This document shows, in pieces, positions 1 through 39,740 of a DNA stretch of 39,740 bases. Within the stretch, counting starts at the first letter, position 1. Each line of letters begins with the position of its first letter. The stretch lies in contig VGBZ01000021.1 of assembly GCA_016870275.1 (NCBI GenBank), positions 1-39,740 on the forward strand. The letters are read 5' to 3'. Made by a program: the position numbers and the translations under genes. This DNA is from Actinomycetota bacterium (lineage in GTDB: Bacteria > Actinomycetota > Acidimicrobiia > Acidimicrobiales > Microtrichaceae). Below the pieces are notes generated by a model. That model had not been told where the DNA came from and did not search any database. It saw nothing but the letters and a program-made list of their open reading frames with translations.

Positions 1-37
1 CTCGTCACCCAGTAAGGTTAACGGACGGGGTGACGAG
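1..37 (-). terminator. Stem-loop downstream of the LAFTG surface protein
   Basis: Positions 1-10 (CTCGTCACCC) and 28-37 (GGGTGACGAG) are perfect inverted repeats around a 17-nt loop. The structure lies 20 bp beyond the stop codon of the minus-strand gene ending at 58, where a terminator is expected. There is no T-run, so it may be a factor-assisted or L-shaped terminator. The structure may extend left of the window. Confidence 0.45.
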
Positions 38-57
38 TCAGACGGAGGCCGACCGGC

Positions 58-1821
58 TCAGCCGGTGAAAGCGAGTTTCGTTCCCCCGAGCCCGGACGGC
101 GAGGAGGTCTCGTTGATACCCCCAACAAGTGGGTCGCCGGCGACGAGGACATCGATGTCGGCCTCGGTGCAGATTCCTGTTGGCGCCTCGCCAGCAGTTG
201 CGACCGAGATGCCCGGGGCCTCGGTGAACAGGCTGTTGATGAAGTTGAGCGCCGCTTGTTGCACATCCGGCTTCTGCAGTTCGAGGAGTGCCTGCTCGAT
301 CTTCTTCTGCAGTGCCACGTCGACCTGGCGCTCATCGAGGGCAGCATCGACCTCTACCTGGAGCTGGTTGATCTTGGCCTGGAGTTGCTCCGGTGTCGTG
401 GTGGTGGTCGGGCCGCCTCCCTCGCCCTCGTCACCGCCGCCGCCGAGACTGCTCGCCGCAGCCACGATCTTGCTCAGCACCTCCTGGGGGAACACCGAGT
501 ACCAGGTGCCGACCTTGACCTTCTGGTTCTCCTTCAACTCGGTCTGGGCGAGCGCACCGATGAACTCGATCCGGTAGGCCCACTTCTTCGGTCGATCCGG
601 TCCGCTGGGCGGCGGATCGCTCGCCGGGTCCCGTGTCACCGAGACGTTGCCCGGGCCGATGCCCGGTGTGAGCTCCAGGGCCGTCTGGACCTCCTGTGGT
701 GTGGGCATCTCGTGTGGCGCAAGGATGAAGTTGTTGGCCTGCTGTTCCCACGGAGTCGGCTGAGTTGGGGCGTCGGGATTGGAGGGCGGCGCCACCGGCG
801 GGAGATTCGGGAACGGGATGATCGGAGGAACCATGGGGATGACCGGTGAGACCGCATCACCCACCTTGAGGGTGAATCCGATGCCCTTGCGGAAGATTTG
901 GGTGTCGGAGTCGACGAGCAGGGTCTGAACCTCGTTGACTCCGGGCAGCGAGCCGGAGCAGACCTCACACGTCACCGTTGTGATCGACCCCGCTGCTCCA
1001 GCGGTGACCTCGAGTTTGCCGTTGACGATGGCCCCGGGGCCATCGAGCACCTTGAAGCTCGAGGCATCCACCTCACGCAGCACGCCCTTGTCGTCCTTGG
1101 TCGCAGTCGTGAACTGACCGAGCACGTCCACCGCCACCTTCTCCGACGGCTGAGCGTTCACCTCAATCGGCTGGGCGATGTCGGGTGATCCGGGAATCTT
1201 CACCTTGGACCGGAATGCAGTACCGGGCACGAAGCACTTGACGTTCACGGTCTGCTCGCCACCGACATTGACCTTGATCGTGAAGGCGGTTTCCGCAACG
1301 CTGACCTTGATCACTCCACCTTTGCCAATACCGGTGAAGGCCCCGTCGAAGGGTCCGAAGGCGATCGAGGCCGGTTGGCCGGCCGTCACCGGAAGGTCCT
1401 GGGCGGGAAGCGGCGGGCTCAGGAGGGACTTCGTCTCGGTCGGACCGCTCACTGCGAGGCCGAACTTGAGGTTGCTGATGTTCACCGAGGGGATGGACGC
1501 CGGAATCGACTTCGTCGTGTTGCCGTCGAGTGTCACCGAGAAGCCGTACTTCACCGGCACGTCGGCCTGCTCGGGCAGGAGGGTGGCGGGAGCGTCGACG
1601 CTGACGTCGATCGGGATGGAGATCCGTCCGGAGGGGTCGAGCACCTTGATCAGAGCCCCGTCCTTGACCGGGTCGACCCCTTCACACGTCGCACCGAGCG
1701 TCTTGGTCACCGGAGCGGCACTGGTCGAAGGCGCAGCCACGACCAGTGTCGTTCCCAACAACCCGACAATGGCCGCTACTCTCACAGTGCGGCTTCCGAT
1801 CGTCTTCGCTGTCAACTTCAT
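58..1821 (-). CDS. Secreted surface protein of unknown function ending in LAFTG
   Basis: A 587-aa protein. The ATG at 1821 is preceded by a GGTGGAGA-type ribosome site, and the protein opens with a classic Sec signal peptide: basic MKLTAKTIGSRTVR, a hydrophobic core, then an Ala-rich cleavage region near PSTSAAP. The body is rich in Val, Thr and Pro, with scattered cysteines (TCEVCSGS, VKCFV), and looks like beta-sandwich extracellular repeats. A Pro-rich linker follows (about 365-400), then a Gly/Thr linker and a short coiled-coil stretch (PEQLQAKINQLQ onward). The last five residues are LAFTG, resembling a sortase-type motif but with no hydrophobic segment or basic tail after it. I recognise no enzyme motif. 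It is transcribed alone, divergently from the GGDEF-like gene. Function unknown; secretion is well supported. Confidence 0.85.
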   Translation of the reverse strand: MKLTAKTIGSRTVRVAAIVGLLGTTLVVAAPSTSAAPVTKTLGATCEGVDPVKDGALIKVLDPSGRISIPIDVSVDAPATLLPEQADVPVKYGFSVTLDGNTTKSIPASIPSVNISNLKFGLAVSGPTETKSLLSPPLPAQDLPVTAGQPASIAFGPFDGAFTGIGKGGVIKVSVAETAFTIKVNVGGEQTVNVKCFVPGTAFRSKVKIPGSPDIAQPIEVNAQPSEKVAVDVLGQFTTATKDDKGVLREVDASSFKVLDGPGAIVNGKLEVTAGAAGSITTVTCEVCSGSLPGVNEVQTLLVDSDTQIFRKGIGFTLKVGDAVSPVIPMVPPIIPFPNLPPVAPPSNPDAPTQPTPWEQQANNFILAPHEMPTPQEVQTALELTPGIGPGNVSVTRDPASDPPPSGPDRPKKWAYRIEFIGALAQTELKENQKVKVGTWYSVFPQEVLSKIVAAASSLGGGGDEGEGGGPTTTTTPEQLQAKINQLQVEVDAALDERQVDVALQKKIEQALLELQKPDVQQAALNFINSLFTEAPGISVATAGEAPTGICTEADIDVLVAGDPLVGGINETSSPSGLGGTKLAFTG

Positions 1822-1882
1822 GGGGATCTCCACCCGCTCAAGACGGAGAGCCTCAATGTCTCCGTCACCCCTGAACGACGAA

Positions 1883-1913
1883 AGCGTAGGGGTTGGAGTC
1901 GCCCGTTGTCCAA
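1883..1913 (-). promoter_or_regulatory. Candidate promoter of the surface-protein gene
   Basis: On the minus strand TTGGAC (1908-1913) and TACGCT (1883-1888) are separated by 19 bp, giving a start about 55 nt upstream of the ATG. The spacer is longer than ideal, so this is tentative. Confidence 0.3.
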
Positions 1914-1950
1914 GGATCGGGTACATCTACCCGCAGCGCTCGTCCCCGGG

Positions 1951-2026
1951 CCGACACGGGAACACGTGCGAGCCACCAGCGCCGTCTCTGCGCCGAGCAC
2001 AGGGCCGAGACCAGCTCCCGTGTCGG
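1951..2026. promoter_or_regulatory. Widely spaced perfect inverted repeat between divergent genes
   Basis: CCGACACGGGA at 1951-1961 and TCCCGTGTCGG at 2016-2026 are exact reverse complements (11 bp), separated by 54 bp. They lie in the control region between the divergent genes starting at 1821 and 2058, just upstream of the TACTCT hexamer of the latter. They could be paired half-sites for a regulator or the arms of a long hairpin. Confidence 0.4.
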
Positions 2027-2044
2027 TGGGTATCGCATCCCCGG

Positions 2045-2050
2045 TACTCT
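2045..2050 (+). promoter_or_regulatory. TACTCT -10 hexamer, leaderless start
   Basis: TACTCT ends 7 nt before the GTG at 2058, the spacing at which transcription would begin at the start codon. No ribosome binding site precedes the GTG. This fixed the start choice. Confidence 0.5.
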
Positions 2051-2057
2051 CGCGGAC

Positions 2058-3542
2058 GTGGAGGTCGCGCTGGCCGCTGGGGCGCTGGTGCTCTCGGCGA
2101 TCGCCGTGGCGGTCGCCGTGTGGTCAGGTCGCGCCCGGAAACCGACTGCGCCGCCCGCGGTTTCCTCGCCGGGCTCGATCGAACCGGCCAGTGCGGCTCC
2201 GCCCTCCCCAACAGCAGACGCCGATCCGTCGGTGCAGCAACCGGGTTCCTCGGCGGCGCCTGCAACGCCTCCGTCGGTGCAGCAACCGGGTTCCTCGGCG
2301 GCGCCCGCAACGCCTCCGTCGCTGCCACGGCTCTCTGCTCCGGGTCGATCGGCGGGCGATCCGGCGATCCGACTCGCAGCAGCGGACCTGTTGGCCCGGA
2401 GTCGGAGTGCAGGAGACGCCGCCCGCGCCGTTGAACGGTCCCTCGCCGGGTTCGTGCCCGGTGCCGCCGTCGAGGTCCGACTGGCACCTCTGCGTCCGCA
2501 CTGGAGTGCTGCGGAGGAACCACCTACCGAAGCGAACGCCGCACCGCACGTGTGTCCGGTTCCGACCGTCGACGAATGCCCAGCGGTGCGCCAGGCGACC
2601 GCGATCACGTGTGAGGACTCGCGTCGGATCGACGCGTGTCACTGGCTGTCGGATCGACCCGGTTGCCCGTTGGAGGCCGCCTGTGTGCCGGTGGCTATTG
2701 CTGGACGAGGCATCGGTTTCCTCCACGTTGCGGCGCCGCTGGAGTCCGACGGGGGAGTGGTCCGCATCGATCCCGCTGCGGTCGACGGCGTGGCGTGGCT
2801 GGCAATGCATCTCGGTGCCCGATTGGACCCGGCGTCTGACCTCGTCGTCGGAGAGGGCACTGTCACCTCACATTCGCCAACAGCCGGGTTCTCGACACCG
2901 ACCGGGGCCGTAACGCTCGGCGACGCACCGGTGCCCGGCGATGCCGTCTCGTTGTCACACGAACGAGACACGGGTCCGTTCGTCGACCTGACCGATGCCA
3001 CCGGCGAGGCGCAGGCCGGCCCACAGCCGCAACCACAGGATTCCCCACCCTCCTGGTCGAGCCCGGCGGCGTTCCTCCGCACGCTCGACTCGTTCGCTCG
3101 CCGTGGGGATCACTACGTGCTCGTCCTCGGAGGGGTCGATGACATCACCGGCCTCGCAGCCGACGCCGGTTACGCCGCCGCCGAGGCCGTCGTTGCCGTC
3201 CTCGCCCTGGCACTGTCGGCGGACCCGGATCCCCTCGGGCCGGCTTCGGTGCTCGCCTGCTCACGACTCGACGAGTCGACGATCGCCGTGGCGTGGAGCG
3301 GTCTCACTCTGGGCCGCACTGTCGAGGTGCTCGAGGTGGTCCGTGGCGAGCTCCTCGATTCCGTTCGCAAGGGTGAGACCGAACCGTGCCGACGGTCGTT
3401 CGGATTGACGCACTCCTCGGTGAGTGACGACCCCGAGCAGATCCTCGCTGCGGCACGAGCAGGACTGCGCCGAGCTCGGGCACTCGGTGGGGACCAGATC
3501 GTCTACGCCGATCTGACGCTCCTCGACGAGCCACCACAGTGA
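2058..3542 (+). CDS. Membrane-anchored protein with GAF-like and degenerate GGDEF-like domains
   Basis: A 494-aa protein. The start is the GTG at 2058, directly before a single transmembrane helix (VALAAGALVLSAIAVAVAV) and 7 nt after TACTCT. A Pro/Ala linker follows, containing an exact 15-residue duplication (VQQPGSSAAPATPPS). Residues about 120-260 (Cys-rich, ending in GIGFLHVAAPLES) resemble a GAF sensor domain. The C-terminal 165 residues have the fold pattern of a diguanylate cyclase: FLRTLDSFARRGDHYVLVLGGVDD, then a helix and a central strand. The GGDEF hairpin position reads SRLDESTIAVAW, so catalytic activity is not expected. It may act as a nucleotide sensor or scaffold. The domain calls rest on pattern similarity only. 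It converges with the VanY-type gene at 3569. Confidence 0.75.
   Translation: MEVALAAGALVLSAIAVAVAVWSGRARKPTAPPAVSSPGSIEPASAAPPSPTADADPSVQQPGSSAAPATPPSVQQPGSSAAPATPPSLPRLSAPGRSAGDPAIRLAAADLLARSRSAGDAARAVERSLAGFVPGAAVEVRLAPLRPHWSAAEEPPTEANAAPHVCPVPTVDECPAVRQATAITCEDSRRIDACHWLSDRPGCPLEAACVPVAIAGRGIGFLHVAAPLESDGGVVRIDPAAVDGVAWLAMHLGARLDPASDLVVGEGTVTSHSPTAGFSTPTGAVTLGDAPVPGDAVSLSHERDTGPFVDLTDATGEAQAGPQPQPQDSPPSWSSPAAFLRTLDSFARRGDHYVLVLGGVDDITGLAADAGYAAAEAVVAVLALALSADPDPLGPASVLACSRLDESTIAVAWSGLTLGRTVEVLEVVRGELLDSVRKGETEPCRRSFGLTHSSVSDDPEQILAAARAGLRRARALGGDQIVYADLTLLDEPPQ
2229..2318 (+). repeat. 45-bp tandem duplication in the linker
   Basis: Two 45-bp copies (2229-2273 and 2274-2318) differ by a single base and encode the same 15 residues twice. 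They lengthen the Pro/Ala linker after the membrane helix without changing the frame, and look like a recent slippage or unequal exchange event. Confidence 0.9.
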
Positions 3543-3568
3543 CGCAGTGATGCGTTGATGCTGGTGAC

Positions 3569-5023
3569 TCAGCGGCCGGTGGTCGACCAGTGCCACGGCT
3601 CCGATGGCAGGTTGAAGAACCCGAAGCGGGCTGCGTTCCCGGCGAGCCACTGGTAGCAGGCGGTCGAGCGGACGCTGCAGTTGCGGAAGTCGACGGCGAG
3701 GCCGCGCTCGTGCATCGAGCTGCCGGGCCGGGCCGTCGGAGGGCTGCACGACGACGGTGACGCCTGGTAGATGGCGAAGGCGCTCGAGCCGCAGTGCTGC
3801 CGGCGCAGTTCGATCTGCCTCGCCGAGTCCCGGTAGCCGCTCCCGCTCAGGGGAACGCCAGCACTCGCAGCAGCACCGAGCAGGGCTGCGAGGTTGGAGG
3901 CGATGCTCTGATGGATTCGGATCCCTCCGACCTCGACGATCTCGCCGCTCCCGGTGACCGGCGGCGGTGTCACTGGTCCCGATGGCGCCTGCGGGGCGTC
4001 CGGGGTGGACGGGGCTGGGCTGGTGGACGCAGGGTCCTGAGCCGCTCGGGCCTGTTCCCGCGCGGCGTCGGCCTCCCGTTGAGCGGCCACGGCCCGTGCC
4101 AACTCCGTCTCCCGTGCGGTGATGCTCGCAGCGAGTTCGGCGTCGACTGCAGCGAGCGACTGGGCCTCGGCGAGTGCGGCGTCCACCCGGGCTTCCACCT
4201 GATCGGTGAAGGAGCGTTGCTGGGCGAGGGCGGAGTCGAGTTCGGCGAGTCGGTCGGCGACGATCTCCCGTTGTTCCCTGGCCCGTTCCGCAGCGGCGAT
4301 GGCCTCGAGACGTTGGAACGCCAAGTCGTCCTGGACGGTGCGGTAGTCCTCGATCAGATCCTGCTGGTCGCCGGCTCGAACCTCGAGCAGGGCTCGCATC
4401 TGAACGGCCTCGTTGGCCGAGTCGGCGCTGGCGGTCTGCACGACACGGTTGGTCGCCGATGCCCCGGCGGCGATGTAGGAGTCGACCGCCACGTCCCGGA
4501 GGTCGGCCTGGATGACGTCGAGTTCCTGTTGCGCTCGAGCCTGGGCGGCCTCGGCCCGGGCTTGTTCGTTCTCCGCCTGAGAGACCGCCCGCTCCGCTTC
4601 CTCGACGCGATCGCGTTGGGCGTTGACCTGGGCGTTCACGGCGGCGAGCGCTGATTGAGCTTCGGCGGCAGATGCCTGCAGGGCGTCGACCTCGGCCGCC
4701 TGCGACGCCTGTTGGGACTGCACCTGACTCCGCCGGGTGCGGAGGTCCTCGAGCGAGTCGCCGCCGTTCTGACCCAGGGCCGGCACGGAGGCGGCGACCA
4801 CGATGAGCGCGACGGTGATCACGGCAGCGAGGAGTTGCTGGACGACGGACACCCCGGACCTCATCGCTACCCCCGCCGGTGGGAGCTCATCGGCCTCAGC
4901 TGCGCTCTGCCGATTGCTCGGTGAGGGCTGGTCGCTCGACGAGAACCGGATCGCGCGCGGTCCGGGATGCGCCCGGTCCGACCTTGGTCGGGTTGGAGAG
5001 GTGACGTTCTCGGACGTTTCCAT
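3569..5023 (-). CDS. VanY-type M15B D-alanyl-D-alanine carboxypeptidase with coiled-coil domain
   Basis: A 484-aa exported peptidase. From the ATG at 5023 it has about 53 polar residues, then a hydrophobic helix (VVQQLLAAVITVALIVVAASV) ending in ALGQN. An alternative ATG at 4864 would make that helix a normal signal peptide (431 aa). I chose the longer form because the A/T-richer, promoter-like stretch lies at 5040-5100; neither start has a good ribosome site. About 200 residues of Ala/Gln/Glu heptad coiled coil follow, then a Pro linker (DPASTSPAPSTPD). The C-terminal M15B domain carries the zinc motifs: SGYRD, SMHERGLAVDF (His and Asp ligands) and EPWHW (third His). The family trims peptidoglycan stem peptides. 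The coiled coil resembles those of cell-wall hydrolases recruited to envelope complexes. Confidence 0.88.
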   Translation of the reverse strand: METSENVTSPTRPRSDRAHPGPRAIRFSSSDQPSPSNRQSAAEADELPPAGVAMRSGVSVVQQLLAAVITVALIVVAASVPALGQNGGDSLEDLRTRRSQVQSQQASQAAEVDALQASAAEAQSALAAVNAQVNAQRDRVEEAERAVSQAENEQARAEAAQARAQQELDVIQADLRDVAVDSYIAAGASATNRVVQTASADSANEAVQMRALLEVRAGDQQDLIEDYRTVQDDLAFQRLEAIAAAERAREQREIVADRLAELDSALAQQRSFTDQVEARVDAALAEAQSLAAVDAELAASITARETELARAVAAQREADAAREQARAAQDPASTSPAPSTPDAPQAPSGPVTPPPVTGSGEIVEVGGIRIHQSIASNLAALLGAAASAGVPLSGSGYRDSARQIELRRQHCGSSAFAIYQASPSSCSPPTARPGSSMHERGLAVDFRNCSVRSTACYQWLAGNAARFGFFNLPSEPWHWSTTGR

Positions 5024-5044
5024 GACGGAGGGGGACTGTCTTTG

Positions 5045-5064
5045 ACGAATCTCGCGCGATTCGT
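5045..5064. promoter_or_regulatory. Inverted repeat upstream of the VanY-type gene
   Basis: ACGAATC (5045-5051) and GATTCGT (5058-5064) are perfect 7-bp inverted repeats around TCGCGC. They sit about 22 bp upstream of the 5023 start, in an A/T-richer stretch. This is operator-like, but a role is not shown. Confidence 0.3.
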
Positions 5065-5172
5065 AACAGAACAGAAATGTACGCGCGCGGACCGTTACAC
5101 AGCAAGTGCGGTTTCTGGCCCGGACGTCGCAACGGGCGGCCCCTGACCGAGCAGCGGCCGGAATCCGCCGAT

Positions 5173-6012
5173 TCAGCGGCGTTGACAGGTGCGACAGAAG
5201 GTCGTGGAACGGGCGTCGATCACGGTTCTCGCCAGAGGAGTTCCGCACCGCTCGCACGGATGGCCGGCGAGTCCGTAGCAACGGAGTTGCATCTGGAATC
5301 GACCCGTGGCGCCAGAGGCGTCGCGGTAGTCCCGGAGCGTCGTCCCCCCAGCAGCGATCCCCGCTGCGAGGACCTCCCGGATTGTCTCGCTCAGCCGTTC
5401 GGCCTGGGCCCGTGTGATCCGCCGCGCCCCGGGGTGCACCCGGGCCGCCCACAGCGCCTCGTCGGCGTAGATGTTCCCGAGCCCGGCGACGAGTCGCTGC
5501 GAGAGCAACTGGGTCTTGACCGCTTGGCGGCTGGCATTGACCCCCCGCCGCAACGGTTCGGGTTGGAACGCCGGGTCGAACGGCTCCGGGCCCATCTGCG
5601 CCAGTGTGTTCAGGCCCCTGTGATCGTTTCTGACGGTGACGGCGATCCGCCCGAATCGACGGACGTCGCTGAACACCATCGTCCGACCGTCGTCGAGTCG
5701 CCAGCGCGCACGCTGGTAGGGCTGGTCGGTGGCCTCGAGAGCGTGATGATCGTCGGGTTCGATCCAGAGGCGGCCGGTCATTCCGAGATGGATCACGAGT
5801 TCGTGCGTGGGATCAGGTGCCGCACCCACCGCAGCGAGACCGACGAGCAGGTACTTGCCCCGACGTCGAATCCCGACGACACGATGACCCACGGCGAGGT
5901 GCGCCGGCGTGAACTTCGGATGATCGAACGCCGCACAATCGACGATCACCGACCCGAGGAGTTCAGGTTCGAGTTGCCGCCGGATCGTCTCGACCTCCGG
6001 GAGCTCAGGCAT
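5173..6012 (-). CDS. mutM: Formamidopyrimidine-DNA glycosylase
   Basis: A 279-aa base-excision repair enzyme that removes 8-oxoguanine and ring-opened purines and nicks the abasic site. The ATG at 6012 gives MPELPEVE, the invariant N-terminus in which Pro2 is the nucleophile and Glu3 is catalytic; an upstream in-frame start would bury Pro2 and is rejected. Lys of HPKF (about 57) and the RRRGKYLL strand are conserved. The C-terminus holds the zinc finger CYGLAGHPCERCG...FCRTCQRR. Length is typical. It lies divergent from parA, with CAGACT six nucleotides before the ATG, a one-base variant of the leaderless -10 seen elsewhere here. It is downstream of no gene on its strand and is probably monocistronic. 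Confidence 0.96.
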   Translation of the reverse strand: MPELPEVETIRRQLEPELLGSVIVDCAAFDHPKFTPAHLAVGHRVVGIRRRGKYLLVGLAAVGAAPDPTHELVIHLGMTGRLWIEPDDHHALEATDQPYQRARWRLDDGRTMVFSDVRRFGRIAVTVRNDHRGLNTLAQMGPEPFDPAFQPEPLRRGVNASRQAVKTQLLSQRLVAGLGNIYADEALWAARVHPGARRITRAQAERLSETIREVLAAGIAAGGTTLRDYRDASGATGRFQMQLRCYGLAGHPCERCGTPLARTVIDARSTTFCRTCQRR

Positions 6013-6109
6013 TGGACCAGTCTGGCGAGTCAACCGTCAGCTGACGAGACGCGCCCACGGACACGTTGCGTACGCGACGTTCGGGCCGTCCCGCTGCGCC
6101 GCACAGGAC

Positions 6110-6115
6110 TAGCGT
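6110..6115 (+). promoter_or_regulatory. TAGCGT -10 hexamer, leaderless start of parA
   Basis: TAGCGT ends 6 nt before the ATG at 6122 and there is no ribosome binding site. This favours the ATG over the in-frame GTG at 6116. Confidence 0.5.
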
Positions 6116-6121
6116 GTGTTG

Positions 6122-6988
6122 ATGGCAGTGACCGCAGTCGTCAACCAGAAGGGTGGTGTCGGCAAGACCACGGTCGTCCTCGGTCTCGCCGCTGCTGCCT
6201 CCGCCCGAGGCCGCAAGGTGCTCGTGGTCGACCTCGATCCTCAGGCGAACGCCACCACCGGACTGGGCGTGTGGAACCCTGCATCGACGATCGCGGCCGC
6301 GCTCGACACCGACGCCGCCGGTTCGATCCGATCGGTGATCGAACCGGCCGGCTGGCCCGAGGGCGACGGTCCCATCCCGCATGTCGCACCCAGTTCGGCC
6401 CGGTTGGCCCAGAGCGAACACCAGATGGCCACCGACCTGATCGGTGCCCAGGACCGACTCGCCGCCGCCCTCGACGGTGTGGCGAGCGCCTACGACGACG
6501 TGCTGATCGACTGCCCACCGTCGCTCGGTCTGCTCACGGTCAACGCCCTGTTCGCCTCTGATCGGGTCCTGATCGTGGCGGAGCCCTCGGCGTGGAGTCT
6601 CGACGGCGTGCAGCAGATTCTCCGCAACGTCGAACGCATTGCCGAACGGCGGGACGGCAGACCGGCGGTGGCCGGCATCGTCGTGAGTCGACTCGCCCGC
6701 ACACGTGATGCGTCGTACTGGCACGGTCAACTCACCGAGACCTATCCGGATCTCGTGCTCGACCCTCCGGTGCGCCTGCGTGCTGCGGTCACCGAGGCCG
6801 CGGCCCAGTCGGTCCCGATCGGCTCGCTCACCCGCGACGGCGCTTCGGCCGCAGTGCTCGAGTTTGACGCACTCAGCCACGCCCTTGCTCCCGGGGTCGA
6901 CTCGGCGCCGCCCGCCGATGCGGCGCCAGATGGCGCACCTCACGACGCCGACAGCGCTCAACTCAGTCCAGCAGGAGAACACCCATGA
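6122..6988 (+). CDS. parA: ParA/Soj-family ATPase
   Basis: A 288-aa deviant-Walker P-loop ATPase of the ParA/MinD class. The Walker A motif is KGGVGKTT (residues 10-17), with the signature Lys10. Walker A' is VLVVDLDPQANATTG and Walker B is DDVLIDCPPSLG. These proteins bind DNA or membrane as ATP dimers and position chromosomes, plasmids or protein complexes. No parB lies beside it, so it is probably an orphan ParA rather than the chromosomal segregation pair. Its stop overlaps the next gene's ATG (ATGA at 6985-6988), so the two are translationally coupled and the small tail-anchored protein may be its partner. The C-terminus is an Ala/Pro/Asp-rich tail. Confidence 0.93.
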   Translation: MAVTAVVNQKGGVGKTTVVLGLAAAASARGRKVLVVDLDPQANATTGLGVWNPASTIAAALDTDAAGSIRSVIEPAGWPEGDGPIPHVAPSSARLAQSEHQMATDLIGAQDRLAAALDGVASAYDDVLIDCPPSLGLLTVNALFASDRVLIVAEPSAWSLDGVQQILRNVERIAERRDGRPAVAGIVVSRLARTRDASYWHGQLTETYPDLVLDPPVRLRAAVTEAAAQSVPIGSLTRDGASAAVLEFDALSHALAPGVDSAPPADAAPDGAPHDADSAQLSPAGEHP

Positions 6989-7431
6989 CCTACGACCCCA
7001 AACGTCCGCGCCGTGAGCTCACCGATGACGCACCCGTCGAGGCGCTGTTGACCGACGAACTCCCCGTGGTGCGGGTCGAGACGACCGACCCTGTCGACGA
7101 TTCTGTCGACGACGGCGAAACGACCCCGGCCGATGCTGGTGATGCTGGTGATGCTGGTGATGCTGGTGATGCTGGTGATGCTGGTGATGCTGGTGATGCT
7201 GGTGATGCCGGTGATGCCGGTGATGCCGGTGATCCGATTCCGTCATCGCAACGTCAGCACGAACCGCAGCGGATCCAGCCGGTCCGCCCCGAGCCGACTG
7301 TTCCCGTGGCGTCGGCCCCCACGGAGGCCACGGCCAACCAGGCCGTGGCCGTCGCCACCGGCGTGGCGGCGCTCCTCACGCTCCTGGTGCTGATCCTCCT
7401 CCGACGGCGTTCCCGTCGTCGGCCCGGCTGA
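6985..7431 (+). CDS. Small tail-anchored protein with DAG repeats, coupled to parA
   Basis: A 148-aa protein that overlaps the parA stop by 4 nt. The N-terminal half is acidic and has no recognisable fold. Eleven consecutive Asp-Ala-Gly triplets follow (residues about 50-82), then a Pro/Gln/Thr linker. The C-terminal helix AVAVATGVAALLTLLVLILL ends in an Arg-rich tail (RRRSRRRPG). This topology predicts a C-terminal membrane anchor with a disordered cytoplasmic region. I recognise no family. Coupling to parA suggests it could be a membrane-tethered adaptor for the ATPase, which is inference only. Confidence 0.8.
   Translation: MTYDPKRPRRELTDDAPVEALLTDELPVVRVETTDPVDDSVDDGETTPADAGDAGDAGDAGDAGDAGDAGDAGDAGDAGDAGDPIPSSQRQHEPQRIQPVRPEPTVPVASAPTEATANQAVAVATGVAALLTLLVLILLRRRSRRRPG
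7132..7230 (+). repeat. 11-unit 9-bp minisatellite encoding (DAG)n
   Basis: Eight GATGCTGGT units (7132-7203) are followed by three GATGCCGGT units (7204-7230). All are in frame and encode DAG. The T-ending codons are unlike the C/G-ending codons of the surrounding genes, consistent with recent expansion by slippage. Confidence 0.97.
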
Positions 7432-7540
7432 CGGCGGACAAGACGGTCCGGTTCGGATCAGATCCCGGAGCACCCAGAGCACGTTGTCGTCGCCGCAGGA
7501 GCGCCGCTGCGGTGGTTACCGCGCATTGGGGTGCCACGGC

Positions 7541-7546
7541 TATGGT
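7541..7546 (+). promoter_or_regulatory. Candidate -10 (TATGGT) for the lipoprotein hydrolase
   Basis: TATGGT lies 36 bp upstream of the GTG start at 7583. A weak TTACCG at 7516-7521 is 19 bp further upstream. Together they would give a short leader carrying the GAGGGA ribosome site. Confidence 0.3.
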
Positions 7547-7582
7547 CGCCCGGCATCCGTTGGCCAAACCACGAGGGACTCC

Positions 7583-9817
7583 GTGACCAACCGTTCTCGA
7601 CTCCTGGCGATTGCGTGCGCCCTGGTGCTCGCTGCTGCGGCGTGTGCCAAAGCCGATCCACCCAAGCCCGAGTTCAGTGGCGACATCTCGAAGGGCAACC
7701 CGACCAAGACCGAGGTCGCTTCGGTCGAGCCGCAGCTCGAGGCCCCCGCACCGACCCCGCTGACCCCGGAACAACAGCAGCGGTTGGACTCCGAACTGGC
7801 GTCCGTGCCAGCCGGGTGTGACATCCTCACCACCAAGCAGTGCTTGCTTCCGTTCCCGACGGACTTCTACACGAAGAAGCAGCCCGGAACCGGAACCGGC
7901 CGCCTCGTGTCGCTGCCCGGAGGGCAACTCCCCAACGTCGACGGGGTGACCTTCGATCCTTCAGCGTGGAACCAGAACGACGGCTGGAGTCCCAACACGC
8001 CCATCCTGTTGTTCGTCCCCGAGTTCGACGCTGAGCTGACCAAGCTGCCCGGGCAGTACGACATCGAGTTCTCCACCACTCCGGAATCAGCGACGGTGAT
8101 CGTCGATCTCGACTCCGGTCAGTTGGTCCCACACTGGGCCGAACTCGACCAGCGCGCTGGTAGCCCCGACGAACAGGTGCTGATCCTGCGGCCGTCGTTC
8201 TCCCTCACCGAGACGCACCGGTTCGCAGTCGGATTCCGGCGGATGTACGGCACCAACGGCGTGCCCAAACCAGCCTCGATGATCTTCCAGACGCTCCGCG
8301 ACAACAAGATCGTCGAGGACCCTCGCATCAGGGATCGCCAGGAAGAGTTCAACTTCATGTTCACCCGGATGGCAGAGGCCGGTGTCGACCGATCGAACCT
8401 GTACCTCGCCTGGGAGTTCACCGTCGCCGGGCCCGACACGCTGGCGGGGCGCCTGCTGTCGATGCGTGAGGACGCCATGGGTCGACTCGACGGCGGTTCA
8501 CCGAAGTTCACCGTCACCGATGTCTCCACCGAAGGCCTTTCTGCCGGTGTCGCCAGGAAGGTCTCGGGCACCTTCGAGGTACCGCTCTACCTCGACAAGG
8601 GTGGAGAACCCGGTTCGCGCATGGTCTTCAACCCGCTGAACGGTGATCCGCAGGCCGCGGGCACGTACACGGCGGCGTTCTCCTGTGTGGTCCCGGAACA
8701 GGCCAGTCGGAGTGGCGAGGCGCTCCCTGTCGTGTTCGGTCACGGTCTCCTCGGCACCAGCGGGCAGGCCTTCGCCGAGAACACCCAGATCACCGCGGCG
8801 GCGCTCAACGCCGTGTACTGCGGCACCGACTCCATCGGGATGTCCGCAGGCGACATCGGCAACGTTGCGAGCGTGCTCGGGAACCTGAGTACGTTCCCGT
8901 CGATCCCGGACCGGTTGCAGCAGGGGATCCTCAACACGCTCTACCTCGCACGGCTCATGTTGGAGCAGGACGGGCTCGGTTCCGATCCGAACTTCCAGAC
9001 CGGCGGCGCCAACCTGTTGAACACCGACCAGGCGTTCTACGACGGCAACAGCCAGGGAGCCATCATCGGTGGTGCGGCCACCGCCGTTTCCCAGGACTGG
9101 ACCAAGGCCGTCCTCGGGGTCGGTGGGATGAACTACTCGACGCTGCTCAACCGGAGTGTCGACTTCGACCAGTACTTCACGATCATGGAAGCGGCGTACC
9201 CGAGCCCTGTGGTCCAGCAGATCTGGTTCGGACTGCTGCAGATGCTCTGGGACCGAGGCGAGACCGGCGGATACGTCCAGCACCTGACCACACGGAACTA
9301 CGACCTCACCCCCAAGCACGACGTCCTGATGACCGTGGCCTTCGGAGACCATCAGGTGGCCACCGTGACCGCCGACAACATCGCCCGGACGCTGGACATC
9401 CCCGTGTACACACCGGAGTTGCCTGCGGACGTGGCGCCGCTCCTCGGCATCCCCGATGCTGCTGGGTCCGCAGCGGACAGCGGCGTGGCCGTCGGCCAGC
9501 GACGCAATCAGGATCTGAACTTCTACGGCCTGAACCCGATCCGGAAGTTCCCGGCGACCGGCTCGGCGCTCTACTACTGGTACTTCGGCACGCTGCCGCC
9601 GCCGCAGGGGAACATCACCCCGACGATGAGCCCCGAGTACGAGGCGCAGTGCAGCGCCCCCGGTGCGGCTCAGAGTGTTCCGGCGTGCATCGACCCGCAC
9701 GGTGACGTGCGTCGACAGGAGGCGGTGATCGCCCAGAAGAAGGCGTTCTTCGCCACGCCGGGCGAGGTGCTCAACGTCTGCCGGTTCGAGCCCTGCGTCG
9801 GCAGGCCCCGCCCCTGA
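7583..9817 (+). CDS. Lipoprotein alpha/beta-hydrolase (secreted esterase/lipase-like)
   Basis: A 744-aa exported protein. The GTG at 7583 follows GAGGGA and opens a lipoprotein signal peptide with lipobox LAAAAC. The N-terminal region starts with a disulfide-type CDILTTKQC and the motif LPFPTDFYT, which recurs as LPYPSDEF in the lipoprotein at 13406. This architecture is reminiscent of Pla-1/cef-type virulence-factor lipases, with a beta-rich N-domain before the hydrolase. The hydrolase domain shows FGHGLLG (oxyanion region, His about 387), GNSQGA (nucleophile elbow, Ser about 490) and FGDHQV (likely Asp-His region). Substrate unknown; an ester of a cell-surface or environmental lipid is plausible. 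It is followed by a convergent crotonase-like gene. Confidence 0.82.
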   Translation: MTNRSRLLAIACALVLAAAACAKADPPKPEFSGDISKGNPTKTEVASVEPQLEAPAPTPLTPEQQQRLDSELASVPAGCDILTTKQCLLPFPTDFYTKKQPGTGTGRLVSLPGGQLPNVDGVTFDPSAWNQNDGWSPNTPILLFVPEFDAELTKLPGQYDIEFSTTPESATVIVDLDSGQLVPHWAELDQRAGSPDEQVLILRPSFSLTETHRFAVGFRRMYGTNGVPKPASMIFQTLRDNKIVEDPRIRDRQEEFNFMFTRMAEAGVDRSNLYLAWEFTVAGPDTLAGRLLSMREDAMGRLDGGSPKFTVTDVSTEGLSAGVARKVSGTFEVPLYLDKGGEPGSRMVFNPLNGDPQAAGTYTAAFSCVVPEQASRSGEALPVVFGHGLLGTSGQAFAENTQITAAALNAVYCGTDSIGMSAGDIGNVASVLGNLSTFPSIPDRLQQGILNTLYLARLMLEQDGLGSDPNFQTGGANLLNTDQAFYDGNSQGAIIGGAATAVSQDWTKAVLGVGGMNYSTLLNRSVDFDQYFTIMEAAYPSPVVQQIWFGLLQMLWDRGETGGYVQHLTTRNYDLTPKHDVLMTVAFGDHQVATVTADNIARTLDIPVYTPELPADVAPLLGIPDAAGSAADSGVAVGQRRNQDLNFYGLNPIRKFPATGSALYYWYFGTLPPPQGNITPTMSPEYEAQCSAPGAAQSVPACIDPHGDVRRQEAVIAQKKAFFATPGEVLNVCRFEPCVGRPRP

Positions 9818-9823
9818 GCGACT

Positions 9824-9878
9824 GCGCCGGTGTCCTCGCCGGCTGGCGCCGGTCTCCTCGCCGGCTGGCGCCGGTGTC
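9824..9878. repeat. 22-bp tandem repeat between convergent genes
   Basis: Two and a half copies of a 22-bp unit (9824-9845, 9846-9867, partial 9868-9878), beginning GCGCCGG and ending GCCGGCTG, fill the 59-bp gap between convergent stop codons. GCCGG and CCGGC segments inside can pair, so the array could act as a bidirectional transcription barrier. Confidence 0.7.
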
Positions 9879-10587
9879 AGCTCTCGACGGTGAACTCGCC
9901 GAGGTCCTCGGCGAGTGAATCACGGAGCCTGGCCGCAGTCGCACCACGGGTGTTGGTCCGGGTGATCCGGAACGGGCCGAGGTGCAGCGACGACGCAAGC
10001 TCGGTCGCCACCTCGAGGGCCCGGTCGCGGACCTCTGCGACGGGGACGACCTCGTCGACGAATCCGGCAACCGCAGCGGTCTGCGGGTCGTAGATCATGG
10101 CCAGGTGCATCGCCTGGGTGAACGCCGCGGGGGTGAGTCGGCTCCGGCAGATCTCGACGGCGAACCTCGGGACGGGCATCCCGATCCGCACCTCGTTGAG
10201 CCCGATCTTGAATGCACCCTCACCGGCGACGCGCACATCGGCGCAGCACAGCAGGATCCCGCCCATGGCGAGCGCGTGGCCGGTCACGCCGAGGACGACC
10301 GGGATCGGGAACTCGAACAGTCGCAGCCCGAGCCGGGCGCCGCGGGCGAGGAGGTCCCGGGCCTGGTCCGGGCCGGCGGTCATGACCGACAGGTCGAATC
10401 CGGCCGAGAACTTGCCCTCACGACCCACGATCACGAGCGCCCGGGCGTCGGCCTGGGCCACGTCGAGGGCGTCCTCGAGCTGCCCGAGGACCTCGTGGGT
10501 CAGGACGTTGGCCTTTCCGTCGTCGAAGTCCACGACGACGACGTCGCCGAGGATCTGGAAGTTGACGGGTCCGGCAGAGCTGCTCAT
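9877..10587 (-). CDS. Crotonase-fold enoyl-CoA hydratase/isomerase-like protein
   Basis: A 236-aa crotonase-family protein starting at the ATG at 10587, six nucleotides after TAGCGT. FSAGFDL and GHALAMGG form the two oxyanion-hole segments that bind the acyl-CoA thioester carbonyl. In enoyl-CoA hydratases two glutamates are catalytic. The second appears retained (LNEVRIGMP), but the first is replaced by Ile (GGILLCCAD). One-Glu members of the superfamily are usually Delta3-Delta2 isomerases, so hydration is less likely. The substrate is unknown. It is a single gene, convergent with the lipoprotein hydrolase and divergent from the acyltransferase. No other beta-oxidation gene is nearby. Confidence 0.87.
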   Translation of the reverse strand: MSSSAGPVNFQILGDVVVVDFDDGKANVLTHEVLGQLEDALDVAQADARALVIVGREGKFSAGFDLSVMTAGPDQARDLLARGARLGLRLFEFPIPVVLGVTGHALAMGGILLCCADVRVAGEGAFKIGLNEVRIGMPVPRFAVEICRSRLTPAAFTQAMHLAMIYDPQTAAVAGFVDEVVPVAEVRDRALEVATELASSLHLGPFRITRTNTRGATAARLRDSLAEDLGEFTVES

Positions 10588-10593
10588 GGCGGC

Positions 10594-10599
10594 ACGCTA
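10594..10599 (-). promoter_or_regulatory. TAGCGT -10 hexamer, leaderless start of the crotonase-like gene
   Basis: Read on the minus strand, TAGCGT ends 6 nt before the ATG at 10587. There is no ribosome site. Confidence 0.5.
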
Positions 10600-10641
10600 G
10601 CGAGCCGCCCCGTGCCCCGCTGCACTCGGACGACTGTGGGA

Positions 10642-10653
10642 AACTCTAGAGTT
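10642..10653. promoter_or_regulatory. Perfect 12-bp palindrome between divergent genes
   Basis: AACTCTAGAGTT is a perfect palindrome in the 131-bp divergent region between the crotonase-like gene and the acyltransferase. It includes TAGAGT, a possible -10 for the acyltransferase about 66 nt from its ATG. It is either an operator or a fortuitous site. Confidence 0.35.
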
Positions 10654-10718
10654 CACCTGCCGCTCCGTCCGACTTCCCCCGGGTCCAGACGGTCCGATCC
10701 CGACACCTGACCCCTCTC

Positions 10719-12785
10719 ATGCTCATCGTCGACCGTGCCACCAAGGACTTCGTCGGACTGGTGGGACCGGCGCGGGCCCAGATCAACCACCTGCCCGGGC
10801 TCGACGGTCTGCGGGCACTGGCGGTGATCGCCGTGCTGGCGTTCCACGCCGGTTTCGACTGGATGATCGGCGGGTACCTCGGGGTGTCGACGTTCTTCAC
10901 ACTGTCGGGGTTCCTGATCACGACGCTGCTGCTCCACGAGCACCGTCGAAGCGGAACAGTGGATCTGCGCAGCTTCTGGTCCCGCCGCTACCGGCGGCTC
11001 TGGCCGGCGTCGTTGGTCGTGCTGGCGGCGGTTGCGTTGTTGTTCGCCCCGTTCGTCGCAACTGCTGCCCAACGCGCCAGCATGCGCGGCGACCTCCTGA
11101 CGTCGTTGTTCGAGGTCGCCAACTGGCACTTCATCCTGACCGGGGACAGCTACAGGGACCTGTTCGTTGCGCCGTCTCCGGTGCTCCACTTCTGGAGCCT
11201 GGCCATCGAGGAACAGTTCTACCTGCTGTTCCCGGTTCTGATTCTGGCCCTGTGGAAGTGGAGTTCGAATCGACCGGGTCGTCTCGCCGCCGGGCTCGCC
11301 GTTCTGGCGGTGTGTTCGGTGCTCGAGCCGTTCGTGTTCGACATGTCCGACGATCGCATCTACTTCGGGACCGACACGCGGGCCGCTGAGCTCCTGCTCG
11401 GAGCGTTGCTCGCAGTGGCCCTCTCATCTGACCGGGTCAGGGTGGCGTTGGTCGCCCGACGGTTCTGGCGGATCGGTCTTCCGCTCGCCGGACTGGTGGC
11501 GTTCGCCGTGCAGAGTTGGTGGTGGTGGAGCCTCCCGCAGGACACGTGGTGGCTCTATCGGGGCGGGTTTGCGTTCTACGCCGTGTTGTCCTGTGTCGTG
11601 ATCACAGCGGTAGCGATGCCGACCGGACCGCTCGCTGCTCTCTGCGGTCTCTGGGCGTTGCGCTGGATCGGGGTGCGGTCCTACGGGATCTACCTGATCC
11701 ACTGGCCGATCTACCTCACGGTCTGGCAGACCTGGCCTGACCTCGCCCGCGTCTGGGCCACGTGCCTGGCCATCGGCACCACGATGGTGATCGCCACTGC
11801 GTTGTTCCGCTGGCTCGAGCGACCCGTCCGGCGCAGTGTCTGGCCCGCCTCGGGTCGGGGCGTCGGGGTGACTGCGATCGCCACGGCGACGGTCCTCGTA
11901 GCCATCATCCTGCCGCTGCCCGGATCGACCGGTGAGACGCAGATCGACTTCGAGCAGGCACTCGCCGAGTTCAATGAGGTCGGCAACGGGGCCTCGACAT
12001 CAGCGGAGGCCACCGGCCCCGAACCTCCGGCAGCATCGGCTCCGGCGGCGGCACCTCCGGCGGCGGCACCTCCGACGTCAGGGCCAGCCACGCCGCCGCC
12101 GATGCGTGTCGCCGTCTTCGGTGATTCGACGGTGCTCACGGCCGGGGTCGGCTTCTACCCGTACGCGATTCGGGCCGGGCTGGCAACGTTCTCGCCCGGA
12201 GACGTCGTTCTCGGCTGCGGCGTGAGTCGATTCGAGCAGTCCCGGGTGGATGTCGTGATCCGTCCCCGGGAGGAGTGCCGGGACTGGCGGACGCTGTGGC
12301 CGACGCTCGTGGACGCCGGGGGAATCGACGTCGCCCTGCTCATGTCCTCGGTGTGGGAACTTCCTGACTCCGTACTCGCAGACGGCACTGCGGGTGCGAT
12401 TGGCGATCCGGCGATCGATGCCTTCATCCGGGCTGAGTTCACCGATGCGGTGGATGTCCTCGCATCGACCGGAGCACTCGTCGTGCTGGTGAACACCCCG
12501 CCGTTCGGATCGCAGTCCGACGACGGCCGGAACGAGTACGTCAGCCGCCAGTACGACCCGCAGCGAACTGCGCGCCTCAACGAGCTCCTCGCCGAGGTCG
12601 CCGCTTCCCGGCCGGGGACCGCAGCAGTCCTCGACCTGGCCTCCGCACTCGCCGACCGGGTCGAGGACAGGTCGCTCCGGCCGGACGGCGTGCATTACGA
12701 CCAGGCGGAATTCGCGGAGTTCACCGAGAGCTGGTTCATGCCCGAGCTTCGTCGCATCTACGATCGCCTCAGGCCCACGGCCTGA
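10719..12785 (+). CDS. Membrane acyltransferase (OafA/YrhL type) with C-terminal SGNH domain
   Basis: A 688-aa integral membrane O-acyltransferase. The N-terminal acyltransferase-3 domain begins with GLDGLRALAVIAVLAFHAG, whose His is the proposed catalytic residue. It is followed by FFTLSGFLI, SFWSRRYRRLWPA and LAIEEQFYLLFP, all family hallmarks, and about ten hydrophobic helices to residue 400. A Pro/Ala linker (about 425-460) leads to an extracytoplasmic SGNH domain with FGDSTVLT (Ser nucleophile) and RPDGVHYD (Asp-x-x-His). Such two-domain proteins move an acyl group from a cytoplasmic donor across the membrane onto surface glycans. No clear ribosome site precedes the ATG. It is flanked by two related lipoprotein hydrolases, consistent with envelope modification. 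Confidence 0.92.
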   Translation: MLIVDRATKDFVGLVGPARAQINHLPGLDGLRALAVIAVLAFHAGFDWMIGGYLGVSTFFTLSGFLITTLLLHEHRRSGTVDLRSFWSRRYRRLWPASLVVLAAVALLFAPFVATAAQRASMRGDLLTSLFEVANWHFILTGDSYRDLFVAPSPVLHFWSLAIEEQFYLLFPVLILALWKWSSNRPGRLAAGLAVLAVCSVLEPFVFDMSDDRIYFGTDTRAAELLLGALLAVALSSDRVRVALVARRFWRIGLPLAGLVAFAVQSWWWWSLPQDTWWLYRGGFAFYAVLSCVVITAVAMPTGPLAALCGLWALRWIGVRSYGIYLIHWPIYLTVWQTWPDLARVWATCLAIGTTMVIATALFRWLERPVRRSVWPASGRGVGVTAIATATVLVAIILPLPGSTGETQIDFEQALAEFNEVGNGASTSAEATGPEPPAASAPAAAPPAAAPPTSGPATPPPMRVAVFGDSTVLTAGVGFYPYAIRAGLATFSPGDVVLGCGVSRFEQSRVDVVIRPREECRDWRTLWPTLVDAGGIDVALLMSSVWELPDSVLADGTAGAIGDPAIDAFIRAEFTDAVDVLASTGALVVLVNTPPFGSQSDDGRNEYVSRQYDPQRTARLNELLAEVAASRPGTAAVLDLASALADRVEDRSLRPDGVHYDQAEFAEFTESWFMPELRRIYDRLRPTA

Positions 12786-12892
12786 GCGTCCTCGGCCGGG
12801 TCGGTAGCCGATTTGCCAGCGCGCCACTACTGTTCCGCTGCCCGGGTTTGGTTCCGCTGAGCGGGCCCGGCACGTTCACCACGGAGGTTGAG

Positions 12893-13360
12893 ATGGGATT
12901 CCTCGACAAGGCCAAGGCGGCGGCGGATCAGGCCATGGCCAAGGCCGACAGTGCTCTGTCGGGTTCGGGTGTCACCAGTGGATCCAAGCCGGTCGACGGA
13001 TACCTCAAGGACCTCGGCCTGCTCGCCTACCTCGAGGCGACCAGTCGGCCGCCAGCGGACATCGCAGAGCGACGTGCGCAACTGATCGGCTGGATCTACG
13101 AGATCGAGTCCGCCGGCCCGATCAACTTGAATCAGAGCAGTACGGCTCCCGGTTCGGCACCTGCCGCTCCGCCGCCCCCCGGCGCTGCGACTGCGGCAGC
13201 CGCCCCGCCGCCTCCGGGTGCAGCAGCTGCGGCTGCCCCGCCACCGCCTGCTCCGGCTGCTCCGGCTGCCTCGCCGCCGCCTGCTCCGGCTGCTCCGCCG
13301 CCGCCCGGCGCAGTCGCTCCACCCCCACCGCCCGGTTCGGTCCCGCCTGCAGGCGCTTGA
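12893..13360 (+). CDS. Small Pro/Ala-rich protein with helical N-terminus
   Basis: A 155-aa protein. The ATG at 12893 follows a good GGAGG site, which rules out the earlier in-frame GTG. It begins MGFLDKAKAAADQAMAKAD, an amphipathic helix like those at the start of many small actinobacterial proteins. A short globular stretch (YLKDLGLLAYLEATSRPPADIAERRAQL) follows, and from residue 100 only Pro, Ala and Gly runs (APPPPG repeats). No catalytic motif or signal peptide is visible. The low-complexity tail suggests a flexible cytoplasmic linker or partner-binding tail. The next gene starts 45 bp after its stop, so the two may be co-transcribed. Function unknown. Confidence 0.75.
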   Translation: MGFLDKAKAAADQAMAKADSALSGSGVTSGSKPVDGYLKDLGLLAYLEATSRPPADIAERRAQLIGWIYEIESAGPINLNQSSTAPGSAPAAPPPPGAATAAAAPPPPGAAAAAAPPPPAPAAPAASPPPAPAAPPPPGAVAPPPPPGSVPPAGA

Positions 13361-13405
13361 ACGTCGATGCTGGGCGTCACCGGTGAGCCCGGTGGACCTA
13401 AAGCA

Positions 13406-15262
13406 GTGATCGCCGGCCGACCAGGACTGCGGGCGCGTCGAGCGATGTGGTCGGCTTGTGTCGCCGGGATCGCCGTTCTGGCCGCAGCGTGCACCCCGGT
13501 GCCGTCGCAGTTGCAGTCCCAGACGCAGTCTGATCCTCTCCGGACGGCGTGCGCCGCTGCGGCGGTGCGATCGTGTGCCCTGCCGTATCCGAGCGACGAG
13601 TTCACCGAGTTCGACGCGACATCTCCCACTGGTCGCCGTGTTCGAGTGCCGAGCGGTGTCATTCCCGAATCCCTGCAGCGCCAGCTCGGCCCGGGTCTCG
13701 GGGTGAGCGACGTCTTCGACGGAGCCGATGGGTTCTCCGCACTCGGCCCGGTTGTGTTCGAACTTGACCAACCGGTGCGGGTGCTCGACCTCCCGGTCGA
13801 CGGTGGTGACGTCGTCGTCGTGTACGACCTCGTCACGGGCGACCGGGTCCCGGTGCGCATTCGCCACGGTGCGGACGGCATCCTCCGGGGTGGAGTCAGC
13901 CCTGTCGTGATGGCGTGGCCGGCACTCCGCTGGACGCCCGGTCGAACCTACGTCGCTCGGATCACGACGGCAGCACCGACGATGGGCGCCGCAGTGTTGC
14001 CGGCTCCGGCGCTGGCGGACCCCGACGCCTACCTCGCCTCGGTGCGGGCCGACCTCGAGAGGATCGAGGGGAATCGGTGGCGTGAGTACGCCTCGGTCAC
14101 CCGTTTCACGGTTCGTTCATCGGTGAACGCGACGGCGCAGCTCGACGCCATGGTCGATCAGGTGCGGGCCGTGCCACATCCGGTGCGGGGCCTGCAGGTA
14201 CAACCGCCGTTGGTCGTTCCCTCGGGCGCTGCGATCGTCACCGGTGAGGTCGAACTGTCCGATTTCCGCAGCGAGACCGGTCGTATCGAGCGAGGTCGCC
14301 AGCCGCGACCGACGTGGGAGCAGTTCCTTCTCGTCCTCCCGAAGCAACCGGCGTCACCTGCGGGAGCACCGGTTGCTGTCTACGGCCATGGTCTGACGAT
14401 CGGCAAGGAGACCCTGTTCGAGGTGGCAGAGGACAACGCCGCTCGGGGGGTCGCGACGATCGGTATTGATGTGCCCAATCACGGCAGCCGTTCCGACGAG
14501 GGCGGGTACCTGTTGCAGATCGCCGAACCGGCGGGGTTCGGACGGCTGGCGTCGATCGCAGCGCAGTCGATCGCTGATCACGTCGGTCTCATCGAGGCGT
14601 TGCGTTCGACGCTCGCTCCGCTCGACGCGGCACCGTGGCGGCTCTTCGGCGCCTCAGGGGACGGACGCGTCGACCTCGACCCGTCTCGCATCGTCTACGT
14701 CGGCACCTCCATGGGCGGCGTGCTCGGTGCCAGCCTGCTCGCCTACGAACCCGACCTGCTCGGCGGCTACCTGCAGGTGGCTGGCACCGGGATCGCCGAG
14801 ATCCTCTACACCTCGTTGCTGTGGCCGATCTTCAGCGGCGTGGTTCCGGGTCCGGCGGAACCGGGTGACGCAGCGGCGCTCCAGGCGGCAGCGACGATGT
14901 TGCTCGACGTGGGCGACCACGGAAACCTCATCGACCGGTTACGGAAGGGTCCACCCGTGTTTCTGCAGTACGGGCTCGGCGACGAGATCGTGGGCAACGA
15001 GTACTCAGAGCGGCTTGCGGCACTGCTCGACCTGCCTCGGGTCGGGGCGGAGGTGTGGCCCACGACGCTGCCGCTTCGATCAGCTCCCGGCGAAACACTG
15101 CCGTCGGACGGACGGGCGTTCACCCAGGTGTACCCACTCCAATCGAGTGCGGAACTGCGGGGCTTCCTCGCTCACCTGACCTTCGCAAGCACGAGCGGAG
15201 ATCGGTCCTACGTCGAGTGGCTCGAGAATCGCCTCTCGGCTGCTGGCCTGCCGACCGACTGA
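13406..15262 (+). CDS. Lipoprotein alpha/beta-hydrolase, relative of the protein at 7583
   Basis: A 618-aa exported hydrolase. The GTG at 13406 gives a 29-residue lipoprotein signal peptide with lipobox LAAAC; an in-frame ATG at 13367 would lengthen it by 13 residues and cannot be excluded. Early [10 protein letters not shown] matches LPFPTDFYT of the 744-aa lipoprotein at 7583, so the two share the N-terminal domain. The hydrolase part shows [20 protein letters not shown] and the nucleophile elbow GTSMGG (Ser about 435). [11 protein letters not shown] is a likely acid-residue region and LAHLTF supplies a late His candidate. Substrate unknown. It is followed after 13 bp by the ABC-F gene on the same strand. 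Confidence 0.82.
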
Positions 15263-15275
15263 CCGGCACACGCCG

Positions 15276-17054
15276 ATGATCCTCGTCTCTGCAGACGGTC
15301 TCTCTGCCAGTCGGCCCGGCCGTCCGCTGTTCGACGATGTCTCGTTCAGCGTCTCGACGGGCGACCGGTGGGGGATCGTCGGTCTCAACGGCTGCGGGAA
15401 GTCGACGTTGCTGAGGATGCTCGCCGGACTCGACGACGGTGATGCCGGTACGGTGCGTCGCGGCCGTGACGTCCGTCTGGCGATGCTCACTCAGGATCCG
15501 CAAGTGCAGTACGCCACCGCACGAGCGGAACTCGCTGCTGTGGAGAGTGTCGAACCATGGGAGGCCGAAGCGGTTGCGGACCGTCTCGGTTCCACTCCTG
15601 ACCTCGACCGGGCGGTCGGCGAGCTCTCTGGTGGGCAGGCCAAGCGGATCGCTCTGGCCCGGGCGCTGGTCGAACCGGCGGAGTTGTTGCTCCTCGACGA
15701 GCCGACCAACCACCTCGACGTCGATGCCATAGCGTGGCTCGAGGATCGGCTCGCTGAGCACCGGGGCGGGCTCGTCCTCGTCACCCACGACCGCCACTTC
15801 CTCGATCGGGTCACGAACCAGATCCTCGAACTCGATCGCGGCGCATCCCACGTGCATCGGGGCGGGTATGCCTCGTATCTCGACGGTCGCGCAGAGCGGG
15901 CCGAAGCAGCCGTGCGAGCAGAGGACCGCCGACGCAACCTGGCGCGTCGTGAACTCGAGTGGTTGCGCCGCGGCGCCCCAGCGCGAACGTCCAAGCCCAA
16001 GGCCCGGCTCGATGCGGCGAAGACCCTGCTCGGCACCCGGCCACAGGCACCGGCGCGCTCGGGCGACCTGCCGCTCCACGCCGGTACGCCCCGACTCGGA
16101 GACCGAGTCGTGGAGCTCCACGAGGTCGGCCACCGCTTCGCCGGCGGATCGCTGTTGTTCTCCGGACTCGATCTCATGCTCGACCCACGTGAGCGGCTGG
16201 GGATCGTCGGCCCGAACGGCTCCGGCAAGTCGACGTTGCTCGATGTGCTGGGCGGGCGTCTCACGCCGAGTGAGGGCCGTGTCGAGTTCGGCTCGACGGT
16301 TCGTCTCGGTGTCTACGACCAGCAGGGCCGGGACCTCGATCCGACGCAACGTGTTCGAGAGGCGCTGACCGGTCCGGATCGTGTTGCCGACTGGCGTGAC
16401 ACCTCGCTCCTCGAGGCCTTCTGGTTCGATGACGATGCGCAGTGGGCACAGGTCGGAACTCTTTCGGGTGGGGAGCGTCGCCGGCTGCAGTTGTTGTGCG
16501 TGCTGGTCGAACAACCGAACGTGTTGCTGCTCGACGAGCCGACCAACGACCTCGACCTCGACACGCTGCGCCAGCTCGAGGACTTCCTCGACGACTGGCC
16601 CGGGGCGCTGGTCGTGGTCAGTCACGACCGGGCGTTCCTCGAGCGGACCGTCGCCGATGTGGTCGTGCTCGACGGCACCGGAGCAGCGGGTCGACGACCG
16701 GGCGGTTATGCCGCCTGGGAGGACGAACGGCGGGCAGTGCGGTCCTCTCGCCGGTTGGGGGCATCACGTCCGGAAGCGGATCGGCAGCCCAGGGAAAGCC
16801 GGGGAACTGCGGGTACCGGTCGGGCCAATCCCACCTCGGTTCGGGCCCGACTGCGAGATGCTCAGCGGGCGTTGAACGTCGCACAGCGCGAACACGACCG
16901 GCTCGTCGCTCGCCTCGCTGATGTCGGCGAGGATCACGTGGCCCTCGCCGAGGTCGGCCGACAGCTCGGCGTCGCCGAGGTTGAACTCCGTCAGTCCGAG
17001 GAGACCTGGCTCGAGGCCGCTGCACTCGCCGAAGAGCTCGGACTGTCCACCTGA
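15276..17054 (+). CDS. ABC-F family ATPase (Uup/EttA-like)
   Basis: A 592-aa soluble protein with two ABC ATPase domains and no membrane segments. Domain 1 has Walker [10 protein letters not shown] (36-44), signature [15 protein letters not shown] and Walker [13 protein letters not shown]. Domain 2 has GPNGSGKST (about 315), signature [12 protein letters not shown] and [11 protein letters not shown]. The linker between them is Arg/Glu-rich and helical, as in ribosome-binding ABC-F proteins, and the C-terminus forms a coiled coil ([20 protein letters not shown]), as in Uup. These proteins act on ribosomes or DNA structures; antibiotic resistance by target protection is a possibility but nothing here singles it out. 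It starts 13 bp after the lipoprotein gene, without a clear ribosome site. Confidence 0.95.
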
Positions 17055-17070
17055 GCCGTGTCCTGCGGGT

Positions 17071-17937
17071 TCACGCCAGCCCGGCTCGCTCCGGCTTCGG
17101 TCGAAACGCTCCGGCGATCATGTCGTGGGTGAAGCCGCCCGGTTCCTCGCCGAGCACGGCGTAGCGGTAGAGCGCAGTGCGGAACACAGCACTCAGCGCC
17201 GAGGTGAACGCAGTCACGAGAACGATCCAGGCGACGAGCAGCACCACACCGATCACTGTGATCGGCACGTTCGAGTTGCTCGCACCGATGAAGATGATCG
17301 GCCCGGCCACGATCATCCCGATCAGGAACAACAGGAACCCGATCAGTCCGACTCCACCGTTCCCCACCACGTTCTCGCCCCAGGTGCGTTTGAACGCCGA
17401 CGCCGACCGCTTGAGTGCGTCGCCGACGCCCACCTGCTCGATCACGAGGATCGGCAGGACGAGCATGGTGACGAGGGTCCATGCGAGACCGACGAGACCG
17501 ACGACGATCCGACCGATGAAACCGGCTCGTTCCTGAATGGCCTGGAGCACGACTGAGACAGTGGCGCTGATGATCGCCCACGGGAGGATCCGCCCGGCGT
17601 TCTGGCCGGCCATCGTCAGGGCGCTTCCCAGCGTGGGGTTGCCTCCTGTCAGACGGTCGTTGGCCGCGAGAACGAGTGCCGACTGGAAGAAGATCGTGAC
17701 GTATGCGCCCACGACGTAGGCGAGGAACAACAGCACCCATCCGAGCACGCCGATCGAGACACTGCCGTCCGTGGTGGTCGAACCTGATCCGGTCAGGAAC
17801 ACACCGATCAGGAAGGGACTGACTGCGAGCGCTGAGACGATCGACGCAACGATCGGCAACACGATGAGTTCCTTGTCGTGGCGGAGCACCGCCCACGACG
17901 CAGAGAAGAGAGCGAGTGATCTCCGGAAGGTCCCCAT
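17071..17937 (-). CDS. DUF6159-type membrane protein
   Basis: A 288-aa integral membrane protein. It begins MGTFRRSLALFSASWAVLRHDKELIVLPI, the typical opening of DUF6159 proteins. About six hydrophobic helices follow, including WVLLFLAYVVGAYVTIFFQ and VLLVAWIVLVTAF. A conserved-looking loop reads SALVLAANDRLTGGNPT, and SAFKRTWGENVVGN links two helices. The family is widespread in actinobacteria and archaea and its function is not known. CAGAAT lies 6 nt before the ATG. It is convergent with the ABC-F gene (16-bp gap) and divergent from the NfuA-like gene. Confidence 0.85.
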   Translation of the reverse strand: MGTFRRSLALFSASWAVLRHDKELIVLPIVASIVSALAVSPFLIGVFLTGSGSTTTDGSVSIGVLGWVLLFLAYVVGAYVTIFFQSALVLAANDRLTGGNPTLGSALTMAGQNAGRILPWAIISATVSVVLQAIQERAGFIGRIVVGLVGLAWTLVTMLVLPILVIEQVGVGDALKRSASAFKRTWGENVVGNGGVGLIGFLLFLIGMIVAGPIIFIGASNSNVPITVIGVVLLVAWIVLVTAFTSALSAVFRTALYRYAVLGEEPGGFTHDMIAGAFRPKPERAGLA

Positions 17938-18007
17938 GAACTGATTCTGCCCGATGAGACGGGGCTGAACTGCGATCGGTGGCTGGGCCGGGCCGATTTT
18001 CTCCTAC

Positions 18008-18013
18008 TACGAT
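18008..18013 (+). promoter_or_regulatory. TACGAT -10 hexamer, leaderless start of the NfuA-like gene
   Basis: TACGAT ends 7 nt before the ATG at 18021 and no ribosome site precedes it. This decides against the earlier in-frame start at 17979. Confidence 0.5.
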
Positions 18014-18020
18014 GTGGGAA

Positions 18021-18701
18021 ATGTCCACCGACGCCACGAGTCCAGCCGACGTCGAGTCTGTGCCTGGGGCCCCAGAGGACGCCGATGGTGAGGTGTTTTC
18101 GGTGACCGCCGAGGCACTTGCGACCGTCCTCGACATCCGTTCTCAGGAGGACGACCCCGAGACGCTCGCTCTTCGGGTGGCGATCACTGGCGTTGCCGGT
18201 TCGGAGTTCCGTTACGAACTCGGCTTCGAGGAGATCGACTCGATCGGCGCAGATCACGTCCGCCATTCGGTCGGCGGGCTCGTCGTCGTCGTCCCTGCCG
18301 ACTCCGTCGACCGTCTGAGCGGTGCCGTCCTCGACCTGCCGCGCAATGCCGATCAGGGCGGCCTCGTCATCCGCAACCCCAACCGTCCGGATCCAATGGG
18401 TTCACTCCCAGCCGGAGTGGCGGAGGAACTGACCGGTTCGGTGACCGAACGGATCGAGCAGTTGCTGACCGACCACATCAACCCCGGACTCGCAGCTCAC
18501 GGCGGGTATGCGTCCCTCGTCGAGGTGAGTGACGACGGCGTGGCGACCGTCCTCATGGGCGGCGGCTGTCAGGGGTGCTCCGTCAGCGCCGTCACGCTGT
18601 CCGAGGGCATCAAGCGGATGATCCTTGAGGCGATCCCGGAAGTCACCGATGTGGTGGACGCCACGGACCACGCCGCAGGCACATCTCCGTACTACTCCTG
18701 A
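18021..18701 (+). CDS. nfuA: NfuA-like Fe-S cluster carrier (degenerate HesB/IscA plus NifU C-terminal domain)
   Basis: A 226-aa protein with the two-domain layout of NfuA. After a short acidic N-terminus, residues about 25-120 resemble an IscA/HesB fold (ALRVAITGVAGSEFRYELGFEE) but lack the cluster-binding cysteines, as in the degenerate A-type domain of NfuA. The C-terminal domain (about 140-226) matches the NifU C-terminal domain: INPGLAAHGGYASLVEV, then GGGCQGCSVSAVTLSEGIKRMI with the CxxC that binds a bridging [4Fe-4S] cluster in the dimer. It delivers clusters to apo-enzymes. In this window MoaA is such a client, and later isoprenoid-pathway enzymes are too. It is convergent with dxs. 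Confidence 0.92.
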   Translation: MSTDATSPADVESVPGAPEDADGEVFSVTAEALATVLDIRSQEDDPETLALRVAITGVAGSEFRYELGFEEIDSIGADHVRHSVGGLVVVVPADSVDRLSGAVLDLPRNADQGGLVIRNPNRPDPMGSLPAGVAEELTGSVTERIEQLLTDHINPGLAAHGGYASLVEVSDDGVATVLMGGGCQGCSVSAVTLSEGIKRMILEAIPEVTDVVDATDHAAGTSPYYS

Positions 18702-18733
18702 TCATCGTCTCCTGCGCAGGGGCCTGAGGTTCG

Positions 18734-18751
18734 ACCTCCACGCCGGGAGGT
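18734..18751. terminator. Hairpin between convergent nfuA-like gene and dxs
   Basis: ACCTCC (18734-18739) and GGAGGT (18746-18751) pair around a 6-nt loop. An outer pair, GCCTGAGG (18722-18729) and CCTCAGGC (18762-18769), encloses it and overlaps the dxs stop. The nested structure can form on either transcript, so it is a candidate bidirectional terminator, without a U-tract. Confidence 0.45.
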
Positions 18752-18763
18752 TGGGGTGGCTCC

Positions 18764-20626
18764 TCAGGCGGTGTCCGCCGAGGAGCGGCGCCACGCCAGC
18801 ACGGCGTCGCTGACGCCCTCGGCGTCGAGGCCGAGACGGGCGAGGATGGTGTCGGGTTTCCCGTGAGCCAGATAGACCGACGGCACCCCGAGGACTCGCA
18901 CATGTGGCCCGCCGACCGGAGCGAGTTGCGCCAGCGCATCAGCGATCGCTGCACCGATGCCGCCATCGCGCAGACCGTCCTCGATGGTCACGACCAGACG
19001 GTGCCGAGCGGCGTCATCGAGCATGTCCGGGTCGAGTGGCTTCACCACCCGAGGGTCCCAGACGGTCGCCTCGATACCCTCGGTGCGCAGCTTGTCAGCG
19101 GCGTCGCGGGCGGCGGCGAGCATCTTGCCCACCCCGATCAGGCACACGTCCTCGCCGGCCCGGAGCCGACGTGCGGAGAGCCCGGATCCGACCGCAGAGA
19201 GCTCATCGTCACCACGGTCGGGCGGAGCGGTCTTGGGGAAACGGATCGATGACGGACCGTCGGTGCAGAGCTCAAGCGCATCGTGGAGCATCTGGGCGAC
19301 CTCGCCGAAGTTGGAGGGTGCGAACAGTGTCATGTCGGGCACCTTCGACAACAACACCATGTCCAACAGGCCGTGGTGGGAGGCCCCGTCGTCGCCGGTG
19401 ATCCCGGCTCGGTCGAGGACGAACACGACCGGTTGGTGGTGCAGTCCCACGTCGAGGTTCACCTGGTCGATGGCCCGCGTGAGGAACGTCGAGTACACGG
19501 CGAACACCGGACGCAAGCCGCTCATCGCCATGCCGGCGGCAGAAGTGACGGCGTGCTGTTCGGCGATTCCGACATCGATCGCACGATCCGGGAATCGGTC
19601 GAACATTGGCAGGAGACCTGTCGAGTCGGGCATGGCTGCGGTGATCGCAACGACCTCAGGTCGGGCCTCGGCCTCGGCGACAATGGCGTCGGAGAACGCC
19701 GCGGTGAACGACCCAGCCTTGAGCTCCGACGTGTCGTGCATGTTCTTGACGTCGTCCTCCTCCGCCGGTCCGTACCCCAAGCCCTTCTGGGTGAGCACGT
19801 GGACGACCACGGGGCCGTCGAGATCCTTCGCCGCTGCGAGCGCCGCCTCGACCGAGGGGATGTCGTGGCCGTCGTAGGGCCCGAGGTAGTTGACGCCGAG
19901 TTGCTCGAAGAATGCAGGTGGTTCGAAGATCTCACGGATTGCGGCCTTGGCGCCCTCGACGCCTCGTTCGAGGTAGTTGCCGACAACGGGAATGTCGTTG
20001 AGGAGGCGCTCCATGCGAGCCCGGTTGCGCTGGTAGCTCGATGAGGCCCGGAACCGCGAGAGGCTCTCGCCGAGCCGGGACGCCGTCGGGGCGTAGGACC
20101 GACCGTTGTCGTTGAGGACGATGATCGCCTTTCGGCCGCTGTTGCCGAGGTTGTTCAGTCCCTCGTATGCCATCCCACCGGTGAGGGCGCCGTCCCCGAT
20201 CACCGCTACGACGTGTCGGTGATCCTCACCCCTGAGGTGAAAGGCCGTCGACATTCCGTATGCATAGGAGACGATCGTCGATGCGTGGCTGTTCTCGACC
20301 CAGTCGTGGTCGGACTCGGAGCGGCTCGGATAACCGGAGAGTCCACCCTCTTGACGGAGCGAGGCGAAATCCTCAGTGCGTCCGGTGATCATCTTGTGGA
20401 CATACGCCTGATGTCCGGTGTCCCAGAGGATGACGTCCCGGGGCGACCGGAAGGTCCGGTGCAGGGCCAGCGTGAGTTCAACCACTCCGAGGTTCGAACC
20501 GAGGTGACCACCGGTGGTGGTCACCTGCTGGACGATCCGATCCCGGATCTCAGCTGCGAGCCACGTGAGTTGCTGCTGGTCGAGCAGATCGAGATCGGCC
20601 GGACCGTTCAGTTTCTCGAGCAACAT
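18764..20626 (-). CDS. dxs: 1-deoxy-D-xylulose-5-phosphate synthase
   Basis: A 620-aa thiamine-diphosphate enzyme that condenses pyruvate and glyceraldehyde-3-phosphate, the first step of the MEP isoprenoid pathway. The ATG at 20626 follows GGAGG and gives MLLEKLNGPADLD, a normal start; an upstream in-frame GTG would add 68 Pro/Arg-rich residues and is rejected. Motifs: TGGHLGSNLGVVELTLALH (early), the ThDP motif GDGALTGGMAYEGLNN, then DVGIAEQHAVT and RAGITGDDGASHHGLLD in the pyrimidine-binding domain, and a C-terminal transketolase domain (WDPRVVKPLD). Length is typical. A promoter with an inverted repeat lies just upstream. The UPF0104 gene is 283 bp further upstream on the same strand. Confidence 0.97.
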   Translation of the reverse strand: MLLEKLNGPADLDLLDQQQLTWLAAEIRDRIVQQVTTTGGHLGSNLGVVELTLALHRTFRSPRDVILWDTGHQAYVHKMITGRTEDFASLRQEGGLSGYPSRSESDHDWVENSHASTIVSYAYGMSTAFHLRGEDHRHVVAVIGDGALTGGMAYEGLNNLGNSGRKAIIVLNDNGRSYAPTASRLGESLSRFRASSSYQRNRARMERLLNDIPVVGNYLERGVEGAKAAIREIFEPPAFFEQLGVNYLGPYDGHDIPSVEAALAAAKDLDGPVVVHVLTQKGLGYGPAEEDDVKNMHDTSELKAGSFTAAFSDAIVAEAEARPEVVAITAAMPDSTGLLPMFDRFPDRAIDVGIAEQHAVTSAAGMAMSGLRPVFAVYSTFLTRAIDQVNLDVGLHHQPVVFVLDRAGITGDDGASHHGLLDMVLLSKVPDMTLFAPSNFGEVAQMLHDALELCTDGPSSIRFPKTAPPDRGDDELSAVGSGLSARRLRAGEDVCLIGVGKMLAAARDAADKLRTEGIEATVWDPRVVKPLDPDMLDDAARHRLVVTIEDGLRDGGIGAAIADALAQLAPVGGPHVRVLGVPSVYLAHGKPDTILARLGLDAEGVSDAVLAWRRSSADTA

Positions 20627-20654
20627 CGTCTCGTGGACCTCCGGAGTCTCCCTC

Positions 20655-20689
20655 ACCGTACCCCGGTCGCCGGAGACCGTCAGGTCTCC
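20655..20689 (-). promoter_or_regulatory. dxs promoter with overlapping inverted repeat
   Basis: On the minus strand CTGACG (20678-20683) and TACGGT (20655-20660) are spaced by 17 bp, predicting a start about 20-25 nt before the dxs ATG. The perfect inverted repeat GGAGACC (20672-20678), GTCA, GGTCTCC (20683-20689) covers the -35 element, as an operator would. Confidence 0.5.
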
Positions 20690-20909
20690 CGGATGGTGCC
20701 GGGTGACCGCAGCGCCCGGGCGTGAGGTCTCGCCGCTCGCCGCAGGCCGGAGTCCGGCCGATCCGGTCGTGTGACGGGTCGGGAGCGGTTGTGCGATCGA
20801 GGACGGAGAGACTGGATCGGGCGGGCTCATTCAATTGGTACGTCGGCGGCGGGGTCGTCGGATGCGGCTGCAGCGGATCCGGATCGATGTCACCGTTCGT
20901 GATCGACGT

Positions 20910-22061
20910 TCAGCCGGGTGTTGCCGGTGTTGTCTCGGCGTTGTGGCCGTCGGTGCCGTAGCGGCGGCGGCCGATCACGAACGCCGGAGCCCCGGCCAGA
21001 CTGGCGAGCACGAAGACGAAGTAGACGCACAGGCCGAGGGCGATCGCCTCCTCATCGGCCACCCCGAGCGCTCCGAAGTACAACACGAACGCCGCCTCGC
21101 GGACGCCGAGGCCGCCGAGGGTGAGCGGGAAGTTCTGGATGATCGCAGTCGGTGGGAAGAACGCCATGGCGGCGAAGAGGGTCACTTCGTAGAGGCCGAG
21201 TGCCTGGCCGCAGGCCCAGACCGAAACGCACTGGAGGAGTTGGAACGCCAGACCGGCCGAGACCACCCCGATCACCCGCCCGGGCCGTTCCCTGACCGCC
21301 ACGACTCCGAGGTGGACAGCGCCGAGGTACCGACGCCATCCGCTCCTTCCCACCAGTCGCCCGGCGCCCCGGGGGTGCCCGGCCGCCCACAGGATGACGC
21401 CGAGTGCCACCAGCGTGACCACGTCGATCGCAATGGCGATCGACGTGGGTGTTCCCAACGAGATCAAACCGGCACCCAGGACGATGCCGATGACCGAGAG
21501 CATCGGCAGGACGAACCATCCGGTCAGGCGTTCCAGGCTGGTGGCGGCGAACGAATCGGCGTAGTCGCCGACGTCGGCTCCCTGACGCACAACTCGGATC
21601 ACGTCGCCGCCGAAGGAGGTCGGGAGTGCGTTGGAGACGAACTCCCCGGCGAGGAGATGGCTCGTCAGTCGCCGGAACGGAAGATGGATGCCGAGAGCAT
21701 CGGACACCTGTGCCCACCTGAGGGTCTGGAGCAGGTACGCCACGAGATGGACCGCAACGGCGAGCAGGAGCCAGCCCACGGCCGCAGAGGAGAACACCGG
21801 AACGAGATCGCCGAGCGAAACATCCGGAAGCCGCCAGAAAAGGATTGCCAGGAACAACATCGACACGAGCAGCCGCACCACGGTGCGCCGCCAGTCGTTG
21901 GCGGGTAGTCGCTCAGGTACCGGATGCTCACCGATCTCGGCGAGCGCCTCGGCCCGTTCCGACTGCTGTTGCACCCGCTCCGGATCCTCGTGACCGGTCA
22001 CGGTCTCGACCGGTTCGCTGGTGGACCCACCGGCGAGGTCATCGGGGGCCTCGGAGTCCAT
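20910..22061 (-). CDS. UPF0104/LPG-synthase-type integral membrane protein
   Basis: A 383-aa membrane protein with the pattern of the lysylphosphatidylglycerol-synthase transmembrane family (PF03706). A 60-residue hydrophilic, acidic N-terminus precedes about eight to nine helices. The family landmarks are LQTLRWAQVSDALG, FVSNALPTSFGGDVIRV and FPLTLGGLGVREAAFVLYF, the last being the Gly-rich re-entrant segment. It lacks the soluble aminoacyl-transferase domain of MprF, so it is more likely a lipid flippase or glycolipid transport factor than an LPG synthase. The ATG at 22061 comes 8 nt after TAGGCT. It lies upstream of dxs on the same strand, possibly hinting at polyprenyl-lipid traffic; that link is speculative. 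Confidence 0.88.
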   Translation of the reverse strand: MDSEAPDDLAGGSTSEPVETVTGHEDPERVQQQSERAEALAEIGEHPVPERLPANDWRRTVVRLLVSMLFLAILFWRLPDVSLGDLVPVFSSAAVGWLLLAVAVHLVAYLLQTLRWAQVSDALGIHLPFRRLTSHLLAGEFVSNALPTSFGGDVIRVVRQGADVGDYADSFAATSLERLTGWFVLPMLSVIGIVLGAGLISLGTPTSIAIAIDVVTLVALGVILWAAGHPRGAGRLVGRSGWRRYLGAVHLGVVAVRERPGRVIGVVSAGLAFQLLQCVSVWACGQALGLYEVTLFAAMAFFPPTAIIQNFPLTLGGLGVREAAFVLYFGALGVADEEAIALGLCVYFVFVLASLAGAPAFVIGRRRYGTDGHNAETTPATPG

Positions 22062-22069
22062 CGACAGCG

Positions 22070-22075
22070 AGCCTA
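22070..22075 (-). promoter_or_regulatory. TAGGCT -10 hexamer, leaderless start of the UPF0104 gene
   Basis: On the minus strand TAGGCT ends 8 nt before the ATG at 22061, within the spacing range of the other leaderless candidates. Confidence 0.4.
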
Positions 22076-22145
22076 CCGATCGTTCGCCCGGGTGTTCCGG
22101 GAGGGCGACGAGCCTGCCCCGGGGGTCGGTGCGAGTTGGTCCGTC

Positions 22146-22523
22146 TCAGCGGGCCTTGTCGAGGAAGCGTTCGACGTCGACCACGACCCTGGTGACCTTG
22201 CCCGCTGCCACGAGACCGCGTTCGTCCTTGGCGGAGACGTGGAACAACAGGCGACGACCCTCGACCTTCTCGAGCGTGGCCTCGGCAACGATCCGGCCAC
22301 CTACCGCTGTCGGTGAGATGTGCTCGAGTTGAACCCGCATGCCGACGGTGCTCGACCCGGGGTCGAGTTGACCTTCGAGCGACGCCACCGAGGCCTCCTC
22401 GACGAGCGCCAGGATTCTCGGGGTCGACAGGACCGGGACGTCGCCGGAACGGAACGCAATGGCCGTGTCGTTCTCGGTCACGATCAGTTCGACGGTGGCG
22501 GACAGTCCGGTGCGGATCGGCAC
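22146..22523 (-). CDS. FlK-type hotdog thioesterase
   Basis: A 125-aa hotdog-fold protein resembling the fluoroacetyl-CoA thioesterase (FlK) family. I place the start at the GTG at 22523, 7 nt after TACTGT; an ATG at 22541 would add six residues. The FlK catalytic pattern is present: Thr in VLSTPRI, Glu in LVEEASVASLE and His in VQLEHISPTAVG. The C-terminal strand LLFHVSAKDERGLVAAGKVTRVVV closes the fold. Most members are not fluoroacetate-specific and probably hydrolyse small acyl-CoAs or protect the CoA pool. It lies 84 bp upstream of the UPF0104 gene on the same strand and divergent from tldD. Confidence 0.87.
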   Translation of the reverse strand: MPIRTGLSATVELIVTENDTAIAFRSGDVPVLSTPRILALVEEASVASLEGQLDPGSSTVGMRVQLEHISPTAVGGRIVAEATLEKVEGRRLLFHVSAKDERGLVAAGKVTRVVVDVERFLDKAR

Positions 22524-22530
22524 GAGGTCT

Positions 22531-22536
22531 ACAGTA
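22531..22536 (-). promoter_or_regulatory. TACTGT -10 hexamer, leaderless GTG start of the thioesterase
   Basis: On the minus strand TACTGT ends 7 nt before the GTG at 22523. If used, the ATG at 22541 would be upstream of the transcript start. Confidence 0.45.
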
Positions 22537-22618
22537 AGCATTCCACGCGTTGGGACCGAATCGACGCAAGATGGACGCTCGGGACCGTCCCGGGGACTGT
22601 GCTGGTGGAGGCCGCAGA

Positions 22619-24010
22619 ATGATCGATGACGACGTCCTCGAGCGGGTGCTCTCAGTGGGTGTGGCCCGTGGCGCGGACTTCGCTGAGGTGTTCGCCGAGG
22701 ATCGCCGTTCCTCCTCGGCGGTCCTCGATGACGCCAAGGTCGAGGAGCTCACCTCGGGGCGGGATCGCGGGGCGGGTGTCCGGGTCGTCACGGGCTCCAC
22801 GACCGGGTTCGCCCACACCTCTGACTTGAGCGAGGCCGGGCTCATCGCCGCTGCCGAGGCGGCCGCAGCGGCGTCGCGTCAGGGCGACGGTGGCGTTCGG
22901 GTGGTGTCACTCGACCGAGTTCGAGCACCGCGACCGAATGACGTGCGGGTGCCACCCAGCGATGTCGCCAAGGCCCGCAAGGTGGAACTGCTCCTCGCAG
23001 CTGACGAGTCCGCTCGCTCGGCGGGTTCGGCGATCACACAGGTGTCGGCCCGCTACGGCGACTCGCAACGCACGATTCTGGTGGCGAACAGCGACGGGGT
23101 CCTCGCGGGTGACGAGCAGGTCAGGACGCTCTTCGCCGTGTCGTGTGTGGCCACCGGCGATGCTGGGATGCAGACCGGTCGGGAGTCCGTCGGCCGAACC
23201 GTCGGGTTCGAACTGTTCGACGAGCACGACGTGAGCGACCTCGCCGCACGCGCTGCTGGGCGGGCGATCACCAAGTTGGCTGCTCGTCCGGCGCCCTCGG
23301 GCGAGATGACCGTCGTCATCGGCCCGGGCGGCGGTGGTGTCATGTTCCACGAGGCCTGCGGGCATGGGCTCGAGGCCGACTTGGTGGCCAAGGGGGCGTC
23401 GGTGTTCGCCGGTCGAGTCGGTGAGCAGGTGGCCAGTCCACTGGTGACACTCGTCGACGACGGGACCATAAGTGGGGAGTGGGGATGCTTCTCAGTCGAT
23501 GACGAGGGTCGCCCGGCACAGCGGAATGTGCTGATCCAAGACGGTGTGCTCGTCGACTACATGTGGGACGCACTCCGGGCCCGGGCCGAGGGGCGCCCGT
23601 CGAGCGGGAACGGTCGGCGTCAGGGCTATCAGTACCTCCCGATGGTCCGCATGACCAACACCTACCTGATCGGCGGTCAGTCGGATCCCGAGGCGATCGT
23701 TGCCGACACCCCCTCGGGCGTGTATGTGGCACACCTCGGCGGCGGTCAGGTCAACACCGCCAACGGCGACTTCGTCTTCGGGATGACCGAGGCCTACCTG
23801 ATCGAGGACGGTCGGATCACCGAACCGCTCCGGGAGGGCAACCTCATCGGTAACGGCCCGGCGGTCCTCGAGGCCATCGATGCCGTGGGCAACGACTTCG
23901 AGATGGGGCCGCCGGGCACCTGTGGCAAGGACGGTCAGGGCGTACCTGTGGGCGACGGTGTCCCGACGCTCCGGGCGCACGGGCTCACGATCGGTGGCAC
24001 CGCAGGCTGA
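22619..24010 (+). CDS. tldD: TldD metalloprotease subunit
   Basis: A 463-aa zinc protease subunit. The ATG at 22619 follows GGTGGAGG at good spacing. The motif MFHEACGHGLEADLV holds the HExxxH zinc site (His244, Glu245, His248) that defines TldD; later GTCGKDGQGVPVGDG carries the C-terminal Cys region. TldD pairs with TldE/PmbA to form a chamber in which only TldD is catalytic. The pair degrades unfolded peptides and removes leader peptides from some ribosomal natural products. Two tldE paralogs lie downstream on the same strand, but a lipoprotein gene on the opposite strand interrupts the set, so they are not one simple operon. Confidence 0.96.
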   Translation: MIDDDVLERVLSVGVARGADFAEVFAEDRRSSSAVLDDAKVEELTSGRDRGAGVRVVTGSTTGFAHTSDLSEAGLIAAAEAAAAASRQGDGGVRVVSLDRVRAPRPNDVRVPPSDVAKARKVELLLAADESARSAGSAITQVSARYGDSQRTILVANSDGVLAGDEQVRTLFAVSCVATGDAGMQTGRESVGRTVGFELFDEHDVSDLAARAAGRAITKLAARPAPSGEMTVVIGPGGGGVMFHEACGHGLEADLVAKGASVFAGRVGEQVASPLVTLVDDGTISGEWGCFSVDDEGRPAQRNVLIQDGVLVDYMWDALRARAEGRPSSGNGRRQGYQYLPMVRMTNTYLIGGQSDPEAIVADTPSGVYVAHLGGGQVNTANGDFVFGMTEAYLIEDGRITEPLREGNLIGNGPAVLEAIDAVGNDFEMGPPGTCGKDGQGVPVGDGVPTLRAHGLTIGGTAG

Positions 24011-24098
24011 GCACCGGCAACGCGCCTCTCATCGACAACACGGGCAACGAGTTCACTGCGTCGCGTGCGTTGGAGTGCTGCAGCCGAGGTGACGCGAC

Positions 24099-24124
24099 CG
24101 GGCCCCCGCCGGAGCGGGGGCCCG
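24099..24124. terminator. Strong GC hairpin between convergent tldD and lipoprotein genes
   Basis: An 11-bp perfect stem, CGGGCCCCCGC (24099-24109) with GCGGGGGCCCG (24114-24124), closes a CGGA tetraloop. It lies between the stop of tldD (24010) and the stop of the minus-strand lipoprotein (24152). There is no U-tract, but the stem is very stable in both directions. Confidence 0.75.
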
Positions 24125-24151
24125 TGCGGAAATGTGGTGCTGCCTCGAAGG

Positions 24152-24691
24152 TCAGTTCTTGTCGTCGGGCATCATGCCGTCCATGCCGTCCATGCCGTCC
24201 ATGCCGTCCATGCCGTCGGGCATCATGCCGTCCGGCATACCAGCTCCTCCGAACGCAGAACCGGCGAGCTCCTGGAGTGAATCGGTGGCCTTCTGGCTGC
24301 ACTCCTGCACAGCGGTGGACAACGACGGGTCCTCGATCAGCGTCGAGACGAGGCCGGCTGCGTCCTGTGCGAGCTGCTGGGCCTGCTTGGACAGTTCCTC
24401 GCTGCTGCTGGCGTCCTTGTTCTTGACGGCCTCCTCGACGCTGGCCGCGAGTTCCTCGACCTGATTGCAGTACTTGTCGACCTCGGCGTTGCCGGTGTTG
24501 CTGCTGCCGGAGCTCGAACCGCCGGACTCAGAGCCGCCGGACTCAGAGCCGCCGGACTCGGAGCCGCCGGACTCAGAGCCGGAGGCTGCGGTCGTCTCCG
24601 AACCGCTCTCTGAGGAATCGCTGCCACCGCAACCGGTGACGAGGGCGGTGGCACATGCCAACGCAGCGAGGAGGATGAGGAATCGTTTCAT
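24152..24691 (-). CDS. Repeat-rich small lipoprotein with Met-Asp-Gly tail
   Basis: A 179-aa lipoprotein. The ATG at 24691 follows AAAGG and the signal peptide MKRFLILLAALACATALVTGC ends in a lipobox Cys. After the Cys comes a low-complexity Ser/Gly/Glu spacer with four SGGSE units. A helical domain (about 65-145) starts VDKYCNQVEELAASVEEAVK, contains CSQKATDSLQELAG and has two Cys that could form a disulfide. The tail has repeated GMD units between MPDGMMPDG and MMPDDKN. Met- and Asp-rich tails can bind metals, but no function is established. It is convergent with tldD and divergent from the first tldE (193-bp gap). It could be a periplasmic sensor or binding protein. Confidence 0.85.
   Translation of the reverse strand: MKRFLILLAALACATALVTGCGGSDSSESGSETTAASGSESGGSESGGSESGGSESGGSSSGSSNTGNAEVDKYCNQVEELAASVEEAVKNKDASSSEELSKQAQQLAQDAAGLVSTLIEDPSLSTAVQECSQKATDSLQELAGSAFGGAGMPDGMMPDGMDGMDGMDGMDGMMPDDKN
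24173..24217 (-). repeat. Five 9-bp units encoding (GMD)n
   Basis: CATGCCGTC is repeated five times in perfect tandem on the plus strand, giving Gly-Met-Asp repeats in the lipoprotein tail. The unit length keeps the frame. Confidence 0.95.
24519..24578 (-). repeat. Four 15-bp units in the lipoprotein spacer
   Basis: Four copies of a 15-bp unit (CCGCCGGACTCAGAG with one variant base in the third) encode the Ser/Gly/Glu spacer after the lipobox. Confidence 0.93.
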
Positions 24692-24866
24692 GGGACACAA
24701 CCTTTGTCGGGGGCGTCGGGACCGATCTCCGCCCCGGGCCGCATATTCACTTGTGGTGGACGTCGAGATCCTAGGTGGCAGAGCGGGTGCTCCGAGTGGT
24801 TTCCAGTTCGTCGTGATTCGCCGCTCGATGATCTCGGGGCCCTGCGGCTCATCAGGTTTCCGGTGC

Positions 24867-24877
24867 TGTGGCAGGCT
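24867..24877 (+). promoter_or_regulatory. TGTGGCAGGCT element 7 nt before the tldE GTG
   Basis: CAGGCT (24872-24877) sits where a leaderless -10 is expected. The surrounding 13-mer GCTGTGGCAGGCT (24865-24877) recurs exactly before moeA (32226-32238), also 7 nt from a GTG start. Confidence 0.45.
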
Positions 24878-24884
24878 GCGTCTC

Positions 24885-26234
24885 GTGAACGCCGAGGAAC
24901 TCGAGACGATCGGCGATCGAATCACTGACCGGGCATGCGGAGACGAACAGATCGAGGCGGTGTTGGCCTGGTCCCGCGATGCAGAGGTCCGGGTTCACCA
25001 GGGAGAGGTCGAGCACTACGTCGATGCGACCAGCGTCGGTGTGGGTGTGCGAGTGGTCCGCCACGGCCGTCAGGGGCTCTCCTGGACGGGCCTTCTCGAC
25101 GACGACGCCCTCAGTCAGTGCATCGATGACGCCCGGGACAACGCCGAGTTCGGGTCCCATGACGAGCACGTCGGTCTCGCTGAACCCGACGGCGTGGCGG
25201 TGAGCGAGGTCGATCTGTACGACCCTCGGATCGAATCCGTCACGGCGGAACAGCGGATCTCGCTCGCCGCTGAGCTCGAGCGGATCCTGCTCGCTGCTGA
25301 CGACCGGATGGTCGGCGTCGAATCGGCCGACTACGCCGACTCGAGGTCGGTCATGTCGATCGTCACCACGACCGGCATCCGACGTTCCTCGGTGGAGTCG
25401 TCGGCCTACCTCGGAACCTGGGCGCTCGCCGCAGAGGACGACGACGTCACGACGGGATTCGGCTACTCCGTCGGTCGCAGCGCCGAGCTGCTCGATCCCG
25501 GTTCGGCGGCTGCGGAGGCGGTGGAGCGTTGCGTGGCGGCCTTCGGTGCCCGCAAGGTCGCCGGCGGTCGGGCGACGGTGATCCTCGATCCGTACGTGAC
25601 CTCGCAGTTCCTCGGGGCGGTGGCCGAATTGCTCTCGGGCGAAGCCGCAGTGAGGGGTCGCAGCCCGTTCGCCCGACGGCTGGGCGAGCCCGTGGCGGCC
25701 CCGTCGGTCACGCTCTACGACGACCCTCTCGATCCGTTGGCGCCAACGGCCTCCGACGTCGACGGAGAAGGACTGGCGTGCCGTCGGGTTCCGCTCATCT
25801 CCGGTGGGTCGCTCGAAGGATTCCTCCACAACGCCTACACCGCCCGGGTGGCCGGAGTCGTCTCGACCGGATCGGCGAGCCGCCCGACGCACCGATCCGG
25901 GCCGGGTGTCGGTCCGCGATCCCTGCGGTTGGCGCCCGGCGATGGCGACCTCAGCGACGTCCTCGGTCGTGTCGGCGAGGGAATCCTGGTCCGTGAGGTC
26001 TCCGGCATGCACTCGGGTGTGAACCCGATCTCCGGCGACCTCTCGGTGGGAATCGAAGGTCGGATCGTCCGGGGAGGCGCCCCGTCGCAGCCGATCCGGG
26101 AGATGACGATCGCCTCGACCATTCCGAGGATGCTCCTCGACGTGGTCGACATCGGTGCCGACCTGACCCGGTTTCCGTGGGAGTCCGCCGGGGTGACGTT
26201 GGCGATTGCCGACGTCACCGTCTCGGGCACCTGA
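24885..26234 (+). CDS. pmbA: TldE/PmbA-family protein, copy 1
   Basis: A 449-aa TldE/PmbA-type subunit starting at the GTG at 24885. It shares the family scaffold with the next gene: ARDNAEF near residue 85, RGRSPFARRLGE in the middle, DGEGLACRRVPLISGGSLEGFLHNAYTA, then SGMHSGVNPISGDLSVGIEG and IREMTIASTIPRMLLDVVDIG near the end. It has no HExxxH, as expected for the non-catalytic partner of TldD, where the chamber is completed but zinc is not bound. It ends in VTVSGT, nearly identical to the end of copy 2. About 120 bp separate it from copy 2 on the same strand. The two are clearly paralogous but well diverged. Confidence 0.93.
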   Translation: MNAEELETIGDRITDRACGDEQIEAVLAWSRDAEVRVHQGEVEHYVDATSVGVGVRVVRHGRQGLSWTGLLDDDALSQCIDDARDNAEFGSHDEHVGLAEPDGVAVSEVDLYDPRIESVTAEQRISLAAELERILLAADDRMVGVESADYADSRSVMSIVTTTGIRRSSVESSAYLGTWALAAEDDDVTTGFGYSVGRSAELLDPGSAAAEAVERCVAAFGARKVAGGRATVILDPYVTSQFLGAVAELLSGEAAVRGRSPFARRLGEPVAAPSVTLYDDPLDPLAPTASDVDGEGLACRRVPLISGGSLEGFLHNAYTARVAGVVSTGSASRPTHRSGPGVGPRSLRLAPGDGDLSDVLGRVGEGILVREVSGMHSGVNPISGDLSVGIEGRIVRGGAPSQPIREMTIASTIPRMLLDVVDIGADLTRFPWESAGVTLAIADVTVSGT

Positions 26235-26354
26235 CACGCCCGACCGACCGACCGACGGGCACGGCATCACCGACACAACGAGCGAGACGACTGCGAGGAA
26301 CAACCGGGATGGAGCGAGGGAAGTGACCGACGAGAAGTGCACAGGACTGAGATC

Positions 26355-27734
26355 GTGACGAACGCAACCCCGAGCGCAGTGGCCGCTGCGGCTCAGGAGC
26401 AGCTGATGGACCTCGCCGGGTCGCTCCGGGATCGGGCCCGACCGGGCGAGGAGGTGGAGGTGATGCTCGCCGAGGGCCGGAGCACGTCGGTCAAGGTCTT
26501 CGCCGGATCAGTGGAATCCCTCACCGTGGCCGGTGGTGCCGGCGCCGGCATCCGTGTCCTCAGCGGTGGTCGGCAGGGCTTCGCCCACTGCGGATCACTC
26601 GAGTTGGACGTGCTCGAAGCCACGCTGGCGGAGGCCCGGGACAACGCCGAGTTCGCCGAACCCGACGAGTGGAACGGCCTGGCTGTTCCAGATGGGGTGA
26701 CGCCGGTCGTCGTCGACTCATGGAACGACGCCGTCGTGGACACACCGACCGATCGGAAGGTGGATCTCGCAGTGGACCTCGATCGGCGGGTGACCTCCGT
26801 TGATCCCCGGGTCACGTCGGCTCGGGTGACGTCGTACTCCGACGGTTGGGCGGTGCACGCACTGGCCAGCACACAGGGAGTGGAGGTCTCGACGCGAGGC
26901 GCCTCGTGTGGGATCGGTACACAGCCGCTCGCCCGAGCCGGAGATGAGACTCAGATCGGTTGGGGGAGCGACGCCGCCCGGGAACCGGACGCCCTCGACG
27001 TCGACCGGGTCGTATCGGAGGCCGTCGAGCGGGCGACGCAACTGCTCGGCGCAACCAAGCCCCAGTCGTCCCGACGGACGATCCTGCTCGAGCCCCGACT
27101 CGCAGCCACGCTGCTCAGCGTCGTGAGCGGGATGCTGTGCGGCAGTCGAGTTGTCAAGGGTCGGAGCCCGTTCGCGGATCGTCTGGGGGAGCAGGTCGCC
27201 TCGGATCTGCTCACCATGACCGACGACCCGACACGGATCGAGTCACTCGCAGCCGAGAGCCACGACGGCGAGGGGTTGGCGTGTCGTTCCAATCCGCTGA
27301 TCACCAACGGGGTCCTCGACCGATTCCTGCACGACTCGTACTCGGGGCGTCGCTCCGGTGCGGCGTCAACTGGATCGGCCGTGCGCGGGACCCGCTCCCT
27401 CCCGGGCGTCGGCGCTCAACTGCTGGTGGTGAAACCCGGCGATCGATCCTTCGACGAACTCGTCGCCTCAATCGATCACGGCATCTACGTGACGTCGTTC
27501 AGCGGCCTGCACTCTGGGATCAATGCCACCTCGGGAGACTTCTCGGTCGGAGCCGAGGGAATCCTGATCGCCAACGGTGCCCTGTCCACGCCGGTGCGAG
27601 AGGTGACCGTGGCGTCCACGATCCAGCGACTCCTCCTCGACATCGTCGAGGTGGGTGGCGACTTCGAGTGGCTGAACGGTGGCGATGGTGCCTGCTCGCT
27701 CGTCATTGCCGATGTGGCGGTCTCCGGCACCTGA
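26355..27734 (+). CDS. pmbA: TldE/PmbA-family protein, copy 2
   Basis: A 459-aa second TldE/PmbA paralog. I prefer the GTG at 26355, preceded by AGGA eight nucleotides upstream; an in-frame GTG at 26337 would add six residues. Motifs parallel copy 1: ARDNAEFAEPDEWNGL, KGRSPFADRLGEQ, DGEGLACRSNPLITNGVLDRFLHDSYSG, SGLHSGINATSGDFSVGAEG and REVTVASTIQRLLLDIVEVGGD, ending VAVSGT. No HExxxH is present. The N-terminus carries an extra Ala-rich helix (AVAAAAQEQLMDLAGSL). Conservation of the core suggests it is functional rather than decaying. Two TldE copies beside one TldD could allow alternative heterodimers with different substrate entry. Confidence 0.92.
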   Translation: MTNATPSAVAAAAQEQLMDLAGSLRDRARPGEEVEVMLAEGRSTSVKVFAGSVESLTVAGGAGAGIRVLSGGRQGFAHCGSLELDVLEATLAEARDNAEFAEPDEWNGLAVPDGVTPVVVDSWNDAVVDTPTDRKVDLAVDLDRRVTSVDPRVTSARVTSYSDGWAVHALASTQGVEVSTRGASCGIGTQPLARAGDETQIGWGSDAAREPDALDVDRVVSEAVERATQLLGATKPQSSRRTILLEPRLAATLLSVVSGMLCGSRVVKGRSPFADRLGEQVASDLLTMTDDPTRIESLAAESHDGEGLACRSNPLITNGVLDRFLHDSYSGRRSGAASTGSAVRGTRSLPGVGAQLLVVKPGDRSFDELVASIDHGIYVTSFSGLHSGINATSGDFSVGAEGILIANGALSTPVREVTVASTIQRLLLDIVEVGGDFEWLNGGDGACSLVIADVAVSGT

Positions 27735-27875
27735 CCGCCTCGACGCAGTGGCTGAGCCTGGATCCACCTTCTTGTGGCGGGTGATGGGGGACCATCTGCG
27801 TAGAAGTGGCCTCTCAGCGGGGACGATGGCGTTTGCGAAGACGTCCGACGTCCCTACCGGGAGGGCTCTTTCTTG

Positions 27876-28615
27876 GTGACAGCCTGCCAGGGCCTGGATG
27901 GGCTTGATGTGATGTTCGATGACGAGCGGTCGGTGGCCAACGCCGGGCTTTTGTTGCCGGCTGCCTTGGCTGCCCGTCTGGGTCTGGAGGGCGCGGCGGA
28001 CGAGTTGATCTCGTTGTCGGGGCCGGGCTACTTCCGCCCTGGTCGCAAGGCGATGACGCTGGTGCACTCGATGCTGGCCGGCGGTGACTGCATCGACGAT
28101 GTCGATGTGCTGCGGGCCGGGGCCCGGCGAGGTGGCGGTGACGATCGGCATCGACTTCACGATCTGTGAGACCCACGGCTAGGCCAAGCAGGGCGCCACG
28201 TTCGGGTACACGAGACGGCGGGGTTACCACCCGCTGGTGGCCAGCCGAGCCGACACCGGCGAGGTGCTGCACCTCCGGTTCCGCAAAGGGTCGGCTACTC
28301 CATCACTGTGCGCCAGGTCGCCGCCATCAAGATCGCGATCGCCGGGATCGACGAGGGCGCCTGGGAAGCGATCGACTACACCGTCGGCGGCGATGCCGAC
28401 GTCGTCGAATGCGCCTACGGCGACGGCCACCGGCTGGTGGTGCGCCGCACCCGCATCATCGGCGCCAAACCGAACTGTTCGACAACTGGCGTCATCACGC
28501 CTTCATCACGGATCACCCGGGCAGCGCCGTCGACGCCGACGCCGACCATCGGGCCCACGCCGTGGTCGAGCTCGCCATCCTCGACCGGCTCCGCGCCGTC
28601 CCCCAGCGCTGCTGA
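27876..28615 (+). pseudogene. Degraded IS1380-family transposase
   Basis: Fragments of one IS1380-type transposase appear in order in three frames. The N-terminus (VMFDDERSVANAGLLLPAAL, AMTLVHSMLAGGDCIDDVDVLRAG) is intact to about 28118. About 60 codons, including most of the segment before the first catalytic Asp, are then missing. The next frame resumes at VTIGIDFTICETHG, followed by a TAG stop at 28180-28182 and GYTRRRGYHPLVASRADTGEVLHLRFRKGS. A second deletion and frameshift near 28295 lead to TVRQVAAIKIAIAGIDEGAW and VVRRTRIIGAK. A third shift near 28472 gives LFDNWRHHAFITDHPG and HRAHAVVELAI, after which the C-terminus is lost. I found no terminal repeats. It is an old, inactive insertion. 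Confidence 0.85.
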
Positions 28616-28727
28616 CCAGCCGCTCGGGCGAGCCGAGACCTACTCGAGGCGGCCGCCACAACCCACCACCACCCCAGCCGCTGACCGCGCACGCCCCAAC
28701 CCCAACCACCACCCCAGCCGACACCGA

Positions 28728-28747
28728 CCCACCCCCTCCCACGCCCC
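28728..28747 (-). other. G-quadruplex-prone tract
   Basis: The minus strand carries four G-runs of 4, 3, 5 and 3 with loops CGT, A and T, a canonical intrastrand quadruplex pattern. It lies in a C-rich 190-bp non-coding stretch (28616-28802) between the transposase remnant and the SAF gene; I see no gene there. Confidence 0.5.
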
Positions 28748-28802
28748 AGCCGCCACCCCGGGTCGCTCGATTCCAGGCCGAGGCCGGAACCGGCCCGGGC
28801 CG

Positions 28803-29534
28803 TCATGGTGGCGGTGGTCGTACGGTCAGTCCCAGCGGCTCGGCGAGCGCCAGGCCGGCGACGTTCGCTGCGGTCGATGCCGCAACGGAGAGCGTGACGG
28901 CCTCGGGGGCGACGCTGAGCACCTCAGCATCGGCGGCGACGATGGCGGTGTCGCCGGTGGACGCGCTCCGCACCACATCGACCCGATCACCGACCGCCAC
29001 GGCCACGGCGCCGGGCGCAGTGGGTACCACCACCCCGGCCCGACCCGGTGCCAACTGGGTTGCCGTCGGTCCGGAGTCGCGCTGACGGAGGTCCGACTCG
29101 ACGAGGATCCGGCCCGACTCGATGGGTCGGGCAGCACGCTGGCCGGCTTCGAGGACTCGCACGGGGGCCTCTGGCAGCACGACGAGTGGCAGAGTTCGAA
29201 CCTCGACCGTCGTCGAGTCGAGCGGCTCGTCGGCGCCGATCGCCCTCAGGCTCACCACGACGTACGCCGTCGAACCCCAGGATTCGCGGACGGCCTCTGC
29301 GCTGCGGAGGAAATGGTGCGTCGAGACCGCCACGAGCAGCGCAGTGGTCAGGGCTATCAGGCGCCATCGGGCGGCGCGTCGGCCCACTCTGCTGGCGTTG
29401 AGGTATCGGCGGAGCGACTGCGTGCGTGCGACGATCCGACGCAGGTGGGTGCTCGGATGCCACCCGGTGCGGTTCGACTGTGGTGCGTTGCGTCGCCGCC
29501 GAACGACAGATCCCTCGGTGCGGGTGGTTTCCAC
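28803..29534 (-). CDS. SAF-domain (CpaB/FlgA-like) membrane-anchored protein
   Basis: A 243-aa protein. The GTG at 29534 is preceded by GGAG at 8 nt; longer in-frame starts would overlap map and lack a ribosome site. The N-terminus is strongly basic, with one transmembrane helix (WRLIALTTALLVAVS). The rest is the SAF domain: VVVSLRAIGADEPLDSTTVEVR and the typical RAARPIESGRILVESDL, then beta strands ([25 protein letters not shown]). CpaB proteins assemble pilus machinery, but actinobacterial SAF proteins are often found without pilus genes, as here, and their role is unknown. It lies 66 bp downstream of map on the same strand, near FmdB and galU. Confidence 0.85.
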   Translation of the reverse strand: METTRTEGSVVRRRRNAPQSNRTGWHPSTHLRRIVARTQSLRRYLNASRVGRRAARWRLIALTTALLVAVSTHHFLRSAEAVRESWGSTAYVVVSLRAIGADEPLDSTTVEVRTLPLVVLPEAPVRVLEAGQRAARPIESGRILVESDLRQRDSGPTATQLAPGRAGVVVPTAPGAVAVAVGDRVDVVRSASTGDTAIVAADAEVLSVAPEAVTLSVAASTAANVAGLALAEPLGLTVRPPPP

Positions 29535-29599
29535 GCTGTCAGCTCCGCTCACTCGGGGGCAGGGCAGGACCTGCGAAGCAGCCGGGTGGGCGGGATCTG

Positions 29600-30568
29600 C
29601 TAGTGGGCCGGTTCTGTCGGTGTGGCTGGAGCGGCGAGCGCCGTTCCAGCGAAGCGCACCTCGGCGGGGTCGCCGGTTGTGGGCCGGGTGAGGATCTCGA
29701 CCCCGGTCTCGGTGACGAGGACCGTGTGTTCGAACTGCGCCGAGCGCTGGAGGTCTCGTGTCACGATCGTCCAGCCGTCGTCCCACATCTCGACGGCCGG
29801 GCCGCCGATGTTGATCATGGGTTCGATCGTGAAGGTCAAGCCTGGCACCAGCACGGTGTCGTGGCGCGGGTCGTGGTAGTGCGGGATCTGCAGGGATGTG
29901 TGGAACTGATCGCCGATTCCGTGGCCGATGAACTCGCGCACGATGCTGTACCCGCGCGGCACAGCGACCTGCTCGATCGCCCGGCCGATGTCACAGACAC
30001 GCGCACCCGGGGCGACAACGGCGATCCCTGCGTGCATGGCCTCTCGGGTCGTGGCGACGAGCGCTGCGGACCGGGTGTCGACGTCGCCGACGAGGAAGGT
30101 CGCCGAGGTGTCGCCGTGGACCCCCTCGATGAAGGCGGTCACGTCGAGGTTCACGATGTCGCCGTCGGTGAGCCGCCGTGAATCCGGGATGCCGTGACAG
30201 ATCACCTCGTTGACCGAGGAGCAGAGCGACTTGGGAAACCCCCGGTAGTTGATCGTCGACGGATAGGCGCCGGCGTCGATCATGGCGTTGTGACCGATCT
30301 CGTCGAGTTCGTCGGTGGTGATGCCTGGCCGGACGTGGGACCCGACCGTGACGAGCGCATCGGCAGCCACCCGACCGGCGACGCGCATGGCCTCGATCTC
30401 GGCTGCGGTGCGCACGGCCCGTGCGGCGCGTTCCGATGGTTGTCCGGTGATGGCGTAGCCGGGGCGCCGGATCGCAGTCGGAACGGAGCGAGTGGGGCTG
30501 ACGAAGCCTGGGACGACGGGGTCCGACGGAGGCGGAGGGAGCGTGGAGCGACGCTTGCGACGGGCCAT
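29600..30568 (-). CDS. map: Type I methionine aminopeptidase
   Basis: A 322-aa metalloprotease that removes the initiator Met from nascent proteins. The ATG at 30568 comes 7 nt after TAGCAT, a leaderless arrangement. A basic, Pro-rich N-terminal extension of about 60 residues (MARRKRRSTLPPPPSDPVVPG) precedes the pita-bread catalytic domain; extended N-termini of this kind help ribosome binding in some actinobacterial MetAPs. Metal ligands are visible: Asp in VNLDVTAF, Asp in HGDTSATF, His in IGHGIGDQFH, Glu in FTIEPMINIGG and Glu in QFEHTVLVT. The substrate-site His of NEVICHGIPD is present. It lies 126 bp downstream of the FmdB-type gene, which ends at 30694. Confidence 0.95.
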   Translation of the reverse strand: MARRKRRSTLPPPPSDPVVPGFVSPTRSVPTAIRRPGYAITGQPSERAARAVRTAAEIEAMRVAGRVAADALVTVGSHVRPGITTDELDEIGHNAMIDAGAYPSTINYRGFPKSLCSSVNEVICHGIPDSRRLTDGDIVNLDVTAFIEGVHGDTSATFLVGDVDTRSAALVATTREAMHAGIAVVAPGARVCDIGRAIEQVAVPRGYSIVREFIGHGIGDQFHTSLQIPHYHDPRHDTVLVPGLTFTIEPMINIGGPAVEMWDDGWTIVTRDLQRSAQFEHTVLVTETGVEILTRPTTGDPAEVRFAGTALAAPATPTEPAH

Positions 30569-30575
30569 TGGGACA

Positions 30576-30581
30576 ATGCTA
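30576..30581 (-). promoter_or_regulatory. TAGCAT -10 hexamer, leaderless start of map
   Basis: Minus-strand TAGCAT ends 7 nt before the ATG at 30568, with no ribosome site. It lies downstream of the FmdB-type gene and would give map its own transcript. Confidence 0.5.
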
Positions 30582-30693
30582 CGTGTGATTCGCCGTCGAG
30601 TTAGTAGCGGTGACCGGGTCGGTGGGCCCGTCGGAGGCGGTAGGCCGGTCCGCCGTCGACTCCGTGGACCTCTCGTCGCCGGCGTCGCCGGTA

Positions 30694-31050
30694 TCAGTCG
30701 CTCGCAGATCCGCCGCTCCCGGAGTTGCTCCCGGTGTTGCTGCTGGAACCACCATCGGAGGCCCCTCCGCTCGACGTGCTCTCCGTGGACGCCGTCGAAC
30801 TGGCGGTCTCCGACGTGGAACCTGACTCGGTTCCTGACAAGGTGCTCGAACTGCTCGAACTGCTCGAGGAGGAGCGGCTGTCGTTCTTGTAGAAGCCTGA
30901 GCCCCGGAACGAGATCCCGACCGGCGAGAACACCTTGCGGATCTCGGCGCTGCCACACGCCGGGCACTCTGCGGGCGGGTCCTCGTCGAAGCCCAGCTGG
31001 GCGTCGAAGACATGGCCGCAGTCACGGCACTTGAATTCATAGAGAGGCAC
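30694..31050 (-). CDS. FmdB-type zinc ribbon protein with Ser-rich tail (Ruc-like)
   Basis: A 118-aa protein. The GTG at 31050 follows AGGAG. It opens VPLYEFKCRDCGH with a zinc ribbon of two CxxC pairs (Cys8/Cys11 and Cys29/Cys32), then KVFSPVGISFRGSGFYKNDSR. The remaining 60 residues are a disordered Ser/Gly/Thr tail, including a ten-residue Ser run. This layout, and the GSGFY-x-x-DSR junction, match the mycobacterial Rv0991c protein Ruc, described as a redox-regulated chaperone whose zinc ribbon controls an otherwise disordered tail. That protein is also encoded near galU. I therefore call it Ruc-like; chaperone function here is inference from family and context. Confidence 0.85.
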   Translation of the reverse strand: MPLYEFKCRDCGHVFDAQLGFDEDPPAECPACGSAEIRKVFSPVGISFRGSGFYKNDSRSSSSSSSSSSTLSGTESGSTSETASSTASTESTSSGGASDGGSSSNTGSNSGSGGSASD

Positions 31051-31202
31051 CGGGGCACGCTCCTGATTTCGGGCTGTTGGGTTCAACCGGGTTCGGCGTG
31101 GAAAGCGAGCGTACTTCGGGGGGTGCTGGAGACCCGAGGCCGGTCCTCGAGCGTCGGAGCGAGAGGCACAACTACCTACATCGGATCGACTCGGCGAACC
31201 GG

Positions 31203-31208
31203 TAGCGT
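31203..31208 (+). promoter_or_regulatory. Candidate -10 (TAGCGT) for galU
   Basis: TAGCGT in the divergent region 31051-31304 would give galU a leader of about 90 nt. No convincing -35 was seen. The rest of the 254-bp region shows no gene. Confidence 0.25.
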
Positions 31209-31304
31209 ATGGGCGGAAAACAGGCGAGCAGGGTCGGCCGGCACCGGCGCAGCAGCACCGGAACGTCGGTACCGTGAACTCAGCAGGTCAGGATTGAGGC
31301 GCAG

Positions 31305-32186
31305 GTGAGCACAGTCAAGAAGGCGGTCATCCCGGCTGCGGGACTCGGAACCCGGTTCCTCCCGGCGACCAAGGCCCAGCCCAAGGAGATGCTCCCGGTC
31401 GTCGACAAGCCGGCGATCCAGTACGTCGTGGAGGAGGCGGTGGCCGCCGGGATCGATGACATCTTGATCATCACCGGTCGCAACAAGCGTTCGCTCGAGG
31501 ATCACTTCGATCGGAACTTCGAACTCGAACATCAGCTCCGCACGAAGGGAAAGACCGGCGATCTCGCCGATATCGTGGAACTCGCCGAGCTCGCTGACAT
31601 CCACTTCGTGCGTCAGGGCGAACCGCTCGGGCTCGGTCACGCAGTGTCGGTTGCTCGCAAGCACGTCGGCCGGGAGCCCTTCGTGGTCATGCTCGGCGAC
31701 GACATCATGAACCGCAACTCCTTGGTCCTCGCTGACATGATCAAGACGCACGACGAGACCGGGGCCAACGTGGTCGCACTGATGGAGGTGCCGATCGAGG
31801 ACATCTCGGCCTACGGGTGTGCCGCAGTCACCGAGCGGGATGGTGCGCGCTGTCGGATCACGGAGGTCGTCGAGAAGCCGAGTCCCGACATGGCCCCATC
31901 GAACCTCGGCGTCATGGGTCGTTACCTGTTCACCCCGAGCATCTTCGACGAACTCGAGCATGTGACCCCCGGGGTCGGTGGGGAGATCCAGCTCACCGAT
32001 GCCATCGCCCGACTGCTCAACGATGACGTGGTCCTCGGGTACGTCTTCAGCGAGGGTCGCTTCGACATCGGCAAGAAGCTCGACTACCTGCGGGCGACTG
32101 TCGAGTTGGCTCTCGAACGCGACGACCTCGGCCCGGAGTTCCGCAAGTTCCTGATCGACCTGGTGCGCCGGGAGGGCCTGGCCTGA
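31305..32186 (+). CDS. galU: UTP-glucose-1-phosphate uridylyltransferase
   Basis: A 293-aa nucleotidyltransferase that makes UDP-glucose from UTP and glucose-1-phosphate, feeding cell-wall glycans and glycolipids. The GTG at 31305 is preceded by GATTGAGG. Diagnostic motifs are AAGLGTRFLPATKAQPKEMLPVVDKPAIQYVVEEA (residues about 9-44; substrate and UTP binding), GRNKRSLEDHFD, RQGEPLGLGHAV, LGDDIM (metal site) and LGVMGRYLFTPSIFD. Length is typical. It is divergent from the Ruc-like gene and is followed by moeA after 59 bp containing a hairpin. The order galU-moeA-membrane protein is known in corynebacteria and mycobacteria. Confidence 0.96.
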   Translation: MSTVKKAVIPAAGLGTRFLPATKAQPKEMLPVVDKPAIQYVVEEAVAAGIDDILIITGRNKRSLEDHFDRNFELEHQLRTKGKTGDLADIVELAELADIHFVRQGEPLGLGHAVSVARKHVGREPFVVMLGDDIMNRNSLVLADMIKTHDETGANVVALMEVPIEDISAYGCAAVTERDGARCRITEVVEKPSPDMAPSNLGVMGRYLFTPSIFDELEHVTPGVGGEIQLTDAIARLLNDDVVLGYVFSEGRFDIGKKLDYLRATVELALERDDLGPEFRKFLIDLVRREGLA

Positions 32187-32201
32187 GTACGGGATGCACC
32201 C

Positions 32202-32227
32202 GCCGCCCACCCTCGCCGGCGGGCGGC
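32202..32227 (+). terminator. Hairpin between galU and moeA
   Basis: GCCGCCC (32202-32208) and GGGCGGC (32221-32227) form a perfect 7-bp stem with a 12-nt loop, 16 bp after the galU stop and just before the moeA promoter-like element. It may separate the two transcription units. Confidence 0.5.
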
Positions 32228-32238
32228 TGTGGCAGGCT
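32228..32238 (+). promoter_or_regulatory. TGTGGCAGGCT element 7 nt before the moeA GTG
   Basis: CAGGCT (32233-32238) takes the leaderless -10 position. The 13-mer GCTGTGGCAGGCT (32226-32238) is identical to the one before the first tldE. Confidence 0.45.
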
Positions 32239-32245
32239 CGTCGCC

Positions 32246-33490
32246 GTGATCCCGCTCGCCGAGGCCCAGGACCACCTGCGACGGCACCTCGGTCCCCTCG
32301 ACCACGTCGAGCTGCCTCTCGCTCGGGCCTCAGGTGCGGTGGCGGCCGCTCCGGTTCGGGCACTGGTGTCCTCGCCACCGTTCGACAACAGCGCCGTCGA
32401 CGGTTACGCCCTTGGTGAGGTCACCGGTGAGCGATGCCACATCGCCGGGTCGGTTGCGGCGGGGGAGTTCAGTGACGAGCCCCTCACTCCTGGCACCGCC
32501 CGGAGGATCACCACCGGTGCTCCCGTTCCGCCGGGGACCTTCGCTGTGGCGATGCAGGAGCGGGCCCGGGTGATCGACGACGGAGCCGGCGTCGTGTTCG
32601 ATTCGCTACCTGCGGCCGGTGAGAACATCCGTCGCGCCGCCGAGGACTTCGCCGTCGGTGACATCGTGATCAACGAATCTCAACTCCTCGGCCCAGCGCA
32701 CCTCGGCCTCATCGCTGCTGCCGGGTACGGTTCCCTGAGCGTGGTCCGCCAGCCGGTCGTCGGGGTGTGTTCCACCGGCGCCGAACTCGTCGAACCCGGC
32801 GCCCCGATCAGCGGGGGTCAGATTCCCGACACCAACCGGATCGTCATCGCCGCCCTGCTCGCCGCTGCAGGAGTGGAGTGCGTCGACCTGGGACGAACCG
32901 GGGACGAACCCGCACGGGTGCGGGCGCACCTCGCTGAGTCGACGGACCGGGTCGACGTGATCGTCACCACCGGCGGTGTGTCGGTTGGTGAGTTCGATCC
33001 GGTACGGGCCGTTCTCGAGGGCACCGATGGCGCCCGCTGGATGCAGGTGGCAATCAAGCCGGCCAAGCCCTTTGCCTTCGGAACCATCGACGGGGTCCCA
33101 GTGCTGGGCCTCCCCGGCAACCCGGTCAGCGCCGTGGTGGCGTTCGAACTCTTCGTCCGGCCTGCGCTGTCGTTGCTCGGTGGTGGATCGTTCGAGATGA
33201 CACCGACCCGGCCGGCGCTCGCCGCCGAACGGTTCCGGCGCCGCCCCGACGGGAAGGTGCACTACGTGCGGGTTCGGACCGTCGAGCAGTCCTCCCGGGA
33301 CGAACCCGGATCACCGAGCCGGGTGGCGCCGGTGGCCGCGCAGGGCTCCCACCAACTCGCCGGACTGGCGCTCGCTGACGGCCTCGGCGTCCTCGCCGAC
33401 GGCGATGGTCTCGATGTCGGCGAGACCATCAACGTGCTGCCGTTGCGCTGGGCGCCTCGAACGACGAGCCGGACGGAGGCCCGGCGGTGA
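32246..33490 (+). CDS. moeA: MoeA-type molybdopterin molybdenumtransferase (gephyrin/Glp-like)
   Basis: A 414-aa protein of the MoeA/gephyrin E-domain family, which inserts molybdate into adenylated molybdopterin. The key motifs are all present: PPFDNSAVDGYAL, RITTGAPVPPG, GENIRRAAEDF, CSTGAELVEPG, DTNRIV, TTGGVSVGEFD and IKPAKPFAFG...GLPGNPVSA. The start is the GTG at 32246, seven nucleotides after CAGGCT. Its stop overlaps the moaA start (TGATG), so the two are coupled. In corynebacteria a MoeA paralog called Glp, encoded next to galU, binds FtsZ and the membrane protein GlpR. Synteny raises the same possibility here, but the intact motifs and moaA/moaC neighbours argue that the enzyme function is kept. 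Confidence 0.94.
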   Translation: MIPLAEAQDHLRRHLGPLDHVELPLARASGAVAAAPVRALVSSPPFDNSAVDGYALGEVTGERCHIAGSVAAGEFSDEPLTPGTARRITTGAPVPPGTFAVAMQERARVIDDGAGVVFDSLPAAGENIRRAAEDFAVGDIVINESQLLGPAHLGLIAAAGYGSLSVVRQPVVGVCSTGAELVEPGAPISGGQIPDTNRIVIAALLAAAGVECVDLGRTGDEPARVRAHLAESTDRVDVIVTTGGVSVGEFDPVRAVLEGTDGARWMQVAIKPAKPFAFGTIDGVPVLGLPGNPVSAVVAFELFVRPALSLLGGGSFEMTPTRPALAAERFRRRPDGKVHYVRVRTVEQSSRDEPGSPSRVAPVAAQGSHQLAGLALADGLGVLADGDGLDVGETINVLPLRWAPRTTSRTEARR

Positions 33491-34512
33491 TGTCCTCGCC
33501 GTTGGTCGACGGGTTCGGACGGATCCACCGCGACCTCCGGATCTCGGTCACGGACCGATGTGACTTCCGCTGCGACTACTGCATGCCCGAGGAGGGTCTC
33601 GAGTGGCTCGAGCGATCCGAGATCCTCACGTTCGAGGAGATCGAGCAGGTGGCGAGGATCTGTGTCGAGCGCCTCGGGGTCGAGTCGATCCGCCTCACGG
33701 GCGGCGAGCCGACCGTACGCGCCGGGTTGGTGGACCTCGTCGGTCGACTCTCGACGCTCGATGTGGATCTGGCACTCACGACGAACGGGGCCCGACTCGC
33801 ATCGATGGCGGAACCGTTGAGAGCGGCTGGCCTCCGTCGGGTGAACATCTCGCTCGACACGCTGCAACCCGACCGTTTCGAGCGGATCACCCGACGCGAC
33901 CGACTCGAGGATGTCCTGGCCGGAATCGACGCAGCGATCGGTGTGGGACTCGATCCGGTCAAGGTCAACTGCGTCGTGGTTCGCGGTGTGAACGACGACG
34001 AGGTCGTCGATCTCGCGACGTTCGGCCGTGACCGGAACATCACGGTGCGTTTCATCGAGTTCATGCCCCTCGATGCTGCTGGGAACTGGGACCGATCATC
34101 TGTGGTCGGCCTCAACGAGATCGTGTCGAGGATCCACCAGGTGCATCCGCTCGAACCATCGACCCGTGGTCACCAGCCGGCGAGTCGATTCCGCTACCTC
34201 GACGGCCGAGGTGAGGTGGGCGTCATTCCGAGCGTCACTGCGCCGTTCTGTGGAGACTGTGATCGGTTGCGTCTGACCGCCGATGGTGAGCTCCGGGCGT
34301 GCCTGTTCTCCACCGAGGGCACCGACCTGCGGCCGTGGTTGCGGCCGGAGGAGAGCGACTCCGGTCAGGGCCCGGATCGTGGCCACGGCGGCCTCGACGA
34401 TCAGCTCGAGGCCGAGGTCCGTCGGGTGGTGGCCGGGAAGTGGGCAGGTCACGGCATCTCCAGAGTCGATTTCGTCCGACCTCGGCGCTCGATGTCGCAG
34501 ATCGGCGGCTGA
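33490..34512 (+). CDS. moaA: GTP 3',8-cyclase MoaA
   Basis: A 340-aa radical SAM enzyme that rearranges GTP in the first step of molybdenum cofactor synthesis. The ATG at 33490 overlaps the moeA stop (TGATG); a GTG directly before it is also possible. The radical-SAM cluster motif is CDFRCDYC (Cys24, Cys28, Cys31), with RLTGGEPTVRAG and NISLDTLQPDRF following. The second [4Fe-4S] site is FCGDCDRLRL...LRAC. The protein ends in Gly-Gly, the conserved C-terminal GG needed for activity in this family. An insert rich in Asp/Gly/His lies after WLRPEE. MoaC, the partner enzyme that processes the MoaA product, is the next gene. Confidence 0.96.
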   Translation: MSSPLVDGFGRIHRDLRISVTDRCDFRCDYCMPEEGLEWLERSEILTFEEIEQVARICVERLGVESIRLTGGEPTVRAGLVDLVGRLSTLDVDLALTTNGARLASMAEPLRAAGLRRVNISLDTLQPDRFERITRRDRLEDVLAGIDAAIGVGLDPVKVNCVVVRGVNDDEVVDLATFGRDRNITVRFIEFMPLDAAGNWDRSSVVGLNEIVSRIHQVHPLEPSTRGHQPASRFRYLDGRGEVGVIPSVTAPFCGDCDRLRLTADGELRACLFSTEGTDLRPWLRPEESDSGQGPDRGHGGLDDQLEAEVRRVVAGKWAGHGISRVDFVRPRRSMSQIGG

Positions 34513-34534
34513 GCGTCTGATGGTGGCGCCCGCC

Positions 34535-34540
34535 TAGAAT
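34535..34540 (+). promoter_or_regulatory. TAGAAT -10 hexamer, leaderless start of moaC
   Basis: TAGAAT ends 7 nt before the ATG at 34548, in the 35-bp gap after moaA. This suggests moaC also has its own transcript. Confidence 0.5.
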
Positions 34541-34547
34541 CCCTCCG

Positions 34548-35048
34548 ATGCCGGAACACGCCCTGACCCACCTCGATCCGCTCGGGCGAGCTCGCATGGT
34601 CGACGTCACCCCGAAGGATCCGACGCACCGCCGCGCTTTGGCCCGCGGCCGGGTCCTCATGGAGTCCGAGACCACCTCGTTGGTCGCCCGCGGTGCAGTT
34701 TCCAAGGGCGATGTCCTCTCGGTGGCCCGAGTCGCAGGAATCCAGGCCGCCAAGCGGGCTGCGGACCTGATTCCGCTCTGTCATCCCCTGTTGGTCGGTT
34801 CGGTCCTGGTCAATTTCCGCATCGAGGACGCCTTCATCGAGGTCGAGGCGCAAGTGGATACGGTGGACCGGACCGGCGTCGAGATGGAGGCGCTGACGGC
34901 GGTGACCGTCGCCTGCCTGACCATCTACGACATGTGCAAGTCCGTCGACAGGACCATGGAGATCACCGAGATCGCCCTGTGGGAGAAGACCGGCGGGCAA
35001 GCCGGCACGTTCCGCCGGGAGGAACACCTCGCCGACGACGCCCCCTGA
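34548..35048 (+). CDS. moaC: Cyclic pyranopterin monophosphate synthase
   Basis: A 166-aa enzyme that converts the MoaA product, 3',8-cyclo-dihydro-GTP, into cyclic pyranopterin monophosphate. The family signature is intact: RMVDVTPKD at the N-terminus, AKRAADLIPLCHPLLVG in the middle (catalytic His), GVEMEALTAVTVACLTIYDMCKSVDRTMEI with the catalytic Asp and Lys, and LWEKTGG near the end. Length is typical. It is preceded at 7 nt by TAGAAT, so it may be leaderless. The later steps (MoaD, MoaE, MoeB) are not in the window, so the moco set is split across the genome or incomplete. Confidence 0.96.
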   Translation: MPEHALTHLDPLGRARMVDVTPKDPTHRRALARGRVLMESETTSLVARGAVSKGDVLSVARVAGIQAAKRAADLIPLCHPLLVGSVLVNFRIEDAFIEVEAQVDTVDRTGVEMEALTAVTVACLTIYDMCKSVDRTMEITEIALWEKTGGQAGTFRREEHLADDAP

Positions 35049-35058
35049 CACGGCGTCG

Positions 35059-35074
35059 TGGCCGGTGCCGGCCA
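35059..35074 (+). terminator. Hairpin downstream of moaC
   Basis: TGGCCG (35059-35064), loop GTGC, CGGCCA (35069-35074) form a perfect 6-bp GC-rich stem 11 bp after the moaC stop. There is no T-run. Confidence 0.45.
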
Positions 35075-35152
35075 ACGGGAGCCACCCTTCAGGCGATCGG
35101 CATGGACATGTGGTGTCCGCTCGGTGGACGTCCGGGTGGCCTAACGTGGGGA

Positions 35153-35194
35153 ATGGATGACAACCGTGTAGTTCGTCACCGGTTTGTAATGTAG
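35153..35194 (+). CDS. Possible 13-codon leader ORF upstream of the SepX/GlpR-like gene
   Basis: ATG at 35153 to TAG at 35192-35194 encodes 13 residues beginning MDDNRVVRHR. TAACGT (35142-35147) lies 5 nt upstream of its ATG. It overlaps the proposed -35 of the next gene, so both cannot easily operate as drawn. It may be chance. Confidence 0.2.
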   Translation: MDDNRVVRHRFVM

Positions 35195-35212
35195 TTCCGG
35201 GCGGACTAGGTT
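35184..35212 (+). promoter_or_regulatory. Promoter of the SepX/GlpR-like gene
   Basis: TTGTAA (35184-35189) and TAGGTT (35207-35212) are 17 bp apart, predicting a start near 35219 and a leader of about 70 nt. A 6-bp hairpin, CCACCC-CCCA-GGGTGG (35220-35235), would sit at the very 5' end of the RNA. Confidence 0.5.
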
Positions 35213-35287
35213 GCGGTCACCACCCCCCAGGGTGGCCATCCGTCAGGGCAGGCGGTCGTCCAGAGGGGCGAAAGGACCATCGAGCAC

Positions 35288-35914
35288 ATGACGATCTCCA
35301 CGCTGGTACTGCTGGCGCTCGCCGCGGTCTGGGCAGTCGTTCTGGCACCCGAGTTCCTGCGCCGTACTGGCTCGTTGCGAACTGGTGACAGCGTTTCGAC
35401 GTTCGCCCGGCAGTTGTCGTCACTCGGGCGGAACGTCGCCGCTCGGCGCCCGGATGCCGGAAGCGCCTTCGGCCAGGGTCTGGCGAACATCCCGCTGGCC
35501 CGTTCGGCCGAGGTCGTCGACCTCCGCTCTCGTCAGACCGCTGCACCGGCTTCGACCGCTTCGCCGGCGGTTCGCCGTCGCCGCCAGGAGGTGATCGGAG
35601 GGCTCGTTGCTGCTGCAGTGCTGACCCTGTTGTGCACGATCGCGTTCGGTGGAGCGTTCATCGTGGTCCACCTCCTCGTCGACGCACTCCTCGTTGCCTA
35701 CCTGTACCTGTTGTTCCGGTTGGTGAGCGGCACGCCGGGTCGTGCAGCAACGGCAGCGACGAGCGGTGAACGGTCGCTGGAGCATCGGACGACGCCCGTG
35801 ATCGATCTGACTGCTCGACCCTCCGTCGCTGCAGCTCTGTACGACCCCTACGACGACGCCGGTCTGGCCATCACCCGGGTGACGCCGATCCCAGCGCGCC
35901 GCGCCGCCAACTGA
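35288..35914 (+). CDS. SepX/GlpR-like membrane protein
   Basis: A 208-aa membrane protein. The ATG at 35288 follows AAAGGA. It begins with a transmembrane helix (LVLLALAAVWAVVLAPEFLRR) and a short amphipathic stretch, DSVSTFARQLSSLGR. A polar linker leads to an Arg patch (RRRRQEV) and a pair of helices (about 102-142), then a cytoplasmic tail. The helix ending in AVWAVVLAP-x-FLRR followed by STFARQL resembles the N-terminus of Streptomyces SepX and corynebacterial GlpR, membrane proteins of the division machinery that interact with SepF or the MoeA-like Glp. Synteny with galU and moeA supports this; in mycobacteria the equivalent place holds Rv0996. This is inference from pattern and gene order and needs a profile search. 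Confidence 0.65.
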   Translation: MTISTLVLLALAAVWAVVLAPEFLRRTGSLRTGDSVSTFARQLSSLGRNVAARRPDAGSAFGQGLANIPLARSAEVVDLRSRQTAAPASTASPAVRRRRQEVIGGLVAAAVLTLLCTIAFGGAFIVVHLLVDALLVAYLYLLFRLVSGTPGRAATAATSGERSLEHRTTPVIDLTARPSVAAALYDPYDDAGLAITRVTPIPARRAAN

Positions 35915-35940
35915 CCCCTGCCGATCCCGTCTGCTCTCAA

Positions 35941-35970
35941 CTGTCAGCCGGTCGGGTGAATCGCTACACT
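35941..35970 (+). promoter_or_regulatory. tRNA-Ala promoter
   Basis: CTGTCA (35941-35946) and TACACT (35965-35970) are 18 bp apart and end 11 bp before the mature tRNA 5' end. Confidence 0.5.
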
Positions 35971-35981
35971 CCACCATCTGC

Positions 35982-36055
35982 GGGGGTGTAGCTCAGTTGG
36001 CTAGAGCGCTTCGGTCGCATCGAAGAGGCCAGGGGTTCGAATCCCCTCACCTCCA
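35982..36055 (+). tRNA. tRNA-Ala (anticodon CGC)
   Basis: A 74-nt cloverleaf without encoded CCA. The acceptor stem GGGGGTG pairs with CACCTCC and contains the G3-U70 wobble that is the alanine identity element. D-stem GCTC/GAGC, anticodon stem CTTCG/CGAAG around loop GTCGCAT (U33, anticodon CGC), a five-base variable loop, and T-stem AGGGG/CCCCT around TTCGAAT are all complete. Discriminator base is A. It reads GCG codons, which are frequent in such a GC-rich genome. Confidence 0.95.
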
Positions 36056-36200
36056 CTCCTCGCAGTGGTCTCGTCGACGCCGTCGGGTCCACGGCGGGCC
36101 TGAACGATGCGAGTTGCGCTCGTGGTGACGGCCTCCGGCAACTCGCCGGCGGCGTCGCTCCGCTGCGATTCGATCTGCTTCAGAGAGTCGCCCGGCGGTC

Positions 36201-37097
36201 GTGGTGGCTGAGTCGCACCGGTTGACCTTTGCCGACTGGGCGGAACGCCGGCGGATGGTGATGTCCGGCGGAATCGAAGTGGCGACCTACGACGTGGCCG
36301 GGACGCCCGGTCCCGGCCGCACGGTCGTGACCTTCCTGCACGGCTACCCGTCGTCGTCGCTCGACGTGCTCCCGGTGACGGACCTCCTCCCCGAGGATGT
36401 GGCCGTGCTCGCAGTCGACTTCCCCGGGTTCGGAGCGTCTGACAAACCGCTCGGTCACGAGTGGAGCATCGCTGCGTGCGCTGATGCGGTCGAGGCGGCG
36501 TGGCGCGACCGAGGCGTGGTCGATGCGGTCCTCGTCGCCCACGACTACGGAGTCTCCCCGGCACAGGAGTTGCTGGCGCGTGACTGCGAGGGTGGTGGGA
36601 TCGTCGGGATCGGCGGGGTCGTCTGGCACAACGGCGGCATCTATGCGGACCTCCACCGTCCCACGGTCGGACAGCAGTTGTTGTTGGACCCGGATCACGG
36701 GGCGGAGGTCGCTGCGGGCCTCACACCCGAGTTGTTCCGCAGCGGTGTGGAGGTCACCTGGGGTCGGCGAGTGCCACTCGACGAGTTCGCCGTGGAACAG
36801 ATGTGGGCGTCCATGGCCGAGGGCGGTGGGGTGTTCCGGGCACACGAGTTGCTGCACTACGTCGCTGAACGTCGGGAGTTCGCCGAGCGGTGGGCCGGTG
36901 CAATGGAGTCGCACTCGTCGCCATCGTGGTTCGTCTGGGGGGATCTCGATCCGGTCAGTGGTGCGCACATGATCGAACGGGTCCAGACCAACATGCAGGC
37001 TGCCGTGGTGAGGCGACTCGCCGATGTTGGGCACTGGCCGACGCTCGAGGCGCCAGAGGAGTGTTCCCGTGCGGTCCTCGAGGCGCTCAGTCGTTGA
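36201..37097 (+). CDS. Alpha/beta-hydrolase, epoxide hydrolase/haloalkane dehalogenase-like
   Basis: A 298-aa alpha/beta-fold hydrolase. The N-terminal half carries LHGYPSSS, the HGxP motif whose backbone forms the oxyanion hole, and VAVDFPGFGASDKP. The nucleophile elbow reads AHDYGVS, with Asp instead of Ser; this points to epoxide hydrolase or haloalkane dehalogenase chemistry rather than esterase. FVWGDLDPVSG supplies the acid-residue region and VGHWPTLEAPEECS the catalytic His. No signal peptide is visible. The start codon is one of two adjacent GTGs (36201 or 36204), without a strong ribosome site. Substrate unknown. It follows the tRNA by 145 bp, in which I see no other gene. Confidence 0.87.
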   Translation: MVAESHRLTFADWAERRRMVMSGGIEVATYDVAGTPGPGRTVVTFLHGYPSSSLDVLPVTDLLPEDVAVLAVDFPGFGASDKPLGHEWSIAACADAVEAAWRDRGVVDAVLVAHDYGVSPAQELLARDCEGGGIVGIGGVVWHNGGIYADLHRPTVGQQLLLDPDHGAEVAAGLTPELFRSGVEVTWGRRVPLDEFAVEQMWASMAEGGGVFRAHELLHYVAERREFAERWAGAMESHSSPSWFVWGDLDPVSGAHMIERVQTNMQAAVVRRLADVGHWPTLEAPEECSRAVLEALSR

Positions 37098-37124
37098 GAC
37101 CCCGAGTTGCCACGAGCGCCACGT

Positions 37125-37613
37125 TCAGCTCCACGTGCCGATGATCGGCTGGGCCAGTCGGAGGCGCTCTTCGTAGTGCTCCTCCCACGGGAGCCAGCCC
37201 CGCCGGTCGGGCCAGACGAACTGCTGCATCCGGTACTCGCCACCCTCGTTGATCAGGTCGAGTGACGGGAACATGCCGCCGCACTCGACCGGGTCGACGT
37301 CGAGCAGGCAGCAGCGCAGGTCGCCGTCGAGCAGACCGGAGAACAACTGGCCCACCGGCAGGCTGACGCCGGCACGGTGCTGGTCGGCGATGATCCCGAG
37401 CAGGCCCCGGGCTGCGACCGGCCGGAGACCGATGATGACCACCTCGGGCGACCCGAACGTGGGCTCGAAGCCGATCGTGTAGGTGTAGGACGGCTGCGGT
37501 TCGGGTTCCTCCACCGCGGGCACCGGTTCGGCGGCCCACCCCTGCTCCTCGATGATCCAGCGGATCTTGTCGAGGTGGTCCATGTTCCGGTCGGGAAACA
37601 CGTCGTCGGTCAC
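37125..37613 (-). CDS. DUF4262-type protein
   Basis: A 162-aa cytoplasmic protein resembling DUF4262. The GTG at 37613 overlaps the upstream ligase stop (GTGA), so translation is coupled. It has DHLDKIRWIIEEQGWAAEPV at the N-terminus, then SYTYTIGFEPTFGSPEVVIIGL, the strand-turn pattern typical of the family, and GIIADQHRAGVSL. CCLLDVDPVECGG provides a Cys pair and the C-terminus is Trp-rich (FVWPDRRGWLPWEEHYEERL). The family has no known function. Coupling to an acyl-CoA-ligase-like gene is the only clue. An internal ATG at 37583 is an alternative start. Confidence 0.82.
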   Translation of the reverse strand: MTDDVFPDRNMDHLDKIRWIIEEQGWAAEPVPAVEEPEPQPSYTYTIGFEPTFGSPEVVIIGLRPVAARGLLGIIADQHRAGVSLPVGQLFSGLLDGDLRCCLLDVDPVECGGMFPSLDLINEGGEYRMQQFVWPDRRGWLPWEEHYEERLRLAQPIIGTWS

Positions 37614-39169
37614 GTCGGGGGCTCCTCGGTCGTCTCGTCCGCTTCGGCGGTCGATCGGCTCTCTGGGCCGGCGAGCACCCATCGCCGCAGTGTGCGCCGA
37701 TCGAGCTTGTCGGCCGTGGTCAGGGGAAGGTGGTCGACCACGACGAGGTCGTGGGGGAGCTTGTGCCGGGCGAGTGCTCCGGCGGCGAAGCCCCGAAGCT
37801 CCTCCAACGTCGGCGTCGGTGCTGTCGGATCGGGCACGACGACGGCCACAGGAACCTCGCCGAGGACGTCGTCGGGCCGAGGTGCGACGGCGACGGCCTC
37901 GATGCCCGGGTGGGCCAGAAGAGCCGACTCCACCTCCACGGGAAACACGTTGTACCCACCCCGGATCATCATGTCGTTGCGTCTGCCGTCGATCACCACG
38001 CAACCACGAGGATCGACATGGGCGAGGTCGCCGGACCGCAACCATCCGTCGGAGTCGATCGTTGCTGCGGTTGCGGCCGAATCGTTCCAGTAGCCGCAAG
38101 TGACAGCAGCGGAGCGCAACTCGAGCTCGCCGGTCTCGCCACGTCGCATCGGTTGCCCGTCGTCGCCGACGATTCGTACCTCCACTCCGGGGCGGGGGCG
38201 CCCGACGGTGTGGAGTGCCTCGTCGTCCTCGGCGGTCTCGCTCGTGGCGAGGCCAACCCCTCCGGACTCGGTGGAGGAGTAGCGGATGGAATAGGAGGCG
38301 TTGAATCGTCGCCGAGCCTCGTCGACGAGCTGAGCGGAACTCGGCGCACCACCGACGATCAGACGCTCGACGCACCTGAGGTCGCGCTCGTCGAACGTGT
38401 CGGATCGCAGCATGAGGGAGATCTGTGCAGCGACACCACCGACGGTCGGCATCCGGTGTCGTTCGATGATCTCGAGGGCCTCGTCGGCGTTCCATCGGTC
38501 CATCACGCACAGCGTCGATGCCGTGCGGGCGTACCACGGCAGCTTCAGCGCCATCCCGACGTGCGCGAAGTGGGTTGATGCGAGCATCGCCGCACCACCG
38601 CCCCATGCACCTGCAGCCGTTCCCAGGTCGATCCGGGTCACGGCGTCGAGTTGGTCGGGACCGAACGAGGCCCCCTTCGGTCGTCCGGTGGTGCCGGAGG
38701 TGAAGCAGATGTTGGTGATCATTCCCCGTGGTGTCGTCGTGGTGAGCGTCGGCGACCCGCGGTGACGGAGTTCCTCGCACCGGCCACCGGGTTCGATCGT
38801 CGTCACGCTCGATCGCAGCGGCAGGCCCTCGACGCCCGTGGGGTCGGTCACGGTGAGGACGGGACGGACCAACGCCGCGGCCGCAGCGCGTTCCGGTGCT
38901 GCGAGATGTGAGGAGATCGCTGCGTGGATGGCTCCGATCCGGCTCAGCGAAACGGCCAGGATCAACCACTCGGCTCCCGACGGCAGGACGCTCGCCACGA
39001 CGTCACCCGGCTCGACCCCGGCGCCCGCCAGGCCGTGGCCCACCGAGTCTGCGAGCGCGTCGACATCGGCCCACGAGGTCGACGATCCGTTGTGGATCAC
39101 TGCCGCTGTCCCGGGGAACCGCGCTGCGGCCTGACGAACGGCGGCATCGAGCGGTGACGGATCGCCCAT
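37610..39169 (-). CDS. AMP-dependent acyl-CoA synthetase/ligase
   Basis: A 519-aa adenylate-forming enzyme of the ANL superfamily, which activates a carboxylic acid as acyl-AMP and transfers it to CoA. Motifs are in order: ICFTSGTTGRPKGASF (phosphate loop), YSIRYSSTESGG, VGRPRPGVEVRI, SDGWLRSGDLAHVDPRGCVVIDGRRNDMMIRGGYNVFPVEVES (hinge and A8), and the C-terminal Lys in TTADKLDRRTLR. The ATG at 39169 overlaps the stop of a possible 23-codon leader reading frame. In-frame GTGs at 39172 and 39199 are alternatives, and upstream sequence in this frame does not look like protein. The DUF4262 gene follows by a GTGA overlap. Acid substrate unknown. Confidence 0.93.
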   Translation of the reverse strand: MGDPSPLDAAVRQAAARFPGTAAVIHNGSSTSWADVDALADSVGHGLAGAGVEPGDVVASVLPSGAEWLILAVSLSRIGAIHAAISSHLAAPERAAAAALVRPVLTVTDPTGVEGLPLRSSVTTIEPGGRCEELRHRGSPTLTTTTPRGMITNICFTSGTTGRPKGASFGPDQLDAVTRIDLGTAAGAWGGGAAMLASTHFAHVGMALKLPWYARTASTLCVMDRWNADEALEIIERHRMPTVGGVAAQISLMLRSDTFDERDLRCVERLIVGGAPSSAQLVDEARRRFNASYSIRYSSTESGGVGLATSETAEDDEALHTVGRPRPGVEVRIVGDDGQPMRRGETGELELRSAAVTCGYWNDSAATAATIDSDGWLRSGDLAHVDPRGCVVIDGRRNDMMIRGGYNVFPVEVESALLAHPGIEAVAVAPRPDDVLGEVPVAVVVPDPTAPTPTLEELRGFAAGALARHKLPHDLVVVDHLPLTTADKLDRRTLRRWVLAGPESRSTAEADETTEEPPT

Positions 39170-39240
39170 CACCGGGTCGACGCCGGTACTGCGATCCACG
39201 AGCCTCGAGCGTTCACGGATCGTTGGGCGGGTTGGTTCAC
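39169..39240 (-). CDS. Possible leaderless 23-aa leader peptide, coupled to the ligase
   Basis: GTG at 39240 follows TACGAT by 6 nt, the pattern of leaderless genes in this window. The frame runs 23 codons (starts VNQPAQRSV, ends PASTR) and its TGA overlaps the ATG of the ligase (TGATG at 39171-39167). This could be a translated leader that couples to the ligase. Length and composition are unremarkable, so chance remains possible. Confidence 0.35.
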   Translation of the reverse strand: MNQPAQRSVNARGSWIAVPASTR

Positions 39241-39246
39241 GACGGG

Positions 39247-39252
39247 ATCGTA
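39247..39252 (-). promoter_or_regulatory. TACGAT -10 hexamer before the ligase leader ORF
   Basis: Minus-strand TACGAT ends 6 nt before the GTG at 39240. A transcript from here would carry about 70 nt before the ligase ATG. Confidence 0.4.
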
Positions 39253-39386
39253 TGCAGATGCGGTGCTTGACGAGCGACGACAGCGCCCGGGGGAGGGCCG
39301 GAAGGTCAAGGGTTCGCCCGAGTTCGTCGATGTTGCATGTGAGCCGGACGGACGAACCGACCGGGGACGAGGAACAGAAACGCAAC

Positions 39387-39740
39387 ATGGCACACGGGAC
39401 CGGACGGACGTCGAGGAACAGCGGGAGCTGGAACCATCGGAACGGGCCCGGAGAGCGGCGTGACCTGCTCGCCGGAACCGGAATCGTTCTGGCGCTCGTC
39501 GTGTCTCTCGCCGTCGTGGCGGTTGCGTGTCTCCCATCAGGCAAGAGCCGTCGGATCGGGATTCCGACGTCACGTCGGACCGTGGCCAGCACGATCGTGA
39601 CGACCACGACCACTCCGACGACCGCACCCCCGACGACCGCACCCCCGACGACCGCACCCCCGACGACCGCACCACCGACGACGGCGCCGCCAACCCTCGT
39701 GCCGAGTGAGCCTCCGAGTTCACAGTTCGATGCTTGCGGT
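39387..39740 (+). CDS. Partial lipoprotein with Thr/Pro repeats, cut by the window end
   Basis: An open frame from the ATG at 39387 runs 118 codons to the end of the window without a stop. It begins with a basic, Gly/Asn-rich stretch, then a hydrophobic segment (LLAGTGIVLALVVSLAVVAVAC) that ends in a lipobox-like Cys followed by LPSGKS. After about 20 basic residues comes a Thr/Pro linker with repeated PTTAP units. This is the plan of an exported lipoprotein with a cell-wall-spanning linker; the functional domain would lie beyond 39740. No clear ribosome site, so the exact start is uncertain. It is divergent from the ligase. Confidence 0.72.
   Translation, partial: MAHGTGRTSRNSGSWNHRNGPGERRDLLAGTGIVLALVVSLAVVAVACLPSGKSRRIGIPTSRRTVASTIVTTTTTPTTAPPTTAPPTTAPPTTAPPTTAPPTLVPSEPPSSQFDACG
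39615..39674 (+). repeat. Four 15-bp units encoding PTTAP repeats
   Basis: CCGACGACCGCACCC repeats four times in tandem, the last copy with one changed base. They extend the Thr/Pro linker of the lipoprotein in frame. Confidence 0.93.

Follow-up and report, generated by a model that had tools for sequence, protein, structure and literature searches.

A galU-moeA-moaA-moaC locus beside a divergent SepX/GlpR relative in Acidimicrobiia: neighbours that probably do not form a complex

We analysed a 39,740-nucleotide stretch of DNA (the window; contig VGBZ01000021.1, assembly GCA_016870275.1) from an actinobacterium of the class Acidimicrobiia, order Acidimicrobiales. The predicted gene order, galU-moeA-moaA-moaC followed by an open reading frame for a 208-aa membrane protein, was confirmed, with all five genes on the forward strand. 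The locus and its flanking features are:

30694..31086, minus strand: fmdB-like zinc-ribbon gene, divergent from galU (Pfam Zn_ribbon_8, E 3.9e-14)
31305..32186, plus strand: galU, UTP-glucose-1-phosphate uridylyltransferase (TIGR01099, 360.9 bits, cut-off 326.8)
32246..33490, plus strand: moeA, 414 aa with a GTG start, with no second full-length MoeA detected in the genome
33487..34512, plus strand: moaA, GTP 3',8-cyclase (TIGR02666, 366.6 bits, cut-off 284.05)
34548..35048, plus strand: moaC, cyclic pyranopterin monophosphate synthase (TIGR00581, 197.9 bits, cut-off 141.5)
35288..35914, plus strand: SepX/GlpR-family membrane protein, 208 aa, with three predicted membrane helices
35982..36056, plus strand: tRNA-Ala(CGC), a frequent 3' neighbour of sepX

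Judged by their families, MoaA and MoaC would together produce cyclic pyranopterin monophosphate, into whose later product MoeA would insert molybdate. The moaA gene overlaps moeA by 4 nt, and moeA is intact, as had been claimed: its MoeA_N, MoCF_biosynth and MoeA_C domains all exceed the Pfam gathering scores. The tRNA was the sole match in an Rfam scan, and a promoter and terminator scan with sigma-70-type models found nothing above shuffled sequences.

This gene order is one instance of a neighbourhood that recurs across the phylum, fmdB / galU-moeA-(moaA)-moaC-(mogA-rimJ)-sepX-tRNA-Ala, and the window carries the Acidimicrobiia form of this old actinobacterial arrangement; its recurrence in our sample of the order rules out a peculiarity of the window genome. 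Of the 62 testable named loci, 61 have sepX 3' of moaC. Of the 33 loci whose upstream sequence extends for 2.5 kb or more, 30 have fmdB no more than 3.5 kb before galU, and tRNA-Ala(CGC) is next to sepX in 39 of 43 loci scanned. Across the order, SepX and MoeA are encoded less than 10 kb apart in 73 of the 97 genomes that have both, and SepX and MoaC less than 2.5 kb apart in 91 of 109; by simple arithmetic, a random gene pair in a 3-Mb genome would fall within 10 kb in less than 1% of cases. The other 24 of the 97 genomes show no proximity of SepX and MoeA at the 10-kb limit; in 22 of them the two genes lie on different contigs, and some of these cases may reflect contig breaks. These linkage counts cover 113 genomes, with four left out for weak best SepX matches (G032, G055, G077 and G114; E 1.9e-4 to 0.0046) and G071 kept at E 1.1e-4. 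Such tight linkage speaks against the explanation that we favour below, since genes kept close to one another may also cooperate.

The original prediction held that rimJ, and not moaA or moaC, is the usual intervening gene in the genomes where Glp and SepX are known. This needs correcting for moaC, which many further Actinomycetota loci have in the slot from moeA to sepX. We saw moaA in this slot in Acidimicrobiia loci only and not in linked loci of other classes. Among class-mates outside the order, L158 has moaA in the slot and L159 and L160 do not. One 9.7-Mb genome reads galU-glp-moaC-mogA-like-rimJ-like-sepX, and the genome of locus L230, which appears to be Streptomyces-like, has SepX 3' of galU, glp and moaC.

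The 208-aa protein had been likened to SepX/GlpR, and a profile search against NCBIfam agreed: four SepX/GlpR models matched (E 9.9e-12, 1.1e-8, 5e-8 and 2.4e-6), and up to an E-value of 1 no other family was found in NCBIfam and none in Pfam. All four scores are far under the curated cut-offs (best 45.3 versus 150 bits), and we therefore class the protein as a divergent relative; by the NCBI rule it is neither SepX nor GlpR. Hydropathy and a weak AF2 model (mean pLDDT 65.7) predict a membrane helix at the N-terminus and two more further on. The modelled helices span residues 3-28, 36-51, 93-120 and 123-147, with helix 36-51 following the first membrane helix and low-confidence stretches between and after them. 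This predicted topology has the three membrane helices and two disordered regions of SepX/GlpR, and the position of the gene, 3' of galU and moeA and 5' of tRNA-Ala(CGC), is also SepX/GlpR-like. Streptomyces venezuelae SepX, as described in PMC8748795, is similar in its three membrane helices, its two largely disordered cytoplasmic regions and the high conservation of the helices, and differs in length (344 versus 208 aa). The acidic first and basic second cytoplasmic regions typical of GlpR were not found in the 208-aa protein, whose two regions have pI values of 11.9 and 8.6; the value for the first region of GlpR is 4.05 (PMC10522489). The first region has a pI below 5 in 1 of 82 Acidimicrobiia SepX rows (median 12.0), a sample that includes some rows from the same genomes, was taken from 121 SepX rows in total and omits those in which the first region was short or at most one hydrophobic segment was seen. 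Judging from homology and position, this divergent SepX/GlpR relative most likely serves the division machinery as a membrane scaffold.

We also considered that the neighbourhood is a housekeeping relic held together by slow rearrangement or shared expression, in which case the SepX relative need not be a division protein. This account, which partly overlaps the one we favour, is consistent with the equally constant presence of fmdB, moaC and tRNA-Ala(CGC) and with the homologues having little in common besides their membrane helices. However, 94 of the 95 high-quality genomes sampled from the order carry SepX (E up to 0.01, a few above 1e-4) and the stretch after its first helix is conserved, pointing to a kept function, and SepX and GlpR relatives over the NCBI cut-offs occupy the corresponding place in other genomes. 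We regard the relic account as unlikely.

We turn now to MoeA. As predicted, it is single: a search of the genome (96.3% complete) found one full-length MoeA. The other match, a low-scoring 86-residue segment (E 5e-4) that is perhaps CinA-like, was rejected as a second copy. Among 118 genomes of the order, 100 of the 103 that bear MoeA likewise have one match. We compared 13 residues of Escherichia coli MoeA, nine of which are named as mutated in PDB titles (D59, T100, R137, D142, E188, D228, K279, R350 and S371) and four of which we take to be active-site residues (D259, K275, P298 and P301). The window MoeA keeps 12 of the 13. The exception is K275, replaced by Q in the window as in all 79 Acidimicrobiia MoeA of the alignment, which covers 79 of 80 loci (L072, with 12 unknown letters, was left out). 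K279 is kept in 78 and P301 in 73 of the 79, and both in the window; the ten others are kept in all 79 and in the window.

E. coli MoeA (E 9.1e-66) is a better match to the window MoeA than Corynebacterium glutamicum Glp is (E 5.8e-30). The window protein scored 281.9 bits against the NCBI Glp model NF045515 (cut-off 475), and was also under the NCBI cut-offs for MoeA (NF007960, 316.1 versus 440 bits; NF050098, 280.4 versus 560), with the E. coli-type NF007960 as its best full-length model. In a tree with 26 of the 79 Acidimicrobiia sequences (bootstrap not fully settled, 0.989), the window MoeA fell within an Acidimicrobiia clade (100/100) and outside the Glp clade, in which Glp groups with MoeA paralogues from the genomes that carry it (100/99). 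An AU test, in which L159 and L160 from the same class were not part of the tested group, rejected a union of Acidimicrobiia MoeA and Glp (p 0.0002). In the alignment of the window MoeA, the FtsZ-binding loop (Glp M361 to Y369) was not found, and the Glp pocket residues V338, L343, L360, M361, Y369, L370 and F414 are R, A, T, S, S, R and P. At some of these positions, hydrophobic or aromatic letters do occur in many MoeA from elsewhere in the class. The second proline-rich hinge, whose place we deduced from the domain limits in PMC10522489, was also not found, with VVRQPVV in place of YPRPR; the region of the first reads GPLDHVELP versus VAPEPVR in Glp, in a gapped alignment. The AF2 monomer has a query TM-score of 0.80-0.85 to E. 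coli MoeA versus 0.62-0.65 to Glp and is nearer the closed than the open form, in a comparison made without a modelled Glp control. Clade, NF045515 score, loop and second hinge together rule out that the window MoeA is a Glp. The genome's FtsZ ends in DDEFDVPSFLK, a fitting tail.

Compared with E. coli MoeA (1fc5, 1g8l), the window protein has the same domains and a model nearer the closed form, and differs, apart from K275, in a longer domain IV hairpin and in having galU and sepX as neighbours. The C. glutamicum Glp-GlpR system, as described in PMC10522489, is alike in combining a MoeA homologue with a three-helix membrane protein encoded nearby and in an FtsZ with a conserved C-terminal tail. 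Binding values reported for that system are 5.5 nM for Glp-GlpR and 4.7 uM for Glp-FtsZ. In contrast to it, the window combines a single, loop-less MoeA that retains 12 of the 13 tested catalytic residues and is modelled nearer the closed form with a basic first region in the membrane protein, and moaA and moaC intervene between the two genes.

Nine genomes of the order have SepX and lack both MoeA and MoaA (G008, G022, G033, G045, G074, G083, G090, G110 and G116). They are 89-97% complete and come from five families. Sampled genomes agree on the absence of MoeA in families f22 (3 of 3), f33 (2 of 2) and f45 (2 of 2); in f9 (G065, G103) and f31 (G031, G081) other members keep it, so some absences may be assembly gaps. 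The nine remain from 12 genomes after removal of one with a MoeA fragment (G063) and two with MoaA present (G001 and G070; 84 and 80% complete). Short matches in G033, G074, G083 and G110, covering 81-106 of 400 positions with E-values of 4.8e-6 to 2.5e-7, were taken as other MoCF-domain proteins. SepX most likely works without MoeA.

These findings bear on the central claim of the original prediction, that this lineage retains one MoeA that both makes cofactor and contacts the division machinery. On that account MoeA would bind SepX and perhaps FtsZ, and Glp would be its specialised descendant. Most of the sampled members of the class have a single MoeA with catalytic residues next to SepX, which is consistent with it, as is the FtsZ tail. 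So is the distribution of the second hinge outside Acidimicrobiia, where the pattern P-x-P-[RK], chosen after viewing the alignment, occurs in 35 of 44 MoeA linked to the locus and in 3 of 89 that are not. However, the pattern is absent from 29 of 33 linked Acidimicrobiia MoeA (L033, L042, L065 and L088 were counted as linked, with galU upstream; linkage could not be called for eight Acidimicrobiia rows, four of which were left out of the hinge counts). When relatedness was allowed for, hinge and linkage had no significant association: the trend reduces to about five independent contrasts, three for and none against (median p 0.25). Furthermore, the unlinked MoeA of one family (L276 in G142, L277 in G156) keep the hinge. 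The window MoeA itself falls short of the Glp cut-off, lies outside the Glp clade and has neither loop nor second hinge, SepX occurs without MoeA and MoaA in the nine genomes, and the two genes are apart in the 24 of 97. The claim is thus unsupported here, and we judge the account to be quite improbable.

Finally, it is very improbable that the 208-aa protein is unrelated and matched through membrane-helix composition only: its scores are far under cut-off and some homologues weakly match unrelated membrane families, but SepX models were the only families it matched, and family profile matches recur in this neighbourhood across the phylum, often 5' of tRNA-Ala(CGC).

The explanation we favour, at a probability of roughly 75%, is that MoeA is an ordinary enzyme and SepX is independent of it. 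In this model, moeA and sepX would first have been neighbours in genomes with one working MoeA. Cofactor and division genes would share a neighbourhood and, in the window's lineage, probably no complex, and the Glp-GlpR pair of Corynebacterium would have been assembled later from two genes already close together. PMC11733289 describes Glp as arising from a duplicate moeA whose enzyme function was probably lost, with at least two copies in bacteria that have Glp. The neighbourhood suggests another order, with proximity and one working MoeA first and partnership later, and our findings indicate genomes and lineages in which the change from metabolic enzyme to cytoskeletal scaffold could be dated. 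In one search of the open PMC literature, Acidimicrobi- was unmentioned among the matches listed; the authors of PMC10522489 may nevertheless have seen GlpR in Acidimicrobiia.

The dual-function idea fits two other genomes of the phylum better than the window. In G178 (one contig, 100% complete) and G199, the only full MoeA exceeds the NCBI Glp cut-off (579.6 and 537.9 bits). Of the 13 tested residues it retains 11 in G178 and 12 in G199, where K279 is replaced by Q and R, respectively. In both genomes this moeA adjoins moaC, sepX is less than 2 kb away and a moaA is also present. These sequences do not agree with the published count of at least two copies in Glp bacteria, taken as a general rule. 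It is possible, although doubtful, that a MoeA acting as both enzyme and division scaffold exists today in other actinobacteria that have one sepX-linked MoeA with most catalytic residues and the second hinge of Glp. G178 and G199 are the clearest candidates, although the replacement of K279 in both lowers the probability. If true, moonlighting would have been the first step of the repurposing, and only the mycobacterial-corynebacterial branch would have lost D228 and D259.

The locus under study runs from an fmdB-like gene to a tRNA.

Upstream of galU, divergent from it: fmdB-like gene
31305-32186, +: galU, above the curated cut-off in the family scan
32246-33490, +: moeA, all three MoeA domains found
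33487-34512, +: moaA, above the curated cut-off in the family scan
34548-35048, +: moaC, above the curated cut-off in the family scan
35288-35914, +: putative 208-aa SepX/GlpR-family membrane protein, four NCBIfam model matches
35982-36056, +: tRNA-Ala(CGC)

The moeA and moaA frames share 4 nt, 35 nt lie between moaA and moaC, and 239 nt separate moaC from the membrane gene. MoaA and MoaC make cPMP, MoeA inserts molybdate, and GalU provides UDP-glucose. Elsewhere, the window carries three consecutive PmbA/TldD-type metallopeptidase genes (22550-27734, +) and a DUF4262 protein (37125-37598, -) adjoining an AMP-binding enzyme gene.

The proposed kinship of the 208-aa protein with SepX and GlpR was borne out by profile search. 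Four NCBIfam SepX/GlpR models matched (E 9.9e-12 to 2.4e-6), all below their cut-offs (27.6-45.3 bits against 110-160), and the NCBIfam scan returned no other family. An alignment of 41 members revealed near-invariant L11, L19, P21, P55, R98, R99 and Y138, a first-helix tryptophan common to the family and, in many members, a stretch S-x-x-x-F-x-x-x-L-x-x-L behind the first helix, which a weak AF2 model of the 208-aa protein draws as helix 36-51. Its predicted topology agrees with that of SepX (PMC8748795) and GlpR (PMC10522489), both described as having three membrane helices plus two disordered cytoplasmic stretches. By contrast, the first cytoplasmic region is basic (pI 11.9), whereas that of corynebacterial GlpR is acidic (pI 4.05; PMC10522489); among 82 Acidimicrobiia rows the median is 12.0 and only one falls below 5. 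Because of this difference, we class the protein as a SepX/GlpR relative that has diverged, rather than as GlpR itself.

The search for a second moeA found a single full-length MoeA in the genome (96.3% complete). It falls below the cut-offs of the NCBI full-length MoeA and Glp models, scoring best with the E. coli type (316 bits versus 282 for Glp), and is nearer E. coli MoeA (E 9.1e-66) than C. glutamicum Glp (5.8e-30). The E. coli letter is kept at 12 of 13 active-site positions; the exception is K275, replaced by Q both in the window protein and in each of the 79 Acidimicrobiia MoeA compared. In C. glutamicum Glp and four mycobacterial-like Glp, D228 is changed in all five, D259 in four, and K279 is H throughout; five other rows above the NCBI Glp cut-off keep D228 and D259 and have Q or R at K279. 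An 87-row tree, its bootstrap not quite settled, did not unite the window MoeA with Glp: it fell in a clade of Acidimicrobiia sequences (100/100), and a second clade (100/99) held Glp together with the MoeA paralogues that accompany it in its genomes. Forcing Acidimicrobiia and Glp together cost 85 log units (p 0.0002). This rejection and the tree position indicate that the window gene diverged before the duplication that produced Glp. It is equally related to Glp and to Glp's sister enzymes. The window MoeA is predicted to be the enzyme.

Most marks of Glp are likewise missing. According to PMC10522489, its signature comprises two proline-rich hinges and a loop from M361 to Y369. At the first hinge, a gapped alignment sets GPLDHVELP of the window protein against VAPEPVR of Glp. 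The second hinge was not found in the window MoeA, which reads VVRQPVV there; Glp residues V338, L343, L360, M361, Y369, L370 and F414 are R, A, T, S, S, R and P, and the hairpin is longer than and unlike that of Glp. An AF2 model (pLDDT 92.3) superimposed on E. coli MoeA chains with query TM 0.80-0.85 and rmsd 2.8-3.7, versus 0.62-0.65 and 5.9-6.5 for Glp; a second aligner gave almost the same Z (34.9 versus 33.6), with rmsd 3.5 and 6.0. This comparison of one model, that of the window MoeA, agrees weakly with a closed hinge.

SepX/GlpR-family relatives (hereafter SepX) also occur where MoeA is absent. In the window's order, probably Acidimicrobiales, nine genomes from five families, each 89-97% complete, carry SepX (E 5.7e-11 or better), and neither the Pfam nor a class-specific profile found MoeA in them, save short matches in four. 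MoaA was found in none of the nine and in six of ten other genomes of the same search (not in G055, G077, G048 or G127). SepX is therefore retained where the cofactor pathway is not. MoeA is absent from all sampled genomes of three families (f22, 3/3; f33, 2/2; f45, 2/2), and in f9 and f31 relatives of the MoeA-less genomes have it. MoaC is present in all nine (as contig-end fragments in two), with fmdB beside moaC in 7/7 regions read from genomes lacking MoeA and MoaA (L215-L221). In four of the eight sepX regions scanned for tRNA, tRNA-Ala(CGC) is no further than 100 nt from sepX. Among four genomes without MoaC, MoeA was seen in one (63% complete). MoeA tracks the cofactor pathway; SepX does not track MoeA.

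The arrangement is general in the order. Among 80 MoeA loci in genome records, 62 had moaC followed by over 900 nt of sequence; in 61 of them, L082 being the exception, a same-strand SepX gene lay within 1.5 kb of moaC. Across 118 genomes, MoeA occurs in 103 (a single match in 100), MoaC in 114 and SepX in 113 (E up to 0.01). With the four weakest SepX set aside, the start of SepX is no more than 2.5 kb from MoaC in 91 of 109 genomes, and MoeA and SepX lie within 10 kb in 73 of the 97 genomes having both. tRNA-Ala(CGC) is present in 39 of 43 loci scanned, and its coordinates put it no more than 100 nt from where sepX ends in 28 of the 43 (on the opposite strand in L112). Where the sequence upstream of galU is long enough to tell, fmdB is found there at up to 3.5 kb in 30 of 33 loci. 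One locus (L149; genome G001, 84% complete) reads galU-moaA-moaC-sepX, moeA being absent from its usual place.

The original prediction held that one MoeA may both make cofactor and contact the division machinery. In this lineage that idea is not supported: most Glp marks are missing, the gene lies outside the Glp clade, and SepX is kept without MoeA. The FtsZ tail of the window genome, EFDVPSFLK, fits either view, because other division proteins bind the FtsZ tail too. Gene order, the single MoeA, residues, tree position and distribution were observed directly. We infer that the 208-aa protein would be a membrane scaffold at the septum with MoeA probably not its partner, and that the Glp-GlpR complex would be a later product of genes already neighbours.

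In other Actinomycetota the order is galU-moeA-moaC-sepX, often with a single MoeA. A 9.7-Mb genome has galU-glp-moaC-mogA-like-rimJ-like-sepX, with Glp and SepX above NCBI cut-offs, and a mycobacterial-like genome has galU-glp-rimJ-like-glpR. Four loci (L225-L228) read galU-moaC-...-sepX without moeA, and two (L229, L231) have galU-sepX alone, with no moeA between. SepX occurs in 66 of 149 genomes of the phylum sample (E up to 1e-6); these have one MoeA match in 46 cases, two in 15, three in one and none in four.

A dual-function MoeA would be likelier outside Acidimicrobiia, in lineages whose MoeA is locus-linked to sepX. Outside the class, 35 of 44 linked MoeA show the second-hinge pattern P-x-P-[RK], versus 3 of 89 unlinked; within Acidimicrobiia, 4 of 33 linked MoeA show it. 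With K275 and K279 set aside, the other eleven catalytic letters are kept in 29 of 34 linked, non-Glp MoeA outside Acidimicrobiia, and the hinge is absent from six unlinked MoeA of three genomes, G205, G215 and G236 (L197, L198, L200-L203). Once kinship is taken into account, about five independent contrasts are left, of which three favour the trend and none opposes it (median p 0.25). The pattern is also kept by L276 and L277, two MoeA of family f74 that are not locus-linked; the genome of L277, G156, has a galU-sepX locus without moeA. With so few contrasts and these exceptions, the association is a lead rather than an established result.

Two genomes would be the sharper cases: G178 (L113, L151; one contig, 100% complete) and G199 (L121, L152), each with one full MoeA, G199 having a further 52-residue match below cut-off. 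These MoeA score 579.6 and 537.9 bits against the NCBI Glp cut-off of 475, and keep 11/13 and 12/13 tested letters (K279 being Q and R). Each adjoins moaC with sepX within 2 kb; in G178, but not in G199, galU was observed next to moeA. Both genomes have MoaA, and their SepX match the family profile (E 1.9e-17 and 8.9e-12), that of G178 scoring 102 bits with the closest NCBI model, whose cut-off is 150. PMC11733289 states that bacteria with Glp carry no fewer than two MoeA; if NCBI's model defines Glp, both genomes depart from this as a rule.

In L304-L313, MoeA genes form tandem pairs, and some pairs precede moaA and moaC. The second gene of a pair usually belongs to a reading frame of roughly 640 residues or longer. 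These pairs resemble a pair of archaeal MoeA with a fused domain that PMC11733289 discusses.
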